From Gammaproteobacteria bacterium (GTDB lineage: Bacteria; Pseudomonadota; Gammaproteobacteria; Xanthomonadales; Wenzhouxiangellaceae), in the NCBI GenBank assembly GCA_021772955.1, contig JAJFKZ010000176.1, positions 1 through 39,097 of the forward strand: a stretch of DNA of 39,097 nt, read 5' to 3'. The first letter of the stretch is position 1, and the number at the start of each line of letters is the position of its first letter. The notes beneath the pieces were generated by a model. That model ran no database searches and had not been told where the DNA came from. It saw only the letters and a program-made list of their open reading frames with translations. Positions 1 to 39,097 of this stretch are shown here, in pieces. The translations under genes were made by a program, and so were the position numbers.

Positions 1-141
1 AGGACTGAATCCACTCTCTTTCCATGATCGTAGACTGTGATTTGATTCTGTCCAAGCCAGAATCTTACCAGCTTTTGCAAGTGGTTTTAAGAGTCTGATA
101 GCCTCATCTCTTTGTTCTTCTACAGACATTACTTGGTCATG
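1..141. repeat. terminal direct repeat, left copy
   Basis: Bases 1-141 are identical to 38957-39097. The repeat lies inside a coding region that reads without interruption when the ends are joined, so it marks a circular assembly rather than two real gene copies. An overlap of exactly 141 bases is what a de Bruijn assembler with k=141 leaves on a circular contig, so the length need not be biological. Confidence 0.95.
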
Positions 142-369
142 TATTGTTCCCAAGATACGACTTGCAGTCCCAGAAGTGACATTTTCAACAGTGTCTCCAA
201 GCATCATGGCATAAGTTCCCTTAGTCTTGAGGACGTATTGTAAAAAAGCCTTTGCCTTGTCCTCAAGGTAATTCCTGTGTCCTATGTGGAGACAGGAAAT
301 TGGTATCACCCTGGCACAGTTACTTCTGTCAACTTCCAGTTCTCTTCTAATTACCTTAATCTTTTCCAT
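1..369 (-). CDS. metallophosphoesterase, N-terminal part (gene continues across the contig ends)
   Basis: Joining the ends gives one 255-residue protein starting at the ATG at 367-369 and ending at the TAG at 38558-38560. The start is supported by GGAGGACTG directly before the ATG, inside the end of the upstream MazG-like gene (14-base overlap). This segment holds the first calcineurin-like motif as SCLHIGH (residues 25-31) and the second as MLGDTVEN (56-63). In the usual DxH motif the first metal ligand is Asp; here Cys26 stands there. The later motifs are in the segment at the other end of the window. Such enzymes hydrolyse phosphomonoesters or diesters with two metal ions; the substrate is not evident. 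The length is normal for a single-domain phage phosphoesterase. Confidence 0.85.
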   Translation of the reverse strand, partial: MEKIKVIRRELEVDRSNCARVIPISCLHIGHRNYLEDKAKAFLQYVLKTKGTYAMMLGDTVENVTSGTASRILGTIHDQVMSVEEQRDEAIRLLKPLAKAGKILAWTESNHSLRSWKESGFSP

Positions 370-658
370 CAGTCCTCCATTCAGGATTGTAAGCGGGTAA
401 GGTGCTTTCCCCTTCTACGGCGATTCTTATTGCCATTGATGCAACCTGGATGGCTTCACCATAAACATCTTGGTCACAAACACCTTTTTCTTTTTCACAT
501 TGCATTTGCAGTAGTGCTTGTGCCAGCTCCCCCACCTCTTCGGTGAGAGCTGCTAGTAAGTGCTTATTTGTAGGGAACTTTTCTCTAGCCTTTATTAACT
601 CGTTCTCAATGTCGTACATGGCTGTAAAATCCCGTATAAATTTAGGTGGTTTTGGCAT
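356..658 (-). CDS. MazG-like nucleotide pyrophosphohydrolase
   Basis: A 100-residue all-alpha protein. The segment LTEEVGELAQALL (about residues 38-50), followed by a helix carrying EAIQVASMAI (about 68-77), fits the EExxE...ExxD metal-binding pattern of MazG-like dNTP pyrophosphatases, with the last acidic position less clear. Phage members are thought to adjust nucleotide or alarmone pools. The start has GGGGGT eight bases upstream and overlaps the preceding gene by 17 bases. The end overlaps the start of the phosphoesterase gene, so the two are probably co-translated. Confidence 0.7.
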   Translation of the reverse strand: MPKPPKFIRDFTAMYDIENELIKAREKFPTNKHLLAALTEEVGELAQALLQMQCEKEKGVCDQDVYGEAIQVASMAIRIAVEGESTLPAYNPEWRTDGKD

Positions 659-989
659 TTTTCTTAACCCCCACTTTTTTAAGTCTTATCGGTGAAGAGT
701 TTACGCACTCTAACCTCAGTTTTAGCCCCTTTAACATGAGGCCAACTACGTCTTTTACAAGTACTCTTGTAGGAACCCAGCCTCTTTTAGTATAGACATT
801 TATTTCACTTCCTCTTGACAAATCATCCAGGGTACCTTTGTGGACAGAAGTTATGTACTCGTTTGTATTAATCTTGCTTTCTGCTTTTTGCATCCTTCTT
901 TCTAAACTCTTAATACTTATTGTACACTTAATGTAGGCGTACAAAATAGCAAAAGCACCCAAACATCCTGCAACGTAGTACTCAACCAT
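642..989 (-). CDS. membrane-anchored hypothetical protein
   Basis: 115 residues of unrecognised family. Residues 2-24 form a hydrophobic segment rich in Ala, Ile and Tyr (one likely membrane helix). A basic, probably coiled-coil stretch follows (about 27-42), then a mixed beta-rich cytoplasmic part ending in many lysines. The start ATG has GGAGG six bases upstream and overlaps the stop of the zinc-knuckle gene by 8 bases. It sits in the replication operon; no function can be assigned. Confidence 0.6.
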   Translation of the reverse strand: MVEYYVAGCLGAFAILYAYIKCTISIKSLERRMQKAESKINTNEYITSVHKGTLDDLSRGSEINVYTKRGWVPTRVLVKDVVGLMLKGLKLRLECVNSSPIRLKKVGVKKNAKTT

Positions 990-1179
990 CCTTTACCTCC
1001 TTCGGTACATCCAAAGATTTGATGACACCTTCCTCACTGTCCCTAAGTGGGCCAATGGCACTGCACTTAAAATTCTTGCAAATCCAGTAGTAAGAAACTC
1101 TCCTCTTCAGACCTCGTTTCCTAAGCCTGAGAAAACTCTCACACCAAGGGCATTTCAGTCTCACTTTCTTTTTCTTCAT
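982..1179 (-). CDS. small zinc-ribbon protein
   Basis: 65 residues, strongly basic at the N-terminus. Cysteines fall as CPWC (residues 10-13) and C33...C39, a four-Cys zinc-ribbon arrangement. The start is the ATG preceded by GGGGA. It is one of many small Cys-knuckle proteins in this arm. Nucleic-acid or protein binding is the usual role of such domains, but nothing more specific is visible. Confidence 0.6.
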   Translation of the reverse strand: MKKKKVRLKCPWCESFLRLRKRGLKRRVSYYWICKNFKCSAIGPLRDSEEGVIKSLDVPKEVKDG

Positions 1180-1240
1180 TTTGCCATTTCCCCTTATCGT
1201 ATTTGTAAGTAGCTTTGAAGTAAGCCTTGAGACCCTCCTA
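1139..1240 (-). other. protein-like extension after the amber stop of the Cas4-like gene
   Basis: Reading on in the same frame after the TAG at 1238-1240 gives 32 more codons before TGA at 1139-1141. The translation looks like genuine protein (for example KAYFKATYKYDKGKW). It fills the 58-base gap before the next gene and overlaps that gene's first codons. No start codon lies at a sensible distance from an SD in this frame. It may be read through at low level, be a relic of a longer C-terminus, or be chance. Confidence 0.25.
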
Positions 1241-2008
1241 TTTAGCCATAAAACCCTTCTTTGTTTTACGGCCTAGGTTCTCAATTGGGTATTGGCCTTC
1301 TGGTTTACAATCATAATAGTGGGGACAAAGACTTAAAACTTCTTCTTTCTTGTCACCACGTTTGATGCTTCCCGTAGTACGCTTAAATCCACACTTAAAG
1401 TCCCAACAAAAAGGCAGACTAGAAGGGTCATTCGTTTTCTTTGCCATTTCCAGGTTATTACGCGTGTCTGTTAAAAGCTGTCTCTGCTCTTCTCGGTCTT
1501 CTTCAGTTGTTTCCACCTTCCAAGCCCGTATTTCCAGGGTGGATGGAGTTTTTCCACTCCAAGTCCTACCAGCGGTAAAATATACCACAATTATGTGACC
1601 AAAATCTTTGTCTGCCATAGCAAGGTAAGAAAGAAACTGCTCAACATACGTATCATTTGGTTCTTTAGGTACACTCCACTTCCGACTAGTTTTGATCTCA
1701 CTGAAGTACGCCCCCACCATATCAACAGTGCCCACAATGTCCTTACCAAGACTCACAGGTTGTTCCGCTAGTTCCTCACCCATTATCTTCTGGAATAGCT
1801 CATGAAAAGCTATTCCAGGAATGAAGAACCCAACCTGCGTATCAGTAATAGGGGGTTGACCATTAACATGATTCCAGTAAGCTTCCATTGGATTAAGGAG
1901 GCTGCTTACATGGTACAAACCATCGTCACCTCTTTTGGTTGATTCAATGTAGTCAGCTATCATCTTTTTTAAGTCTTTGCCGAATTCTTCATCCTGGGTT
2001 ATTTTCAT
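1238..2008 (-). CDS. Cas4/RecB-like PD-(D/E)XK nuclease
   Basis: 256 residues with the RecB-family order of motifs: His69 in FHELF, Asp96 in GTVDM, Glu104-x-Lys106 in SEIKTS, and Gln124 with Tyr128 in EQFLSYLA. Cysteines 201, 206, 228 and 234 form a C-terminal cluster, as in Cas4/AddB-type enzymes that bind an iron-sulfur cluster. There is no CRISPR locus here, so this is a phage recombination or DNA-processing exonuclease, probably making single-stranded ends or degrading DNA during replication. The gene follows the small basic Gly-rich protein gene with a one-base gap. Confidence 0.75.
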   Translation of the reverse strand: MKITQDEEFGKDLKKMIADYIESTKRGDDGLYHVSSLLNPMEAYWNHVNGQPPITDTQVGFFIPGIAFHELFQKIMGEELAEQPVSLGKDIVGTVDMVGAYFSEIKTSRKWSVPKEPNDTYVEQFLSYLAMADKDFGHIIVVYFTAGRTWSGKTPSTLEIRAWKVETTEEDREEQRQLLTDTRNNLEMAKKTNDPSSLPFCWDFKCGFKRTTGSIKRGDKKEEVLSLCPHYYDCKPEGQYPIENLGRKTKKGFMAK

Positions 2009-2009
2009 A

Positions 2010-2300
2010 CTACTCTCCTTCTTTTAACCACAATCTAATCGTTCCATCCTCATTCTCAGTAATTCCCAAGAGGTCATTTGGTTGTGCGCTAGTCAGCACT
2101 TCAATTGCCTCTTCCTTGAGAAAGACCGTGTAGCTTTTCCCAGATTTACTTGGGAAGAAATTTGTTGCAAAGATAAACCCGTTGTTGTCGTCCTTGCCCT
2201 TGCTCTTTGCTTGGGCTTGTCCTCTACCCCCACGACCACTGTTACTACGGCCACCATCAACATTAGTACTTCCGTAACTCTTTTTACGCGTAAATGCCAT
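2010..2300 (-). CDS. Gly/Arg/Lys-rich hypothetical protein with a small folded C-terminus
   Basis: 96 residues. The first 38 are low-complexity and basic (Gly, Ser, Arg, Lys, Gln), a tail type often used to bind nucleic acid. Residues 40-96 look folded (alternating beta strands, acidic end). The start ATG follows AAGGAG, with the preceding stop TAA directly adjacent. Its position next to the nuclease and among replication genes suggests a DNA- or RNA-binding accessory factor, but this is inference from composition and place only. Confidence 0.6.
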   Translation of the reverse strand: MAFTRKKSYGSTNVDGGRSNSGRGGRGQAQAKSKGKDDNNGFIFATNFFPSKSGKSYTVFLKEEAIEVLTSAQPNDLLGITENEDGTIRLWLKEGE

Positions 2301-2510
2301 TTAACGTTCTCCTTTTTTCCTAAGTTCTTCACCTATGAATTGCATGAGGTGGAGATTTGATGTCATTGAGTTTAAAATACCTGTTAAAACCTGGGATAAA
2401 TTCCCCTTCCATCTGTGTTGTTTCACCAGAAGGAGAGCTAATGTCAACTCTCCATTACTATTTATTACTCTGTCCACTAATTCAATCTGTTTGGGATTTT
2501 CCATCTTCAT
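2301..2510 (-). CDS. small hypothetical protein
   Basis: 69 residues, predicted mostly helical, unrecognised. The start ATG has GGAGG seven bases upstream, inside the end of the OB-fold-like gene, which it overlaps by 29 bases. Its stop abuts the next start (TAAATG). Translational coupling with both neighbours is likely. Confidence 0.6.
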   Translation of the reverse strand: MKMENPKQIELVDRVINSNGELTLALLLVKQHRWKGNLSQVLTGILNSMTSNLHLMQFIGEELRKKGER

Positions 2511-2913
2511 GCCAGACCCTCCGAATTAGTGTTATAACAATATACTTTTCGGCTAGATACCCAGCAAATCTTCCTTCTTCATGGTATGTTCCTACTACAT
2601 CATGCTGATTGCCAAAAAACCCATATACAGGAAATGTAGAAAACACTTTGATATTTCCTGTTTCGTCACCCATAACTAGGTCTAGATAATCACTGCCTCT
2701 AGTACCCTTCTTCTTCTCGCCTCCTCTGCCCCATAAGGTAAGGCCCACTTTCTTGCCATCAAGTTCTGGCCCTAGACCTCTCACCTCAACTAATTCAAAG
2801 ACTTCGGCACTTGCTGAACTTGCTGCTATTGCATTACAAGCAGCGTTAAAAACTATTGCTAAAGCCACCAACAATACCCATCTAAAACCAATTTTCATTG
2901 CTTTTGATAACAC
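2482..2913 (-). CDS. secreted OB-fold-like protein with N-terminal signal peptide
   Basis: 143 residues if started at the GTG at 2911-2913, which has GGAGG five bases upstream. The in-frame ATG at 2925 lies almost at the predicted transcription start, so it is less likely. Residues 1-37 form a typical signal peptide: Lys/Arg, then a long Ala/Val/Leu core, then a small-residue cleavage site ending in SASA. The mature part looks like an OB-fold, with a GDETGNIKVFS strand-turn as in nucleic-acid-binding OB domains and earlier WGRGGEKKKG. A periplasmic destination is unusual for such a fold. It is the first gene behind a strong promoter at 2935-2963. A surface or exclusion role is possible but unproven. 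Confidence 0.65.
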   Translation of the reverse strand: MLSKAMKIGFRWVLLVALAIVFNAACNAIAASSASAEVFELVEVRGLGPELDGKKVGLTLWGRGGEKKKGTRGSDYLDLVMGDETGNIKVFSTFPVYGFFGNQHDVVGTYHEEGRFAGYLAEKYIVITLIRRVWHEDGKSQTD

Positions 2914-2934
2914 ATCCACCTCCATACTTTTCCA

Positions 2935-2963
2935 AGTATAACCCTTTTTAAGGGCTTTGTCAA
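2935..2963 (-). promoter_or_regulatory. sigma70-type promoter with dyad in the spacer
   Basis: On the minus strand TTGACA (2958-2963), 17 bases, TATACT (2935-2940). The spacer carries the inverted repeat CCCTTAAAAAGGG. It lies immediately upstream of the secreted OB-fold-like gene, giving a leader of roughly 15 bases that contains the SD. A second imperfect palindrome (AAGAACT...AGTTCTT) lies just upstream at about 2962-2983. Confidence 0.8.
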
Positions 2964-2984
2964 GAACTTTTTAAAGAGTTCTTG

Positions 2985-4169
2985 CTATGCTAAACCCCAA
3001 TGCTCAACCACTTCAAAATCTGCGTACATGGGTACGTCAATGTCAATGCCCAACACAGATTTTATGAGAGGATTGAGATTACTACCAACACCCTCCACCA
3101 CAGCTAGGGCATCATCAACGGCATCTTTTTCAACGTCTAACAAGAAACTGTCATGTCCTTCCTGAACAAGTAGTGCCGGAACTTTCTCTTTTCTTAACTT
3201 GTCAATTACCTCCATCAAGTACACCTGTAAGACATCATGTCCTAAACTTTGCAACCGCCAATTAAAAGCCTCCCTCTCAATGGCATTGCTTATAGTCTCG
3301 TCAAAGACTCTTATCCTGCCACTGGCACTCACTATTCTTTTAGTACGGTGTAGCTGTTTAGTTAAGTTGTCTTTCCATCTATTAACATCGGGAAAAAGGT
3401 TTTTAACCTTCCAGAATAGCTTTTCATCCTCCTCTTCAATCATAGTGTAAAACTTCTTCTTACCACAACCGTAAACTCCGGCATAATTCAGGGTCTTGCC
3501 TTTTTTCCTATCAGCCTTTTCCATGCCATCTTTGAAGCCAAATGCTCTCTTAGCAGAATCGATGTGAATATCCGCACCATCTCTGAAAAGTTTACCAAGT
3601 CTTCTACACCTACTCTCAAATGCTGCAAGTCTGTACTCAAGGGTGGCAAGATCTGTAGAGATTATCTTACCGTCCTTGTACCTGGATTTAAACCAGTGAC
3701 GGCATTCAGGTGGAACATTCTGCGTATTTGGGCTGGTAGAACTGAGTCTACCCGTGTCTGTAGCCTCTACACCGTAACTTGAGTGTATGAGACTGTCCTT
3801 GTCCAGGTGTTTTCTATAGCCCTGAACATTTGTCCCAAGTACCTTTTGAGTCTTTCTAAGACTTAGGATGGATTCAATAATTGGGTGCTTGTCCTTGTTC
3901 TCTTCCAGTATATCCGCTGAAGTAGCCTTTACGTTAATACCCTCAGACCTGAGAAAATCAAGTAGTTGCTTAGGGCTGGCGGGATTAAACCCTTCAGGAG
4001 CAAACTTCTGTATTTGCTCTGTGGAGCAACGCGCCTTTACGGTTTGCTCCCTTTCTGTCTCAAGCATGGCCGGAATATCACAATAAAAACCGTTACGTTC
4101 CATCTCAACCACATACCTGAAATAATCCTGGGCCATATCAAGTACACCACTACTTTGCCTCAAAGTCAT
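2985..4169 (-). CDS. family A DNA polymerase, polymerase domain only
   Basis: 394 residues from the ATG that overlaps the previous stop (ATGA at 4166-4169); an upstream in-frame GTG at 4178 is a weaker alternative. Motifs of the PolA palm and fingers are clear: DTGRLSS near 138-144, motif A with Asp173 (STDLATLEYR), motif B RKKGKTLNYAGVYG (221-234) with Tyr229 at the E. coli Phe762 position, ERE...NWRLQ (298-307), and motif C EGHDS with Asp340. The protein starts just before the thumb and has no 3'-5' exonuclease domain; that domain is a separate gene at 5653-6708. It is the likely replicative polymerase. Confidence 0.92.
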   Translation of the reverse strand: MTLRQSSGVLDMAQDYFRYVVEMERNGFYCDIPAMLETEREQTVKARCSTEQIQKFAPEGFNPASPKQLLDFLRSEGINVKATSADILEENKDKHPIIESILSLRKTQKVLGTNVQGYRKHLDKDSLIHSSYGVEATDTGRLSSTSPNTQNVPPECRHWFKSRYKDGKIISTDLATLEYRLAAFESRCRRLGKLFRDGADIHIDSAKRAFGFKDGMEKADRKKGKTLNYAGVYGCGKKKFYTMIEEEDEKLFWKVKNLFPDVNRWKDNLTKQLHRTKRIVSASGRIRVFDETISNAIEREAFNWRLQSLGHDVLQVYLMEVIDKLRKEKVPALLVQEGHDSFLLDVEKDAVDDALAVVEGVGSNLNPLIKSVLGIDIDVPMYADFEVVEHWGLA

Positions 4170-4561
4170 ACAAGCCACACAATTTCATCCACAAAACGAT
4201 TAAAGTTTTCTACGTCAATCCAGTTCATTAAAAGAGGACAAAACGCCCTGGGTTTATCCAGCTCTACTTTAGTATGCTTCTTTAAAGACGAAAATGTTTC
4301 TCTTACCATCGTCCTGAAACTAACACTAGGGCTGGTGCGTCTTAGCTCCAACAAGCTGAGTTGGCCAGAAACACTAAGGTTCACCCTTGAGTGTTGTACA
4401 ACAGTTCTGGCACTAAAATGAACAGTGCCTGAAGTGGAATGCCGTACCACACAAGCCTTTACTTTTGCTTTTGCACCGTAAACAGAGCAGATAAACTCCT
4501 TAAATTCTATAACGGCACTTTCCAAACATACGTCAGATTCTCTGCTGCGTATTCTTGGCAT
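4166..4561 (-). CDS. hypothetical protein between the two polymerase genes
   Basis: 131 residues, unrecognised. It has a Ser/Val/Arg-rich central beta-like region and a helical end with several Trp and Phe. The start ATG follows GGGAGGGTAGAGA, the SD coming from the end of the 57-residue gene. Its stop overlaps the polymerase start in ATGA, so it is translationally coupled to the polymerase and may be a polymerase accessory factor; that is inference from coupling only. Confidence 0.55.
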   Translation of the reverse strand: MPRIRSRESDVCLESAVIEFKEFICSVYGAKAKVKACVVRHSTSGTVHFSARTVVQHSRVNLSVSGQLSLLELRRTSPSVSFRTMVRETFSSLKKHTKVELDKPRAFCPLLMNWIDVENFNRFVDEIVWLV

Positions 4562-4564
4562 TCT

Positions 4565-4738
4565 CTACCCTCCCTCCCGCTTTTTTAGCTCCATCCAATA
4601 AGGTTCGTCGAACTCTGTTGGATCTGTGCCTATATACCAATGACCATTTTCATCATACCCTCCAAAGATTACTAGGCTTTGGTCTACTCCGTCCATGTCA
4701 TAAGGACTTTCTAAGTCACTTTTTTTCCAGCTATTCAT
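4565..4738 (-). CDS. small acidic/aromatic hypothetical protein
   Basis: 57 residues, start ATG at 4736-4738 with TAGGAGG seven bases upstream, stop TAG at 4565-4567. Trp and Tyr are frequent and the middle reads YDENGHWYIGTDP, which resembles small phage proteins with a compact beta fold. Its last codons encode the SD of the following gene. It fills what would otherwise be a 186-base gap, which supports it as real. Confidence 0.6.
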   Translation of the reverse strand: MNSWKKSDLESPYDMDGVDQSLVIFGGYDENGHWYIGTDPTEFDEPYWMELKKREGG

Positions 4739-4747
4739 CCTATCCTC

Positions 4748-5272
4748 CTAATACTTTTTAGCATTTACATATTCCACCAAACCCCGAAGAAGGTAGGGCT
4801 TGTACTCATGCTCCATTGCTATTAAGAGGTTTTTCCCCTCGCCTAGAACGTCTTCCCCCGTCTTGCCACCATCTTTATTGTGGCAATGGCCATGTATGTT
4901 TAGATAACCGTCCGGTACTTGTTGAGGTTTATGCGAAAGTAAAATCTTCTTACCATAAATGTTTAGACAGATGCTCTCAACGGCAGTGTCCCACCCCTTG
5001 TCTCTGTACCATGCCATACTCTTTTTGTCATGATTTCCCAGGATCAACCACCTGCTGCTACAAGGTGCTGCAAGGAGCAAGAGCCTGTGTGCCTCGGACT
5101 CAATCTTGCTATTAAGAACCACATCCCCTAAACAAATGAAAATATCCTCGGGCTTAACGTTCAGAGAAATATTGTACAGAATTTTTTCTTGGTAGTCCTC
5201 CGGCCTGTCACAAAGCTCCACCATCCTATCCACATGACCAAAATGCGTGTCTGTTACTATCCAGTAATTCAT
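4748..5272 (-). CDS. metallophosphoesterase (calcineurin-like)
   Basis: 174 residues from the ATG at 5270-5272, which is preceded by AAGGAG at 8 bases; the GTG at 5281 is too close to that SD. It carries the full set of metal ligands: Asp8-x-His10 (VTDTHFGH), Asp50 (LGDVV), Asn80-His81 (LGNHDKK), His114 (SHKP), and His127-x-His129 (HGHCH). This is the compact YfcE-like class of phosphodiesterase often seen in phages. It is the second phosphoesterase of the genome and is unrelated in detail to the one spanning the contig ends. The substrate is unknown. Confidence 0.88.
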   Translation of the reverse strand: MNYWIVTDTHFGHVDRMVELCDRPEDYQEKILYNISLNVKPEDIFICLGDVVLNSKIESEAHRLLLLAAPCSSRWLILGNHDKKSMAWYRDKGWDTAVESICLNIYGKKILLSHKPQQVPDGYLNIHGHCHNKDGGKTGEDVLGEGKNLLIAMEHEYKPYLLRGLVEYVNAKKY

Positions 5273-5277
5273 GGCCT

Positions 5278-5358
5278 TCACTCCTTAACAATGCCCATAA
5301 GTATGAGAAAGACTACTGCCAGAGATATGATAATAACAGTCCCCACATCAGCCCACAT
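5278..5358 (-). CDS. 26-residue membrane micropeptide
   Basis: Start ATG at 5356-5358 overlaps the upstream stop as TAATG, with GGGGAAGG upstream. Residues 6-23 are an uninterrupted hydrophobic helix, and the end is Lys-Glu. The gene overlaps the SD region of the phosphoesterase gene and fills the gap between two genes, which argues for real translation. A second peptide of the same size and character occurs at 13223-13303. Confidence 0.6.
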   Translation of the reverse strand: MWADVGTVIIISLAVVFLILMGIVKE

Positions 5359-5666
5359 TAAACCTTCCCCAATTCTTTTTCTATGAGTTTTCTCAATTTT
5401 TTAAGTTGTCGTCGTCTTTCCGACAGCTCCTCACTAAGTTCTCGAAGATCTTTAACGTCACGAAGTCCTGCTTCCATGCGATTTGCCATAGATTGGACTT
5501 CCTCAATCAAGCCCTGTAAAGCAGCATAGTTTCTAGTGTTATGGCATTCCCTCATTTCACTAAGAACGTCACACATGACTCTATTGTTGTAGAAATGTCC
5601 ACCACTTTTTTCGTAGCCGATACTCTCTTCCAGCTTTTTCCTTAACTTTGATTTACTTTTCGGCAT
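5358..5666 (-). CDS. coiled-coil hypothetical protein
   Basis: 102 residues, strongly charged. A helical region from about 45 to the end shows leucine-heptad spacing (LRELSEELSERR and so on), predicting a coiled coil. The start ATG follows AGGAG and overlaps the exonuclease gene by 14 bases. No family recognised. Confidence 0.6.
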   Translation of the reverse strand: MPKSKSKLRKKLEESIGYEKSGGHFYNNRVMCDVLSEMRECHNTRNYAALQGLIEEVQSMANRMEAGLRDVKDLRELSEELSERRRQLKKLRKLIEKELGKV

Positions 5667-6708
5667 TTTTCACTCCTGTCTTATAAAGATCTTTAGTTAT
5701 TAAAACATCGAAGCTACAATACTCACCCAGGATATTAATATCCATTTCGTGACAATTAGTTCCTTGATCCCAAAGTGTGTGAGCCTCTGCTTCATACCCT
5801 GGAAGTCCAAAACTTTCTTTTGCCAGCCATTTGAGGCCATTAGTTCCTTTCCTTATTAGGGTATCACATCTACTTTCTACACATGTATCATAGAAAGTAG
5901 CTTCTGGATTTAACATGTTAAAATACTGCAAAAAGTGCAAGTCATACTTTATGTTATGACCTACTATCTCACCTTTGTATCTTTCAAAATAAAACTGAAC
6001 CTGCTCCATCATACTATCAGCAGTTTCATGTTCAATAGGAAATATGTATACTGTGTCGTCTAGGTCTGTAGCCAGACCTACACAGGCAATTGCGCTGCCA
6101 AGCCAGGGCAATTCTAAACCAGTGCATTCAAGGTCTACATACCAACGAGGTTGTTGAAGAAGTTTGTCCCACTCTGAAGGATGAAAAGGGTAGTTAACCA
6201 GTTTCCAATCAATCTCCGGCATTGCTGCAAGTGCTGATTCCCTCATAACCTTTTCGTGGTGTCTTTGTCTACTTGTTATTTCGCTGTCATTCAAGTCATA
6301 GGTGCAATAAACTCTATGACCCCTATACATTCTGACTTTTCCAAGCAATCCAGAACCGACATTAGCTCCAAAAATAGCCTTTACTGCGTCTGTTCCTCTA
6401 CAAAGCACTGGCATGTTTGGAAACATGTCCAGAACAGGATTCACCACTTCTTCCCTGCAATTCTTCAAGGTTTTAGCATTTGTAACACCATTGATACAAG
6501 ACACAGGAGGAACCCAAACAGTATTCCTGTGATTGTCTGACTTTTCCAAACCCACAGGACTGACAACTATCAGCTTGGCAGTGTCTTCACACATATCCGC
6601 GCCTAAATGTCGTAGGATATCCACGCCCCTAAAACCTAGACCCTCATACTTGCAGTCCAGGTTTGGACAGGCTTCACATCCCAATGGTGGTTTGATTTTT
6701 TTAGGCAC
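5653..6708 (-). CDS. UDG-like domain fused to DNA polymerase 3'-5' exonuclease domain
   Basis: 351 residues from a GTG start. Residues about 8-140 have Cys11, Cys14, Cys19 and Cys40 and an overall layout like iron-sulfur uracil-DNA glycosylases (families 4/5), but I cannot confirm catalytic residues. Residues about 188-345 are a DEDDy exonuclease: ExoI Asp192-x-Glu194 (YVDLECTG), ExoII Asn252...Asp256 (GHNIKYDL), ExoIII Tyr330-x3-Asp334 (YCSFD). In T7-like polymerases this domain precedes the polymerase domain in one chain; here it is a separate protein, with five genes between it and the polymerase. It presumably supplies proofreading. Confidence 0.82.
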   Translation of the reverse strand: MPKKIKPPLGCEACPNLDCKYEGLGFRGVDILRHLGADMCEDTAKLIVVSPVGLEKSDNHRNTVWVPPVSCINGVTNAKTLKNCREEVVNPVLDMFPNMPVLCRGTDAVKAIFGANVGSGLLGKVRMYRGHRVYCTYDLNDSEITSRQRHHEKVMRESALAAMPEIDWKLVNYPFHPSEWDKLLQQPRWYVDLECTGLELPWLGSAIACVGLATDLDDTVYIFPIEHETADSMMEQVQFYFERYKGEIVGHNIKYDLHFLQYFNMLNPEATFYDTCVESRCDTLIRKGTNGLKWLAKESFGLPGYEAEAHTLWDQGTNCHEMDINILGEYCSFDVLITKDLYKTGVKNAEK

Positions 6709-7009
6709 TGATTTCTCTTGCCTCGGCGACTACTTTCCTAGCAGCCATGGTCTCTTCCTGCGCTGCCTTGTCCATGCCATAACTTTGCTCTGCGATACCA
6801 TCAATAATAAATCCATCCAGAGCGTCACTGCCACCACTACTTACAAGGCCAATGATGTTAGTTGCTATTTCCTCTTTGGAAGGAGCATCTTCAGGTACTT
6901 CAAGTCCAGATCGAGCTGCAATCACGGCACCCATAATACACTGCACTAATCGGTCAAACTTTAGGCACTGCATAAAAGCGCGTCTTTGTTTTCTACCTGA
7001 AATATACAT
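6701..7009 (-). CDS. hypothetical protein
   Basis: 102 residues, mainly helical, with a basic N-terminus and an Ala/Glu-rich C-terminal helix. No recognised family. The start ATG overlaps the previous stop (TAATG) and has GGAGG upstream. The end overlaps the GTG start of the exonuclease gene by 8 bases, so it is tightly coupled to it. Confidence 0.55.
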   Translation of the reverse strand: MYISGRKQRRAFMQCLKFDRLVQCIMGAVIAARSGLEVPEDAPSKEEIATNIIGLVSSGGSDALDGFIIDGIAEQSYGMDKAAQEETMAARKVVAEAREISA

Positions 7010-7200
7010 TATTTACCTCCACTAAAAAGTTCCTGTGCTATTTCAAAACCACTCCAATTGTCAATGCCAGCAGACTCTAAGCACTCTAGCCACCTAATCT
7101 TCTCATGTATTTCCTCAAACTCTTTCCTTTCTATGAAAACATAATTAAACGTCATGCACTCGTAACACGTGTCTTGTGTTCCATGTTCATCACAATACAT
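7009..7200 (-). CDS. small Cys/His protein
   Basis: 63 residues. The first 15 carry C3, H6, C12 and C15 (CDEHGTQDTCYEC), a possible zinc knuckle; the rest is an acidic helix. The start ATG has GGAGGAG in the end of the upstream gene. No family recognised. Confidence 0.55.
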   Translation of the reverse strand: MYCDEHGTQDTCYECMTFNYVFIERKEFEEIHEKIRWLECLESAGIDNWSGFEIAQELFSGGK

Positions 7201-7202
7201 TA

Positions 7203-7559
7203 TTACTCCTCCTTAGAATTTTCTTGTGCTGCTTCAAAATACTCCACCCGCAATTCTGGATAATTCTTTTTTGCTCTAGCAATCACGTCCTGTTTAGTCC
7301 CACCAATTTTACCAGTACAAAACCAATCAGGCACAGCCCCCTCTTGCCAGCAATCAAGATATATATCAGCTTGCCAAAAACCCTTCTCATGCTGTGAAAT
7401 AACGCATACGGGGGTAAATTGATGTAACATCAATTTTTTCCTTCGGCCATAAGCACACTGGATACACGAGGGCACATGGCCCTCGTAGAGCAACACCATT
7501 GCGTAATCGTCTGCTTCTGTAATAATCTCTTCTGAACAAAAAGTACATTTTTGTAACAT
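7203..7559 (-). CDS. zinc-knuckle hypothetical protein
   Basis: 118 residues from the ATG at 7557-7559, with GAGGAG seven bases upstream; a TTG 15 bases earlier is less favoured. C5-x2-C8 and C32-x2-C35 make a probable zinc-binding module at the N-terminus. The remainder is a mixed alpha/beta region with several Trp. Unrecognised. Confidence 0.55.
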   Translation of the reverse strand: MLQKCTFCSEEIITEADDYAMVLLYEGHVPSCIQCAYGRRKKLMLHQFTPVCVISQHEKGFWQADIYLDCWQEGAVPDWFCTGKIGGTKQDVIARAKKNYPELRVEYFEAAQENSKEE

Positions 7560-7570
7560 AGACAGACTCC

Positions 7571-7822
7571 TCAAATGTCATTAAAGGGTACGGACAAATC
7601 AACCCAATCCTCAAAGTTACCAGCTACCTTTCCGTACCAACTACCACCATCAACCGCAACTGAACCACAACCACAAGTAACGTAATTATGGACATTTTTA
7701 GACCGGATCACCTCCCCACATTTTAAGCACTCCACAGCATTTATATAAAGATCACCCACACCCAAGCGTTTCCTCTCTTCTTTTGGCGTGTCAATACTGG
7801 TAAAATCATGGTAATCAGTCAT
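7571..7822 (-). CDS. phage zinc-ribbon protein (CxxC...H...CxCG-x4-DGG type)
   Basis: 83 residues. Its core is ECLKCGEVIRSKNVH followed by CGCG and DGG, a pattern I know from small phage proteins (DUF7695-like, from memory). The four Cys plus His suggest one zinc. The start ATG overlaps the primase stop (ATGA), with AAGGAG eight bases before it. Confidence 0.6.
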   Translation of the reverse strand: MTDYHDFTSIDTPKEERKRLGVGDLYINAVECLKCGEVIRSKNVHNYVTCGCGSVAVDGGSWYGKVAGNFEDWVDLSVPFNDI

Positions 7823-8520
7823 TGGAGTAACTCCTTTAATAACTTATATTCACAGGATGGTGGATCAGTTCCTTCTGGTAGGGAAATAATACGAGCCGAC
7901 CCTGCTAAACCATCAAATGAAAGTCTTTGAGCTATTTTCATAGCACCAACATTCCCTGCAAAATCATTGTCAAACACAATATCAACCTCCTTACTATACA
8001 CCAAAGCGTTGAGAATGTCAAGGTAATTCGTACCAAGTAAGGCGACTGAAAATCCAAACCTGCTACAAGCCAGTGCATCACCCACGCCTTCACAAAGAAT
8101 TATCTTCTGGTCGGGGCTAGGCCACCCCTGTGCGTAAGGAACCTTTTTAACGCCTTTAGGATAAGTGTATCTTGGTGCCCAGGCTTTCCCAAACATTTTC
8201 CTGGCACTGTAAAACCTCATTCTAGCATCACCAAACCAGTAACAGGGCATTACCATGTACGTGCTTTCATACATTTCAGCAATATAAAACCCTAAGTCTC
8301 TGCACTCTTCTTGCATTATACCTTCCCAGGGCCAAACATGGGCGGGGAATTCAGTGACTTCACCCATTTTTACGGGTATGTCAACAACAAAGTCTAAGGT
8401 GGCCCCCTTCTTTAGAGCATGTAAGGGCTTTTTCTTTCCGCACCTACCACATAGGCTTCCCAAAAATCTGCTTAACTTGATAGAGTATGCACCTCCATCT
8501 CTGCATTTACACCAAATCAT
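7819..8520 (-). CDS. DnaG-type DNA primase (zinc ribbon plus TOPRIM)
   Basis: 233 residues. N-terminal Cys4, Cys6, Cys24 and Cys27 suggest a short zinc ribbon. The TOPRIM core has Glu144 in IILCEGVGDAL and the DxD motif at Asp184-Asn-Asp186 in VFDNDFAGN, followed by EGTDP, a common end of TOPRIM primases. It makes RNA primers for lagging-strand synthesis. Unlike T7 gp4, primase and helicase are separate genes here (helicase at 10082-10990). It is shorter than bacterial DnaG, as usual for phage primases. Confidence 0.82.
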   Translation of the reverse strand: MIWCKCRDGGAYSIKLSRFLGSLCGRCGKKKPLHALKKGATLDFVVDIPVKMGEVTEFPAHVWPWEGIMQEECRDLGFYIAEMYESTYMVMPCYWFGDARMRFYSARKMFGKAWAPRYTYPKGVKKVPYAQGWPSPDQKIILCEGVGDALACSRFGFSVALLGTNYLDILNALVYSKEVDIVFDNDFAGNVGAMKIAQRLSFDGLAGSARIISLPEGTDPPSCEYKLLKELLQ

Positions 8521-8784
8521 TTAAGTAAGATGATTTGTGGAAATTAAACGTAGGCTACTTTTAAGATATGCATTCAAAGCACTCGCACTTGAACGATCTA
8601 TTCCCGCATCAAGAATAGCCTTCCTTATCTCACTACTCCTGACACCACGATTGTCCCCCCAACTACAAATTGGGCCACTGTTAAAAATGGAGTAAAACGC
8701 TTTTGCTTCTTCTTCCGTTTCAAAGACAATCTCTATCTTAACAGGCTTAAATGTTTCTTCTTCTTCAATATTTTTTACTTTCAT
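8521..8784 (-). CDS. hypothetical protein upstream of the primase
   Basis: 87 residues. The N-terminal half is a beta/alpha piece with many Glu (KIEIVFETEEEAKAFYSIF), and the C-terminal half is helical. Its TAA stop directly precedes the primase ATG. No family recognised. Confidence 0.55.
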   Translation of the reverse strand: MKVKNIEEEETFKPVKIEIVFETEEEAKAFYSIFNSGPICSWGDNRGVRSSEIRKAILDAGIDRSSASALNAYLKSSLRLISTNHLT

Positions 8785-8797
8785 GTTGTTGTCTCCT

Positions 8798-9031
8798 TTA
8801 CCATTGTGCTTTTATCTCTATTTTTTTATAGGTGTCAAGAGCCTCTACGATCTCTTTTAGAGGATCAAATCCACACGAAATCATCCCTTTTAAGGTTGAA
8901 ACGTCTTTAGGAGTTAGTATAAACGGAAAACCCCCAAAAGAATTTTCCAAAGCCATTCTCAAGTCACTTCCAGAGGCAAAAGTTTTGCCCTCTTTTGGGT
9001 TAACTGGTCTCCAAGTAAAAGATACAGACAT
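8798..9031 (-). CDS. hypothetical protein
   Basis: 77 residues from the ATG at 9029-9031, which overlaps the HAD gene's stop (TAATG) behind GGAGGAA; longer in-frame starts lack an SD. It has aromatic and Pro-rich strands, then a C-terminal helix. Unrecognised. Confidence 0.55.
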   Translation of the reverse strand: MSVSFTWRPVNPKEGKTFASGSDLRMALENSFGGFPFILTPKDVSTLKGMISCGFDPLKEIVEALDTYKKIEIKAQW

Positions 9032-9423
9032 TATTCCTCCTCCTTGTCGTCTATTAGTGTTAAAAATCTGTCCCAAGAATTCTTCCAAGCATCTTTTTCA
9101 GGCCCAACATGCACATTCAGGTTGTCAAAAAAGGCGAGTACAAATGTGGGCTTTGGCAGGGGGAATACGTAGTCACATGGTATGTCATTCTCCTCACACC
9201 ATTGCAGTATTTCATTAACTACTTTATTAACATTCTGATACCGACCATCCAGGTCGGTTATACCCGTCCTAGCGGTGAATACCATTATTTTAATGCCCCT
9301 GTTCCTAATCTTGTTCAGGTACTTCCTAGCCCCTGGTCTTGGCTTGCCAAACCCAGGAAAATGGCCATCTTCCATAATAGTTCCGTCCAGGTCAATACAA
9401 ACCCAGGGATTAGTTACCATCAT
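9031..9423 (-). CDS. HAD-superfamily phosphatase
   Basis: 130 residues. Motif I is IDLDGT (nucleophile Asp11, Asp13), motif II is VFTAR (Thr/Ser position), and FFDN near residue 98 supplies the downstream acidic motif. Phage HAD enzymes include 5'-nucleotidases and polynucleotide 3'-phosphatases; the neighbouring nuclease-like and MazG-like genes fit nucleotide or DNA-end processing, but the substrate is not shown. Confidence 0.8.
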   Translation of the reverse strand: MMVTNPWVCIDLDGTIMEDGHFPGFGKPRPGARKYLNKIRNRGIKIMVFTARTGITDLDGRYQNVNKVVNEILQWCEENDIPCDYVFPLPKPTFVLAFFDNLNVHVGPEKDAWKNSWDRFLTLIDDKEEE

Positions 9424-9427
9424 TTTG

Positions 9428-9871
9428 TCAACCTCCCAGATTTTTAATTTTCTTCTTCAAGCCAAGTATTCTCATCGCACCAAGCCTAGCCACCCCGTAC
9501 TTCTCAGCAGCGGTAAACTTGTATTTTGAATTCACCTTTGGTCTTCTCCTTAACCTACATTTCCCCTTGTCACTCACCACAATTATGCCGGCTCTAGCCG
9601 GAATATACTCAATGTGTGAAACTAATTCATCAGGGATTGCAAAGTAAAGGTATTTAATCTTACTCGACCTGTGTCCATGTACTTTCTTACCATCTTTTAC
9701 TAGGTCGGCCCTGCTAATTTTTATCTCTACTTCGTAGGCACAACCCGTTGAAGTTACTACCAAGAGGTCACATTCATGGAGTTTCATACCCCACCCAATA
9801 TTTGGAACCACTAAGTTTCTGCGTGGTTTAAAATAGGGTATTAAAGCAATCTCCATATCAAGAGTTTTCAA
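9428..9871 (-). CDS. MmcB-like PD-(D/E)XK nuclease
   Basis: 147 residues from a TTG at 9871, with AGGGGGT upstream; the in-frame ATG five codons later lacks an SD. Asp35 in HECDLLVV and Glu49-x-Lys51 in YEVEIKIS form the PD-(D/E)XK signature. The following RADLVKDGKK...KYLYFAIP is typical of the MmcB/YqaJ-adjacent group. The C-terminal 40 residues are very basic, suiting DNA binding. Likely a DNA repair or processing endonuclease. Confidence 0.7.
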   Translation of the reverse strand: MKTLDMEIALIPYFKPRRNLVVPNIGWGMKLHECDLLVVTSTGCAYEVEIKISRADLVKDGKKVHGHRSSKIKYLYFAIPDELVSHIEYIPARAGIIVVSDKGKCRLRRRPKVNSKYKFTAAEKYGVARLGAMRILGLKKKIKNLGG

Positions 9872-9885
9872 TTTCTTATACCCCC

Positions 9886-10080
9886 TTAACGGCGATTTTT
9901 TACAAGAGTTGTCACCGTAACAGCTTCTGTTTTTACAGCAAGCCTTTCACCTGAAAATGACGAATATACCTCTATTTTATCCTTATTCCTGTTTAAATAG
10001 CCCTCTGCTTCTTCAATATTATAGAATGAGAATGTAACTACTTTCCCTCCTTGATTTTCTTTTAAAACAACAAAAATCAT
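9886..10080 (-). CDS. small hypothetical protein downstream of the helicase
   Basis: 64 residues from the ATG at 10078-10080, two bases after the helicase stop, with GGAG nine bases upstream inside the helicase gene. It has a beta-alpha-beta-like layout with NIEEAEGYLNRN in the helix. Unrecognised. Confidence 0.55.
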   Translation of the reverse strand: MIFVVLKENQGGKVVTFSFYNIEEAEGYLNRNKDKIEVYSSFSGERLAVKTEAVTVTTLVKNRR

Positions 10081-10081
10081 A

Positions 10082-10990
10082 TTAAAATTCTCCTTCCGGT
10101 ATCCCATCAAACTGCATGGTGTTAATATTTGCGTTGATAATCCAATGCAAGGCGTTCTCAGGTATCTTCCTACCCCTGGCCTTGGCAAGGGAAAGTTGAG
10201 TACCCATTGTATCCCTGCCATCAAGACTTAAAAATAGATCGAGGTGTTGGAATTTAGACACGGCCCCACCAAATAACCGACTTGCAGCACTTTTCTTTTT
10301 AATTGTGCCACCTTCATCTGATTGAAAATGATATTGGCTTGCTGTAAGGACTACAAGGTTAAATCTCTTGGCCAAGAATTTCAAGCCCCTGCTCATTTTA
10401 CTAACACTCGTCCAGTCCTGCACACCCATATAAAGCAGATCCATGTGGTCAACAACTACAATGTCTGGAAGAGCGTCTGCCTCTTCAAGTCTTTCAAGTA
10501 CTGACACAATACCACTGACACTAAAACCCATGTCAACTGCATCAACAAACCTAAGCCTATCCTCAACTTCAAGATCTTGTTCCACAAAGGGTGCAAAAGC
10601 CCGTCTATAACCCAGTAAGATATCAGATAAAATATCTTCACCATTGAAGTGTAAAATCTTATAACCGCCAAGTATGAACTGAGCCGAAATATAAGTAAGC
10701 CAATGAGTTTTTCCAGAATAGCTTTCTCCACCAATCATAGCCAATTCCTTACGGCGCAAACCACCGCCTAGAAACTCATCAAGCCAAGGTGTACCACTTG
10801 TGAGGAAAGGATCAACGTCAAAATTCACTTCACTAGTGGTAAGAACTTTCCCCTCTTCTTCTCCTGCTTCAATGGAAGTTTCAAGTGCTTCAATGGCTTT
10901 TATCACATGTCTTTCTTCGCCTGTATTATAGGCGCGATTAAGGGCTTGAACTGCCTCGGCTATTTTTTCTTGGTCTAATCCTTCTGGCAT
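10082..10990 (-). CDS. replicative DNA helicase-like RecA-fold ATPase (DnaB/gp4 C-terminal type)
   Basis: 302 residues from the ATG at 10988-10990, which has GGAGGT four bases upstream. Walker A is GGESYSGKT (residues 87-95), Walker B is DIVVVDHMD (about 176-184), and TASQYHF (about 225-230) fits the sensor region of DnaB-like proteins. The N-terminal 60 residues are helical and replace the usual DnaB N-domain. It acts with the separate primase. Related recombination ATPases of the KaiC/RadA group are the main alternative. Confidence 0.8.
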   Translation of the reverse strand: MPEGLDQEKIAEAVQALNRAYNTGEERHVIKAIEALETSIEAGEEEGKVLTTSEVNFDVDPFLTSGTPWLDEFLGGGLRRKELAMIGGESYSGKTHWLTYISAQFILGGYKILHFNGEDILSDILLGYRRAFAPFVEQDLEVEDRLRFVDAVDMGFSVSGIVSVLERLEEADALPDIVVVDHMDLLYMGVQDWTSVSKMSRGLKFLAKRFNLVVLTASQYHFQSDEGGTIKKKSAASRLFGGAVSKFQHLDLFLSLDGRDTMGTQLSLAKARGRKIPENALHWIINANINTMQFDGIPEGEF

Positions 10991-11166
10991 TGTACCTCCA
11001 ATACACTGTAGCCACAGAGCCGACATTTAAAACACTTTACTAGACAAGGTGGCCCCGATCTAGATAAGGTGGTAGCCTTTTCATCCCCTTCAAAGTCTGG
11101 TATCCCTTCAAGCGTGTTTAGAATGGCTGAACCCTGAAGTAGCTTGTGTTTACACCTCCCATTCAT
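10975..11166 (-). CDS. small Cys-rich protein
   Basis: 63 residues. Cysteines at the C-terminal half (PCLVKCFKCRLCG) make a probable zinc ribbon with C5 or C60. The start ATG has a weak AGGGA upstream, while the stronger GGGAGG lies inside the gene, so the start is uncertain. It overlaps the helicase start by 16 bases. Confidence 0.45.
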   Translation of the reverse strand: MNGRCKHKLLQGSAILNTLEGIPDFEGDEKATTLSRSGPPCLVKCFKCRLCGYSVLEVQCQKD

Positions 11167-11428
11167 AGCCGTTTATCCCTGTTCTCTTGTCGATTTCTGA
11201 CTCTATAAGGCCGTCTTTTGCTTTTTCTATAGTCCTTAGTCTTTTTCTAGACTCTCCTAGAATACTAAGGGGTAACCAAATAGTATTGCTACAATTAACA
11301 CATCTAAGGCAAGGCAACCACCTATTTTCTACAGGAGTAGTTTCAAATATTGATAACCCCTCGCATTTCTTGCACTTGAAAGACCCATTTCCCACTGGTT
11401 CACCGATTCTGTTTGCTAAAGTCTCCAT
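11150..11428 (-). CDS. zinc-ribbon protein
   Basis: 92 residues. CKKC (about 19-22) and CLRCVNC (about 40-46) form a four-Cys zinc ribbon; the C-terminal half is a basic helix. The start ATG overlaps the upstream stop (TAATG). Possibly nucleic-acid binding. Confidence 0.6.
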   Translation of the reverse strand: METLANRIGEPVGNGSFKCKKCEGLSIFETTPVENRWLPCLRCVNCSNTIWLPLSILGESRKRLRTIEKAKDGLIESEIDKRTGINGYEWEV

Positions 11429-11550
11429 TATCCCTCAATTTCTTCAATCAATTCTTCAATTCTATCGAGCATAACCAAGTCAAAAGTTATTTCACTTTGT
11501 ACGTCTTTCAAAAAGTTAAGTATATCCTGTTCCAAATCTGAGCCTATCAT
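11428..11550 (-). CDS. 40-residue acidic helical protein
   Basis: Start ATG at 11548-11550 behind AAAAGGA, stop TAA at 11428-11430 overlapping the next start. Strongly acidic, with leucine/isoleucine spacing (RIEELIEEIEG) of an amphipathic helix. It fills the gap between two coupled genes with no spare bases. Confidence 0.55.
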   Translation of the reverse strand: MIGSDLEQDILNFLKDVQSEITFDLVMLDRIEELIEEIEG

Positions 11551-11552
11551 TG

Positions 11553-11876
11553 TTAATTCCTTTTAAAAAAATTAGTGAAAAACTTTATCAAGTTAGGGTT
11601 ATCTCTCAAGACTTGAAACAGTCCCAGGCTTGTTTTCTCGACTACGGGTTCTTCGTCGAGCGTAGTATCAATTATGTTAGCCCAAAAAATAGCATGCAAC
11701 ACCTCATGTAAAAGTGTCTCAGCTACTATTTGTGGATCTATACTCGTGTCAACTTGGATCTTTAATTGGTGGGGTGAAAACATGCCATACTTGCCTTGCG
11801 CTGCTGCTTCTGAGCTCTCCCACTCTTCAATTGCAATTGTGAAACCACTTACCTTTATCTTATCTGGTAACTTCAA
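11553..11876 (-). CDS. HExxH zinc metallopeptidase-like protein
   Basis: 107 residues from a TTG start with GGAGG seven bases upstream (at 11883-11887). LLHEVLHAIFW gives His57-Glu58-x2-His61, as in SprT/ImmA-like small metalloproteases. An Asp/Glu-rich stretch (DTTLDEEPVVEKTS) follows that could offer the third ligand. It is the first gene behind the consensus promoter at 11982-12010, so it is probably well expressed. Target unknown; phage proteins of this type may cleave host regulators or act in virion assembly. Confidence 0.7.
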   Translation of the reverse strand: MKLPDKIKVSGFTIAIEEWESSEAAAQGKYGMFSPHQLKIQVDTSIDPQIVAETLLHEVLHAIFWANIIDTTLDEEPVVEKTSLGLFQVLRDNPNLIKFFTNFFKRN

Positions 11877-11931
11877 AGATCGACCTCCATAGATTTATTT
11901 TAGAGCGTTTAAACAGAGTGAAATAAGTGGC

Positions 11932-11950
11932 TTTTCCCTGTGAGGGAAAA
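11932..11950. promoter_or_regulatory. leader hairpin (TTTTCCCT/AGGGAAAA)
   Basis: An 8-bp perfect stem with a GTG loop lies in the transcribed leader between the promoter at 11982-12010 and the metallopeptidase gene. It belongs to a set of similar hairpins placed upstream of SDs in this genome (14526-14546, 16264-16286, 20126-20150). A role in mRNA processing or stability is likely; no U-tract follows, so it is not a simple terminator. Confidence 0.6.
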
Positions 11951-11981
11951 CCCTTAAAGATGGAAAGATGCTTTAAAATTT

Positions 11982-12010
11982 ATTATACGCTTAAAGAGGG
12001 GAAATGTCAA
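11982..12010 (-). promoter_or_regulatory. consensus sigma70 promoter
   Basis: On the minus strand TTGACA (12005-12010), 17 bases, TATAAT (11982-11987): a perfect match to both boxes at the ideal spacing. It would start transcription near 11975 and feed the metallopeptidase, zinc-ribbon, helicase and primase block. It divides the accessory region from the replication region. Confidence 0.88.
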
Positions 12011-12027
12011 GACTTATTTTAGACTTG

Positions 12028-12104
12028 AAATCACATAGGTTCCGGTTTGCACGGAACACCTCCCTGGCCGGGGTATGCTTTCTCTTTACAACACTATGTG
12101 ACTT
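12028..12104. other. possible structured RNA (three-way or tRNA-like fold)
   Basis: An outer 8-bp stem (TCACATAG at 12031-12038 with CTATGTGA at 12094-12101) encloses a 6-bp hairpin with a 7-base loop (GTTCCG/CGGAAC, 12039-12057) stacked directly on it, and a GC-rich CCC...GGG element at 12062-12073. On the minus strand the hairpin sits where a T-arm would adjoin an acceptor stem, but the D- and anticodon arms are not convincing and the loop lacks the T-loop consensus. It lies between two minus-strand genes, just upstream of the promoter at 11982-12010. Confidence 0.4.
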
Positions 12105-12118
12105 TTAATTGTTTGTAT

Positions 12119-12337
12119 CTAATCTACTACGGGTGTTCTTGGCGTTATCAATTCCAGACTTGTATTGTACTTTTCCCTTTCCTTTGGCTCTAGAGACTGC
12201 AAGAATACCATAACCCTTTCCTTCTTCTTTTCTGCTTTAAAGAAGGGTTTATTCTTTCTGGATTTAACTTCTCGTATTAGATTATCAAGTACGTCATCAC
12301 CACTGCTTCCTTTTCTACTTCTATTTTTCCCTTGCAT
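12119..12337 (-). CDS. small basic hypothetical protein
   Basis: 72 residues, Lys/Arg/Ser-rich, probably helical in the middle. The start ATG has GGAGG in the end of the amidotransferase-like gene, overlapping it by 17 bases, which suggests co-translation with it. No family recognised. Confidence 0.5.
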   Translation of the reverse strand: MQGKNRSRKGSSGDDVLDNLIREVKSRKNKPFFKAEKKKERVMVFLQSLEPKEREKYNTSLELITPRTPVVD

Positions 12338-13220
12338 TGGCTTTTACCTCCAAAGGTACTAACTCTGATCCTTCAATAGAGGACAAGCCGAGGGACTCTG
12401 TTAAATACATCTCACTGCCACAACTCATGCAAGTTAGGGCAAACCTATGCTTGCCAAATATTGTGGACGTATCCATTGCCTCCGATTCGGTACAAGTGTC
12501 CCCGCAATCAATACAAGTCACTTCTGGATCTTGTTCTAATGACGTAATGTCAATTGCTGATTTGTCTAGCACTGTTTCTGCACTTTCAAACCATGTTTTA
12601 TAAGTGGGGTAATAATACTCAGAATTCTTCCAAGACCAAACAGCCATATAGCTCGAATTGGAGTAGAAAATTCCATCTTTTTCCAGCCATTCTCCACCCA
12701 TAAGGACTTGTTCACCGTCTGCTTTTAAAAACGCTAGCTTAGACCCCACTATCATGCAATCAAGAAAATTAGTGAATTCTTCTTCACTCCCAAAGACAGC
12801 TTTTTCCAAAATCCACGGAATAGAAAGTGTGCGTCTTATAAATTCCATCGTGTCCGATACCCCGTCTTTAGGAGTTATGTCAAGGATACCATTGTGTGCA
12901 ACACCATGTGGAACGTCTATTTTTTTAGACCTTAGACCTTTTAGTTCCTTTGTTAACGGGAAAGGATGGCAGTTTTCAGGTGTTACAGCCCCCGTAGTTG
13001 CAATCCTAAAATGATAAACAATACTATCAGCCTTTCCCAAGTTATAACCCTTGTAAGTTTGCCAAAAATCTTTGAAGGTCATAAAACCTTTATGGACTCT
13101 GACTACCCCCCCTTTACTGAACATGAACCCGCACCCGTCATCGTTGTTCTCGAAACAAATTTGGAGAGTCTTTTTCGTAGGCGGTTCCACGCCTCTAGGT
13201 TTTGAAATAGCAATACACAT
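12321..13220 (-). CDS. class II glutamine-amidotransferase-like (Ntn hydrolase) protein with C-terminal zinc ribbon
   Basis: 299 residues. Cys2 directly after Met matches the N-terminal nucleophile exposed by Met removal in class II glutamine amidotransferases. FRIATTGAVTPENCHPF (71-87) and VAHNGIL (107-113) match the conserved Arg and HNG elements, and a segment around 176-192 (WLEKDGIFYSNSS) also fits phage members. Cys236, Cys239, Cys264 and Cys267 add a zinc ribbon absent from standard enzymes. It would release ammonia from glutamine or cleave an amide bond. The amidoligase gene lies just upstream, with only a 26-residue micropeptide gene between. SD GGAGGTG seven bases before the ATG. 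Confidence 0.78.
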   Translation of the reverse strand: MCIAISKPRGVEPPTKKTLQICFENNDDGCGFMFSKGGVVRVHKGFMTFKDFWQTYKGYNLGKADSIVYHFRIATTGAVTPENCHPFPLTKELKGLRSKKIDVPHGVAHNGILDITPKDGVSDTMEFIRRTLSIPWILEKAVFGSEEEFTNFLDCMIVGSKLAFLKADGEQVLMGGEWLEKDGIFYSNSSYMAVWSWKNSEYYYPTYKTWFESAETVLDKSAIDITSLEQDPEVTCIDCGDTCTESEAMDTSTIFGKHRFALTCMSCGSEMYLTESLGLSSIEGSELVPLEVKANAREK

Positions 13221-13222
13221 TT

Positions 13223-13303
13223 TTATTCACCTCCATTTAAAGTTAATACTACTGCTAGTGCAGCCATAACTAGAATTAGTGCTAATATTGTCACACCATA
13301 CAA
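13223..13303 (-). CDS. 26-residue membrane micropeptide between amidoligase and amidotransferase-like genes
   Basis: TTG start at 13301-13303 with GGAGG six bases upstream; stop TAA at 13223-13225. Residues 4-22 form one hydrophobic helix, and the end is Asn-Gly-Gly-Glu. The last codons double as the SD of the next gene, so the Gly-Gly-Glu end may be a by-product of that overlap. The clear SD on both sides of a 145-base gap supports translation. It is not detectable by length-limited gene callers. Confidence 0.55.
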   Translation of the reverse strand: MYGVTILALILVMAALAVVLTLNGGE

Positions 13304-13322
13304 ATTAAACCTCCTTTTTAAA

Positions 13323-13343
13323 GTTTAAATGGTCTATTATTCT
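13323..13343. repeat. 21-bp leader repeat, copy 1
   Basis: Matches 14915-14935 at 19 of 21 bases. It lies between the amidoligase stop and the SD of the 26-residue micropeptide, so it is part of that peptide's leader. Confidence 0.5.
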
Positions 13344-13364
13344 TGAAGTACCAGCTCTTCACTC

Positions 13365-14507
13365 CTACATGGTAATGTTTGGGAAAGCCTGTCCACTAAA
13401 TCTTGCATTAAGATATGCGCGAAGGTACTTGTACCTCTTTTTAGGTAGGGATTTTAAATACCTTCTCCACGCATTAGCACCGACAATGTTTTGAGTAGAT
13501 GTCTTTTTAACAAAACCAATAACACTATCACAAAATTCAAGAGTGGCTTTCAAAGTCGAAGCAATCAAAGTGCCTCTAAAGAGCCTAAACTCAATGGTTT
13601 TGCTGTTGATAAAGTTTAGTGCCTCGTATCGGTCGCGATGGCTTAACAGGTCTAGCTCCCTTCCAACTGGTACAGATTTAAACTTTGCAAACGCTGTATT
13701 TTCTGCTAAACGCCTAGAAATTGCCTCAAATTGGCCCTGATTGCTGTATAAAAAAACAGCAAGTCGCACCTGTTCAGTTTGAGACAAGACATGCCTACCA
13801 AAGTGGACATGCAAGCCACAACTTTTTGTGTCATGGCTTTTAAAGCCATGATCTTTTAATGCTTTCATAACCTTATCCCACTCGAAGTGGTGTATATGGT
13901 GGTTTAATGTCATGGGATGAGTCACGAGCTCAAACCCATTACTTAAACTTCCATCTTCTTTAAGGTACGCAGCACCTCCTATAAGCAAAGATATGTAATT
14001 TGCTCCATCGTTGATATCCCCGACCTCTAACTCTACCTCTAACTCTACCCCAAAATAGTTTTTCCCGTCAATTTCTGCTAGCCTGCCACTTACAATCTTT
14101 CCTTTGTCGTGGAAAATAGGGGGTGGACGGTAGTCAAACTTTCTGATAACGTGGGCTCCTTCGGCGCAAGAACGGCAAATACCTTCACTATGATAACTCT
14201 GATTCTGCTGAAGGAGGTCACACTCTTCGCAGTAGAAGAAAGAGTGGTCGCGACAACTGCCACAAATTGTTATGACATTTCCCGCCCTACTAACAGCGGG
14301 ACGCCGTGTGCTGTTACTACCTTCTTGCTCACCCCCACAATACTGACAAATCCAATCTGGTTCTGTTGATGCAATCGTGCAACTTTCAACTCTCAACGGA
14401 GGCTGTTCACGATTATGTTCCCTTACTCCCCTTCTTACTTCTTGGCACTCAGAGCAATAACACCCTGGTGCGGGTTCTGGCCTCAACGGATCATCTGGTG
14501 CTGGCAT
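13365..14507 (-). CDS. putative amidoligase (Amidoligase_2-like) with N-terminal zinc-knuckle array
   Basis: 380 residues. The first 115 hold five Cys knuckles (C18/C21, C54/C57, C82/C85, C93/C96, C111/C114). The catalytic part carries GVELEVE (153-159), EDGSL with Glu193 in GFELVTHP, CGLHVHFG (230-237), and the RYEALNF...TIEFRLFRGT block (293-313). These are the marks of the glutamine-synthetase-like amidoligase group, enzymes expected to join a carboxylate to an amine using ATP. The substrate is unknown. The gene has its own hairpin leader (14526-14546) and SD AAAGGAGG. It is followed by the micropeptide and the glutamine-amidotransferase-like gene. Confidence 0.82.
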   Translation of the reverse strand: MPAPDDPLRPEPAPGCYCSECQEVRRGVREHNREQPPLRVESCTIASTEPDWICQYCGGEQEGSNSTRRPAVSRAGNVITICGSCRDHSFFYCEECDLLQQNQSYHSEGICRSCAEGAHVIRKFDYRPPPIFHDKGKIVSGRLAEIDGKNYFGVELEVELEVGDINDGANYISLLIGGAAYLKEDGSLSNGFELVTHPMTLNHHIHHFEWDKVMKALKDHGFKSHDTKSCGLHVHFGRHVLSQTEQVRLAVFLYSNQGQFEAISRRLAENTAFAKFKSVPVGRELDLLSHRDRYEALNFINSKTIEFRLFRGTLIASTLKATLEFCDSVIGFVKKTSTQNIVGANAWRRYLKSLPKKRYKYLRAYLNARFSGQAFPNITM

Positions 14508-14525
14508 ACTGTTACCTCCTTTAAG

Positions 14526-14546
14526 GTTTTCCCTTACAGGGAAAAC
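14526..14546. promoter_or_regulatory. leader hairpin before the amidoligase SD
   Basis: GTTTTCCC (14526-14533) pairs with GGGAAAAC (14539-14546); an extra T-A pair closes a 3-base loop. On the minus strand it is followed directly by CTTAAAGGAGG and the amidoligase ATG. Same design as the hairpins at 16264-16286 and 20126-20150. Confidence 0.65.
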
Positions 14547-14557
14547 TACTTGTTATT

Positions 14558-14890
14558 TCAATCAAATTTAAACGTAAGTACTACTTGATCCACGTTTAAC
14601 GACCCATGTTTTGTTTCTATATCCATATTGTGCTTTGAATGATGCTTCAACTCAATACGGTACTTGTCGTTCTCCCATCCTATACCAGCAAAAGCCCCCC
14701 CATTGCCAATACTTGATTGTTGTTTTGATTTCGACACATAGGGTTCTAGTTTGGCGAAAAAACCACTATTTTCAAACCTTTCTTCTATTTTGAGACTTAC
14801 TACAAGATCTTCCGTGTAAGGCGTGATTTCATTTAAATACAAGCCTGCATTCGTTTGCAGGGCGAGCGCTATCCCTAGCTCTACTAACAT
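14558..14890 (-). CDS. secreted beta-rich protein, possible small outer-membrane barrel (PagL/acyloxyacyl-hydrolase-like?)
   Basis: 110 residues starting behind AGAGGAGG. Residues 1-15 are hydrophobic with small residues (signal-peptide-like: LGIALALQTNAG). The rest alternates polar and hydrophobic residues in strand-length runs and ends VVLTFKFD, resembling the final strand of outer-membrane barrels (though a terminal Asp follows the Phe). YRIELKHHSKHNMD recalls the His-Ser region of lipid A deacylase PagL and related host-derived barrels, but this is only a pattern match. If correct, it may alter the host surface to block superinfection. Family assignment is weak; a secreted beta protein is more certain. 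Confidence 0.5.
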   Translation of the reverse strand: MLVELGIALALQTNAGLYLNEITPYTEDLVVSLKIEERFENSGFFAKLEPYVSKSKQQSSIGNGGAFAGIGWENDKYRIELKHHSKHNMDIETKHGSLNVDQVVLTFKFD

Positions 14891-14914
14891 TGTTAAACCT
14901 CCTCTTTTTAGGCC

Positions 14915-14935
14915 GTTTAAATGGCCTGTTATTCT
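14915..14935. repeat. 21-bp leader repeat, copy 2 (other copy at 13323-13343)
   Basis: Bases 14915-14935 match 13323-13343 at 19 of 21 positions, sharing the core GTTTAAATGG. Both copies sit just upstream of an SD (the barrel-like gene and the TTG micropeptide). Here the flanks form a small stem GGCC/GGCC around the AT-rich core. Probably a shared leader element. Confidence 0.5.
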
Positions 14936-14940
14936 GTTAT

Positions 14941-15672
14941 CTAGCCATTGGAGCTAGATCTTAAATCAATACCAGATATTTTATAAAATATCTCTGTATC
15001 AAAATTGGGAAGAAGCATTACCTTCACCCTATCAAGAGGATCAGCTTCATCCCACGACCTCTTGAACGCTTCTTTATAGGTTTCATTTTCTTCTTGCTGA
15101 AAACGAAGAAAAGCAGGTTTGTACGCCGCTTTCCAGATGTCAAGCTCCACTTCTTTTTCAAATGTACGAACGTGCGTAGGCTCGTTCGTGTTAAAAAATC
15201 CTGAATTACTATCTCCTGAGTTATAATCCCCTGAGTTAAACTCCCCTGAATTATGATCGCCTGAGTTTCTATTTCCTGAATTACTATCTCCTGAGTTATA
15301 ATGGCCTGAGTTACAACAGCCTGAATTATAATGGCCTGAGTTATAATGGCCTGAGTTATGCCAGCCCTTGTCAAGAATTGCCAAAACCTCCTTGTCTGAT
15401 AAGACTCTTAATATCTTTATTTTGTTAGTTACACCCTTATGCCTATTGGGCTCTTCGTATACAATATCCCCTAATATTTCCACTTCTGCATACTTATTTT
15501 CTAGTACAGAATCTTTCACATCATAGTAGTTTAGGGTGAGCACTAGCTCTTTGCAAAAATGAAACCCCCTCGTACAAAGTATAGGTTTTAACCCTAGAAG
15601 GTGCGTCTCACCTTCTTTGTATTGAAACCCTCTACACTTTAGCTGTCTATCAAATGCTTTATAAGCTTTCAT
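14941..15672 (-). CDS. pentapeptide-repeat protein with DUF7666-like N-terminal domain
   Basis: 243 residues. The N-terminal 100 (YKAFDRQLKCRGFQY...GFHFCKE) match a phage/bacterial domain that commonly precedes pentapeptide repeats (DUF7666-like, from memory). Residues 106-160 are eleven NSGxx units (such as NSGHY and NSGDS), encoded by 15-base repeats at about 15192-15357. The C-terminal 80 residues are helical and acidic/aromatic. Pentapeptide repeats fold as a square beta-helix and can mimic DNA, but the Asn-Ser-Gly type has no known phage function. SD AAAAGGAG before the ATG. Confidence 0.75.
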   Translation of the reverse strand: MKAYKAFDRQLKCRGFQYKEGETHLLGLKPILCTRGFHFCKELVLTLNYYDVKDSVLENKYAEVEILGDIVYEEPNRHKGVTNKIKILRVLSDKEVLAILDKGWHNSGHYNSGHYNSGCCNSGHYNSGDSNSGNRNSGDHNSGEFNSGDYNSGDSNSGFFNTNEPTHVRTFEKEVELDIWKAAYKPAFLRFQQEENETYKEAFKRSWDEADPLDRVKVMLLPNFDTEIFYKISGIDLRSSSNG

Positions 15673-15722
15673 TTACTCTCCTTTTTAGTTTAATTAAAAT
15701 TCTTTCAATCTGTGAAAACACA

Positions 15723-15863
15723 TTAATTCAACTTAATACTGTTAAATATCTCTCCTAAACATAGGACAAAACAACATATCCAAATAAAAAGGTATGATGC
15801 AATGGCCAGAACCAAGCAAATAGTGCCTATTAAAATCATTGTTGTGGCAAGTAATTCTAACAT
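15723..15863 (-). CDS. 46-residue membrane protein
   Basis: Start ATG at 15861-15863, ten bases after GGAGGT in the end of the zinc-knuckle gene; stop TAA at 15723-15725. Nearly the whole protein is hydrophobic (residues 2-37, with four Cys), enough for one long or two short membrane helices. It is followed by about 50 bases before the pentapeptide gene, with no other feature seen there. Role unknown. Confidence 0.5.
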   Translation of the reverse strand: MLELLATTMILIGTICLVLAIASYLFIWICCFVLCLGEIFNSIKLN

Positions 15864-15867
15864 AATA

Positions 15868-16080
15868 CTAACTACCTCCTTTTAAAACTTCGGCACCAAC
15901 GCCTTGTCTTTCTTTTGGGGCTGTTATGGCCGTTTCCCTACTTAGGCAAAGTGAACAGAAAGGAAGTGCCTGATTACCTTCTACTAAAATAGGTCTATTA
16001 CTACAACAATCATAGCAGTATCCATTATGCATTCTCCACGCAAGTTTTTGTACGTTCATTAATGTGTCCTTCATTCTCAT
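15868..16080 (-). CDS. small zinc-knuckle protein
   Basis: 70 residues. CYDC (22-25) and CSLC (42-45) form a four-Cys zinc site, with a helical N-terminus and a Gly-rich end. The start follows AAGGAGG directly after the stop of the 53-residue membrane gene. Unrecognised. Confidence 0.55.
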   Translation of the reverse strand: MRMKDTLMNVQKLAWRMHNGYCYDCCSNRPILVEGNQALPFCSLCLSRETAITAPKERQGVGAEVLKGGS

Positions 16081-16088
16081 ACCTCCTT

Positions 16089-16250
16089 CTACTCTTTCAC
16101 TAGATCGCGTAGTACGGTTTTTATTTTATTATCGCGTTCCAATTTCTGTACAGACTCTTTCAACTCTAGAATATTCCTAGAGCAACACCTAGTTACTACC
16201 AAAAGCAATAAAAAATTTACTGCTATAATAATGTACTCAAGCATCTTCAT
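16089..16250 (-). CDS. 53-residue membrane-anchored coiled-coil protein
   Basis: Start ATG at 16248-16250 behind AAAGGAGGC; stop TAG at 16089-16091. Residues 4-20 are a hydrophobic helix, followed by C22-C23 and a charged heptad-like helix to the end. The design (inner-membrane anchor plus coiled coil) recalls small i-spanin-like or membrane-tethered proteins, but it lies far from the endolysin. It is the first gene of the transcript from the promoter at 16319-16346, after two leader hairpins. Confidence 0.6.
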   Translation of the reverse strand: MKMLEYIIIAVNFLLLLVVTRCCSRNILELKESVQKLERDNKIKTVLRDLVKE

Positions 16251-16259
16251 GCCTCCTTT

Positions 16260-16291
16260 AAAGGCTTTTCTCTTCCGGAGAAAAGCAAGGT
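16260..16291. repeat. exact 32-bp repeat containing a leader hairpin, copy 1
   Basis: Bases 16260-16291 are identical to 17034-17065. The core is a 9-bp hairpin, GCTTTTCTC/GAGAAAAGC (16264-16286), with a 5-base loop. On the minus strand the hairpin is followed directly by CTTTAAAGGAGG and an ATG, and a second hairpin (CAAGGT-GAA-ACCTTG, about 16286-16300) precedes it. Confidence 0.9.
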
Positions 16292-16318
16292 TTCACCTTG
16301 TGACAACATTTGTAATAG

Positions 16319-16346
16319 ATTATAACACTCTATCCCATGCTGTCAA
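16319..16346 (-). promoter_or_regulatory. sigma70 promoter
   Basis: On the minus strand TTGACA (16341-16346), 16 bases, TATAAT (16319-16324). It precedes the hairpin leader and the small membrane-protein/zinc-knuckle/pentapeptide gene group. Confidence 0.83.
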
Positions 16347-16355
16347 GAACTATTT

Positions 16356-16760
16356 TTAATTAATAAAGTCTAAGACAAACTCCCTTTGATTCTCTACATA
16401 TTTCCTATTCACGTACCAGTACCGCGCTTGTTCTGCTACATCAATATATATTAAAGCTTTCTCATAATTGCCAATGATAAGCCGTTGATGTAATTGTGCA
16501 ACTTTCAATTCATCAGATAAGGAAAAAGAAAGGACGTACTTGAGGTGTAAACTATCATGCCAGGCTCGGAAAGCGTAGTTCACCTGTTTATCCGCATATA
16601 TTGTATTAATAGAATTGGTAGGTGATACCCTAATGCGCCCTTTATCGTCGATACCGTACCGCTTTAAATCGGCATAAGTATTAGGCGCATCTGGCACTAC
16701 TATGTAAGGTGGCGCATGCTTCACAATCTGGGTGTTCAGGCTTTCTGATAAAGGTTTCAT
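16356..16760 (-). CDS. hypothetical protein with a WHDSLH motif
   Basis: 134 residues, alpha-helical in the second half. The region around residues 65-75 (FRAWHDSLHLKY) and a later HQ and Glu resemble conserved His-rich helices of uncharacterised phage proteins, possibly a metal site. The start ATG has GAGGAGG nine bases upstream. It is the only gene between the two gene-free stretches here. Function unknown. Confidence 0.6.
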   Translation of the reverse strand: MKPLSESLNTQIVKHAPPYIVVPDAPNTYADLKRYGIDDKGRIRVSPTNSINTIYADKQVNYAFRAWHDSLHLKYVLSFSLSDELKVAQLHQRLIIGNYEKALIYIDVAEQARYWYVNRKYVENQREFVLDFIN

Positions 16761-16786
16761 CTATGCTTGCCTCCTCAAATCATTAC

Positions 16787-16815
16787 TTGACTTTTCTGTA
16801 AAAGTCTGGTACAAT
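16787..16815 (+). promoter_or_regulatory. plus-strand promoter with operator-like dyad, pointing into gene-free DNA
   Basis: TTGACT (16787-16792), 17 bases, TACAAT (16810-16815). The -35 end and spacer form the inverted repeat GACTTTT-CTGT-AAAAGTC. It reads away from the nearest minus-strand gene and into the structured stretch; no plus-strand gene follows for 2.5 kb, so the product would be a non-coding or antisense RNA. Confidence 0.6.
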
Positions 16816-16980
16816 ATGTATATAGGGTAATAACGCAATAACTATTATAATCCGAGTTTACTTTGTAAACTCTATTGTCGCTAATTCTTATTGAGGGTAA
16901 ACCGCTAAACTGTAGCGACTTACCTACTTTCTATTAAATATATTAATATTGACGTTTTTCACCTTGGTAATACCTTTAAG

Positions 16981-17007
16981 GCTTTTACCCTTAAAAGGGG
17001 TAAAAGC
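16981..17007. other. perfect 10-bp hairpin
   Basis: GCTTTTACCC pairs with GGGTAAAAGC across a 7-base loop. The flanks AAGG...CTAC resemble those of the leader hairpins, but no SD or gene follows on either strand within range. Possibly a processing site or part of a small RNA. Confidence 0.6.
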
Positions 17008-17033
17008 TACTTACGTTTAAGATTTGCAACTGC

Positions 17034-17065
17034 AAAGGCTTTTCTCTTCCGGAGAAAAGCAAGGT
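17034..17065. repeat. exact 32-bp hairpin repeat, copy 2
   Basis: Identical to 16260-16291. Unlike copy 1, on the minus strand it is not followed by an SD and start codon but by a small palindrome (TTTGCAGTTGCAAA). It lies just after the 45-residue membrane gene. Confidence 0.9.
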
Positions 17066-17074
17066 GTTTCTGTT

Positions 17075-17212
17075 TTACACAGAAACCTTTAGGTTTTCAC
17101 CCTGTGAAAGGACTTTCCCATTGCCGCGCTTAACGCGGCACTGGCATAATCCAATATAATATCCTATAATTAATGAAAATAAACTAGTTATAAATATAGT
17201 AGTATACAGCAT
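17075..17212 (-). CDS. 45-residue membrane protein
   Basis: Start ATG at 17210-17212, eight bases after AGGGGG in the stop region of the preceding gene; stop TAA at 17075-17077. Residues 4-22 are a hydrophobic helix, followed by a basic, polar tail with two Cys. A hairpin (GTTTCTGT/ACAGAAAC, about 17066-17087) overlaps the stop codon and may end or protect the message. Confidence 0.5.
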   Translation of the reverse strand: MLYTTIFITSLFSLIIGYYIGLCQCRVKRGNGKVLSQGENLKVSV

Positions 17213-17216
17213 GATT

Positions 17217-17414
17217 TTACCCCCTATGTAAGGCAATGCTATTTCGCTTGAAGTCCTGTATCACTCTAGAAATCATAACAGCTTTTTGTCTGTAGATGTG
17301 AAATTGAGAGACTGTTAACTCAGTCTTTTGTACATCTTCAAGCATTTCTAGAACTGTATTTAAAATAAGAAGTGTCGGCCCTTGTTTTGGGGCTCCCCAT
17401 GTTTTGTCCGTCAT
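17217..17414 (-). CDS. small hypothetical protein
   Basis: 65 residues, largely helical, start behind AGGAGGT. Unrecognised. Its final codons form the SD of the 45-residue membrane protein. Confidence 0.55.
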   Translation of the reverse strand: MTDKTWGAPKQGPTLLILNTVLEMLEDVQKTELTVSQFHIYRQKAVMISRVIQDFKRNSIALHRG

Positions 17415-17439
17415 TTTTCTACCTCCTATTTAAATTCTT

Positions 17440-18009
17440 CTAAGACTTTTGTACTTCACAAAAGTCTTTTTGACATACGCCACAATTTATTGTCCCTTCA
17501 TCTAACACCTTTTGACTAACTCTTAGAATGCGTTCACACCCACAAACTAGTTTTATCATGCGTGAACCTGGTTTCTTCTTTGGAGTAGTATCTAGCAGCA
17601 TTTGAGGCATATCTCCAAAGCTTGACTTTAAAGCGTTTAAACGCTGAGCTAGTTCATCACCCACAATTGTTGCAGTAGGCTTACCTTCTAATCCTATCTT
17701 GTTCATAACGGCTTTAAAGCCATTCCTATGTCCTTTGTCTACTCCGATACTTACATGTATTAATTCATGGCATAGAACTCCAAGTACTTCAATACAGTTG
17801 TTTTCTTTAAAGGTGGTAGGGCTTATAAATATAGCTTCAACTCCTCGTTGTTGCCAGGCTTCACCAACACTCCTTTTCTTAGTAGCTAAAGCCCCTTTAG
17901 AGGGAAATCCGTAGCTTATATGACACTTGCCAGCTAGTTCTTCTTCACAAAAGATGTGTTGTGCTAGCACCTCCTTTGCATTTTCAAGCCATGTATTAGC
18001 ATTTTGCAT
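17440..18009 (-). CDS. SprT-like zinc metalloprotease with C-terminal zinc ribbon
   Basis: 189 residues. HELIH (81-85) followed by GHRNGFK (His94) matches the SprT/Spartan pattern of three metal ligands and catalytic Glu82. Cys156, Cys158, Cys176 and Cys179 form the zinc ribbon usual in this family. Spartan-type enzymes cleave proteins bound or crosslinked to DNA; the phage role is unknown. It lies among the first genes behind the early minus-strand promoter. SD GAGGG. Confidence 0.82.
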   Translation of the reverse strand: MQNANTWLENAKEVLAQHIFCEEELAGKCHISYGFPSKGALATKKRSVGEAWQQRGVEAIFISPTTFKENNCIEVLGVLCHELIHVSIGVDKGHRNGFKAVMNKIGLEGKPTATIVGDELAQRLNALKSSFGDMPQMLLDTTPKKKPGSRMIKLVCGCERILRVSQKVLDEGTINCGVCQKDFCEVQKS

Positions 18010-18031
18010 TGTGTTTTCCCTCGTTTAATGT

Positions 18032-18268
18032 TTAGCGTTCCATCGATACAATCAATTTATTCAGGGTATCCAAACATCCTTGTAAGTTACTCCGAAAGCA
18101 ATAGTCATATGCATGACGGCCAATTGGAGGCCCTAGTTTTAAGGTATCCCCCGTTATTGATTTGATTATGTGCCAGTAGTCATAATGACCATCTTGGGCT
18201 AGATAATACTTTCTATCATGGGTGATAATGTGGCCTTTGGTGTTTGATAGGCTTTCAAGTGTGTACAT
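18032..18268 (-). CDS. small early hypothetical protein
   Basis: 78 residues from the ATG at 18266-18268, preceded by AGAGA; an in-frame TTG 18 bases earlier is the alternative. It is aromatic-rich in the middle (HYDYWHI) with a compact alpha/beta look. Unrecognised. Confidence 0.5.
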   Translation of the reverse strand: MYTLESLSNTKGHIITHDRKYYLAQDGHYDYWHIIKSITGDTLKLGPPIGRHAYDYCFRSNLQGCLDTLNKLIVSMER

Positions 18269-18297
18269 GATAATTTCTCTCTTCAATTAGGCTATTT

Positions 18298-18360
18298 TTA
18301 TGTTCCAAAAATCTTGATGTATTCCGCGACCAGTACCGATCTATCGCAGTGAGAATACAT
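18298..18360 (-). CDS. possible 20-residue peptide
   Basis: ATG at 18358-18360, stop TAA at 18298-18300, with weak AAAAG upstream. It occupies most of a 96-base gap in the early operon and its composition is protein-like, but the SD is poor. Confidence 0.25.
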   Translation of the reverse strand: MYSHCDRSVLVAEYIKIFGT

Positions 18361-18364
18361 TCTT

Positions 18365-18721
18365 TTAACTTTCTTTGTTTAAGTTTAGAGACTCCCATTC
18401 TTCGACAATCTGAATTTGGGAGTTTTGCATTACCTCGAAGTCTCCATCTCCAGCGTCTATCATCGCCTGGGCAAACTTTTCTTGGCCATCACTGTCAAGG
18501 CCGTCATGTACCGCCTTGGCGCGATACTGTAGATCTTGCTCTATTCTTAGGTAGTTATCCCACCATGCAAAGGTTTCGGGCAGTATCATCTGCATCTCGC
18601 GATCATCGTCAAACCCGTCAAAGTCATCACAATTGCCGATCAAATCCTGTTCCCATTTGCAGCCTGTCCTTGGATCTGTTATTTCAATCTCTCTCACTTC
18701 GTTGTTGACTAAGATTTTCAT
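18365..18721 (-). CDS. very acidic early protein
   Basis: 118 residues with about 29 Asp/Glu against 10 Lys/Arg by my count, including clusters such as DDFDGFDDD. The start ATG overlaps the preceding stop (ATGA). Its early position and charge fit small host-takeover or DNA-mimic proteins; no family is recognised, so this is inference. Confidence 0.55.
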   Translation of the reverse strand: MKILVNNEVREIEITDPRTGCKWEQDLIGNCDDFDGFDDDREMQMILPETFAWWDNYLRIEQDLQYRAKAVHDGLDSDGQEKFAQAMIDAGDGDFEVMQNSQIQIVEEWESLNLNKES

Positions 18722-18954
18722 GATAGTCCCCCTTCGATTTCTCTTAGTGCGTCTGAGGCATCTGAGAGATTGTAGTATGGCCCATAATCAAAAATTACTG
18801 CACCTGCATTTCTTAGTGCGCTGTCAATTGGGTCTGGATCTGTATGTGGGTCATAATTCTCCCAATGCCATACATGGATTGCCTGCAAGCCCCCGTCACA
18901 TTTCGCAGCTTCTCCGATGATGTAAAAGTCCTCATATTTTGTTTCCTTGTCCAT
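18718..18954 (-). CDS. acidic first-early protein
   Basis: 78 residues, about 16 acidic against 5 basic, rich in Tyr and Trp. The start ATG is preceded by GAGGGGGATGAA. It is the first substantial gene behind the promoter at 19025-19052 and its stop overlaps the next start. Unrecognised. Confidence 0.55.
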   Translation of the reverse strand: MDKETKYEDFYIIGEAAKCDGGLQAIHVWHWENYDPHTDPDPIDSALRNAGAVIFDYGPYYNLSDASDALREIEGGLS

Positions 18955-18955
18955 T

Positions 18956-18988
18956 TCATCCCCCTCGGTTAATGGTCATTGTTTCCAT
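18956..18988 (-). CDS. possible 10-residue leader peptide
   Basis: ATG at 18986-18988 with GAGGG four bases upstream, ten codons, then TGA at 18956-18958 just ahead of the next ATG. Its end contains the SD of the first early gene, an arrangement that could couple translation. Too short to judge by sequence. Confidence 0.3.
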   Translation of the reverse strand: METMTINRGG

Positions 18989-19024
18989 ATTTCCCTCTGG
19001 TCAATGTGTGTGTCTATGCAATAG

Positions 19025-19052
19025 AGTATACCACGCTCTTTCATGTAGTCAA
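19025..19052 (-). promoter_or_regulatory. early promoter for the minus-strand arm
   Basis: On the minus strand TTGACT (19047-19052), 16 bases, TATACT (19025-19030). It would start transcription near 19018 into the acidic early genes. Confidence 0.78.
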
Positions 19053-19109
19053 GTACTATTTTAATTCATTGTAAGTGATTGATAATTTTACCTCTAAGGC
19101 AAAAGCTAC

Positions 19110-19136
19110 TTAAATGCTTTTAAATGTCTTTAAATG
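19110..19136. repeat. three TTAAATG repeats in 10-bp phase
   Basis: TTAAATG occurs at 19110-19116, 19120-19126 and 19130-19136, one helical turn apart, between the two divergent promoters. Spacing of this kind suggests a protein that binds one face of the DNA. Confidence 0.6.
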
Positions 19137-19145
19137 GGTGATATG

Positions 19146-19178
19146 GTCATGTATTACACTATTATTATAATACATGAC
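19146..19178. promoter_or_regulatory. perfect 11-bp inverted repeat (operator candidate)
   Basis: GTCATGTATTA (19146-19156) and TAATACATGAC (19168-19178) are exact reverse complements separated by 11 bases, so the half-site centres are 22 bases (two turns) apart. It lies between the divergent promoters and contains TATAAT-like sequence on both strands. Confidence 0.65.
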
Positions 19179-19197
19179 ACCCACCTATACCTTCAGA

Positions 19198-19225
19198 ATT
19201 GAGGTTATCGTATTGAGGTTATCAT
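19198..19225. repeat. 14-bp tandem repeat upstream of the late promoter
   Basis: ATTGAGGTTATCGT (19198-19211) is followed at once by ATTGAGGTTATCAT (19212-19225), one mismatch. It ends 7 bases before the -35 box at 19233, a position suited to an activator. Confidence 0.7.
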
Positions 19226-19232
19226 CAAACAT

Positions 19233-19261
19233 TTGACAGCGCATGGATTCTATGATATACT
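19233..19261 (+). promoter_or_regulatory. promoter for the plus-strand virion arm
   Basis: TTGACA (19233-19238), 17 bases, TATACT (19256-19261). It would give a leader of about 270 bases before the first virion gene at 19539. It is the only good plus-strand promoter I see ahead of the structural genes. Confidence 0.83.
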
Positions 19262-19538
19262 ATAGTTAATAGAGGTGTGTGTCAATATAAACACCTTAAA
19301 TGACGATACAAACAAAAGGTGGGTTCCCCCCGTTGGGGGTGCAGAAAAGGGTATATATGGCTGTCACCCATTACAAGAGTAAAATTAGCCCACTTTTAAC
19401 AGAGGTAAATAGTGTTCTTCTACCCCCATCTAACAAGAGTAAGAGGGAAAAGAAGAGAAGGTGCTGTAGTGTACATGCAGCATCTAGTAATTTAAAACAT
19501 AAACCATAATAAGAGAAAATCCTTAAAGGAGAAAACAA
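19262..19538. other. untranslated leader of the virion operon
   Basis: About 270 bases. It contains a hairpin CCCCCC-GTT-GGGGG (about 19327-19340), a repeated ACAAGAGTAA (about 19374 and 19434), and a purine-rich run before the SD AAAGGAG of the first gene. A short basic reading frame lies inside (19357-19509), listed separately. Confidence 0.6.
19357..19509 (+). CDS. possible 50-residue basic peptide in the leader
   Basis: ATG at 19357 with AAAAGGG upstream; an in-frame ATG at 19300 lacks an SD. The product is basic (KSKREKKRR) with no recognisable fold. Composition could simply reflect purine-rich leader DNA, so it is doubtful. Confidence 0.3.
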   Translation: MAVTHYKSKISPLLTEVNSVLLPPSNKSKREKKRRCCSVHAASSNLKHKP

Positions 19539-19817
19539 ATGGGTCTACCAGGAGACATGATAAAAGAAGTAACTCTTTCGCCAGCAAGTGTGGCTGCAAA
19601 TACAAGTGCTGAGGAGGCGTTTACAATGCAGGGACTTCAGTTAAATGATGTCATCCTGAGTGTTATTAAACCAACTGCACAGGCAGGCATCGGAATCGTT
19701 GGTTGGCGCGTATCAGCAGCCAACACCCTTGCAATCACATTTATGAATAGCACGGGACTCGCTGTAGTTCCAACAGCTTCTGAGGTTTACAAGGTTGCAG
19801 TAGCGAGGTTAAGTTAA
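19539..19817 (+). CDS. small beta-rich virion-type protein 1
   Basis: 92 residues, Ala/Val/Thr-rich. The C-terminal half (VGWRVSAANTLAITFMNSTG) reads like a small phage beta-sandwich protein found ahead of terminase genes. Possibly a decoration or minor head protein; not proven. SD AAAGGAG. It ends one base into the next start (TAATGG). Confidence 0.6.
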   Translation: MGLPGDMIKEVTLSPASVAANTSAEEAFTMQGLQLNDVILSVIKPTAQAGIGIVGWRVSAANTLAITFMNSTGLAVVPTASEVYKVAVARLS

Positions 19818-20119
19818 TGGATAGGGGAAACGCCCCAACTCTGACAGTTGGGCGTAAGGCCGTGGCAGTGGCCGGAACGGCTGTACAGGTAGGAAACGTA
19901 CAAATTCCAGATGGTTTTAAAGCCACAGTTAAAGCAGAGTCAAGCAATATAGGACTCATTGAGGTGGGGGGAACTGCAGCAGAAGCACAGGGAGCTACAG
20001 CATACCTTTTAGCAGCCAATGAGAGTATTGAAGTTAAGACAATTAATCTCAATGTTGTTTGGATTGATGCAACAGTGTCAACGGATGGTGTCGAATACAT
20101 TGTGGAACAAGACAGTTAA
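19817..20119 (+). CDS. small beta-rich virion-type protein 2
   Basis: 100 residues with alternating Val/Ala strands and GNVQIPDGFKATVKAES, GGTAAEAQGATAYLLAANESIEV, the look of a compact beta-sandwich head-decoration or fibre-like protein. It overlaps the previous stop by one base. Probably a companion of the preceding protein. Confidence 0.6.
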   Translation: MDRGNAPTLTVGRKAVAVAGTAVQVGNVQIPDGFKATVKAESSNIGLIEVGGTAAEAQGATAYLLAANESIEVKTINLNVVWIDATVSTDGVEYIVEQDS

Positions 20120-20125
20120 AGCAAT

Positions 20126-20150
20126 AGTTTTCCTCTTCATGAGGAAAACT
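20126..20150. promoter_or_regulatory. leader hairpin before the membrane-protein SD
   Basis: AGTTTTCCTC (20126-20135) pairs perfectly with GAGGAAAACT (20141-20150), loop TTCAT. It is followed immediately by TTAAAGGAG and, 7 bases later, the ATG at 20168. This is the plus-strand member of the leader-hairpin set. Confidence 0.7.
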
Positions 20151-20167
20151 TTAAAGGAGACCCTCTA

Positions 20168-20356
20168 ATGAAAGAAAATTTGAAAAAGTTAATGGGTGGA
20201 AGGTACGTGCTTACTATTGTAACTGCTTGTGTATTTGCTTATCTAGCCAGTACGGGCAAGATGCCAGCACAAACTTCAGCAGATATAATCAAGACAGTTA
20301 TTATGTTCTACTTCTTGAAAGGCGCGCATGAAATCACCTCCAAAAAAACCAGCTAG
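20168..20356 (+). CDS. small membrane protein, possible holin
   Basis: 62 residues. One clear membrane helix (about 12-30) and a second hydrophobic segment (about 40-52) joined by a short polar loop, with Lys at both ends. Size and topology suit a class II holin, and it sits two kilobases before the endolysin; no family motif confirms it. It overlaps the terminase small subunit gene by 29 bases. Confidence 0.5.
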   Translation: MKENLKKLMGGRYVLTIVTACVFAYLASTGKMPAQTSADIIKTVIMFYFLKGAHEITSKKTS

Positions 20357-20849
20357 AAAAAGGGTGAAGAAGCCGGTGGGAACTAATCTTACTGGAAAGA
20401 AACCTCGACTCTCTAAAAATGACATTGCAGATGCCTCTACTATGTTACAGAATGGGTACTCCCTGTCAGCCGTTGAGGAGCGTCTGGGGATAACCCCAAC
20501 TCAGCTCAACAACATCAGAGAGAATATGACTGCCATGAAAGCCAGGGCAGACGTTGTAAAGGAGTTTCTAGCAGATTACTGGTACTGCCTAGCAACTACT
20601 GCTATGGGGCATATTACTACTGAAAAGTTGGAGCAAGCAACAGCACACCAACTAACTCAGATTGCTGCCTCTGCTACAGAGAAAGCAAGGGTTTTAGAGG
20701 GAAAACCAACAGAGATTGTAGCTGCTTATGAGGCAGTGGTCAAGAAGTACGTAATAGTTGATGAGAGGGACACCAAAACACTGCCCTCTCCTGAGCAGAT
20801 TATAACAGCAGAATTTGAAAAGGAAATCAAAGATGCCAAATCACACTAA
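20328..20849 (+). CDS. terminase small subunit (putative)
   Basis: 173 residues. A basic tail (1-30), then a helix-turn-helix-like segment (DIADASTMLQNGYSLSAVEERLGITPTQLNNIR, about 31-65, split by Gly), then helices for oligomerisation and an acidic end. Assignment rests on this layout and on its position just before the large subunit. It would recognise packaging DNA. Confidence 0.65.
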   Translation: MKSPPKKPARKRVKKPVGTNLTGKKPRLSKNDIADASTMLQNGYSLSAVEERLGITPTQLNNIRENMTAMKARADVVKEFLADYWYCLATTAMGHITTEKLEQATAHQLTQIAASATEKARVLEGKPTEIVAAYEAVVKKYVIVDERDTKTLPSPEQIITAEFEKEIKDAKSH

Positions 20850-20997
20850 GAAAGAGAAGAAAAAGAACAAGAGTTTAAAAGAGAAACTAAAGGGCTTTCT
20901 TGGGGGTGGTATGGCTGAGGAAGCTGCGGAACAGTTGAGGCTCAAAGAAAAGCGCAGAAAAGACTTTGAGAAAGAGATAGAAAAGGGTAATAAATAG
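20833..20997 (+). CDS. small highly charged protein between terminase genes
   Basis: 54 residues from the ATG at 20833, with AAGGA eight bases upstream; a TTG at 20815 is the alternative. Nearly all Lys/Glu/Arg with a Gly-rich turn; helical. It overlaps both terminase genes. Unrecognised. Confidence 0.5.
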   Translation: MPNHTKKEKKKNKSLKEKLKGFLGGGMAEEAAEQLRLKEKRRKDFEKEIEKGNK

Positions 20998-22370
20998 TGA
21001 AACTAGACATCGTTAAGATGCTGAGAGATATTGGTCTTCCCAGCAATGATGTTCAGGACAGGCTGTTAAAGTCTGAGGCCAGGTTCAAGATATTTAGAGC
21101 TGCAAGGCGTGTTGGTAAGTCCTTCACTGCAGCGGAATCAGTCATGGAGAAAGTACTTACTCCCAATACACGTGGATGGATTGTAGGGCCAACCTACGAT
21201 CTTGCTGAGAAAGAATTCAGGTACATACTCGACTTTCTCCTCAAAATGAATAAAAAGTTTAAATTACCACGACCAATAACAATTAGAGACAACCCTAAAT
21301 CTGGTGAGCTGTATATTGAGACTCCCTGGGGAAGTGAAGTTCACGGTAAGTCTGCCGACAGGCCGTTGAGCCTTGTCGGTGAAGAGAATGATTGGATCAT
21401 ACTCTCAGAGGCGGCACAACACAAAAAAGATACGTGGACAAGGTACTTACGACCAACTCTTTCTACTAGAATGGGTTCTTGCATCATTCCAACAACCCCA
21501 GACGTTCAGGGTTTTTGGTTGTACGAGTTAGAAGAAAAAGTAAAGGAATGGAGAGCTGACGGAGACCTCACTTGGGAAACTTTTACATGTCCGGCGTGGG
21601 AGTGTGGTCACTACAACCCTGAAGAGATAGAAGCAGCGAGAAACGAGCTGCCTGAAGATGCTTTTCGAGAACAGTTTGGAGGAGAGTGGCGTTTTCACAC
21701 AGGACGCGTGTTCAAACCATATTCACCTGAAATTCACCTAATCGACTCTTTTGAGATCCCAAAGTCATGGAAAACACGGGTCGGAATAGATTATGGGTTA
21801 CGGGATGCGACTTGTGCTATCTTTGAAGCGGAGTCACCCAGACAGGACTTTTACTTTTGTGATGAGTACTATGCCAGTGATAAACCGTCTGAAGTCCATA
21901 TTGACCGTGTTAAAAGGCTGGAGAAACCATATAGTATTGTCGCCAGAGTTGCGGATCATCATGCACTTGGTTCTCAGTTAAGAATGGATTGGGCCAGGAT
22001 GGGTCTTTCCACCCTGAAATGTCCTGTTAATATTAAGACAAAGCGCGATAAGCTTATGGCTTTTCTTGAGTTAAAACCAGACAGAATACCAATACACGAA
22101 GAAGCTAGAGGGAACAAAATTCCTGGTGAATACCCTAGAATCTTTATCTTTAGAGATAAGTGTCCAAACCTAGCAAGAGAGGTTCTTTTCTTGCGTTGGA
22201 AAGACAGTGAAAGAAAAGAAGGAAACTATGGTGACGTGGTTGGTGATGACCACGCAGTAGACGCAGCCGAGATGGTTCATTGGTACGCGACAAAGAACAT
22301 GGGGGAGTTTAATCAGAGGAATCGTACCAAGAAGAGAAGAAACCCCGTTAATTCAATGACAGGATACTAA
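20997..22370 (+). CDS. terL: terminase large subunit
   Basis: 457 residues from a GTG with AAGGG nine bases upstream. The ATPase half has a Walker A variant RAARRVGKS (34-42) and Walker B WIILSEA (133-139). The nuclease half has Asp265 in GIDYG, Asp320 in VADHH, and GDDHAVDA (416-423), the RNase H-like acidic triad. It drives DNA packaging through the portal and cuts concatemers. The length is normal for short-tailed phages. Confidence 0.93.
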   Translation: MKLDIVKMLRDIGLPSNDVQDRLLKSEARFKIFRAARRVGKSFTAAESVMEKVLTPNTRGWIVGPTYDLAEKEFRYILDFLLKMNKKFKLPRPITIRDNPKSGELYIETPWGSEVHGKSADRPLSLVGEENDWIILSEAAQHKKDTWTRYLRPTLSTRMGSCIIPTTPDVQGFWLYELEEKVKEWRADGDLTWETFTCPAWECGHYNPEEIEAARNELPEDAFREQFGGEWRFHTGRVFKPYSPEIHLIDSFEIPKSWKTRVGIDYGLRDATCAIFEAESPRQDFYFCDEYYASDKPSEVHIDRVKRLEKPYSIVARVADHHALGSQLRMDWARMGLSTLKCPVNIKTKRDKLMAFLELKPDRIPIHEEARGNKIPGEYPRIFIFRDKCPNLAREVLFLRWKDSERKEGNYGDVVGDDHAVDAAEMVHWYATKNMGEFNQRNRTKKRRNPVNSMTGY

Positions 22371-22372
22371 AT

Positions 22373-22885
22373 ATGTTAGATTTTAACCCAGCATTTGAAC
22401 AAATGATAGTGAGTGAAGGTGGTTATACTCTTCACGAAGTACCAGGAGATCGTGGGGGACAGACCTACGCAGGAATATCTCGAAAGTTTCATCCAGACTG
22501 GGAAGGCTGGAAGCTCATTGATGAAGAGAACTTATCTTCTGACACCTTAAAACGTCTTGTAAAAGAGTTTTATAAAGAAACGTACTGGGTAAAAATTGGT
22601 GCTAATAAGATGAGACACCAAATTGTGGCACAAATTATCTTCGATTTTTCTGTCAATGCAGGCAAAAGAACGGCTATTAAGTTGGCCCAACGCATTGTTG
22701 GTACAACGCCAGACGGATTAGTAGGGCCAAAGACAATAAATAAAATAAATGGCATTAACCCAGGCTTATTTATCAGAGACTATACGATTGCAAAAGTTGA
22801 AAGATATGCTTATATATGCAATAAAGACCAAACTCAGTGTAAGTTTTTACTCGGGTGGTTGAACAGAACTTTAAGGATAAAGTAG
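22373..22885 (+). CDS. endolysin, GH108-type N-acetylmuramidase
   Basis: 170 residues. SEGGYTLHEVPGDRGGQTYAGI (14-35, catalytic Glu15) is the hallmark of glycoside hydrolase family 108, and the C-terminal half (DFSVNAGKRTAIKLAQR...DGLVGPKT) is the matching peptidoglycan-binding type 3 domain. No signal peptide is seen, so it needs a holin. Its place between terminase and portal is unusual. Confidence 0.92.
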   Translation: MLDFNPAFEQMIVSEGGYTLHEVPGDRGGQTYAGISRKFHPDWEGWKLIDEENLSSDTLKRLVKEFYKETYWVKIGANKMRHQIVAQIIFDFSVNAGKRTAIKLAQRIVGTTPDGLVGPKTINKINGINPGLFIRDYTIAKVERYAYICNKDQTQCKFLLGWLNRTLRIK

Positions 22886-22939
22886 GTACTATACAAGTTA
22901 TAAACTTTTTACTTCTGGTAAGTTAAGTTAAGGGACAAC

Positions 22940-24658
22940 ATGGCTATAAATGAAGAAACAAACCAAAAGGAAGTTGCGGAATTCGTTTCAGAGACTTTTA
23001 ACTCTTGGAAGGAACAACGCAGTCCAAAGGAACAGGTCTGGACTGACTGTGTGAACAACTATCTTACTTACGTTGATGAAAGTAAGTATGAGAATTGGCC
23101 TTGGAGGTCTAAGGTTTGTGATACATTCAGCCAAGAGATTGGCGACATCATCACTTCTTCTCTAAAGAATTCTTTGTTTCCAATAGGTGAAAACATATTT
23201 GAGATTGAGGATGCGAACAAAGAGAAAGACATTACTAATGCTATTGAAATGTCTAATTACTACTCGAAACAACTGAAGAAGTCTAGATACGTTGAAAAGA
23301 TGCGTCCTTTTCTAAAACAACTAGCAGTCACAGGGAACTCGGCGGCAATTACGCCCTGGGTTCACAAGAAGAGACCTCGCAAGACCAGACGTAAAGGAAA
23401 GATAATCACGTTAAATGAGACAATATATGACAACTTTACTTTTGACACAATTGATATGTTTGACTGTGTAGTTGATCCACACAGTCCTTATGATCCTGTT
23501 ACTTCTATTTTTATGTATAAAAGAGTTGTCCACTTGAACACTTTAAAGTCTGCACCAGAAGGAACCTACTCAAATCTCAATGAATTATCTGAGGATGGAG
23601 TCTCACAAGATCAAAGTTCAACACACAAGGCTCAGAGAGCCGCCATTTTTGGACTAGATCTTGATGAAGCAGTATCATCAAGTAAAAAAGGCGTGGAACT
23701 TATTTTTGCGTTTGGTGATTTTAATATAGGCGGAAAAGAATACCTCGATTATATGATCGTAGTTGGAAATGACAATGTTCTGCTAAGATTTGAAGAGAAC
23801 CCTTACTGGGGTGGAAAACCAGTTACTTTTGCCACTTATGATGATCTTTGGTTTAGCGGGTATGGAAAAGGCCCATTAGAACCCGTTCTTGGTGTTCAAG
23901 AACTAATTAATACATTCTCTAATCAGAAAGCAGATATTCTCAACATGATTATCATGGGTACTTTTGCCTATGTAGAGGATGGCATCATTGATCCAGATGA
24001 CTTATTTATGCAGCCTGGTGGTGGTATTCCAGTCGGAGACATTGACAATATAAGACCACTACATCCAAATACAAATGTGGCTCTTACTTTCCAAGAGATT
24101 TCTGAATACAGAGAGGGAGGCGACAGAAGTACTGGATTAAGTGACTTTGAAAGAGGGCAGTTTCCTGGTGGAAGAAAATCTGCAAGGGAGGCAAGCATAA
24201 TTAAGGCTGGTTCATCCAACAGATTTAATGATATTATTAAACATGTTGGTGGAAGAGCAGTGTCACACACACTGCGATTTTTTCTTGAATCCTTGAAACA
24301 GTTTAAATATGGTAGTGGGGAAATTGATGACAAAATACTAGAAGGTGAATACGACTTAAAGTATCTCGGAGCCGAAACAAGCATCAACAATGCAGAGCTC
24401 CTTGAGAGGCTTCAAGTCCTTAATCAAATGATGCAACAGAATAAAGAAATCACTCTTGCTATCGATGAAGCAGAATTTGCTAAAGAAGCTGTTAAAGCTA
24501 TTGGCATCAAGAACCCTAAACTTGCAAGAACCAGGGAACAGATTGAAATCAAACGTGAGCAAGACCAGGCATTAGCAGAAGCACAGATTGCTGCATCTCA
24601 GCAAGAACAGGCACTACTTAAAGCAAGAGGAGGCGCAGAAGGTGCTGAACAGGTTTAA
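22940..24658 (+). CDS. portal protein
   Basis: 572 residues, the size of podovirus portals. It is the expected gene between terminase and scaffold. Features include an aromatic N-terminal region (NWPWRSKVCDTFSQEIGDII), a long central domain, DRSTGLSDFERGQFPGGRKSAREA (gate/crown region), and a Gln/Ala-rich C-terminal helix (LAEAQIAASQQEQALLKARGG) typical of the portal barrel. Forms the ring through which DNA enters. Confidence 0.88.
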   Translation: MAINEETNQKEVAEFVSETFNSWKEQRSPKEQVWTDCVNNYLTYVDESKYENWPWRSKVCDTFSQEIGDIITSSLKNSLFPIGENIFEIEDANKEKDITNAIEMSNYYSKQLKKSRYVEKMRPFLKQLAVTGNSAAITPWVHKKRPRKTRRKGKIITLNETIYDNFTFDTIDMFDCVVDPHSPYDPVTSIFMYKRVVHLNTLKSAPEGTYSNLNELSEDGVSQDQSSTHKAQRAAIFGLDLDEAVSSSKKGVELIFAFGDFNIGGKEYLDYMIVVGNDNVLLRFEENPYWGGKPVTFATYDDLWFSGYGKGPLEPVLGVQELINTFSNQKADILNMIIMGTFAYVEDGIIDPDDLFMQPGGGIPVGDIDNIRPLHPNTNVALTFQEISEYREGGDRSTGLSDFERGQFPGGRKSAREASIIKAGSSNRFNDIIKHVGGRAVSHTLRFFLESLKQFKYGSGEIDDKILEGEYDLKYLGAETSINNAELLERLQVLNQMMQQNKEITLAIDEAEFAKEAVKAIGIKNPKLARTREQIEIKREQDQALAEAQIAASQQEQALLKARGGAEGAEQV

Positions 24659-24974
24659 AGACTTCTTTAAGACTGACAGGGTTGAGATAAAGACTGTACT
24701 GACTCCTCTCCCCAGTAAGTTCGAGGATAATAAAGTAGAAATACTTGCCAAAGGAAGTAAATCTCACTTTTGGACTGTATTAAAGCAATACATAGACAGT
24801 TCTCTGCGTCTTGAGGTTTTATTAGCTGTAAAAGACGAGAAAAAATTCATGTATATGAAAGGTTACATGAAAGCATTAACAGACATCAAACTGCAGGTTC
24901 AGATAGCAGTAAAAAGACAAAAAGTGATAGACGACAAAGAATCTAAGAAAACCATAGCCGCTCAACAGAATTGA
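24642..24974 (+). CDS. hypothetical protein between portal and scaffold
   Basis: 110 residues from a GTG with GAGGAGG eight bases upstream, inside the portal gene; the longer ATG start at 24588 has no SD. Basic, helical. Small proteins here occur in several podoviruses, but no function is known. Confidence 0.5.
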   Translation: MLNRFKDFFKTDRVEIKTVLTPLPSKFEDNKVEILAKGSKSHFWTVLKQYIDSSLRLEVLLAVKDEKKFMYMKGYMKALTDIKLQVQIAVKRQKVIDDKESKKTIAAQQN

Positions 24975-24994
24975 GCGATAACTAAGAGGGTAAT

Positions 24995-25918
24995 ATGCCA
25001 GAAGAAAGACTAGCAAAAATTAGTAGACAAATGGTTCAAGACACAAAACCGGACACAGGTGAAACTCAAGCACCATTGGAAGAACATGCTCCTGGTGTTT
25101 TAGAACTTACCACAGCCGACATTGTTCGTCCAGAAGGAAATTTATCAATCACCTCCCCTGATGTTGAATTAGGACAAGAGGCCGGTGAGAATCCGGAAGC
25201 ATCCCCTGGGGTAGAAGCGAAGACAGACAAGGATGTAAACACCCCTGAGAAATTTAAGGGCAAGTCGCTAGAAGAGGTCTTAAAATCTTATACTGAGTTA
25301 GAGAAGTTTGCAACTACTGTTTCTCAGGAGAATGTAAGCCTCAAACAATCATCTACGGATAATAAAGAAGCCCCTGCACAGGATAAGCCTATTGAATTGC
25401 CGGAAGGGATTGAAGATTTAATGTTCTCTAATCCGAAAGAAGCGGTTAAGCAAATAGCCGAAGCAGTGAGCAACAATTCAAAGAAGAATCTGAGTGAGAC
25501 TCAGAAGAAAACTGCTGATAAAGAAGACCAGGATAAAACAATTGAATGGCTCCGAAAGGAGCATAAAGACATTGTGAGTGACCCAAAACTTGCTCGTATC
25601 CTCGATGGTCTTGCCATGACTGCTGAAGGGAACACTTATATGGAGAAGTACGCTGAAGCTGTAACGGCTTTTTCTTCAATGGCGAATGACTTCAAAACAG
25701 TTGTCACCCAAGAGGTTAAGGAAAAGGAGAGTGTTATGACAGAAATGAAAGAAGGGGCTTCTCTCCCTAGCGGGAGCAGCTCAAACGCAAAAGGCGGTAA
25801 GATTTACAAACAAAGTGAGGTTGATGCCTTGATTCTAACTAACCCAATGGGTTATGAAAGTATTAAAGCAGATTACACCAAAGCTATGAATGAAAATCGA
25901 GTCCGTCGAGACTTGTAA
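24995..25918 (+). CDS. scaffolding protein
   Basis: 307 residues, very acidic and Gln/Glu/Lys-rich, with low-complexity N-terminal third, coiled-coil-like middle (EEVLKSYTELEKFATTVSQ...) and a basic C-terminal tip, the classic layout of capsid scaffolds. It lies directly before the major capsid gene. Confidence 0.85.
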   Translation: MPEERLAKISRQMVQDTKPDTGETQAPLEEHAPGVLELTTADIVRPEGNLSITSPDVELGQEAGENPEASPGVEAKTDKDVNTPEKFKGKSLEEVLKSYTELEKFATTVSQENVSLKQSSTDNKEAPAQDKPIELPEGIEDLMFSNPKEAVKQIAEAVSNNSKKNLSETQKKTADKEDQDKTIEWLRKEHKDIVSDPKLARILDGLAMTAEGNTYMEKYAEAVTAFSSMANDFKTVVTQEVKEKESVMTEMKEGASLPSGSSSNAKGGKIYKQSEVDALILTNPMGYESIKADYTKAMNENRVRRDL

Positions 25919-25944
25919 TTTAAAACTTTAAGGGGAAATAAACT

Positions 25945-26844
25945 ATGGCCAATATGACCGTAACAACGGGCGCGAAATTTGTTCCTGAAGAGTGGTTGCC
26001 GGAAGTACGAGCATTCCTAAAGGCAAAACTCGTCCTGGGAAGTCGTGTCAAACTTATCAATTTTAGAGGGTCTGGGGATACTATTCATATTCCTGATGTT
26101 TCGGCACTTAGCACCAATGACAAGGCTGCTAGTACTGACGTGACCTTCCAAGCACCAACCGAGACAGAATTTACAATGGCGATCACCAAGCACAAAGAGA
26201 GTTCCTTCCTTATCGAAGATATTCTTAAAGTGCAGAGTGCTTACGACCTCCGCAGAGAGTACACCATGTCTGCTGGTTATGCCATTGGAAAACAAATGGA
26301 TGACGACATCTGGGCATTGGTAAATGCTAGTTTTGCAGCCGGTAATAAAGTTATTGGTGGAGATGGAACTACTCAATGGGATCCTACTGCCAATACAAAT
26401 ACCGGTAATGGCACAGATCTTACTGATGCTGGTATTCGTAAAATGATCGAAACTTTGGATGCAGCCGATGTTCCACAGGAAGGGCGGGTACTTGCTATTC
26501 ATCCTTCTCAGAAGAATGTCTTGCTTGGTCTTTCTCGTTTCACTGAGTTTCAACTCTATGGAACTGCAGGGCCAATTCATACCGGTACTTTTGGTGAGAT
26601 TTATGGGGTGGAAGTGATTGTTACTTCTCAGTCCCCATCCGTCAATGCAACTGATGCCAGCACTCCTTACCGAGTGGGGTTAATGTTTCAAAGAAATGCT
26701 TTGGTTCTTGCGAAACAATTAGACCCACGGGTTCAGGGTGATTACTTCCTTGAGAAGTTGGCGTGGGGTGTTGTGATTGACAGCATCTATAATACTGCAA
26801 TCTTTCGTCAGAATCATGCAATTGGGTTCTATACACCAGCATAA
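25945..26844 (+). CDS. major capsid protein (HK97 fold)
   Basis: 299 residues. Its position after the scaffold, its length, an N-arm, a long spine-helix-like segment (about 95-125) and a C-terminal AWGVVIDSIYNTAIFRQNHAIGF end match podovirus HK97-fold capsid proteins. SD AAGGGG. It is followed by a GC-rich hairpin at 26868-26884. Confidence 0.88.
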   Translation: MANMTVTTGAKFVPEEWLPEVRAFLKAKLVLGSRVKLINFRGSGDTIHIPDVSALSTNDKAASTDVTFQAPTETEFTMAITKHKESSFLIEDILKVQSAYDLRREYTMSAGYAIGKQMDDDIWALVNASFAAGNKVIGGDGTTQWDPTANTNTGNGTDLTDAGIRKMIETLDAADVPQEGRVLAIHPSQKNVLLGLSRFTEFQLYGTAGPIHTGTFGEIYGVEVIVTSQSPSVNATDASTPYRVGLMFQRNALVLAKQLDPRVQGDYFLEKLAWGVVIDSIYNTAIFRQNHAIGFYTPA

Positions 26845-26867
26845 GCTGAGTGTATTTAAAGTCCTGT

Positions 26868-26884
26868 GGGGGGTTTATCCCCCC
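26868..26884 (+). terminator. terminator-like hairpin after the capsid gene
   Basis: GGGGGG (26868-26873) and CCCCCC (26879-26884) with loop TTTAT. There is no U-run, so it is probably a processing site, a 3' stabiliser for the capsid message, or a partial terminator that lowers expression of downstream tail genes. Confidence 0.55.
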
Positions 26885-26920
26885 TATAGGCGAGTTTACT
26901 AAGTGATGGAGATTTAATTA

Positions 26921-27565
26921 ATGGCAATTACAAGAGATGCACTTATCACACAAGCCCTGCGGGTGGTTGGAGACACAGCTCTTACTTCTAGAGGAGAGGA
27001 ATGGATCAACAACCTTCTCTACGAAATAGAAAGTCTGGGTTTCTGGAAGTTTCTTTCCACTACTAGTACACAAGCCACTTCCAACTTGGTGAACTCTTAT
27101 GCTGAACCTGCAACTTACAGCAAGGGCATGACTATTCATATCACTGACACAGAAGTTCTAGAACAAGTGTCATACAAAACTATTTTAGAAATGAGAAAGT
27201 TATCTGAAACAGGAAGCCCCCGATTTTTTGCCATGCACGGTGGAAATATTGAAGTTTATCCAACACCAGTGACAGGAACTCTTCCCACTCTTCAGCTAGA
27301 TTTTTATAAAAATATTACTGTGTTCACAGTTGATGCTGATGTTGAAACTACTACTGGTATTCCAGAAAAATGGCATAGGTATCTACATGATGGCCTTATC
27401 TCTGAGGGATTTCAATATGTAAATGACCAACGTGAACTCTCACAGAGACAGCGTTGGGAGCAAGATCTTATCATCATGGCCCGTGAAAACGCTGACTATA
27501 CTAAATTTCAAGAAAATAAGTTTGACAAAGACAGTTTAATTAGTAGACCAGAAGCAGGGAGTTAA
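26921..27565 (+). CDS. head-tail adaptor (tail tube A-like)
   Basis: 214 residues with an all-helical N-terminus (ITRDALITQALRVVGDTALTSRGEEWINNLL), a beta middle (GGNIEVYPTP) and IPEKWHRYLHDGLISEGFQYVND, the layout of T7 gp11/P22 gp4-type adaptors. It would bind under the portal. Confidence 0.75.
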   Translation: MAITRDALITQALRVVGDTALTSRGEEWINNLLYEIESLGFWKFLSTTSTQATSNLVNSYAEPATYSKGMTIHITDTEVLEQVSYKTILEMRKLSETGSPRFFAMHGGNIEVYPTPVTGTLPTLQLDFYKNITVFTVDADVETTTGIPEKWHRYLHDGLISEGFQYVNDQRELSQRQRWEQDLIIMARENADYTKFQENKFDKDSLISRPEAGS

Positions 27566-27567
27566 AT

Positions 27568-28437
27568 ATGGCAGTACCAACCCAACCAACAAAGATCTCA
27601 ATAGTAGAGGAAGCTCTGCGCGCATCTGGATCTTTAACTGATTACAGGAGAGCTAATTCTGAGTGGTTTGAAGAACTTAAAAGAGATATAGCAACCAGAA
27701 AGAAGTGGACAATTCTAGAAGCCACTGCAGTACTCAATCTAACTGTTAATGATGACATTCTTTCTCTACCATCTGATTTTGATAGCCATATAAAAGTAGT
27801 TCATTACTATGGAGATAATGTAGGAACTACCCAGAGCATTGTATCCAGCACAGTTACGCTTGCTGCAGGAGAAGATATATCCCAAGAAGACGCTGAAGGA
27901 GAGTATCTGTTTCTCTATTCAAGTCTTGGAACCAATGAATATGGACAAATTACCTCTTACAATACAACCACCAAAGAGGCGGTGGTTAATTTCACGCCAG
28001 CAACTGGTGGAACTATAACTTACTTAATTCCAGATAATAATAGCGAGCTTACTTATCAACCCTGGGAAGAATTCACTCGGCCACGCAAGCCAGGACAGCC
28101 CCGTTACTTTTCAATTTATGATGACCAAATAAGACTAGATCGCGGCACCGACACCGCAAGCGAGGCAGTCTTACTAGACTACCACGTAGATGTAAGTCTT
28201 CTAAATGAAACCGATGCAAAGGCGACAATAATTTATAGGGAATGGAGAATGGCTCTCATTCATGGAATAAGGCATCGTGCCTACGTAGAAGCAGGGGATG
28301 AAAGGCAGTCACTGGAATTCTCTGCTTACGAGAATTCTGTAGAAAGAGCGCAGAGAGATGATGGAAGCAACCGCAGAGCCAGACGTGGGATCAGAATGAG
28401 AAGTATTGGTGGTATGCCAATGAGAAGGAAATTTTAA
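27568..28437 (+). CDS. second adaptor-like protein
   Basis: 289 residues. The N-terminal helices (ISIVEEALRASGSLTDYRRANSEWFEELKRDI), the beta region (FSIYDDQIRLDRG) and the helical end (WRMALIHGIRHRAY) follow the same plan as the preceding protein, so the two look like diverged paralogues. A Thr-rich beta insertion (about 85-150) is extra. Basic C-terminus. Confidence 0.65.
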   Translation: MAVPTQPTKISIVEEALRASGSLTDYRRANSEWFEELKRDIATRKKWTILEATAVLNLTVNDDILSLPSDFDSHIKVVHYYGDNVGTTQSIVSSTVTLAAGEDISQEDAEGEYLFLYSSLGTNEYGQITSYNTTTKEAVVNFTPATGGTITYLIPDNNSELTYQPWEEFTRPRKPGQPRYFSIYDDQIRLDRGTDTASEAVLLDYHVDVSLLNETDAKATIIYREWRMALIHGIRHRAYVEAGDERQSLEFSAYENSVERAQRDDGSNRRARRGIRMRSIGGMPMRRKF

Positions 28438-30014
28438 TGAGTTTTACAGGTAAAGTATTAACAATTGATGAAAGCATTGGTGGTTTTGTTCATGCTATTG
28501 ACAATAGAAATCTGCCAAAAAACTCCATGGTTGATGCTTCTAGAAATATCAGTATTCATAACGGGGGCAAAGAAAAACGTGGTGGTACAGCCCATGCTTT
28601 TGCTGCAACTACTGGATCAAAAACAGATCAAGTAATTGGTTTACATGGGTATTCTCAAAGAGGTGGTAGCACGTTTCTTATAGCAGTCACGTCACTGGGT
28701 GAAATATATAGTGAGAACTCAACATTAATTAAAAGCAGCTATAATGGTGTTGTCTTCCCTTCTTTTGTCAACTTTCTAGACAAAGTTTACATCTCAAACA
28801 CAATAAACCAAGTGCAGACTTGGGATGGAGTTGCTGGAACTACTTCTAACCTTACTAATCCTTCCGCTGACTTTGCAACTAAATCTCCCATCCAGCTTAT
28901 AAAACACGGAAGAAACAACAGTGAAAGACTCTGGGCTATTGGTGTTCCAGGTTTTGAACATAATATTTATGTTAGTGCTGATTTTTCCGATGATTTTTCA
29001 ACTACACCTCTTGTTCTCAACATAGACAGTGGAGAGAAGGGCGGATTGATTGGTGGTATAGAGTTTGGTGACAGACTTATCGTTTTTACAAGATCACAAG
29101 CTTTTATTATCAATGATGCTAGTCTTGTAACTTCAGAATGGGGTTGGCAGTCAGCTCAATGGAAGGGTGGGGTTGGAAGTCATAGATTGATAGTGAGGGT
29201 ACCGAATGATGTCATTTGTATGACAGATGACGGTGACGTGTACTCAGTTGCAGCAGCAGACAGTTACGGTGATTACAAAGAGGCGAGTCTTGTACGAACC
29301 TCTTTCATGCACAGGTGGATACAACAGAATGTGGATCTCACCCAACTTTCTAAATTTCACGGGGTTTATGACCCCGAATTGAGGGCTGTAAAGTTCTTTG
29401 TTGTAAGAAACGGTCAAACTCAAGTAGATACAGCCCTGGTCTTCTACATTGATGCCATACAAAGCCCTGTAAATGGTTGGACAATTCACGATAATACAAA
29501 TTCGTTTTCAGGGTACTCAGCTAGTTCTAGTACTTGGTTCAAACAACCAGCACAGACTGTTTACAAAACACTGACAGGTGACTATGCGGGTCAGGTGTGG
29601 GCTTTAGAGCAAGCAGCTAAATCAGACAACAGCGTGGGGTACGTGGCTAGACTTATTACTCCATTCTTTGATATGGATAGTCCACGCTTAACGAAGGGTT
29701 TTAGAAAAGGGCATATTGTCGTCAGGGAAGAGGGAAACTTCTCTCTTTCCATAAGAATTTATATTGATAATATTTTAAGAGCTACAGAGACTATACTACT
29801 TTCAACAGTTGGCGCGGTCTACGGCGTAGATCTTTATGGAACTGGTGCTTATGGTGGTGGGGATGCTCTAATAGAGAAGGACTTTGAGTGCCGTTTTATA
29901 GGAAATAAGGTTCATTTTGATATTTTCTCCAATGCAGCAAATGAAGAACTTTTCATAAGTCAACTTATGGTTGACTACATAGAACTTGGAGTCAGACCTT
30001 CTAACATTAATTAA
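28437..30014 (+). CDS. packaged-DNA stabilisation / tail-hub protein (P22 gp10-like)
   Basis: 525 residues. Starts with a segment (GGFVHAIDNRNLPKNSMVDASRN) typical of podovirus hub proteins that plug the adaptor, followed by repeated Gly/Asp beta blades (propeller-like) and a C-terminal beta domain. ATG overlaps the previous stop (TAATGAG). It would seal the packaged head and form the tail base. Confidence 0.72.
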   Translation: MSFTGKVLTIDESIGGFVHAIDNRNLPKNSMVDASRNISIHNGGKEKRGGTAHAFAATTGSKTDQVIGLHGYSQRGGSTFLIAVTSLGEIYSENSTLIKSSYNGVVFPSFVNFLDKVYISNTINQVQTWDGVAGTTSNLTNPSADFATKSPIQLIKHGRNNSERLWAIGVPGFEHNIYVSADFSDDFSTTPLVLNIDSGEKGGLIGGIEFGDRLIVFTRSQAFIINDASLVTSEWGWQSAQWKGGVGSHRLIVRVPNDVICMTDDGDVYSVAAADSYGDYKEASLVRTSFMHRWIQQNVDLTQLSKFHGVYDPELRAVKFFVVRNGQTQVDTALVFYIDAIQSPVNGWTIHDNTNSFSGYSASSSTWFKQPAQTVYKTLTGDYAGQVWALEQAAKSDNSVGYVARLITPFFDMDSPRLTKGFRKGHIVVREEGNFSLSIRIYIDNILRATETILLSTVGAVYGVDLYGTGAYGGGDALIEKDFECRFIGNKVHFDIFSNAANEELFISQLMVDYIELGVRPSNIN

Positions 30015-30027
30015 GGGGTATTAAGTA

Positions 30028-30396
30028 ATGGACTATATTGAATTTGATAGCAAGGGAATTGTAGAAATTCGTTGCATGCACTGTAAAGAAGTGGTGTCTA
30101 ACAGAACTTACATCGAATTGCCAGATAGGGAAGACCCCAAGAAGAAAGTTGCTGTTCTTGCTATGAATAGGCGATCCAATTATTCTTCTATTACTTGCGA
30201 TCTTAGTGATGGAACTTATTGCAGTCCTGTTGTGTGCAGTTCTTGCAAATTAAAGGCGGGTATTGATCTCAATGAAATCACCAACCAAATGAAAATTGGT
30301 TGGAAGAAGCATATGGAATTTGCTAAAATACCAGTTGAAAAGATTAAAGAACACAGCAAGAGAGTCAAGAACTTAAAAATTGAGGAGATAATTTAG
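30028..30396 (+). CDS. zinc-knuckle protein in the tail block
   Basis: 122 residues. CMHC (16-19) and, after a beta hairpin, CSSC (about 71-74), with further Cys nearby, make a probable zinc site. The C-terminal third is a basic helix. Unusual among virion genes; could be a tail chaperone. The stop overlaps the fibre's GTG start region. Confidence 0.5.
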   Translation: MDYIEFDSKGIVEIRCMHCKEVVSNRTYIELPDREDPKKKVAVLAMNRRSNYSSITCDLSDGTYCSPVVCSSCKLKAGIDLNEITNQMKIGWKKHMEFAKIPVEKIKEHSKRVKNLKIEEII

Positions 30397-31331
30397 TGGC
30401 TTATTCCAAAGTAAAGACGGTAATCACTGGTGAAACTATCACTGCAGCAGACCGTAACGCAGAGCATGACAACCACATTACGAATCATGTTCAAACCACC
30501 ATTGACGACTACTCTGTTAATATTGCACAGATGCAGACAGTTACTGATCCATACCCTGCTGCTGCAGAGTCACTTGCAACATCTGGTGCTGGTGAACTAG
30601 AGAGGCTTAGATTTGTTATTAAACAAATCACAGGTGAAGCGCAATGGTATATTGATCCTACAAATACGTTACTAAGTATAACTTCAGCCGGTGCGGTAAG
30701 CGGGGCTGCACTGACACTTCTTGGGAATACACCAGTAGGCGCAGGAGATCTCCCTGATGCCAATTTATCTGCTAATGTCCCACTTCTAAATGCGGGAAAT
30801 ACTTTTACAGGCAACCTAATTTTGTCAAAAGCTAACCCCGCCCTGATTGTCAACACAACAAGCGGCCCTTCTAACCTAATATTTAGAGCTTCAGGTGCCG
30901 ATAAAGCCTATGTTAGGTTTGACGAAGTTAATAATGAAGTGGATTTTTATGACCCAGTAGGAGCGACAGTAAGATTTACTTTTGGGATACAAGGCGGGAA
31001 CGCAGGTATAATGACCGCTGGAACTGTCCCTATCGCGCGGACAGCAACTTCAAAACTCGATTCAAGTACAGCCGTAGCAGCAAATACCGCAACATCTATT
31101 ACAATACAGGCAGTGTCAAACTCTCACAGATTTTATACTGTATCTGTGCGCGATTCAGCGGCTGCAATTGTATATACGGGGGCTGATGTAAACCCCTCCG
31201 AGGGGGTTGACGCGAGTTTTCACACGGTTTTTGGTAGAACAAGCACTGGTGTTGGAGATTTTATAAATTTAGTTAATGGGACAGGACTATCAGAGACTGC
31301 AGTATATAAAGTTATGGAGCTCACACAATAA
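30396..31331 (+). CDS. tail fibre protein
   Basis: 311 residues from a GTG with GGAG eight bases upstream. The N-terminal part (about 1-65) looks like a virion-binding domain; then come Ala/Gly/Thr/Asn-rich beta repeats (NTFTGNLILSKANPALIVNTTSG, split by Pro) seen in trimeric fibres, and a beta-rich tip. Likely receptor-binding and the fastest-evolving virion gene. Confidence 0.75.
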   Translation: MAYSKVKTVITGETITAADRNAEHDNHITNHVQTTIDDYSVNIAQMQTVTDPYPAAAESLATSGAGELERLRFVIKQITGEAQWYIDPTNTLLSITSAGAVSGAALTLLGNTPVGAGDLPDANLSANVPLLNAGNTFTGNLILSKANPALIVNTTSGPSNLIFRASGADKAYVRFDEVNNEVDFYDPVGATVRFTFGIQGGNAGIMTAGTVPIARTATSKLDSSTAVAANTATSITIQAVSNSHRFYTVSVRDSAAAIVYTGADVNPSEGVDASFHTVFGRTSTGVGDFINLVNGTGLSETAVYKVMELTQ

Positions 31332-31363
31332 TAGAATAAACTTTAAAGGTTGAGGAGAACACA

Positions 31364-31738
31364 ATGCACGTAGTAGAATACTTAGATCCAAAGACTAAAG
31401 AACCTACAGGACAGTACGCTAAAAGGTTTAAAGATCCAAAAACTGGATCTGAAAGGGATGAATTAATCCCTAAAAAGATTTTTTGTGTCTGCGATGCCGT
31501 AGGCAATATTAAATCAATCACTGAAGTCAATTTCTCTTACACTGTAGAAGTAGAAGGAAAACCACACTGTTTTGAGCTAGAATCCGGCGAGGAGTGTCAT
31601 CAAATTCTTGATTTAGATCTTCCAGCAGTTCCGGCAAATAGAAAAAATGACAAACTAAAGTGGCTACTTAATAATCACACTATGGGTTTGAAAGACAGTT
31701 TTGGTAAAAGAGTATTAAAAATTAAAAAGAGAGCATAA
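31364..31738 (+). CDS. hypothetical protein downstream of the fibre
   Basis: 124 residues, Lys/Asp/Glu-rich, alpha/beta. DPKTKEPTGQYAKRF and a similar later DPKTGSERDELIPK give a short internal repeat. The stop overlaps the next start. A fibre-assembly role is possible by position only. Confidence 0.5.
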   Translation: MHVVEYLDPKTKEPTGQYAKRFKDPKTGSERDELIPKKIFCVCDAVGNIKSITEVNFSYTVEVEGKPHCFELESGEECHQILDLDLPAVPANRKNDKLKWLLNNHTMGLKDSFGKRVLKIKKRA

Positions 31739-32220
31739 TGGTATTTAGAGATGCAACAATTCTAGACATAGGTGTTATTTCCCAGATGTGGAGGGATATG
31801 CACGAAGAGATTAAAACTCCTTTTCTTGTAATAGACGATGAAGAGGTTCTTGCTTATGCAGAGTATATGTGCAAAGCCATCAAAAACGATCTAGTTTTTG
31901 TTGGAGTGGCTGAGTTAGGTGGTGTTGTAGTTGGATACACGCATACAATAGTGTCTTCCAGAGCTTATGGTAAACCCAGGGTTTCTATCTATAGTGAAAG
32001 CACTTACGTTTTGCCTGAATTTAGAAAAGGGGGGACTGCCTCACGATTAACTAATTTTCATTTAGAAAAGTGCGGGAAAGTTCTGGCTGGTGTTGGAGAT
32101 GTTATGGTTCAACTTTCGTGCCTAAATAAGCAGCACGACATAGACAAATATAACAAGCTTGGGTTTAAAATTAGCAGTGTTGTTATGGAAAGGAAAGAAT
32201 CATGGCTACAGCAGCAGTAG
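31738..32220 (+). CDS. GNAT-family acetyltransferase
   Basis: 160 residues. The N-terminus (VFRDATILDIGVISQMWRDM), the central strand pair and YVLPEFRKGGTASRLTNFHL (with RKGG in the acetyl-CoA loop), then NKLGFKISSVVMER at the end, fit the GNAT fold. Its place among tail genes suggests acetylation of a virion or host protein; the target is unknown. Confidence 0.72.
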   Translation: MVFRDATILDIGVISQMWRDMHEEIKTPFLVIDDEEVLAYAEYMCKAIKNDLVFVGVAELGGVVVGYTHTIVSSRAYGKPRVSIYSESTYVLPEFRKGGTASRLTNFHLEKCGKVLAGVGDVMVQLSCLNKQHDIDKYNKLGFKISSVVMERKESWLQQQ

Positions 32221-33203
32221 TTGGAGGGGGATTACTTTTAGGAGGTGCGCTAGGGGCGGCAGCCACTTCTAAAGCCCCATCACCTGGCACCGTAGGAGTT
32301 CCAGAGATCAGTGAAGAAGAAAGAGGATTTTTAAACCAGAATAAACAGCTTCTGGAATTTATAAGAGGTCAAATAGGCCCACTTGAGGAAGCAGCCAAAA
32401 GACAGGCCGGTGAAGAGTCTCAATTCAGAGCCAGTCAAATTGGTGATATCCAAGAAACTAAAGATCTTCAGAGGGCTTTAGAGCCTGCCCTGTTTGAAAG
32501 TCTTGGTTTTACACCTGAGTTTGACAGCGATGGAAAAATAACTTCTGTTAAACGAATGACAAATGAAGAGATAGAGGCCAACCTAACACCTTTGCAGCGA
32601 GAACACCTCACGCTTGCAACTGAAACTACACAAAGACAGATTAAAGCTTTAAGAGGTGAGTTAGATGCTGATCCAAACCTAGAGAATGAAATAAAACAGG
32701 GTGAAAATGAATTAAGAGCTTCCCTAGCCAGACGACTAGGAGCAGACTATGAAAATACTACAGTTGGAAGCAACGCTCTTAATAAGTTCAATGAGAGTGC
32801 TGGAAGGTTAAGGTTCTCGTCAAGGGAGGGCATTATCGCTGGTGGTGGCACTTTAACTGCACAGGCTTCAGCCCTGGCTCCAAATACTACTCCAAGAGCA
32901 GAATTCCTTCCACTATTTACACAAGGAAGAGCGTCCCTTTTTGGGGCTGCTTCACAAGCATTTTCACAATTACCTTCTCCGACAAACACTTTACAAGCAC
33001 CATCGTCGCTTGCTGGTGGGTTATCAGGGTTGCTTACTCAAGCTCAACAGCCATTTCAGTTTCAAAGAAGGCTGGCTACTGATGTTGCAACTGGAAATGT
33101 TTCAAGACGACAAGAATCTGATTTACAAACCAACAGAAACAGACAAGAGATATTTGGGTCTGTGATTGGGGCTGGTGGAGCTATTTTAGGAGGTAAAAAA
33201 TAA
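32202..33203 (+). CDS. internal virion / ejection protein 1
   Basis: 333 residues. Gly/Ala-rich membrane-active segments at both ends (about 5-22 and 316-329) with a long charged helical middle. Size and place match the first of the three ejection proteins of podoviruses that form a channel across the envelope. It overlaps the acetyltransferase gene by 19 bases. Confidence 0.65.
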   Translation: MATAAVVGGGLLLGGALGAAATSKAPSPGTVGVPEISEEERGFLNQNKQLLEFIRGQIGPLEEAAKRQAGEESQFRASQIGDIQETKDLQRALEPALFESLGFTPEFDSDGKITSVKRMTNEEIEANLTPLQREHLTLATETTQRQIKALRGELDADPNLENEIKQGENELRASLARRLGADYENTTVGSNALNKFNESAGRLRFSSREGIIAGGGTLTAQASALAPNTTPRAEFLPLFTQGRASLFGAASQAFSQLPSPTNTLQAPSSLAGGLSGLLTQAQQPFQFQRRLATDVATGNVSRRQESDLQTNRNRQEIFGSVIGAGGAILGGKK

Positions 33204-34411
33204 TGGGGGCATTCAGTGAAGGACTGAAAGCAGGTACTCTTCTCGGTCAGAGCATTGTCGAAAACCAGAGGAATTCTAGGCTTGATGCACAGAAAAAGAT
33301 AAAGCAGGAGCAAGACAGAGAAAACAAACAATTAGAACTGAATATTAGTTCTGCACAGAAGACTATTACAGGCTTAACAGCTTTTCTGTCAAAGCCAGCA
33401 GGTAGTCCTGGTGGAAAAAAGACCCAGATAGAATTCTTTAACAAGGGTATGATACCTGCACTGGCACAACTTGGTGTAGAAGGAGTGGCTCCAATTACAG
33501 AATTCTCCCCTGAACTGTCTACTGCAGCAAAGGATATTCAAGACCTTATCAAAAATTCTGGAAATTTACCTGAGGCAGAGGTTCAACAGGGCATAAATCA
33601 AATCATTCTTTCAGCGGGGCTTGACTTAAAAGGGTTTCAAGGAGCAGAGCAACAGCGTCAAAGTATTGACACTCCTTCTAGACAAAGAGAAGCTACACTT
33701 ACAGATGAGGAACAACGCAATGCCGCTCTGATAGAGTCAGGCCAAATGCTTTCTGTCAAAGAACAGGCAGATATTAGCAAGAAAGCTGAGAAAGATGCCC
33801 TAGACTTGTTTGGTACTTCCCTTAATAAAATGGTTGATGGTGCATCACAAGAGAGTAAAACATCATTCTTTCAAGACCTGCAAGACACAGGTGAGCCAAA
33901 TGTAGCACTACTTGACAGCCAGGAAGAGATTAAAACTCTAAAGGGAATGCCAGCAGATACTGCGGGTAAGTTTGCTCTTACACTTACAGCAACAGACAGA
34001 TTTCAAACCGATATTATGGATGAGATGTTCAATTCTAAAGGAGGTCTTGACAAGCAATTACTCCTAGAAATTGCTGCTAATATTACACCTAGAGCCAGGA
34101 GAGTTGTGTCGGCCTTAAAGACGGTTGAAGCATCCCTTCTGCGACCTGTTTCTGGTGCTGTTCTTTCAGAGACTGAAATCGCTGACATTAAAAAAGCTCA
34201 TCAACCTTCAGTCTTCTTCTCCGATGCAGAATCAGCTCGTATTAACCTTGAAGCTGCTAGGACACAGATGCAGAGTTTTCTGGATCTGGTTGATCCCAAC
34301 AAGGAACACAGGAATAACATTCAAAAGTTGAGAAAGTCGAGGAAAAAAGAGGGCGGTGGAATAACACCAGAAGAAGTACGGTCTAACCTAGATATTCTGA
34401 TAGGAAAATAA
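33203..34411 (+). CDS. internal virion / ejection protein 2
   Basis: 402 residues, mostly helical and charged, no signal peptide. Coiled-coil-like near residues 20-60 (KKIKQEQDRENKQLELNIS). Start overlaps the previous stop (TAATG). Second of three ejection-type proteins by position. Confidence 0.6.
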   Translation: MGAFSEGLKAGTLLGQSIVENQRNSRLDAQKKIKQEQDRENKQLELNISSAQKTITGLTAFLSKPAGSPGGKKTQIEFFNKGMIPALAQLGVEGVAPITEFSPELSTAAKDIQDLIKNSGNLPEAEVQQGINQIILSAGLDLKGFQGAEQQRQSIDTPSRQREATLTDEEQRNAALIESGQMLSVKEQADISKKAEKDALDLFGTSLNKMVDGASQESKTSFFQDLQDTGEPNVALLDSQEEIKTLKGMPADTAGKFALTLTATDRFQTDIMDEMFNSKGGLDKQLLLEIAANITPRARRVVSALKTVEASLLRPVSGAVLSETEIADIKKAHQPSVFFSDAESARINLEAARTQMQSFLDLVDPNKEHRNNIQKLRKSRKKEGGGITPEEVRSNLDILIGK

Positions 34412-36624
34412 TGGCACACGAAAACACAGCAGCTAGAAGATTTCCAGGTGGTGAAATCTTTAACTTTGTAACCGTTATAGACGGAAAACAAGTTGATGAA
34501 GATACAGCTTTTGAACACGCTGTAAAAACACAAGAGTTTACCGGAGGCCCATTTAAAACTTTTGAAGAAGCTGATAAGCAAGGGAAAGAAAGGTCTATGT
34601 CGGAAGGACGTAAAGAAGAAGCATTACAGGCATTAAAAGATCAGGGCTTTACCAGCTCTGATATTGCATCCATGATTGAGGCTCGCAAGAAAGAGAGAGC
34701 CGAAGACAAGACTCAAGAAAGTGCTGACCCTGCATTTCCTCTTGAAGGAAATGCTAATACTCAGAAAGAAGAGGCGTTCACAGCTTTAAAGAGCCAGGGT
34801 TTCGACAACGAGCAAATTAAAAGCATGGTTTCAGAACGCATTAAAGAACGCAACCAAAAAGAGCCGGGGTTTCTCGATTCTTTCAAACGTGCGGGTAAAC
34901 TGCTAGTTGGTGCTGAACAGCCTGGCGGTGAAGGAATGGGTCTACTCGAAAGTCTTATTGAACAAACCGTTGCTGACCTTCCAGTAATTGCTGGAACTAT
35001 GAAGGGTGCTGCACTTGGACTTGCGACCGGAGGCCCACCAGGGGCGCTTCTTGGGGGTGTACTCGGTGGAGCCACAGTTAAAGCGGCTCAAGTTGGTACA
35101 CGTAAAACTATTGAAGGTGTTCCAGAGGGTGAAGACCCTCTCACCACTACCATCAAAACCGCAGGTGAGTCCTTACAGGCGGGTGTGGAGGAAACTTTGT
35201 TTGGTGGAGTACCTGGTGCTGGGATTGAGACTAAAAAGCTGGTGGATGTTAGCAAGAAAGCTCTTGCTAAAAAGTTTGCAAAAGTACGGGGAAGCTTTTC
35301 TCTGGGACAACTGACCGATAATACTATTGTAGATTTCTTTGAGAACATAGCCAGATCCGGTTTCATAGGCAAAGGCACATTTAAAGAGTTTTCAAAAAGA
35401 CAGGCAAGTTCAATTGAAAATCTAAGACAAACAGTGTCCAATAGTTTTGCAACTGACCTTGTAAAAGAAATGTCTGAGGAAGACCTCGGAACCATGATTA
35501 AGCACACACTCAATGACGGGGTAACAGCATTCAATGCAAGTTCTCACGCTCTATTTGAAGAACTAACTGCAAAGGCCGGTAAAATTAAGGTAGACGTAAC
35601 TGACCTGAGAAGGACTGCTGAAGGCCAACTAGAAGAGTTTAAGAGGATAGCTGATATTGGAAAGACAGAACAGGGAGGAACTCTGCTTGACAGAGTTTCT
35701 AAACTTGGAGATGACCCTCTAACTTTTGCAGACGCACAGAGGCTTAGATCCAACCTCTTAGATACAGCAAGGGGTTTGGAGCCACTTGCGGGTGAAACAA
35801 AAGCCAAGAAATTGGTCTCTGATCTTATACAGCAGACTGATGCGGCAATGGAAGTTGCTGCTGGTGGGCTAGATGGTGAGGTTTCTGTGTTTTGGAGGAA
35901 AGCAAACGCCTTTCACAAATCAGGCAAAGAAGCATTTAATGACAAGTTTGTGGCATCTTTAATATTAGAAGACAAGGTTGCAGCCAGTAAAGTCGGCCAG
36001 CACATTCTTAAACCAGATAATTTTGAAAATGTCAAGAAAATTAGAAGAAGTTTAAGGAAGTCTTTGCGGCTTCAAGGAAGAGCCGAAGACTTTGACAAGG
36101 TATGGAAAGATGTACAGGCAGGATTTTGGACTAATGCCATAGAAGATGCAAGCACTGATGGAGTATTGAAGCCTAGTAAACTGCTTGGCTTCATGACAAG
36201 CCGTAAAACTGGTAAGACACTTAGAGCTGCATTTACACCAAACCAGACCAGCGCGATGAAAGACTTTGCTAGAATTGCTGAAGCTGCTAGAACCAGAGAA
36301 GGTACAAACATTTTAGTACAATTTGCTCAGGCTGGCGCAATAGGTGGCCTTGGTGGTCTTTTAATTGGAGGAGAAACAGACAAGGAAAAGGTCGCTGGTG
36401 GTGCTGCTGCTGTACTCTTAGGGCCAAAAGCCCTTGCACATGCTTTTACCAACCCAACATTTGTTAGAATGCTCACCAGAGGATTACAGACAAAGCAAGG
36501 CACTGGTGCTGCTCTTACTCTGTCAAAACAGATCGTAAAAGAAGCTGCTAGGACTGGTTTGAATAAGATAGATGAAACCAAACCCAGTAAATCAATAGAA
36601 GACATTATGAGGTCAAGACAATGA
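34411..36624 (+). CDS. internal virion / ejection protein 3
   Basis: 737 residues, the largest protein of the genome. Residues 69-96 and 120-147 are two copies of a helical repeat (EEALQALKDQGF / EEAFTALKSQGF). A Gly/Ala-rich membrane-like stretch (about 196-225) and another near 635-675 suggest insertion in the host membrane. No transglycosylase motif was recognised. Confidence 0.65.
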   Translation: MAHENTAARRFPGGEIFNFVTVIDGKQVDEDTAFEHAVKTQEFTGGPFKTFEEADKQGKERSMSEGRKEEALQALKDQGFTSSDIASMIEARKKERAEDKTQESADPAFPLEGNANTQKEEAFTALKSQGFDNEQIKSMVSERIKERNQKEPGFLDSFKRAGKLLVGAEQPGGEGMGLLESLIEQTVADLPVIAGTMKGAALGLATGGPPGALLGGVLGGATVKAAQVGTRKTIEGVPEGEDPLTTTIKTAGESLQAGVEETLFGGVPGAGIETKKLVDVSKKALAKKFAKVRGSFSLGQLTDNTIVDFFENIARSGFIGKGTFKEFSKRQASSIENLRQTVSNSFATDLVKEMSEEDLGTMIKHTLNDGVTAFNASSHALFEELTAKAGKIKVDVTDLRRTAEGQLEEFKRIADIGKTEQGGTLLDRVSKLGDDPLTFADAQRLRSNLLDTARGLEPLAGETKAKKLVSDLIQQTDAAMEVAAGGLDGEVSVFWRKANAFHKSGKEAFNDKFVASLILEDKVAASKVGQHILKPDNFENVKKIRRSLRKSLRLQGRAEDFDKVWKDVQAGFWTNAIEDASTDGVLKPSKLLGFMTSRKTGKTLRAAFTPNQTSAMKDFARIAEAARTREGTNILVQFAQAGAIGGLGGLLIGGETDKEKVAGGAAAVLLGPKALAHAFTNPTFVRMLTRGLQTKQGTGAALTLSKQIVKEAARTGLNKIDETKPSKSIEDIMRSRQ

Positions 36625-37007
36625 AAATACCTAAGACAATTGAAGAGTTTAAAGCCCTCAAAGATGAAGAAAAACACGAGTTAGGTTCAATGGTGGGTGG
36701 AATTGTGGCCACTAGACCACAAGAACTTGAGAAGACTTTGGGGATAACACTCCAAGATATTGAGGCGGCTCTTGCTGCTGATAATGAACCTATTAAGGGT
36801 GAGAAAGGCGAGAAAGGGAGCATGCTCGGAACTCGCGCTCTGCTCAATAGTGAGACCGGAGAGAAGAACCCTGTTCCAGAAAAGGGGGACAAGGTAGTCC
36901 CACAGCCGTTTCAAGCCTTGCTTTCTAAGGAAGACGGGGGTGAAAGGGTTGTTAGGTCTGGAAGTCAATTTAAAAGGCTGTTTAGTGACAGGAGGGAAGT
37001 GGGATAA
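36621..37007 (+). CDS. hypothetical protein with collagen-like segment
   Basis: 128 residues. A helical N-terminal half, then GEKGEKG and a polar basic tail. The start lies 4 bases inside the previous gene (ATGA). Possibly a virion-associated protein; unrecognised. Confidence 0.5.
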   Translation: MKIPKTIEEFKALKDEEKHELGSMVGGIVATRPQELEKTLGITLQDIEAALAADNEPIKGEKGEKGSMLGTRALLNSETGEKNPVPEKGDKVVPQPFQALLSKEDGGERVVRSGSQFKRLFSDRREVG

Positions 37008-37219
37008 TGACACATCAAACTTTTTTAAACTTGTTTGTACCTATTTTTACTGCGGTCATAGGGGGAGGCTACGCCTACACCTACACAGCTACTAAAGATC
37101 TGGCAGGTAAAGAAGATATAGAAGACCTCCGAACAAGATTAAATATCCTGTACGAAGGTCTTATCGGGGAAAAAATTGAGGATGCTCTAGAGAGAAAGAG
37201 AGGCAAGGAGAAAAATTAG
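37007..37219 (+). CDS. membrane-anchored coiled-coil protein at the end of the virion arm
   Basis: 70 residues. Membrane helix at about 7-27 (FLNLFVPIFTAVIGGGYAY) followed by a charged coiled coil. Topology and end-of-operon place fit an i-spanin/Rz-like or holin-like lysis protein, but no o-spanin is seen. The stop overlaps a minus-strand reading frame's end. Confidence 0.5.
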   Translation: MTHQTFLNLFVPIFTAVIGGGYAYTYTATKDLAGKEDIEDLRTRLNILYEGLIGEKIEDALERKRGKEKN

Positions 37220-37350
37220 ATAGGCCCGTGGGTTAATACAAGACTGAGTGACCCTTCCGCGTAGACCCATGACCTACCTGCACCATTGAAGTACACGGTG
37301 TAGAGCTTCTCATCTCTTTCCGATAGTTTCGTACATCTTAGGACTCCAAT
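37216..37350 (-). other. protein-like reading frame without a normal start
   Basis: A 44-codon frame ending at TAA 37216-37218 translates to convincing protein (for example KLYTVYFNGAGRSWVYAEG) and fills the gap between the convergent arms. No ATG, GTG or TTG lies near an SD; ATT at 37348-37350 is the only upstream candidate. It may be a decayed gene or use an unusual start. Confidence 0.3.
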
Positions 37351-37741
37351 ACGGCTCTTTAATCTTATCTTTTCTCCAAGCCTGTAATGTTTTGCTGTTC
37401 TCTTCCAAATTCTTTATGATAGTGTCTAGTCCTGGACACTCCTGCATGTCGTCATAAAGCACTTGGGCAATTTTAGAGTACACACTAATGTCTTTATGCA
37501 CATCCTCCATTGGTTCACCAACGACCTTTGGTTCCTTGAGTGCTAGTGTTTCTTGCCGACTGTACTTGTCCATCAACCGTACTAGAACACCAAAATAAGC
37601 TGGCACACCCAAAGTTTCGCAACGCATAAAGTTATCCAGGTATCCACGGTCTCCTGTATAATCAGCGTTCTTTTTCGCGTGGAGCTCTGCTTCAACTTCA
37701 CAAGCCTTTTTAAATAGTGCTACACCTTCCTTGCTATCCAT
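37310..37741 (-). CDS. DUF1599/Nmad1-like nucleotide-modification-associated protein
   Basis: 143 residues from the ATG at 37739-37741, which has GGAGGG four bases upstream; a TTG 30 bases earlier is less likely. KKNADYTGDRGYLDNFMRC, RLMDKYSRQ and EDVHKDISVYSKI match the pattern of the DUF1599/Nmad1 family, often near phage base-modification genes. The precise reaction is not known to me. Confidence 0.65.
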   Translation of the reverse strand: MDSKEGVALFKKACEVEAELHAKKNADYTGDRGYLDNFMRCETLGVPAYFGVLVRLMDKYSRQETLALKEPKVVGEPMEDVHKDISVYSKIAQVLYDDMQECPGLDTIIKNLEENSKTLQAWRKDKIKEPYWSPKMYETIGKR

Positions 37742-37752
37742 TTGTCCCTCCA

Positions 37753-38241
37753 CTAATCGTAAATTTTCCAACCGTCTGGAATGTCCTTCTCTTTCTCACG
37801 AACAAATCTCTGTTCTAACTCCTGCATAACATCTTCGTGTGCTGGCCCGAAATCAATATTTTGCACAAGCCACATCAGGTATTCCAGTTCTTCGTCCTTT
37901 TTCTTCTGTGTAGGATCACCTCCTAAAAGTTTCAAGAAGTATTTCCAGGATATTACTGCATGCGGTTCTTTCCGGTTCTTCTTAAATACTAGAACAGGTT
38001 CTTTACCGGCTGGTGCATTCTCTTGGGCTTGATCCAAGGCATTCCACACCTGTAACTTCTCAGTGTTCTTGCATTCAACTGAAATGGGGAGTTTTCCAGA
38101 ATAGTCCTTAACGTCCTCACCCCCTTCACCCATAATAGCTGGTCTTACCAGGGTGGGGTCAAGCCCCAACACCTGTATAAGATCTGCTACTACTAAGTTT
38201 TGCAGCTTACGGCCTTTTGCCTTACCAGATTTCACCTTCAT
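37753..38241 (-). CDS. Holliday-junction-resolvase-like PD-(D/E)XK nuclease
   Basis: 162 residues from the ATG at 38239-38241, two bases after the upstream stop (re-initiation); a TTG at 38268 would add nine residues. KGRKLQNLVVADL (9-21), Asp43 in GEDVKDYSG, and Glu56-x-Lys58 in SVECKNTEKLQVW match Hjc/phage resolvases. Likely resolves branched DNA before packaging. Confidence 0.72.
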   Translation of the reverse strand: MKVKSGKAKGRKLQNLVVADLIQVLGLDPTLVRPAIMGEGGEDVKDYSGKLPISVECKNTEKLQVWNALDQAQENAPAGKEPVLVFKKNRKEPHAVISWKYFLKLLGGDPTQKKKDEELEYLMWLVQNIDFGPAHEDVMQELEQRFVREKEKDIPDGWKIYD

Positions 38242-38242
38242 T

Positions 38243-38518
38243 TTAAACAGAGGTAAGTTTAGGTTCAAACTTTTCTTTAGTAGGAAAGTTTCGTTGTACT
38301 TTACCCTTCGGCAAAAGAGCAGTTGGAATTAAGGTGCTTTGAGGGTCTTGCCCTGTTTCGTACTTAATAACAAGTTCCTCATGCGCCTGAGACAAGGCTC
38401 CTAGGGCTTGTCGTGTTTCATCGAGCGTCTTAATCAGTTCTCGGTTCTCTCCGGCCAAGATCTCGATCTCGCGCAAATGTGCATTAATTACTCTATCAAA
38501 AATTTTTTCAATCTCCAT
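38243..38518 (-). CDS. coiled-coil hypothetical protein
   Basis: 91 residues. Residues 1-52 are a long leucine-heptad helix (Glu/Leu/Arg-rich); the end is Pro/Lys-rich. SD GGAGG before the ATG. Coupled to the resolvase-like gene downstream. Function unknown. Confidence 0.55.
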   Translation of the reverse strand: MEIEKIFDRVINAHLREIEILAGENRELIKTLDETRQALGALSQAHEELVIKYETGQDPQSTLIPTALLPKGKVQRNFPTKEKFEPKLTSV

Positions 38519-38557
38519 CTTAATATCCTCCTATTTGTTAATATACCTTCTTCAGTT

Positions 38558-39097
38558 CTAAAGGGTACAATGTACGTCCCAATCACCGGCATAGAGTTTT
38601 ACCTTAGCGCACCCTGGTACTGTAGGTGACAACTCTTTTTGATGTCCATACCCTTCCAGGTATCCCATGAAGCACCCAGTAGCAACCATCAGTTGCTTTC
38701 TAATTTCACCCGACACGCCATTGATCCGCATGCGCTCAGTAATGAGCTTGCGGTGATGGTGCCCACGCAGGTAAACATCACAACTGTCAATTCTCGTTGC
38801 TTGATCCTGTAACTTTTTAGCCACTGAAGAAGTGGCGCATCCCCCACCAGTTCCATGTGTGGCATGAATCCTGTACTTGTTCTTTCCAACCTTTAAATTA
38901 AGTAAGGCATCAAACCCACACCAAACCTGATCCAATTCCTTACAGATGTACTTCTCAGGACTGAATCCACTCTCTTTCCATGATCGTAGACTGTGATTTG
39001 ATTCTGTCCAAGCCAGAATCTTACCAGCTTTTGCAAGTGGTTTTAAGAGTCTGATAGCCTCATCTCTTTGTTCTTCTACAGACATTACTTGGTCATG
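38558..39097 (-). CDS. metallophosphoesterase, C-terminal part (gene continues from the other contig end)
   Basis: Continuation of the gene at 1-369 of this window. This part holds the third motif as ESNH (Asn110-His111 of the joined protein), a His in THGTGGG (156) and the RGHHHR motif (His189-191), completing a calcineurin-like phosphoesterase. ESNH replaces the usual GNHE/D. Bases 38957-39097 repeat 1-141, so those codons are counted once. The stop is TAG at 38558-38560; the next gene's SD follows 32 bases on. Confidence 0.85.
   Translation of the reverse strand, partial: HDQVMSVEEQRDEAIRLLKPLAKAGKILAWTESNHSLRSWKESGFSPEKYICKELDQVWCGFDALLNLKVGKNKYRIHATHGTGGGCATSSVAKKLQDQATRIDSCDVYLRGHHHRKLITERMRINGVSGEIRKQLMVATGCFMGYLEGYGHQKELSPTVPGCAKVKLYAGDWDVHCTL
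38957..39097. repeat. terminal direct repeat, right copy
   Basis: Identical to 1-141; see the left copy. Removing it leaves a 38956-bp circle. Confidence 0.95.

Follow-up and report, generated by a model that had tools for sequence, protein, structure and literature searches.

A two-gene module of a zinc-ribbon amidoligase and a class II amidotransferase-like protein in a phage genome, and its recurrence in viral and clostridial genomes

A zinc-ribbon amidoligase and a protein resembling class II glutamine amidotransferases (GATases) are encoded almost side by side in a small phage genome; do they act together, and if so, what would they make, and on whose molecules? The 39,097 nt analyzed here (the window) are the whole of contig C86 of a metagenome-assembled genome (MAG). 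The first 141 nt are identical to the last 141 (1–141 and 38957–39097), which implies a closed circular phage genome of ~38,956 bp, complete and binned within a bacterial MAG. The phage is podovirus-like, with an SU10-type portal, a terminase, a PolA-type polymerase, and a DnaB-like helicase; searches for RNA families and tRNAs found none. Among viral contigs the portal has one close relative, and none was found for the amidoligase, the GATase, or the DnaB-like protein. The amidoligase–GATase gene group is on the minus strand in the replication half (early region), beside replication genes. SprT-like or metallopeptidase-like genes with HExxH-type motifs are also found in the early region (11553–11876 and 17440–18009, minus strand). 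The features of the gene group are:

13365–14507, minus strand: zinc-ribbon amidoligase, 380 aa, first gene of the pair (Pfam Amidoligase_2, phrog_16683, fold of the model)
13503–14054, minus strand: glutamine synthetase (GS)-like catalytic core of the amidoligase, about residues 152–335 (invariant residues, fold match)
14160–14462, minus strand: five N-terminal CxxC knuckles of the amidoligase, about residues 16–116, probable zinc ribbons (cysteine pattern)
12321–13220, minus strand: class II (Ntn) glutamine amidotransferase-like protein, 299 aa, second gene of the pair (profile, model, phrog_25883)
12636–13220, minus strand: Ntn glutaminase domain of the GATase, residues 1–195, with Cys2, Arg72, HNG at 109–111, and Asp123 (conservation, GlmS alignment)
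12420–12515, minus strand: probable C-terminal zinc ribbon of the GATase (CxxC at 236 and 264)
13223–13303, minus strand: putative 26-aa hydrophobic micropeptide between the two enzymes, MYGVTILALILVMAALAVVLTLNGGE (TTG start, AGGAGG upstream)
12119–12337, minus strand: small basic ORF, 72 aa, overlapping the end of the GATase gene by 17 bp
14527–14545, no strand assigned: hairpin directly upstream of the amidoligase, TTTTCCCTTACAGGGAAAA (pattern scan)
11932–11950, no strand assigned: second copy of the hairpin, past the far end of the gene group, TTTTCCCTGTGAGGGAAAA (pattern scan)

The ORFs described in an initial annotation of this DNA were all recovered where it had placed them, and their translations contain the motifs it had named (GVELEVE, CGLHVHFG, TIEFRLFRGT, and MC...HNG). 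The amidoligase family it had proposed was borne out by a search against Pfam Amidoligase_2 (PF12224; 42.1 bits against a cutoff of 22, E = 1.2e-10), and the protein also matches phrog_16683 (E = 2.7e-42). In an alignment of 66 sequences, E155, E157, D185, S187, E193, G231, H233, R266, N298, E306, and R308 are invariant and H235 is at least 90% conserved; the GxExE, HxH, and ExR active-site motifs of Amidoligase_2 and the GS-like COOH-NH2 ligases are present and conserved. A structural model built on 61 sequences (pLDDT 82) has a GS-like fold, with Z-scores of 12.7 for YbdK (matching residues 148–374), 12.3 for glutamate-cysteine ligase (GCL), and 12.0 for GS; the Pup enzymes Dop and PafA were matched by Foldseek as well. 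The conserved residues align with motifs of Escherichia coli GlnA in an alignment of low probability. Their catalytic meaning, like that of the conserved GATase residues, we take to be the one established for GS and GlmS. Overall, the protein is an Amidoligase_2 enzyme of GS/YbdK fold with predicted ligase activity.

For the GATase the initial assignment stood, by another route than the single-sequence family search proposed for it: the sequence scores only 17.5 bits against Pfam GATase_4, under the cutoff of 23, but its family profile matches the glutaminase domain of GlmS (1xff) at E = 8.8e-11, hhalign gives a probability of 97% with E. coli GlmS, phrog_25883 matches at E = 2.4e-8, and a structural model (pLDDT 79) is equally close to GlmS (Z = 14.6) and EgtC (Z = 14.5). 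Because profile, hhalign, and model all match GlmS, the assignment is secure despite the sub-cutoff Pfam score. Across 77 sequences, M1, C2, G31, H70, R72, T75, H85, P86, H109, N110, and G111 are invariant, with D123 at least 90% conserved; the catalytic residues align with the GlmS motifs, and the class II set of Cys nucleophile, Arg, HNG, and Asp is complete. (Narrower alignments were used for pattern scans; those of 10 and 8 sequences were too divergent.) The protein is a homologue of the Ntn class II glutamine amidotransferases, and its predicted glutaminase site is intact.

Both proteins carry cysteine knuckles, as had been noticed at the outset. The amidoligase has exactly five N-terminal CxxC motifs (at residues 18, 54, 82, 93, and 111), and 61 relatives show full or at least 90% conservation of C18, C54, C57, C82, C85, C93, C96, and C114; the GATase has two C-terminal CxxC motifs. 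Zinc binding by both modules is read from this CxxC pattern and is probable on that basis. Of 82 representative amidoligases, a simple motif count gives 73 with at least two N-terminal CxxC, and a stricter core definition gives 74; under the stricter definition, all 83 clostridial copies have at least five. At least two C-terminal CxxC occur in 41 of 82 representative GATases (simple motif count).

The initial annotation had also drawn attention to a micropeptide between the enzymes and a small basic protein at the end of the second. The micropeptide ORF is plausibly real, judging from its sequence, but it lies outside the conserved module, since the intergenic gap in most relatives is only −10 to +35 bp. 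The basic ORF does overlap the GATase end; it has no significant match in Pfam or PHROG family searches. Both are local neighbors rather than conserved partners. The two hairpins share the pattern TTTTCCCT-NNN-AGGGAAAA and bracket the gene group, with 0.03 chance matches expected in the window; they could be terminators, mark sites of processing, or delimit a mobile cassette. Two promoters that match the sigma-70 consensus perfectly (12/12) lie on the minus strand, one upstream (16319–16346, also with an extended −10) and one downstream (11982–12010) of the module. Directly upstream of the amidoligase, 14558–14890 (minus strand) encodes a 110-aa protein with no Pfam or PHROG match, whose sequence looks like that of a small PagL-type beta-barrel. 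Also just upstream, at 14941–15672 (minus strand), is a DUF7666 protein with pentapeptide repeats and a 15-nt DNA period; in Clostridioides phage AR1086-1 (locus L005, 2947–3894) a related protein holds the corresponding position upstream of its amidoligase, as in none of the other loci surveyed.

The earlier suggestion that the two enzymes function as a pair is supported by surveys of gene order, which cover the relatives closest to the window proteins. A four-sequence amidoligase profile identified 367 stretches with relatives in IMG/VR, the best 80 of which were kept. A GATase was detected by HMM in 77 of these 80. Of the remaining loci, L019 and L026 run into a contig edge, and L025 has both a GGACT gene and a divergent class II GATase (Pfam GATase_6, 2e-9) downstream. 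Among these best 80, a class II GATase thus adjoins the amidoligase in all 78 loci untruncated by a contig end. From the GATase side, an amidoligase is present in 79 of the 80 closest viral loci, and the sole exception starts at a contig edge. Overall the same pair recurs in more than 150 other virus contigs. The 164 viral pairs form 82 clusters when grouped at 70% identity. In every pair the two genes share a strand, in 160 the amidoligase precedes the GATase, and most pairs have a stop-start overlap or a short gap, within the −10 to +35 bp range given above. Such an arrangement is what would be expected of translationally coupled subunits. Apart from the case at a contig end (L102), only one class II GATase was found away from an amidoligase in 1.41 Mb of viral loci, and the adjacency is far above chance. 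Protein distances of the two enzymes are correlated (Mantel r 0.36 for 41 pairs; 0 of 2000 permutations). The viral loci have no conserved third gene, and no fused amidoligase–GATase ORF was found in 172 loci. Two distant phage amidoligases without knuckles (L005 and L010) have no GATase hit nearby. Among GenBank phages, the pair is found in Marvin (gp105/106), Methylophilales (MEP401/402), and a Manatee Spring podovirus, and in looser form in Bifidobacterium and Christensenellales phages; hosts of the pair, which include mycobacteria, Clostridia, and Methylophilales, differ widely in envelope.

In GTDB genomes, a GATase is present in 78 of the best 80 amidoligase loci, nearly all from Ruminococcus and other Clostridia. 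A DUF960 gene is found in 63 of these 80, typically just upstream, and in two viral loci. DUF1643 occurs in a few Clostridia loci, and Ruminococcus flavefaciens genomes have several zinc-ribbon amidoligase–GATase pairs each (both among loci L172–L251). A MobA-type relaxase is nearby in 32 of the 80 (a raw count), and resolvase and integrase families dominate the genes downstream of the pair; the proximity of these genes points to mobilizable elements as carriers of the clostridial pair. Since the pairing recurs both in virus contigs and on mobile elements, the two genes almost certainly work as one system.

Other Amidoligase_2 proteins have other partners. In a chromosomal survey of the host's phylum, the family was matched in 17 of 299 genomes (the window's own included), and a Peptidase_C26 gene is beside it in 12 of 14 high-scoring cases. 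A GGACT gene accompanies the amidoligase in L025 and in L278; in the latter the module is expanded, one contig (3525–15800) carrying in tandem three divergent amidoligases, a class II GATase, and GGACT. Amidoligase_2 thus occurs with partners of three unrelated folds, which have in common that they cleave a gamma-glutamyl-nitrogen bond. Bringing these cases together is new here; individual amidoligase neighborhoods were reportedly described by Iyer et al. in 2009. We know of no case in which Peptidase_C26 or GGACT serves as an ammonia donor.

How the two enzymes might work together is less certain. Our preferred reading, held tentatively at somewhat less than an even chance, is that both genes form one coupled enzyme system, borne by phages and mobile elements, that makes an ATP-driven amide on a host target. 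The Ntn protein would bind glutamine in its conserved Arg72/Asp123 pocket, and Cys2 would cleave the gamma-amide; the GS-fold amidoligase would activate a carboxylate with ATP and couple it to the nitrogen set free, or to an amine supplied in the same manner. A host molecule would thereby gain a new amide, through amidation or a conjugation of gamma-glutamyl type; a protein or an envelope precursor would be the likeliest candidate, with the zinc modules perhaps helping its recognition. The two proteins would presumably form a physical complex, and the substrate would be host-directed. We know of no characterized enzyme in which an Ntn glutaminase subunit supplies a ligase of GS fold. What is established of this reading is the family and fold of each protein, the conservation of their active sites, the near-obligate pairing, and the order of the genes. 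The peptide tag raised as a possibility in the initial annotation received no support from these comparisons. In a LUZ24-like phage under directed evolution, missense changes were found in both the amidoligase and GATase genes (PMC11450229), a hint at a common function. Counting against a coupled system are the lack of any observed complex or fusion, the equal closeness of the GATase model to the hydrolase EgtC and to GlmS, the Peptidase_C26 and GGACT partners of other amidoligases, and the lack of a GATase hit near the amidoligases of L005 and L010.

Some of these same observations suit a different chemistry: the amidoligase would attach gamma-glutamyl to an amine or a peptide, and the GATase-like protein, rather than donating ammonia, would be a gamma-glutamyl amidohydrolase that removes the group later or, in a variant, salvages glutamate from host gamma-glutamyl compounds. 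Such writing and removal is known from EgtA/EgtC and PuuA/PuuD, and it would account for the GlmS–EgtC tie, for YbdK and glutamate-cysteine ligase as the closest folds to the amidoligase, and for alternative partners that are hydrolases of gamma-glutamyl-nitrogen bonds. In the known pathways, however, another enzyme takes over after the writing step and before removal, and no third gene is conserved here; if both proteins were always made together, the cycle would be futile unless the host supplied the intermediate enzyme. We consider this explanation possible but on balance unlikely, and supply of nitrogen by the GATase to the amidoligase is slightly ahead of it because of the strict gene order, the overlaps, and the absence of a third gene. 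A further proposal is about what is modified, and would go with either chemistry: the pair might alter peptidoglycan or another surface component, excluding competing phages or elements. Available passages of three papers propose cell-wall modification against superinfection for the phiEco32/RIO-1/LUZ24 cassettes (PMC5498523, PMC10580990, PMC11318856), and competitor exclusion would suit phages and mobilizable elements alike; those passages describe no experimental test at the gene level, though, no envelope gene is conserved beside the pair, and the carriers' envelopes are very different, so that an envelope target seems doubtful rather than probable.

If the pair instead modified the DNA, nucleotides, or virion proteins of the phage itself, the early-region site beside replication genes would fit, and zinc ribbons could bind DNA, but no known base-modification gene was recognized among the window genes scanned, and the relaxase, resolvase, and integrase genes near the clostridial pairs indicate elements without virions. 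That the pair sits on such elements speaks for a host-directed target and makes a role specific to virions or in DNA hypermodification less likely; we give such a role only a slim chance. Comparably slim, at best, are the prospects of auxiliary nitrogen metabolism, with the genes raising host glutamine/glutamate turnover during infection. This has been proposed for Phage-ZRK32, whose genome has an amidoligase, a GATase, a glutathione synthase, and a gamma-glutamylcyclotransferase, although in the passages available the link is drawn from growth with the whole phage (PMC10945688); it would leave the strict two-gene pairing and the zinc modules unexplained, and hosts already have glutamine synthetase. 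The coupled amide-forming system is preferred. Its most ambitious version is a zinc-guided amide ligase, dependent on glutamine and spread across mobile elements, that would covalently modify some conserved component of the host and so help phages and mobilizable elements, for example by blocking host defense or competing elements; as a whole this is speculative and rather unlikely. As a near-obligate two-gene unit with its own zinc modules, the pair narrows the question to two proteins open to purification and assay, and its sharing by phages and clostridial mobile elements moves the likely target from phage-specific to host-directed.

Passages returned by a literature search contain no biochemical test of amidoligase–GATase pairs. 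The pairs have reportedly been annotated in phages since 2009, when Iyer noted them, and in the LUZ24, Marvin, and OM43 phages; what is new here is a two-gene zinc-ribbon version common to phages and mobilizable elements, and the use by chromosomal amidoligases of an unrelated partner, Peptidase_C26. Neither window protein matches the PADLOC 2023 defense models better than E = 0.02. A toxin-antitoxin reading was set aside, both proteins having full enzyme sites.

Among characterized or annotated systems, the chromosomal pairs resemble that of the window in that Amidoligase_2 adjoins a glutamine-amidotransferase-like enzyme, but Peptidase_C26 has the class I GATase fold, and one chromosomal amidoligase (L280) has no CxxC knuckles. 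EgtA/EgtC of the ergothioneine pathway likewise combines a GCL-like ligase with an Ntn gamma-glutamyl hydrolase, EgtC being a top structural match of the GATase; further pathway enzymes act in between, whereas none is conserved beside pairs of the window type. Peptidoglycan amidation by MurT-GatD has the two-gene, glutamine-dependent logic proposed here, with unrelated folds (a Mur ligase and a class I GATase; PMC3267633). LUZ24 gp18/gp19 are distant homologues of the window amidoligase and GATase in identical order, and gp19 also ends in a CxxC pair, but the LUZ24 amidoligase lacks the N-terminal zinc module. The LUZ24/phiEco32/RIO-1 cassette, in the passages available (PMC5498523, PMC3890496), includes three more enzymes, a COOH-NH2 ligase, a RimK-like ATP-grasp protein, and a GGCT; window ORFs have no match better than E = 0.3 to LUZ24 gp16, gp21, and gp22. 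The window thus shares with this cassette type the amidoligase followed by a class II GATase, and because the three extra enzymes are missing and the amidoligase zinc module differs, it is not classified with it. Marvin gp105/gp106 and Methylophilales MEP401/402 are two-gene pairs like that of the window (available passages of PMC10580990), at just 24–33% identity and in different phage lineages; Marvin has cysteine knuckles on both proteins, as in the window, and MEP402 has a long unrelated N-terminal region. The window pair is a two-gene, zinc-ribbon version of the amidoligase–GATase system.
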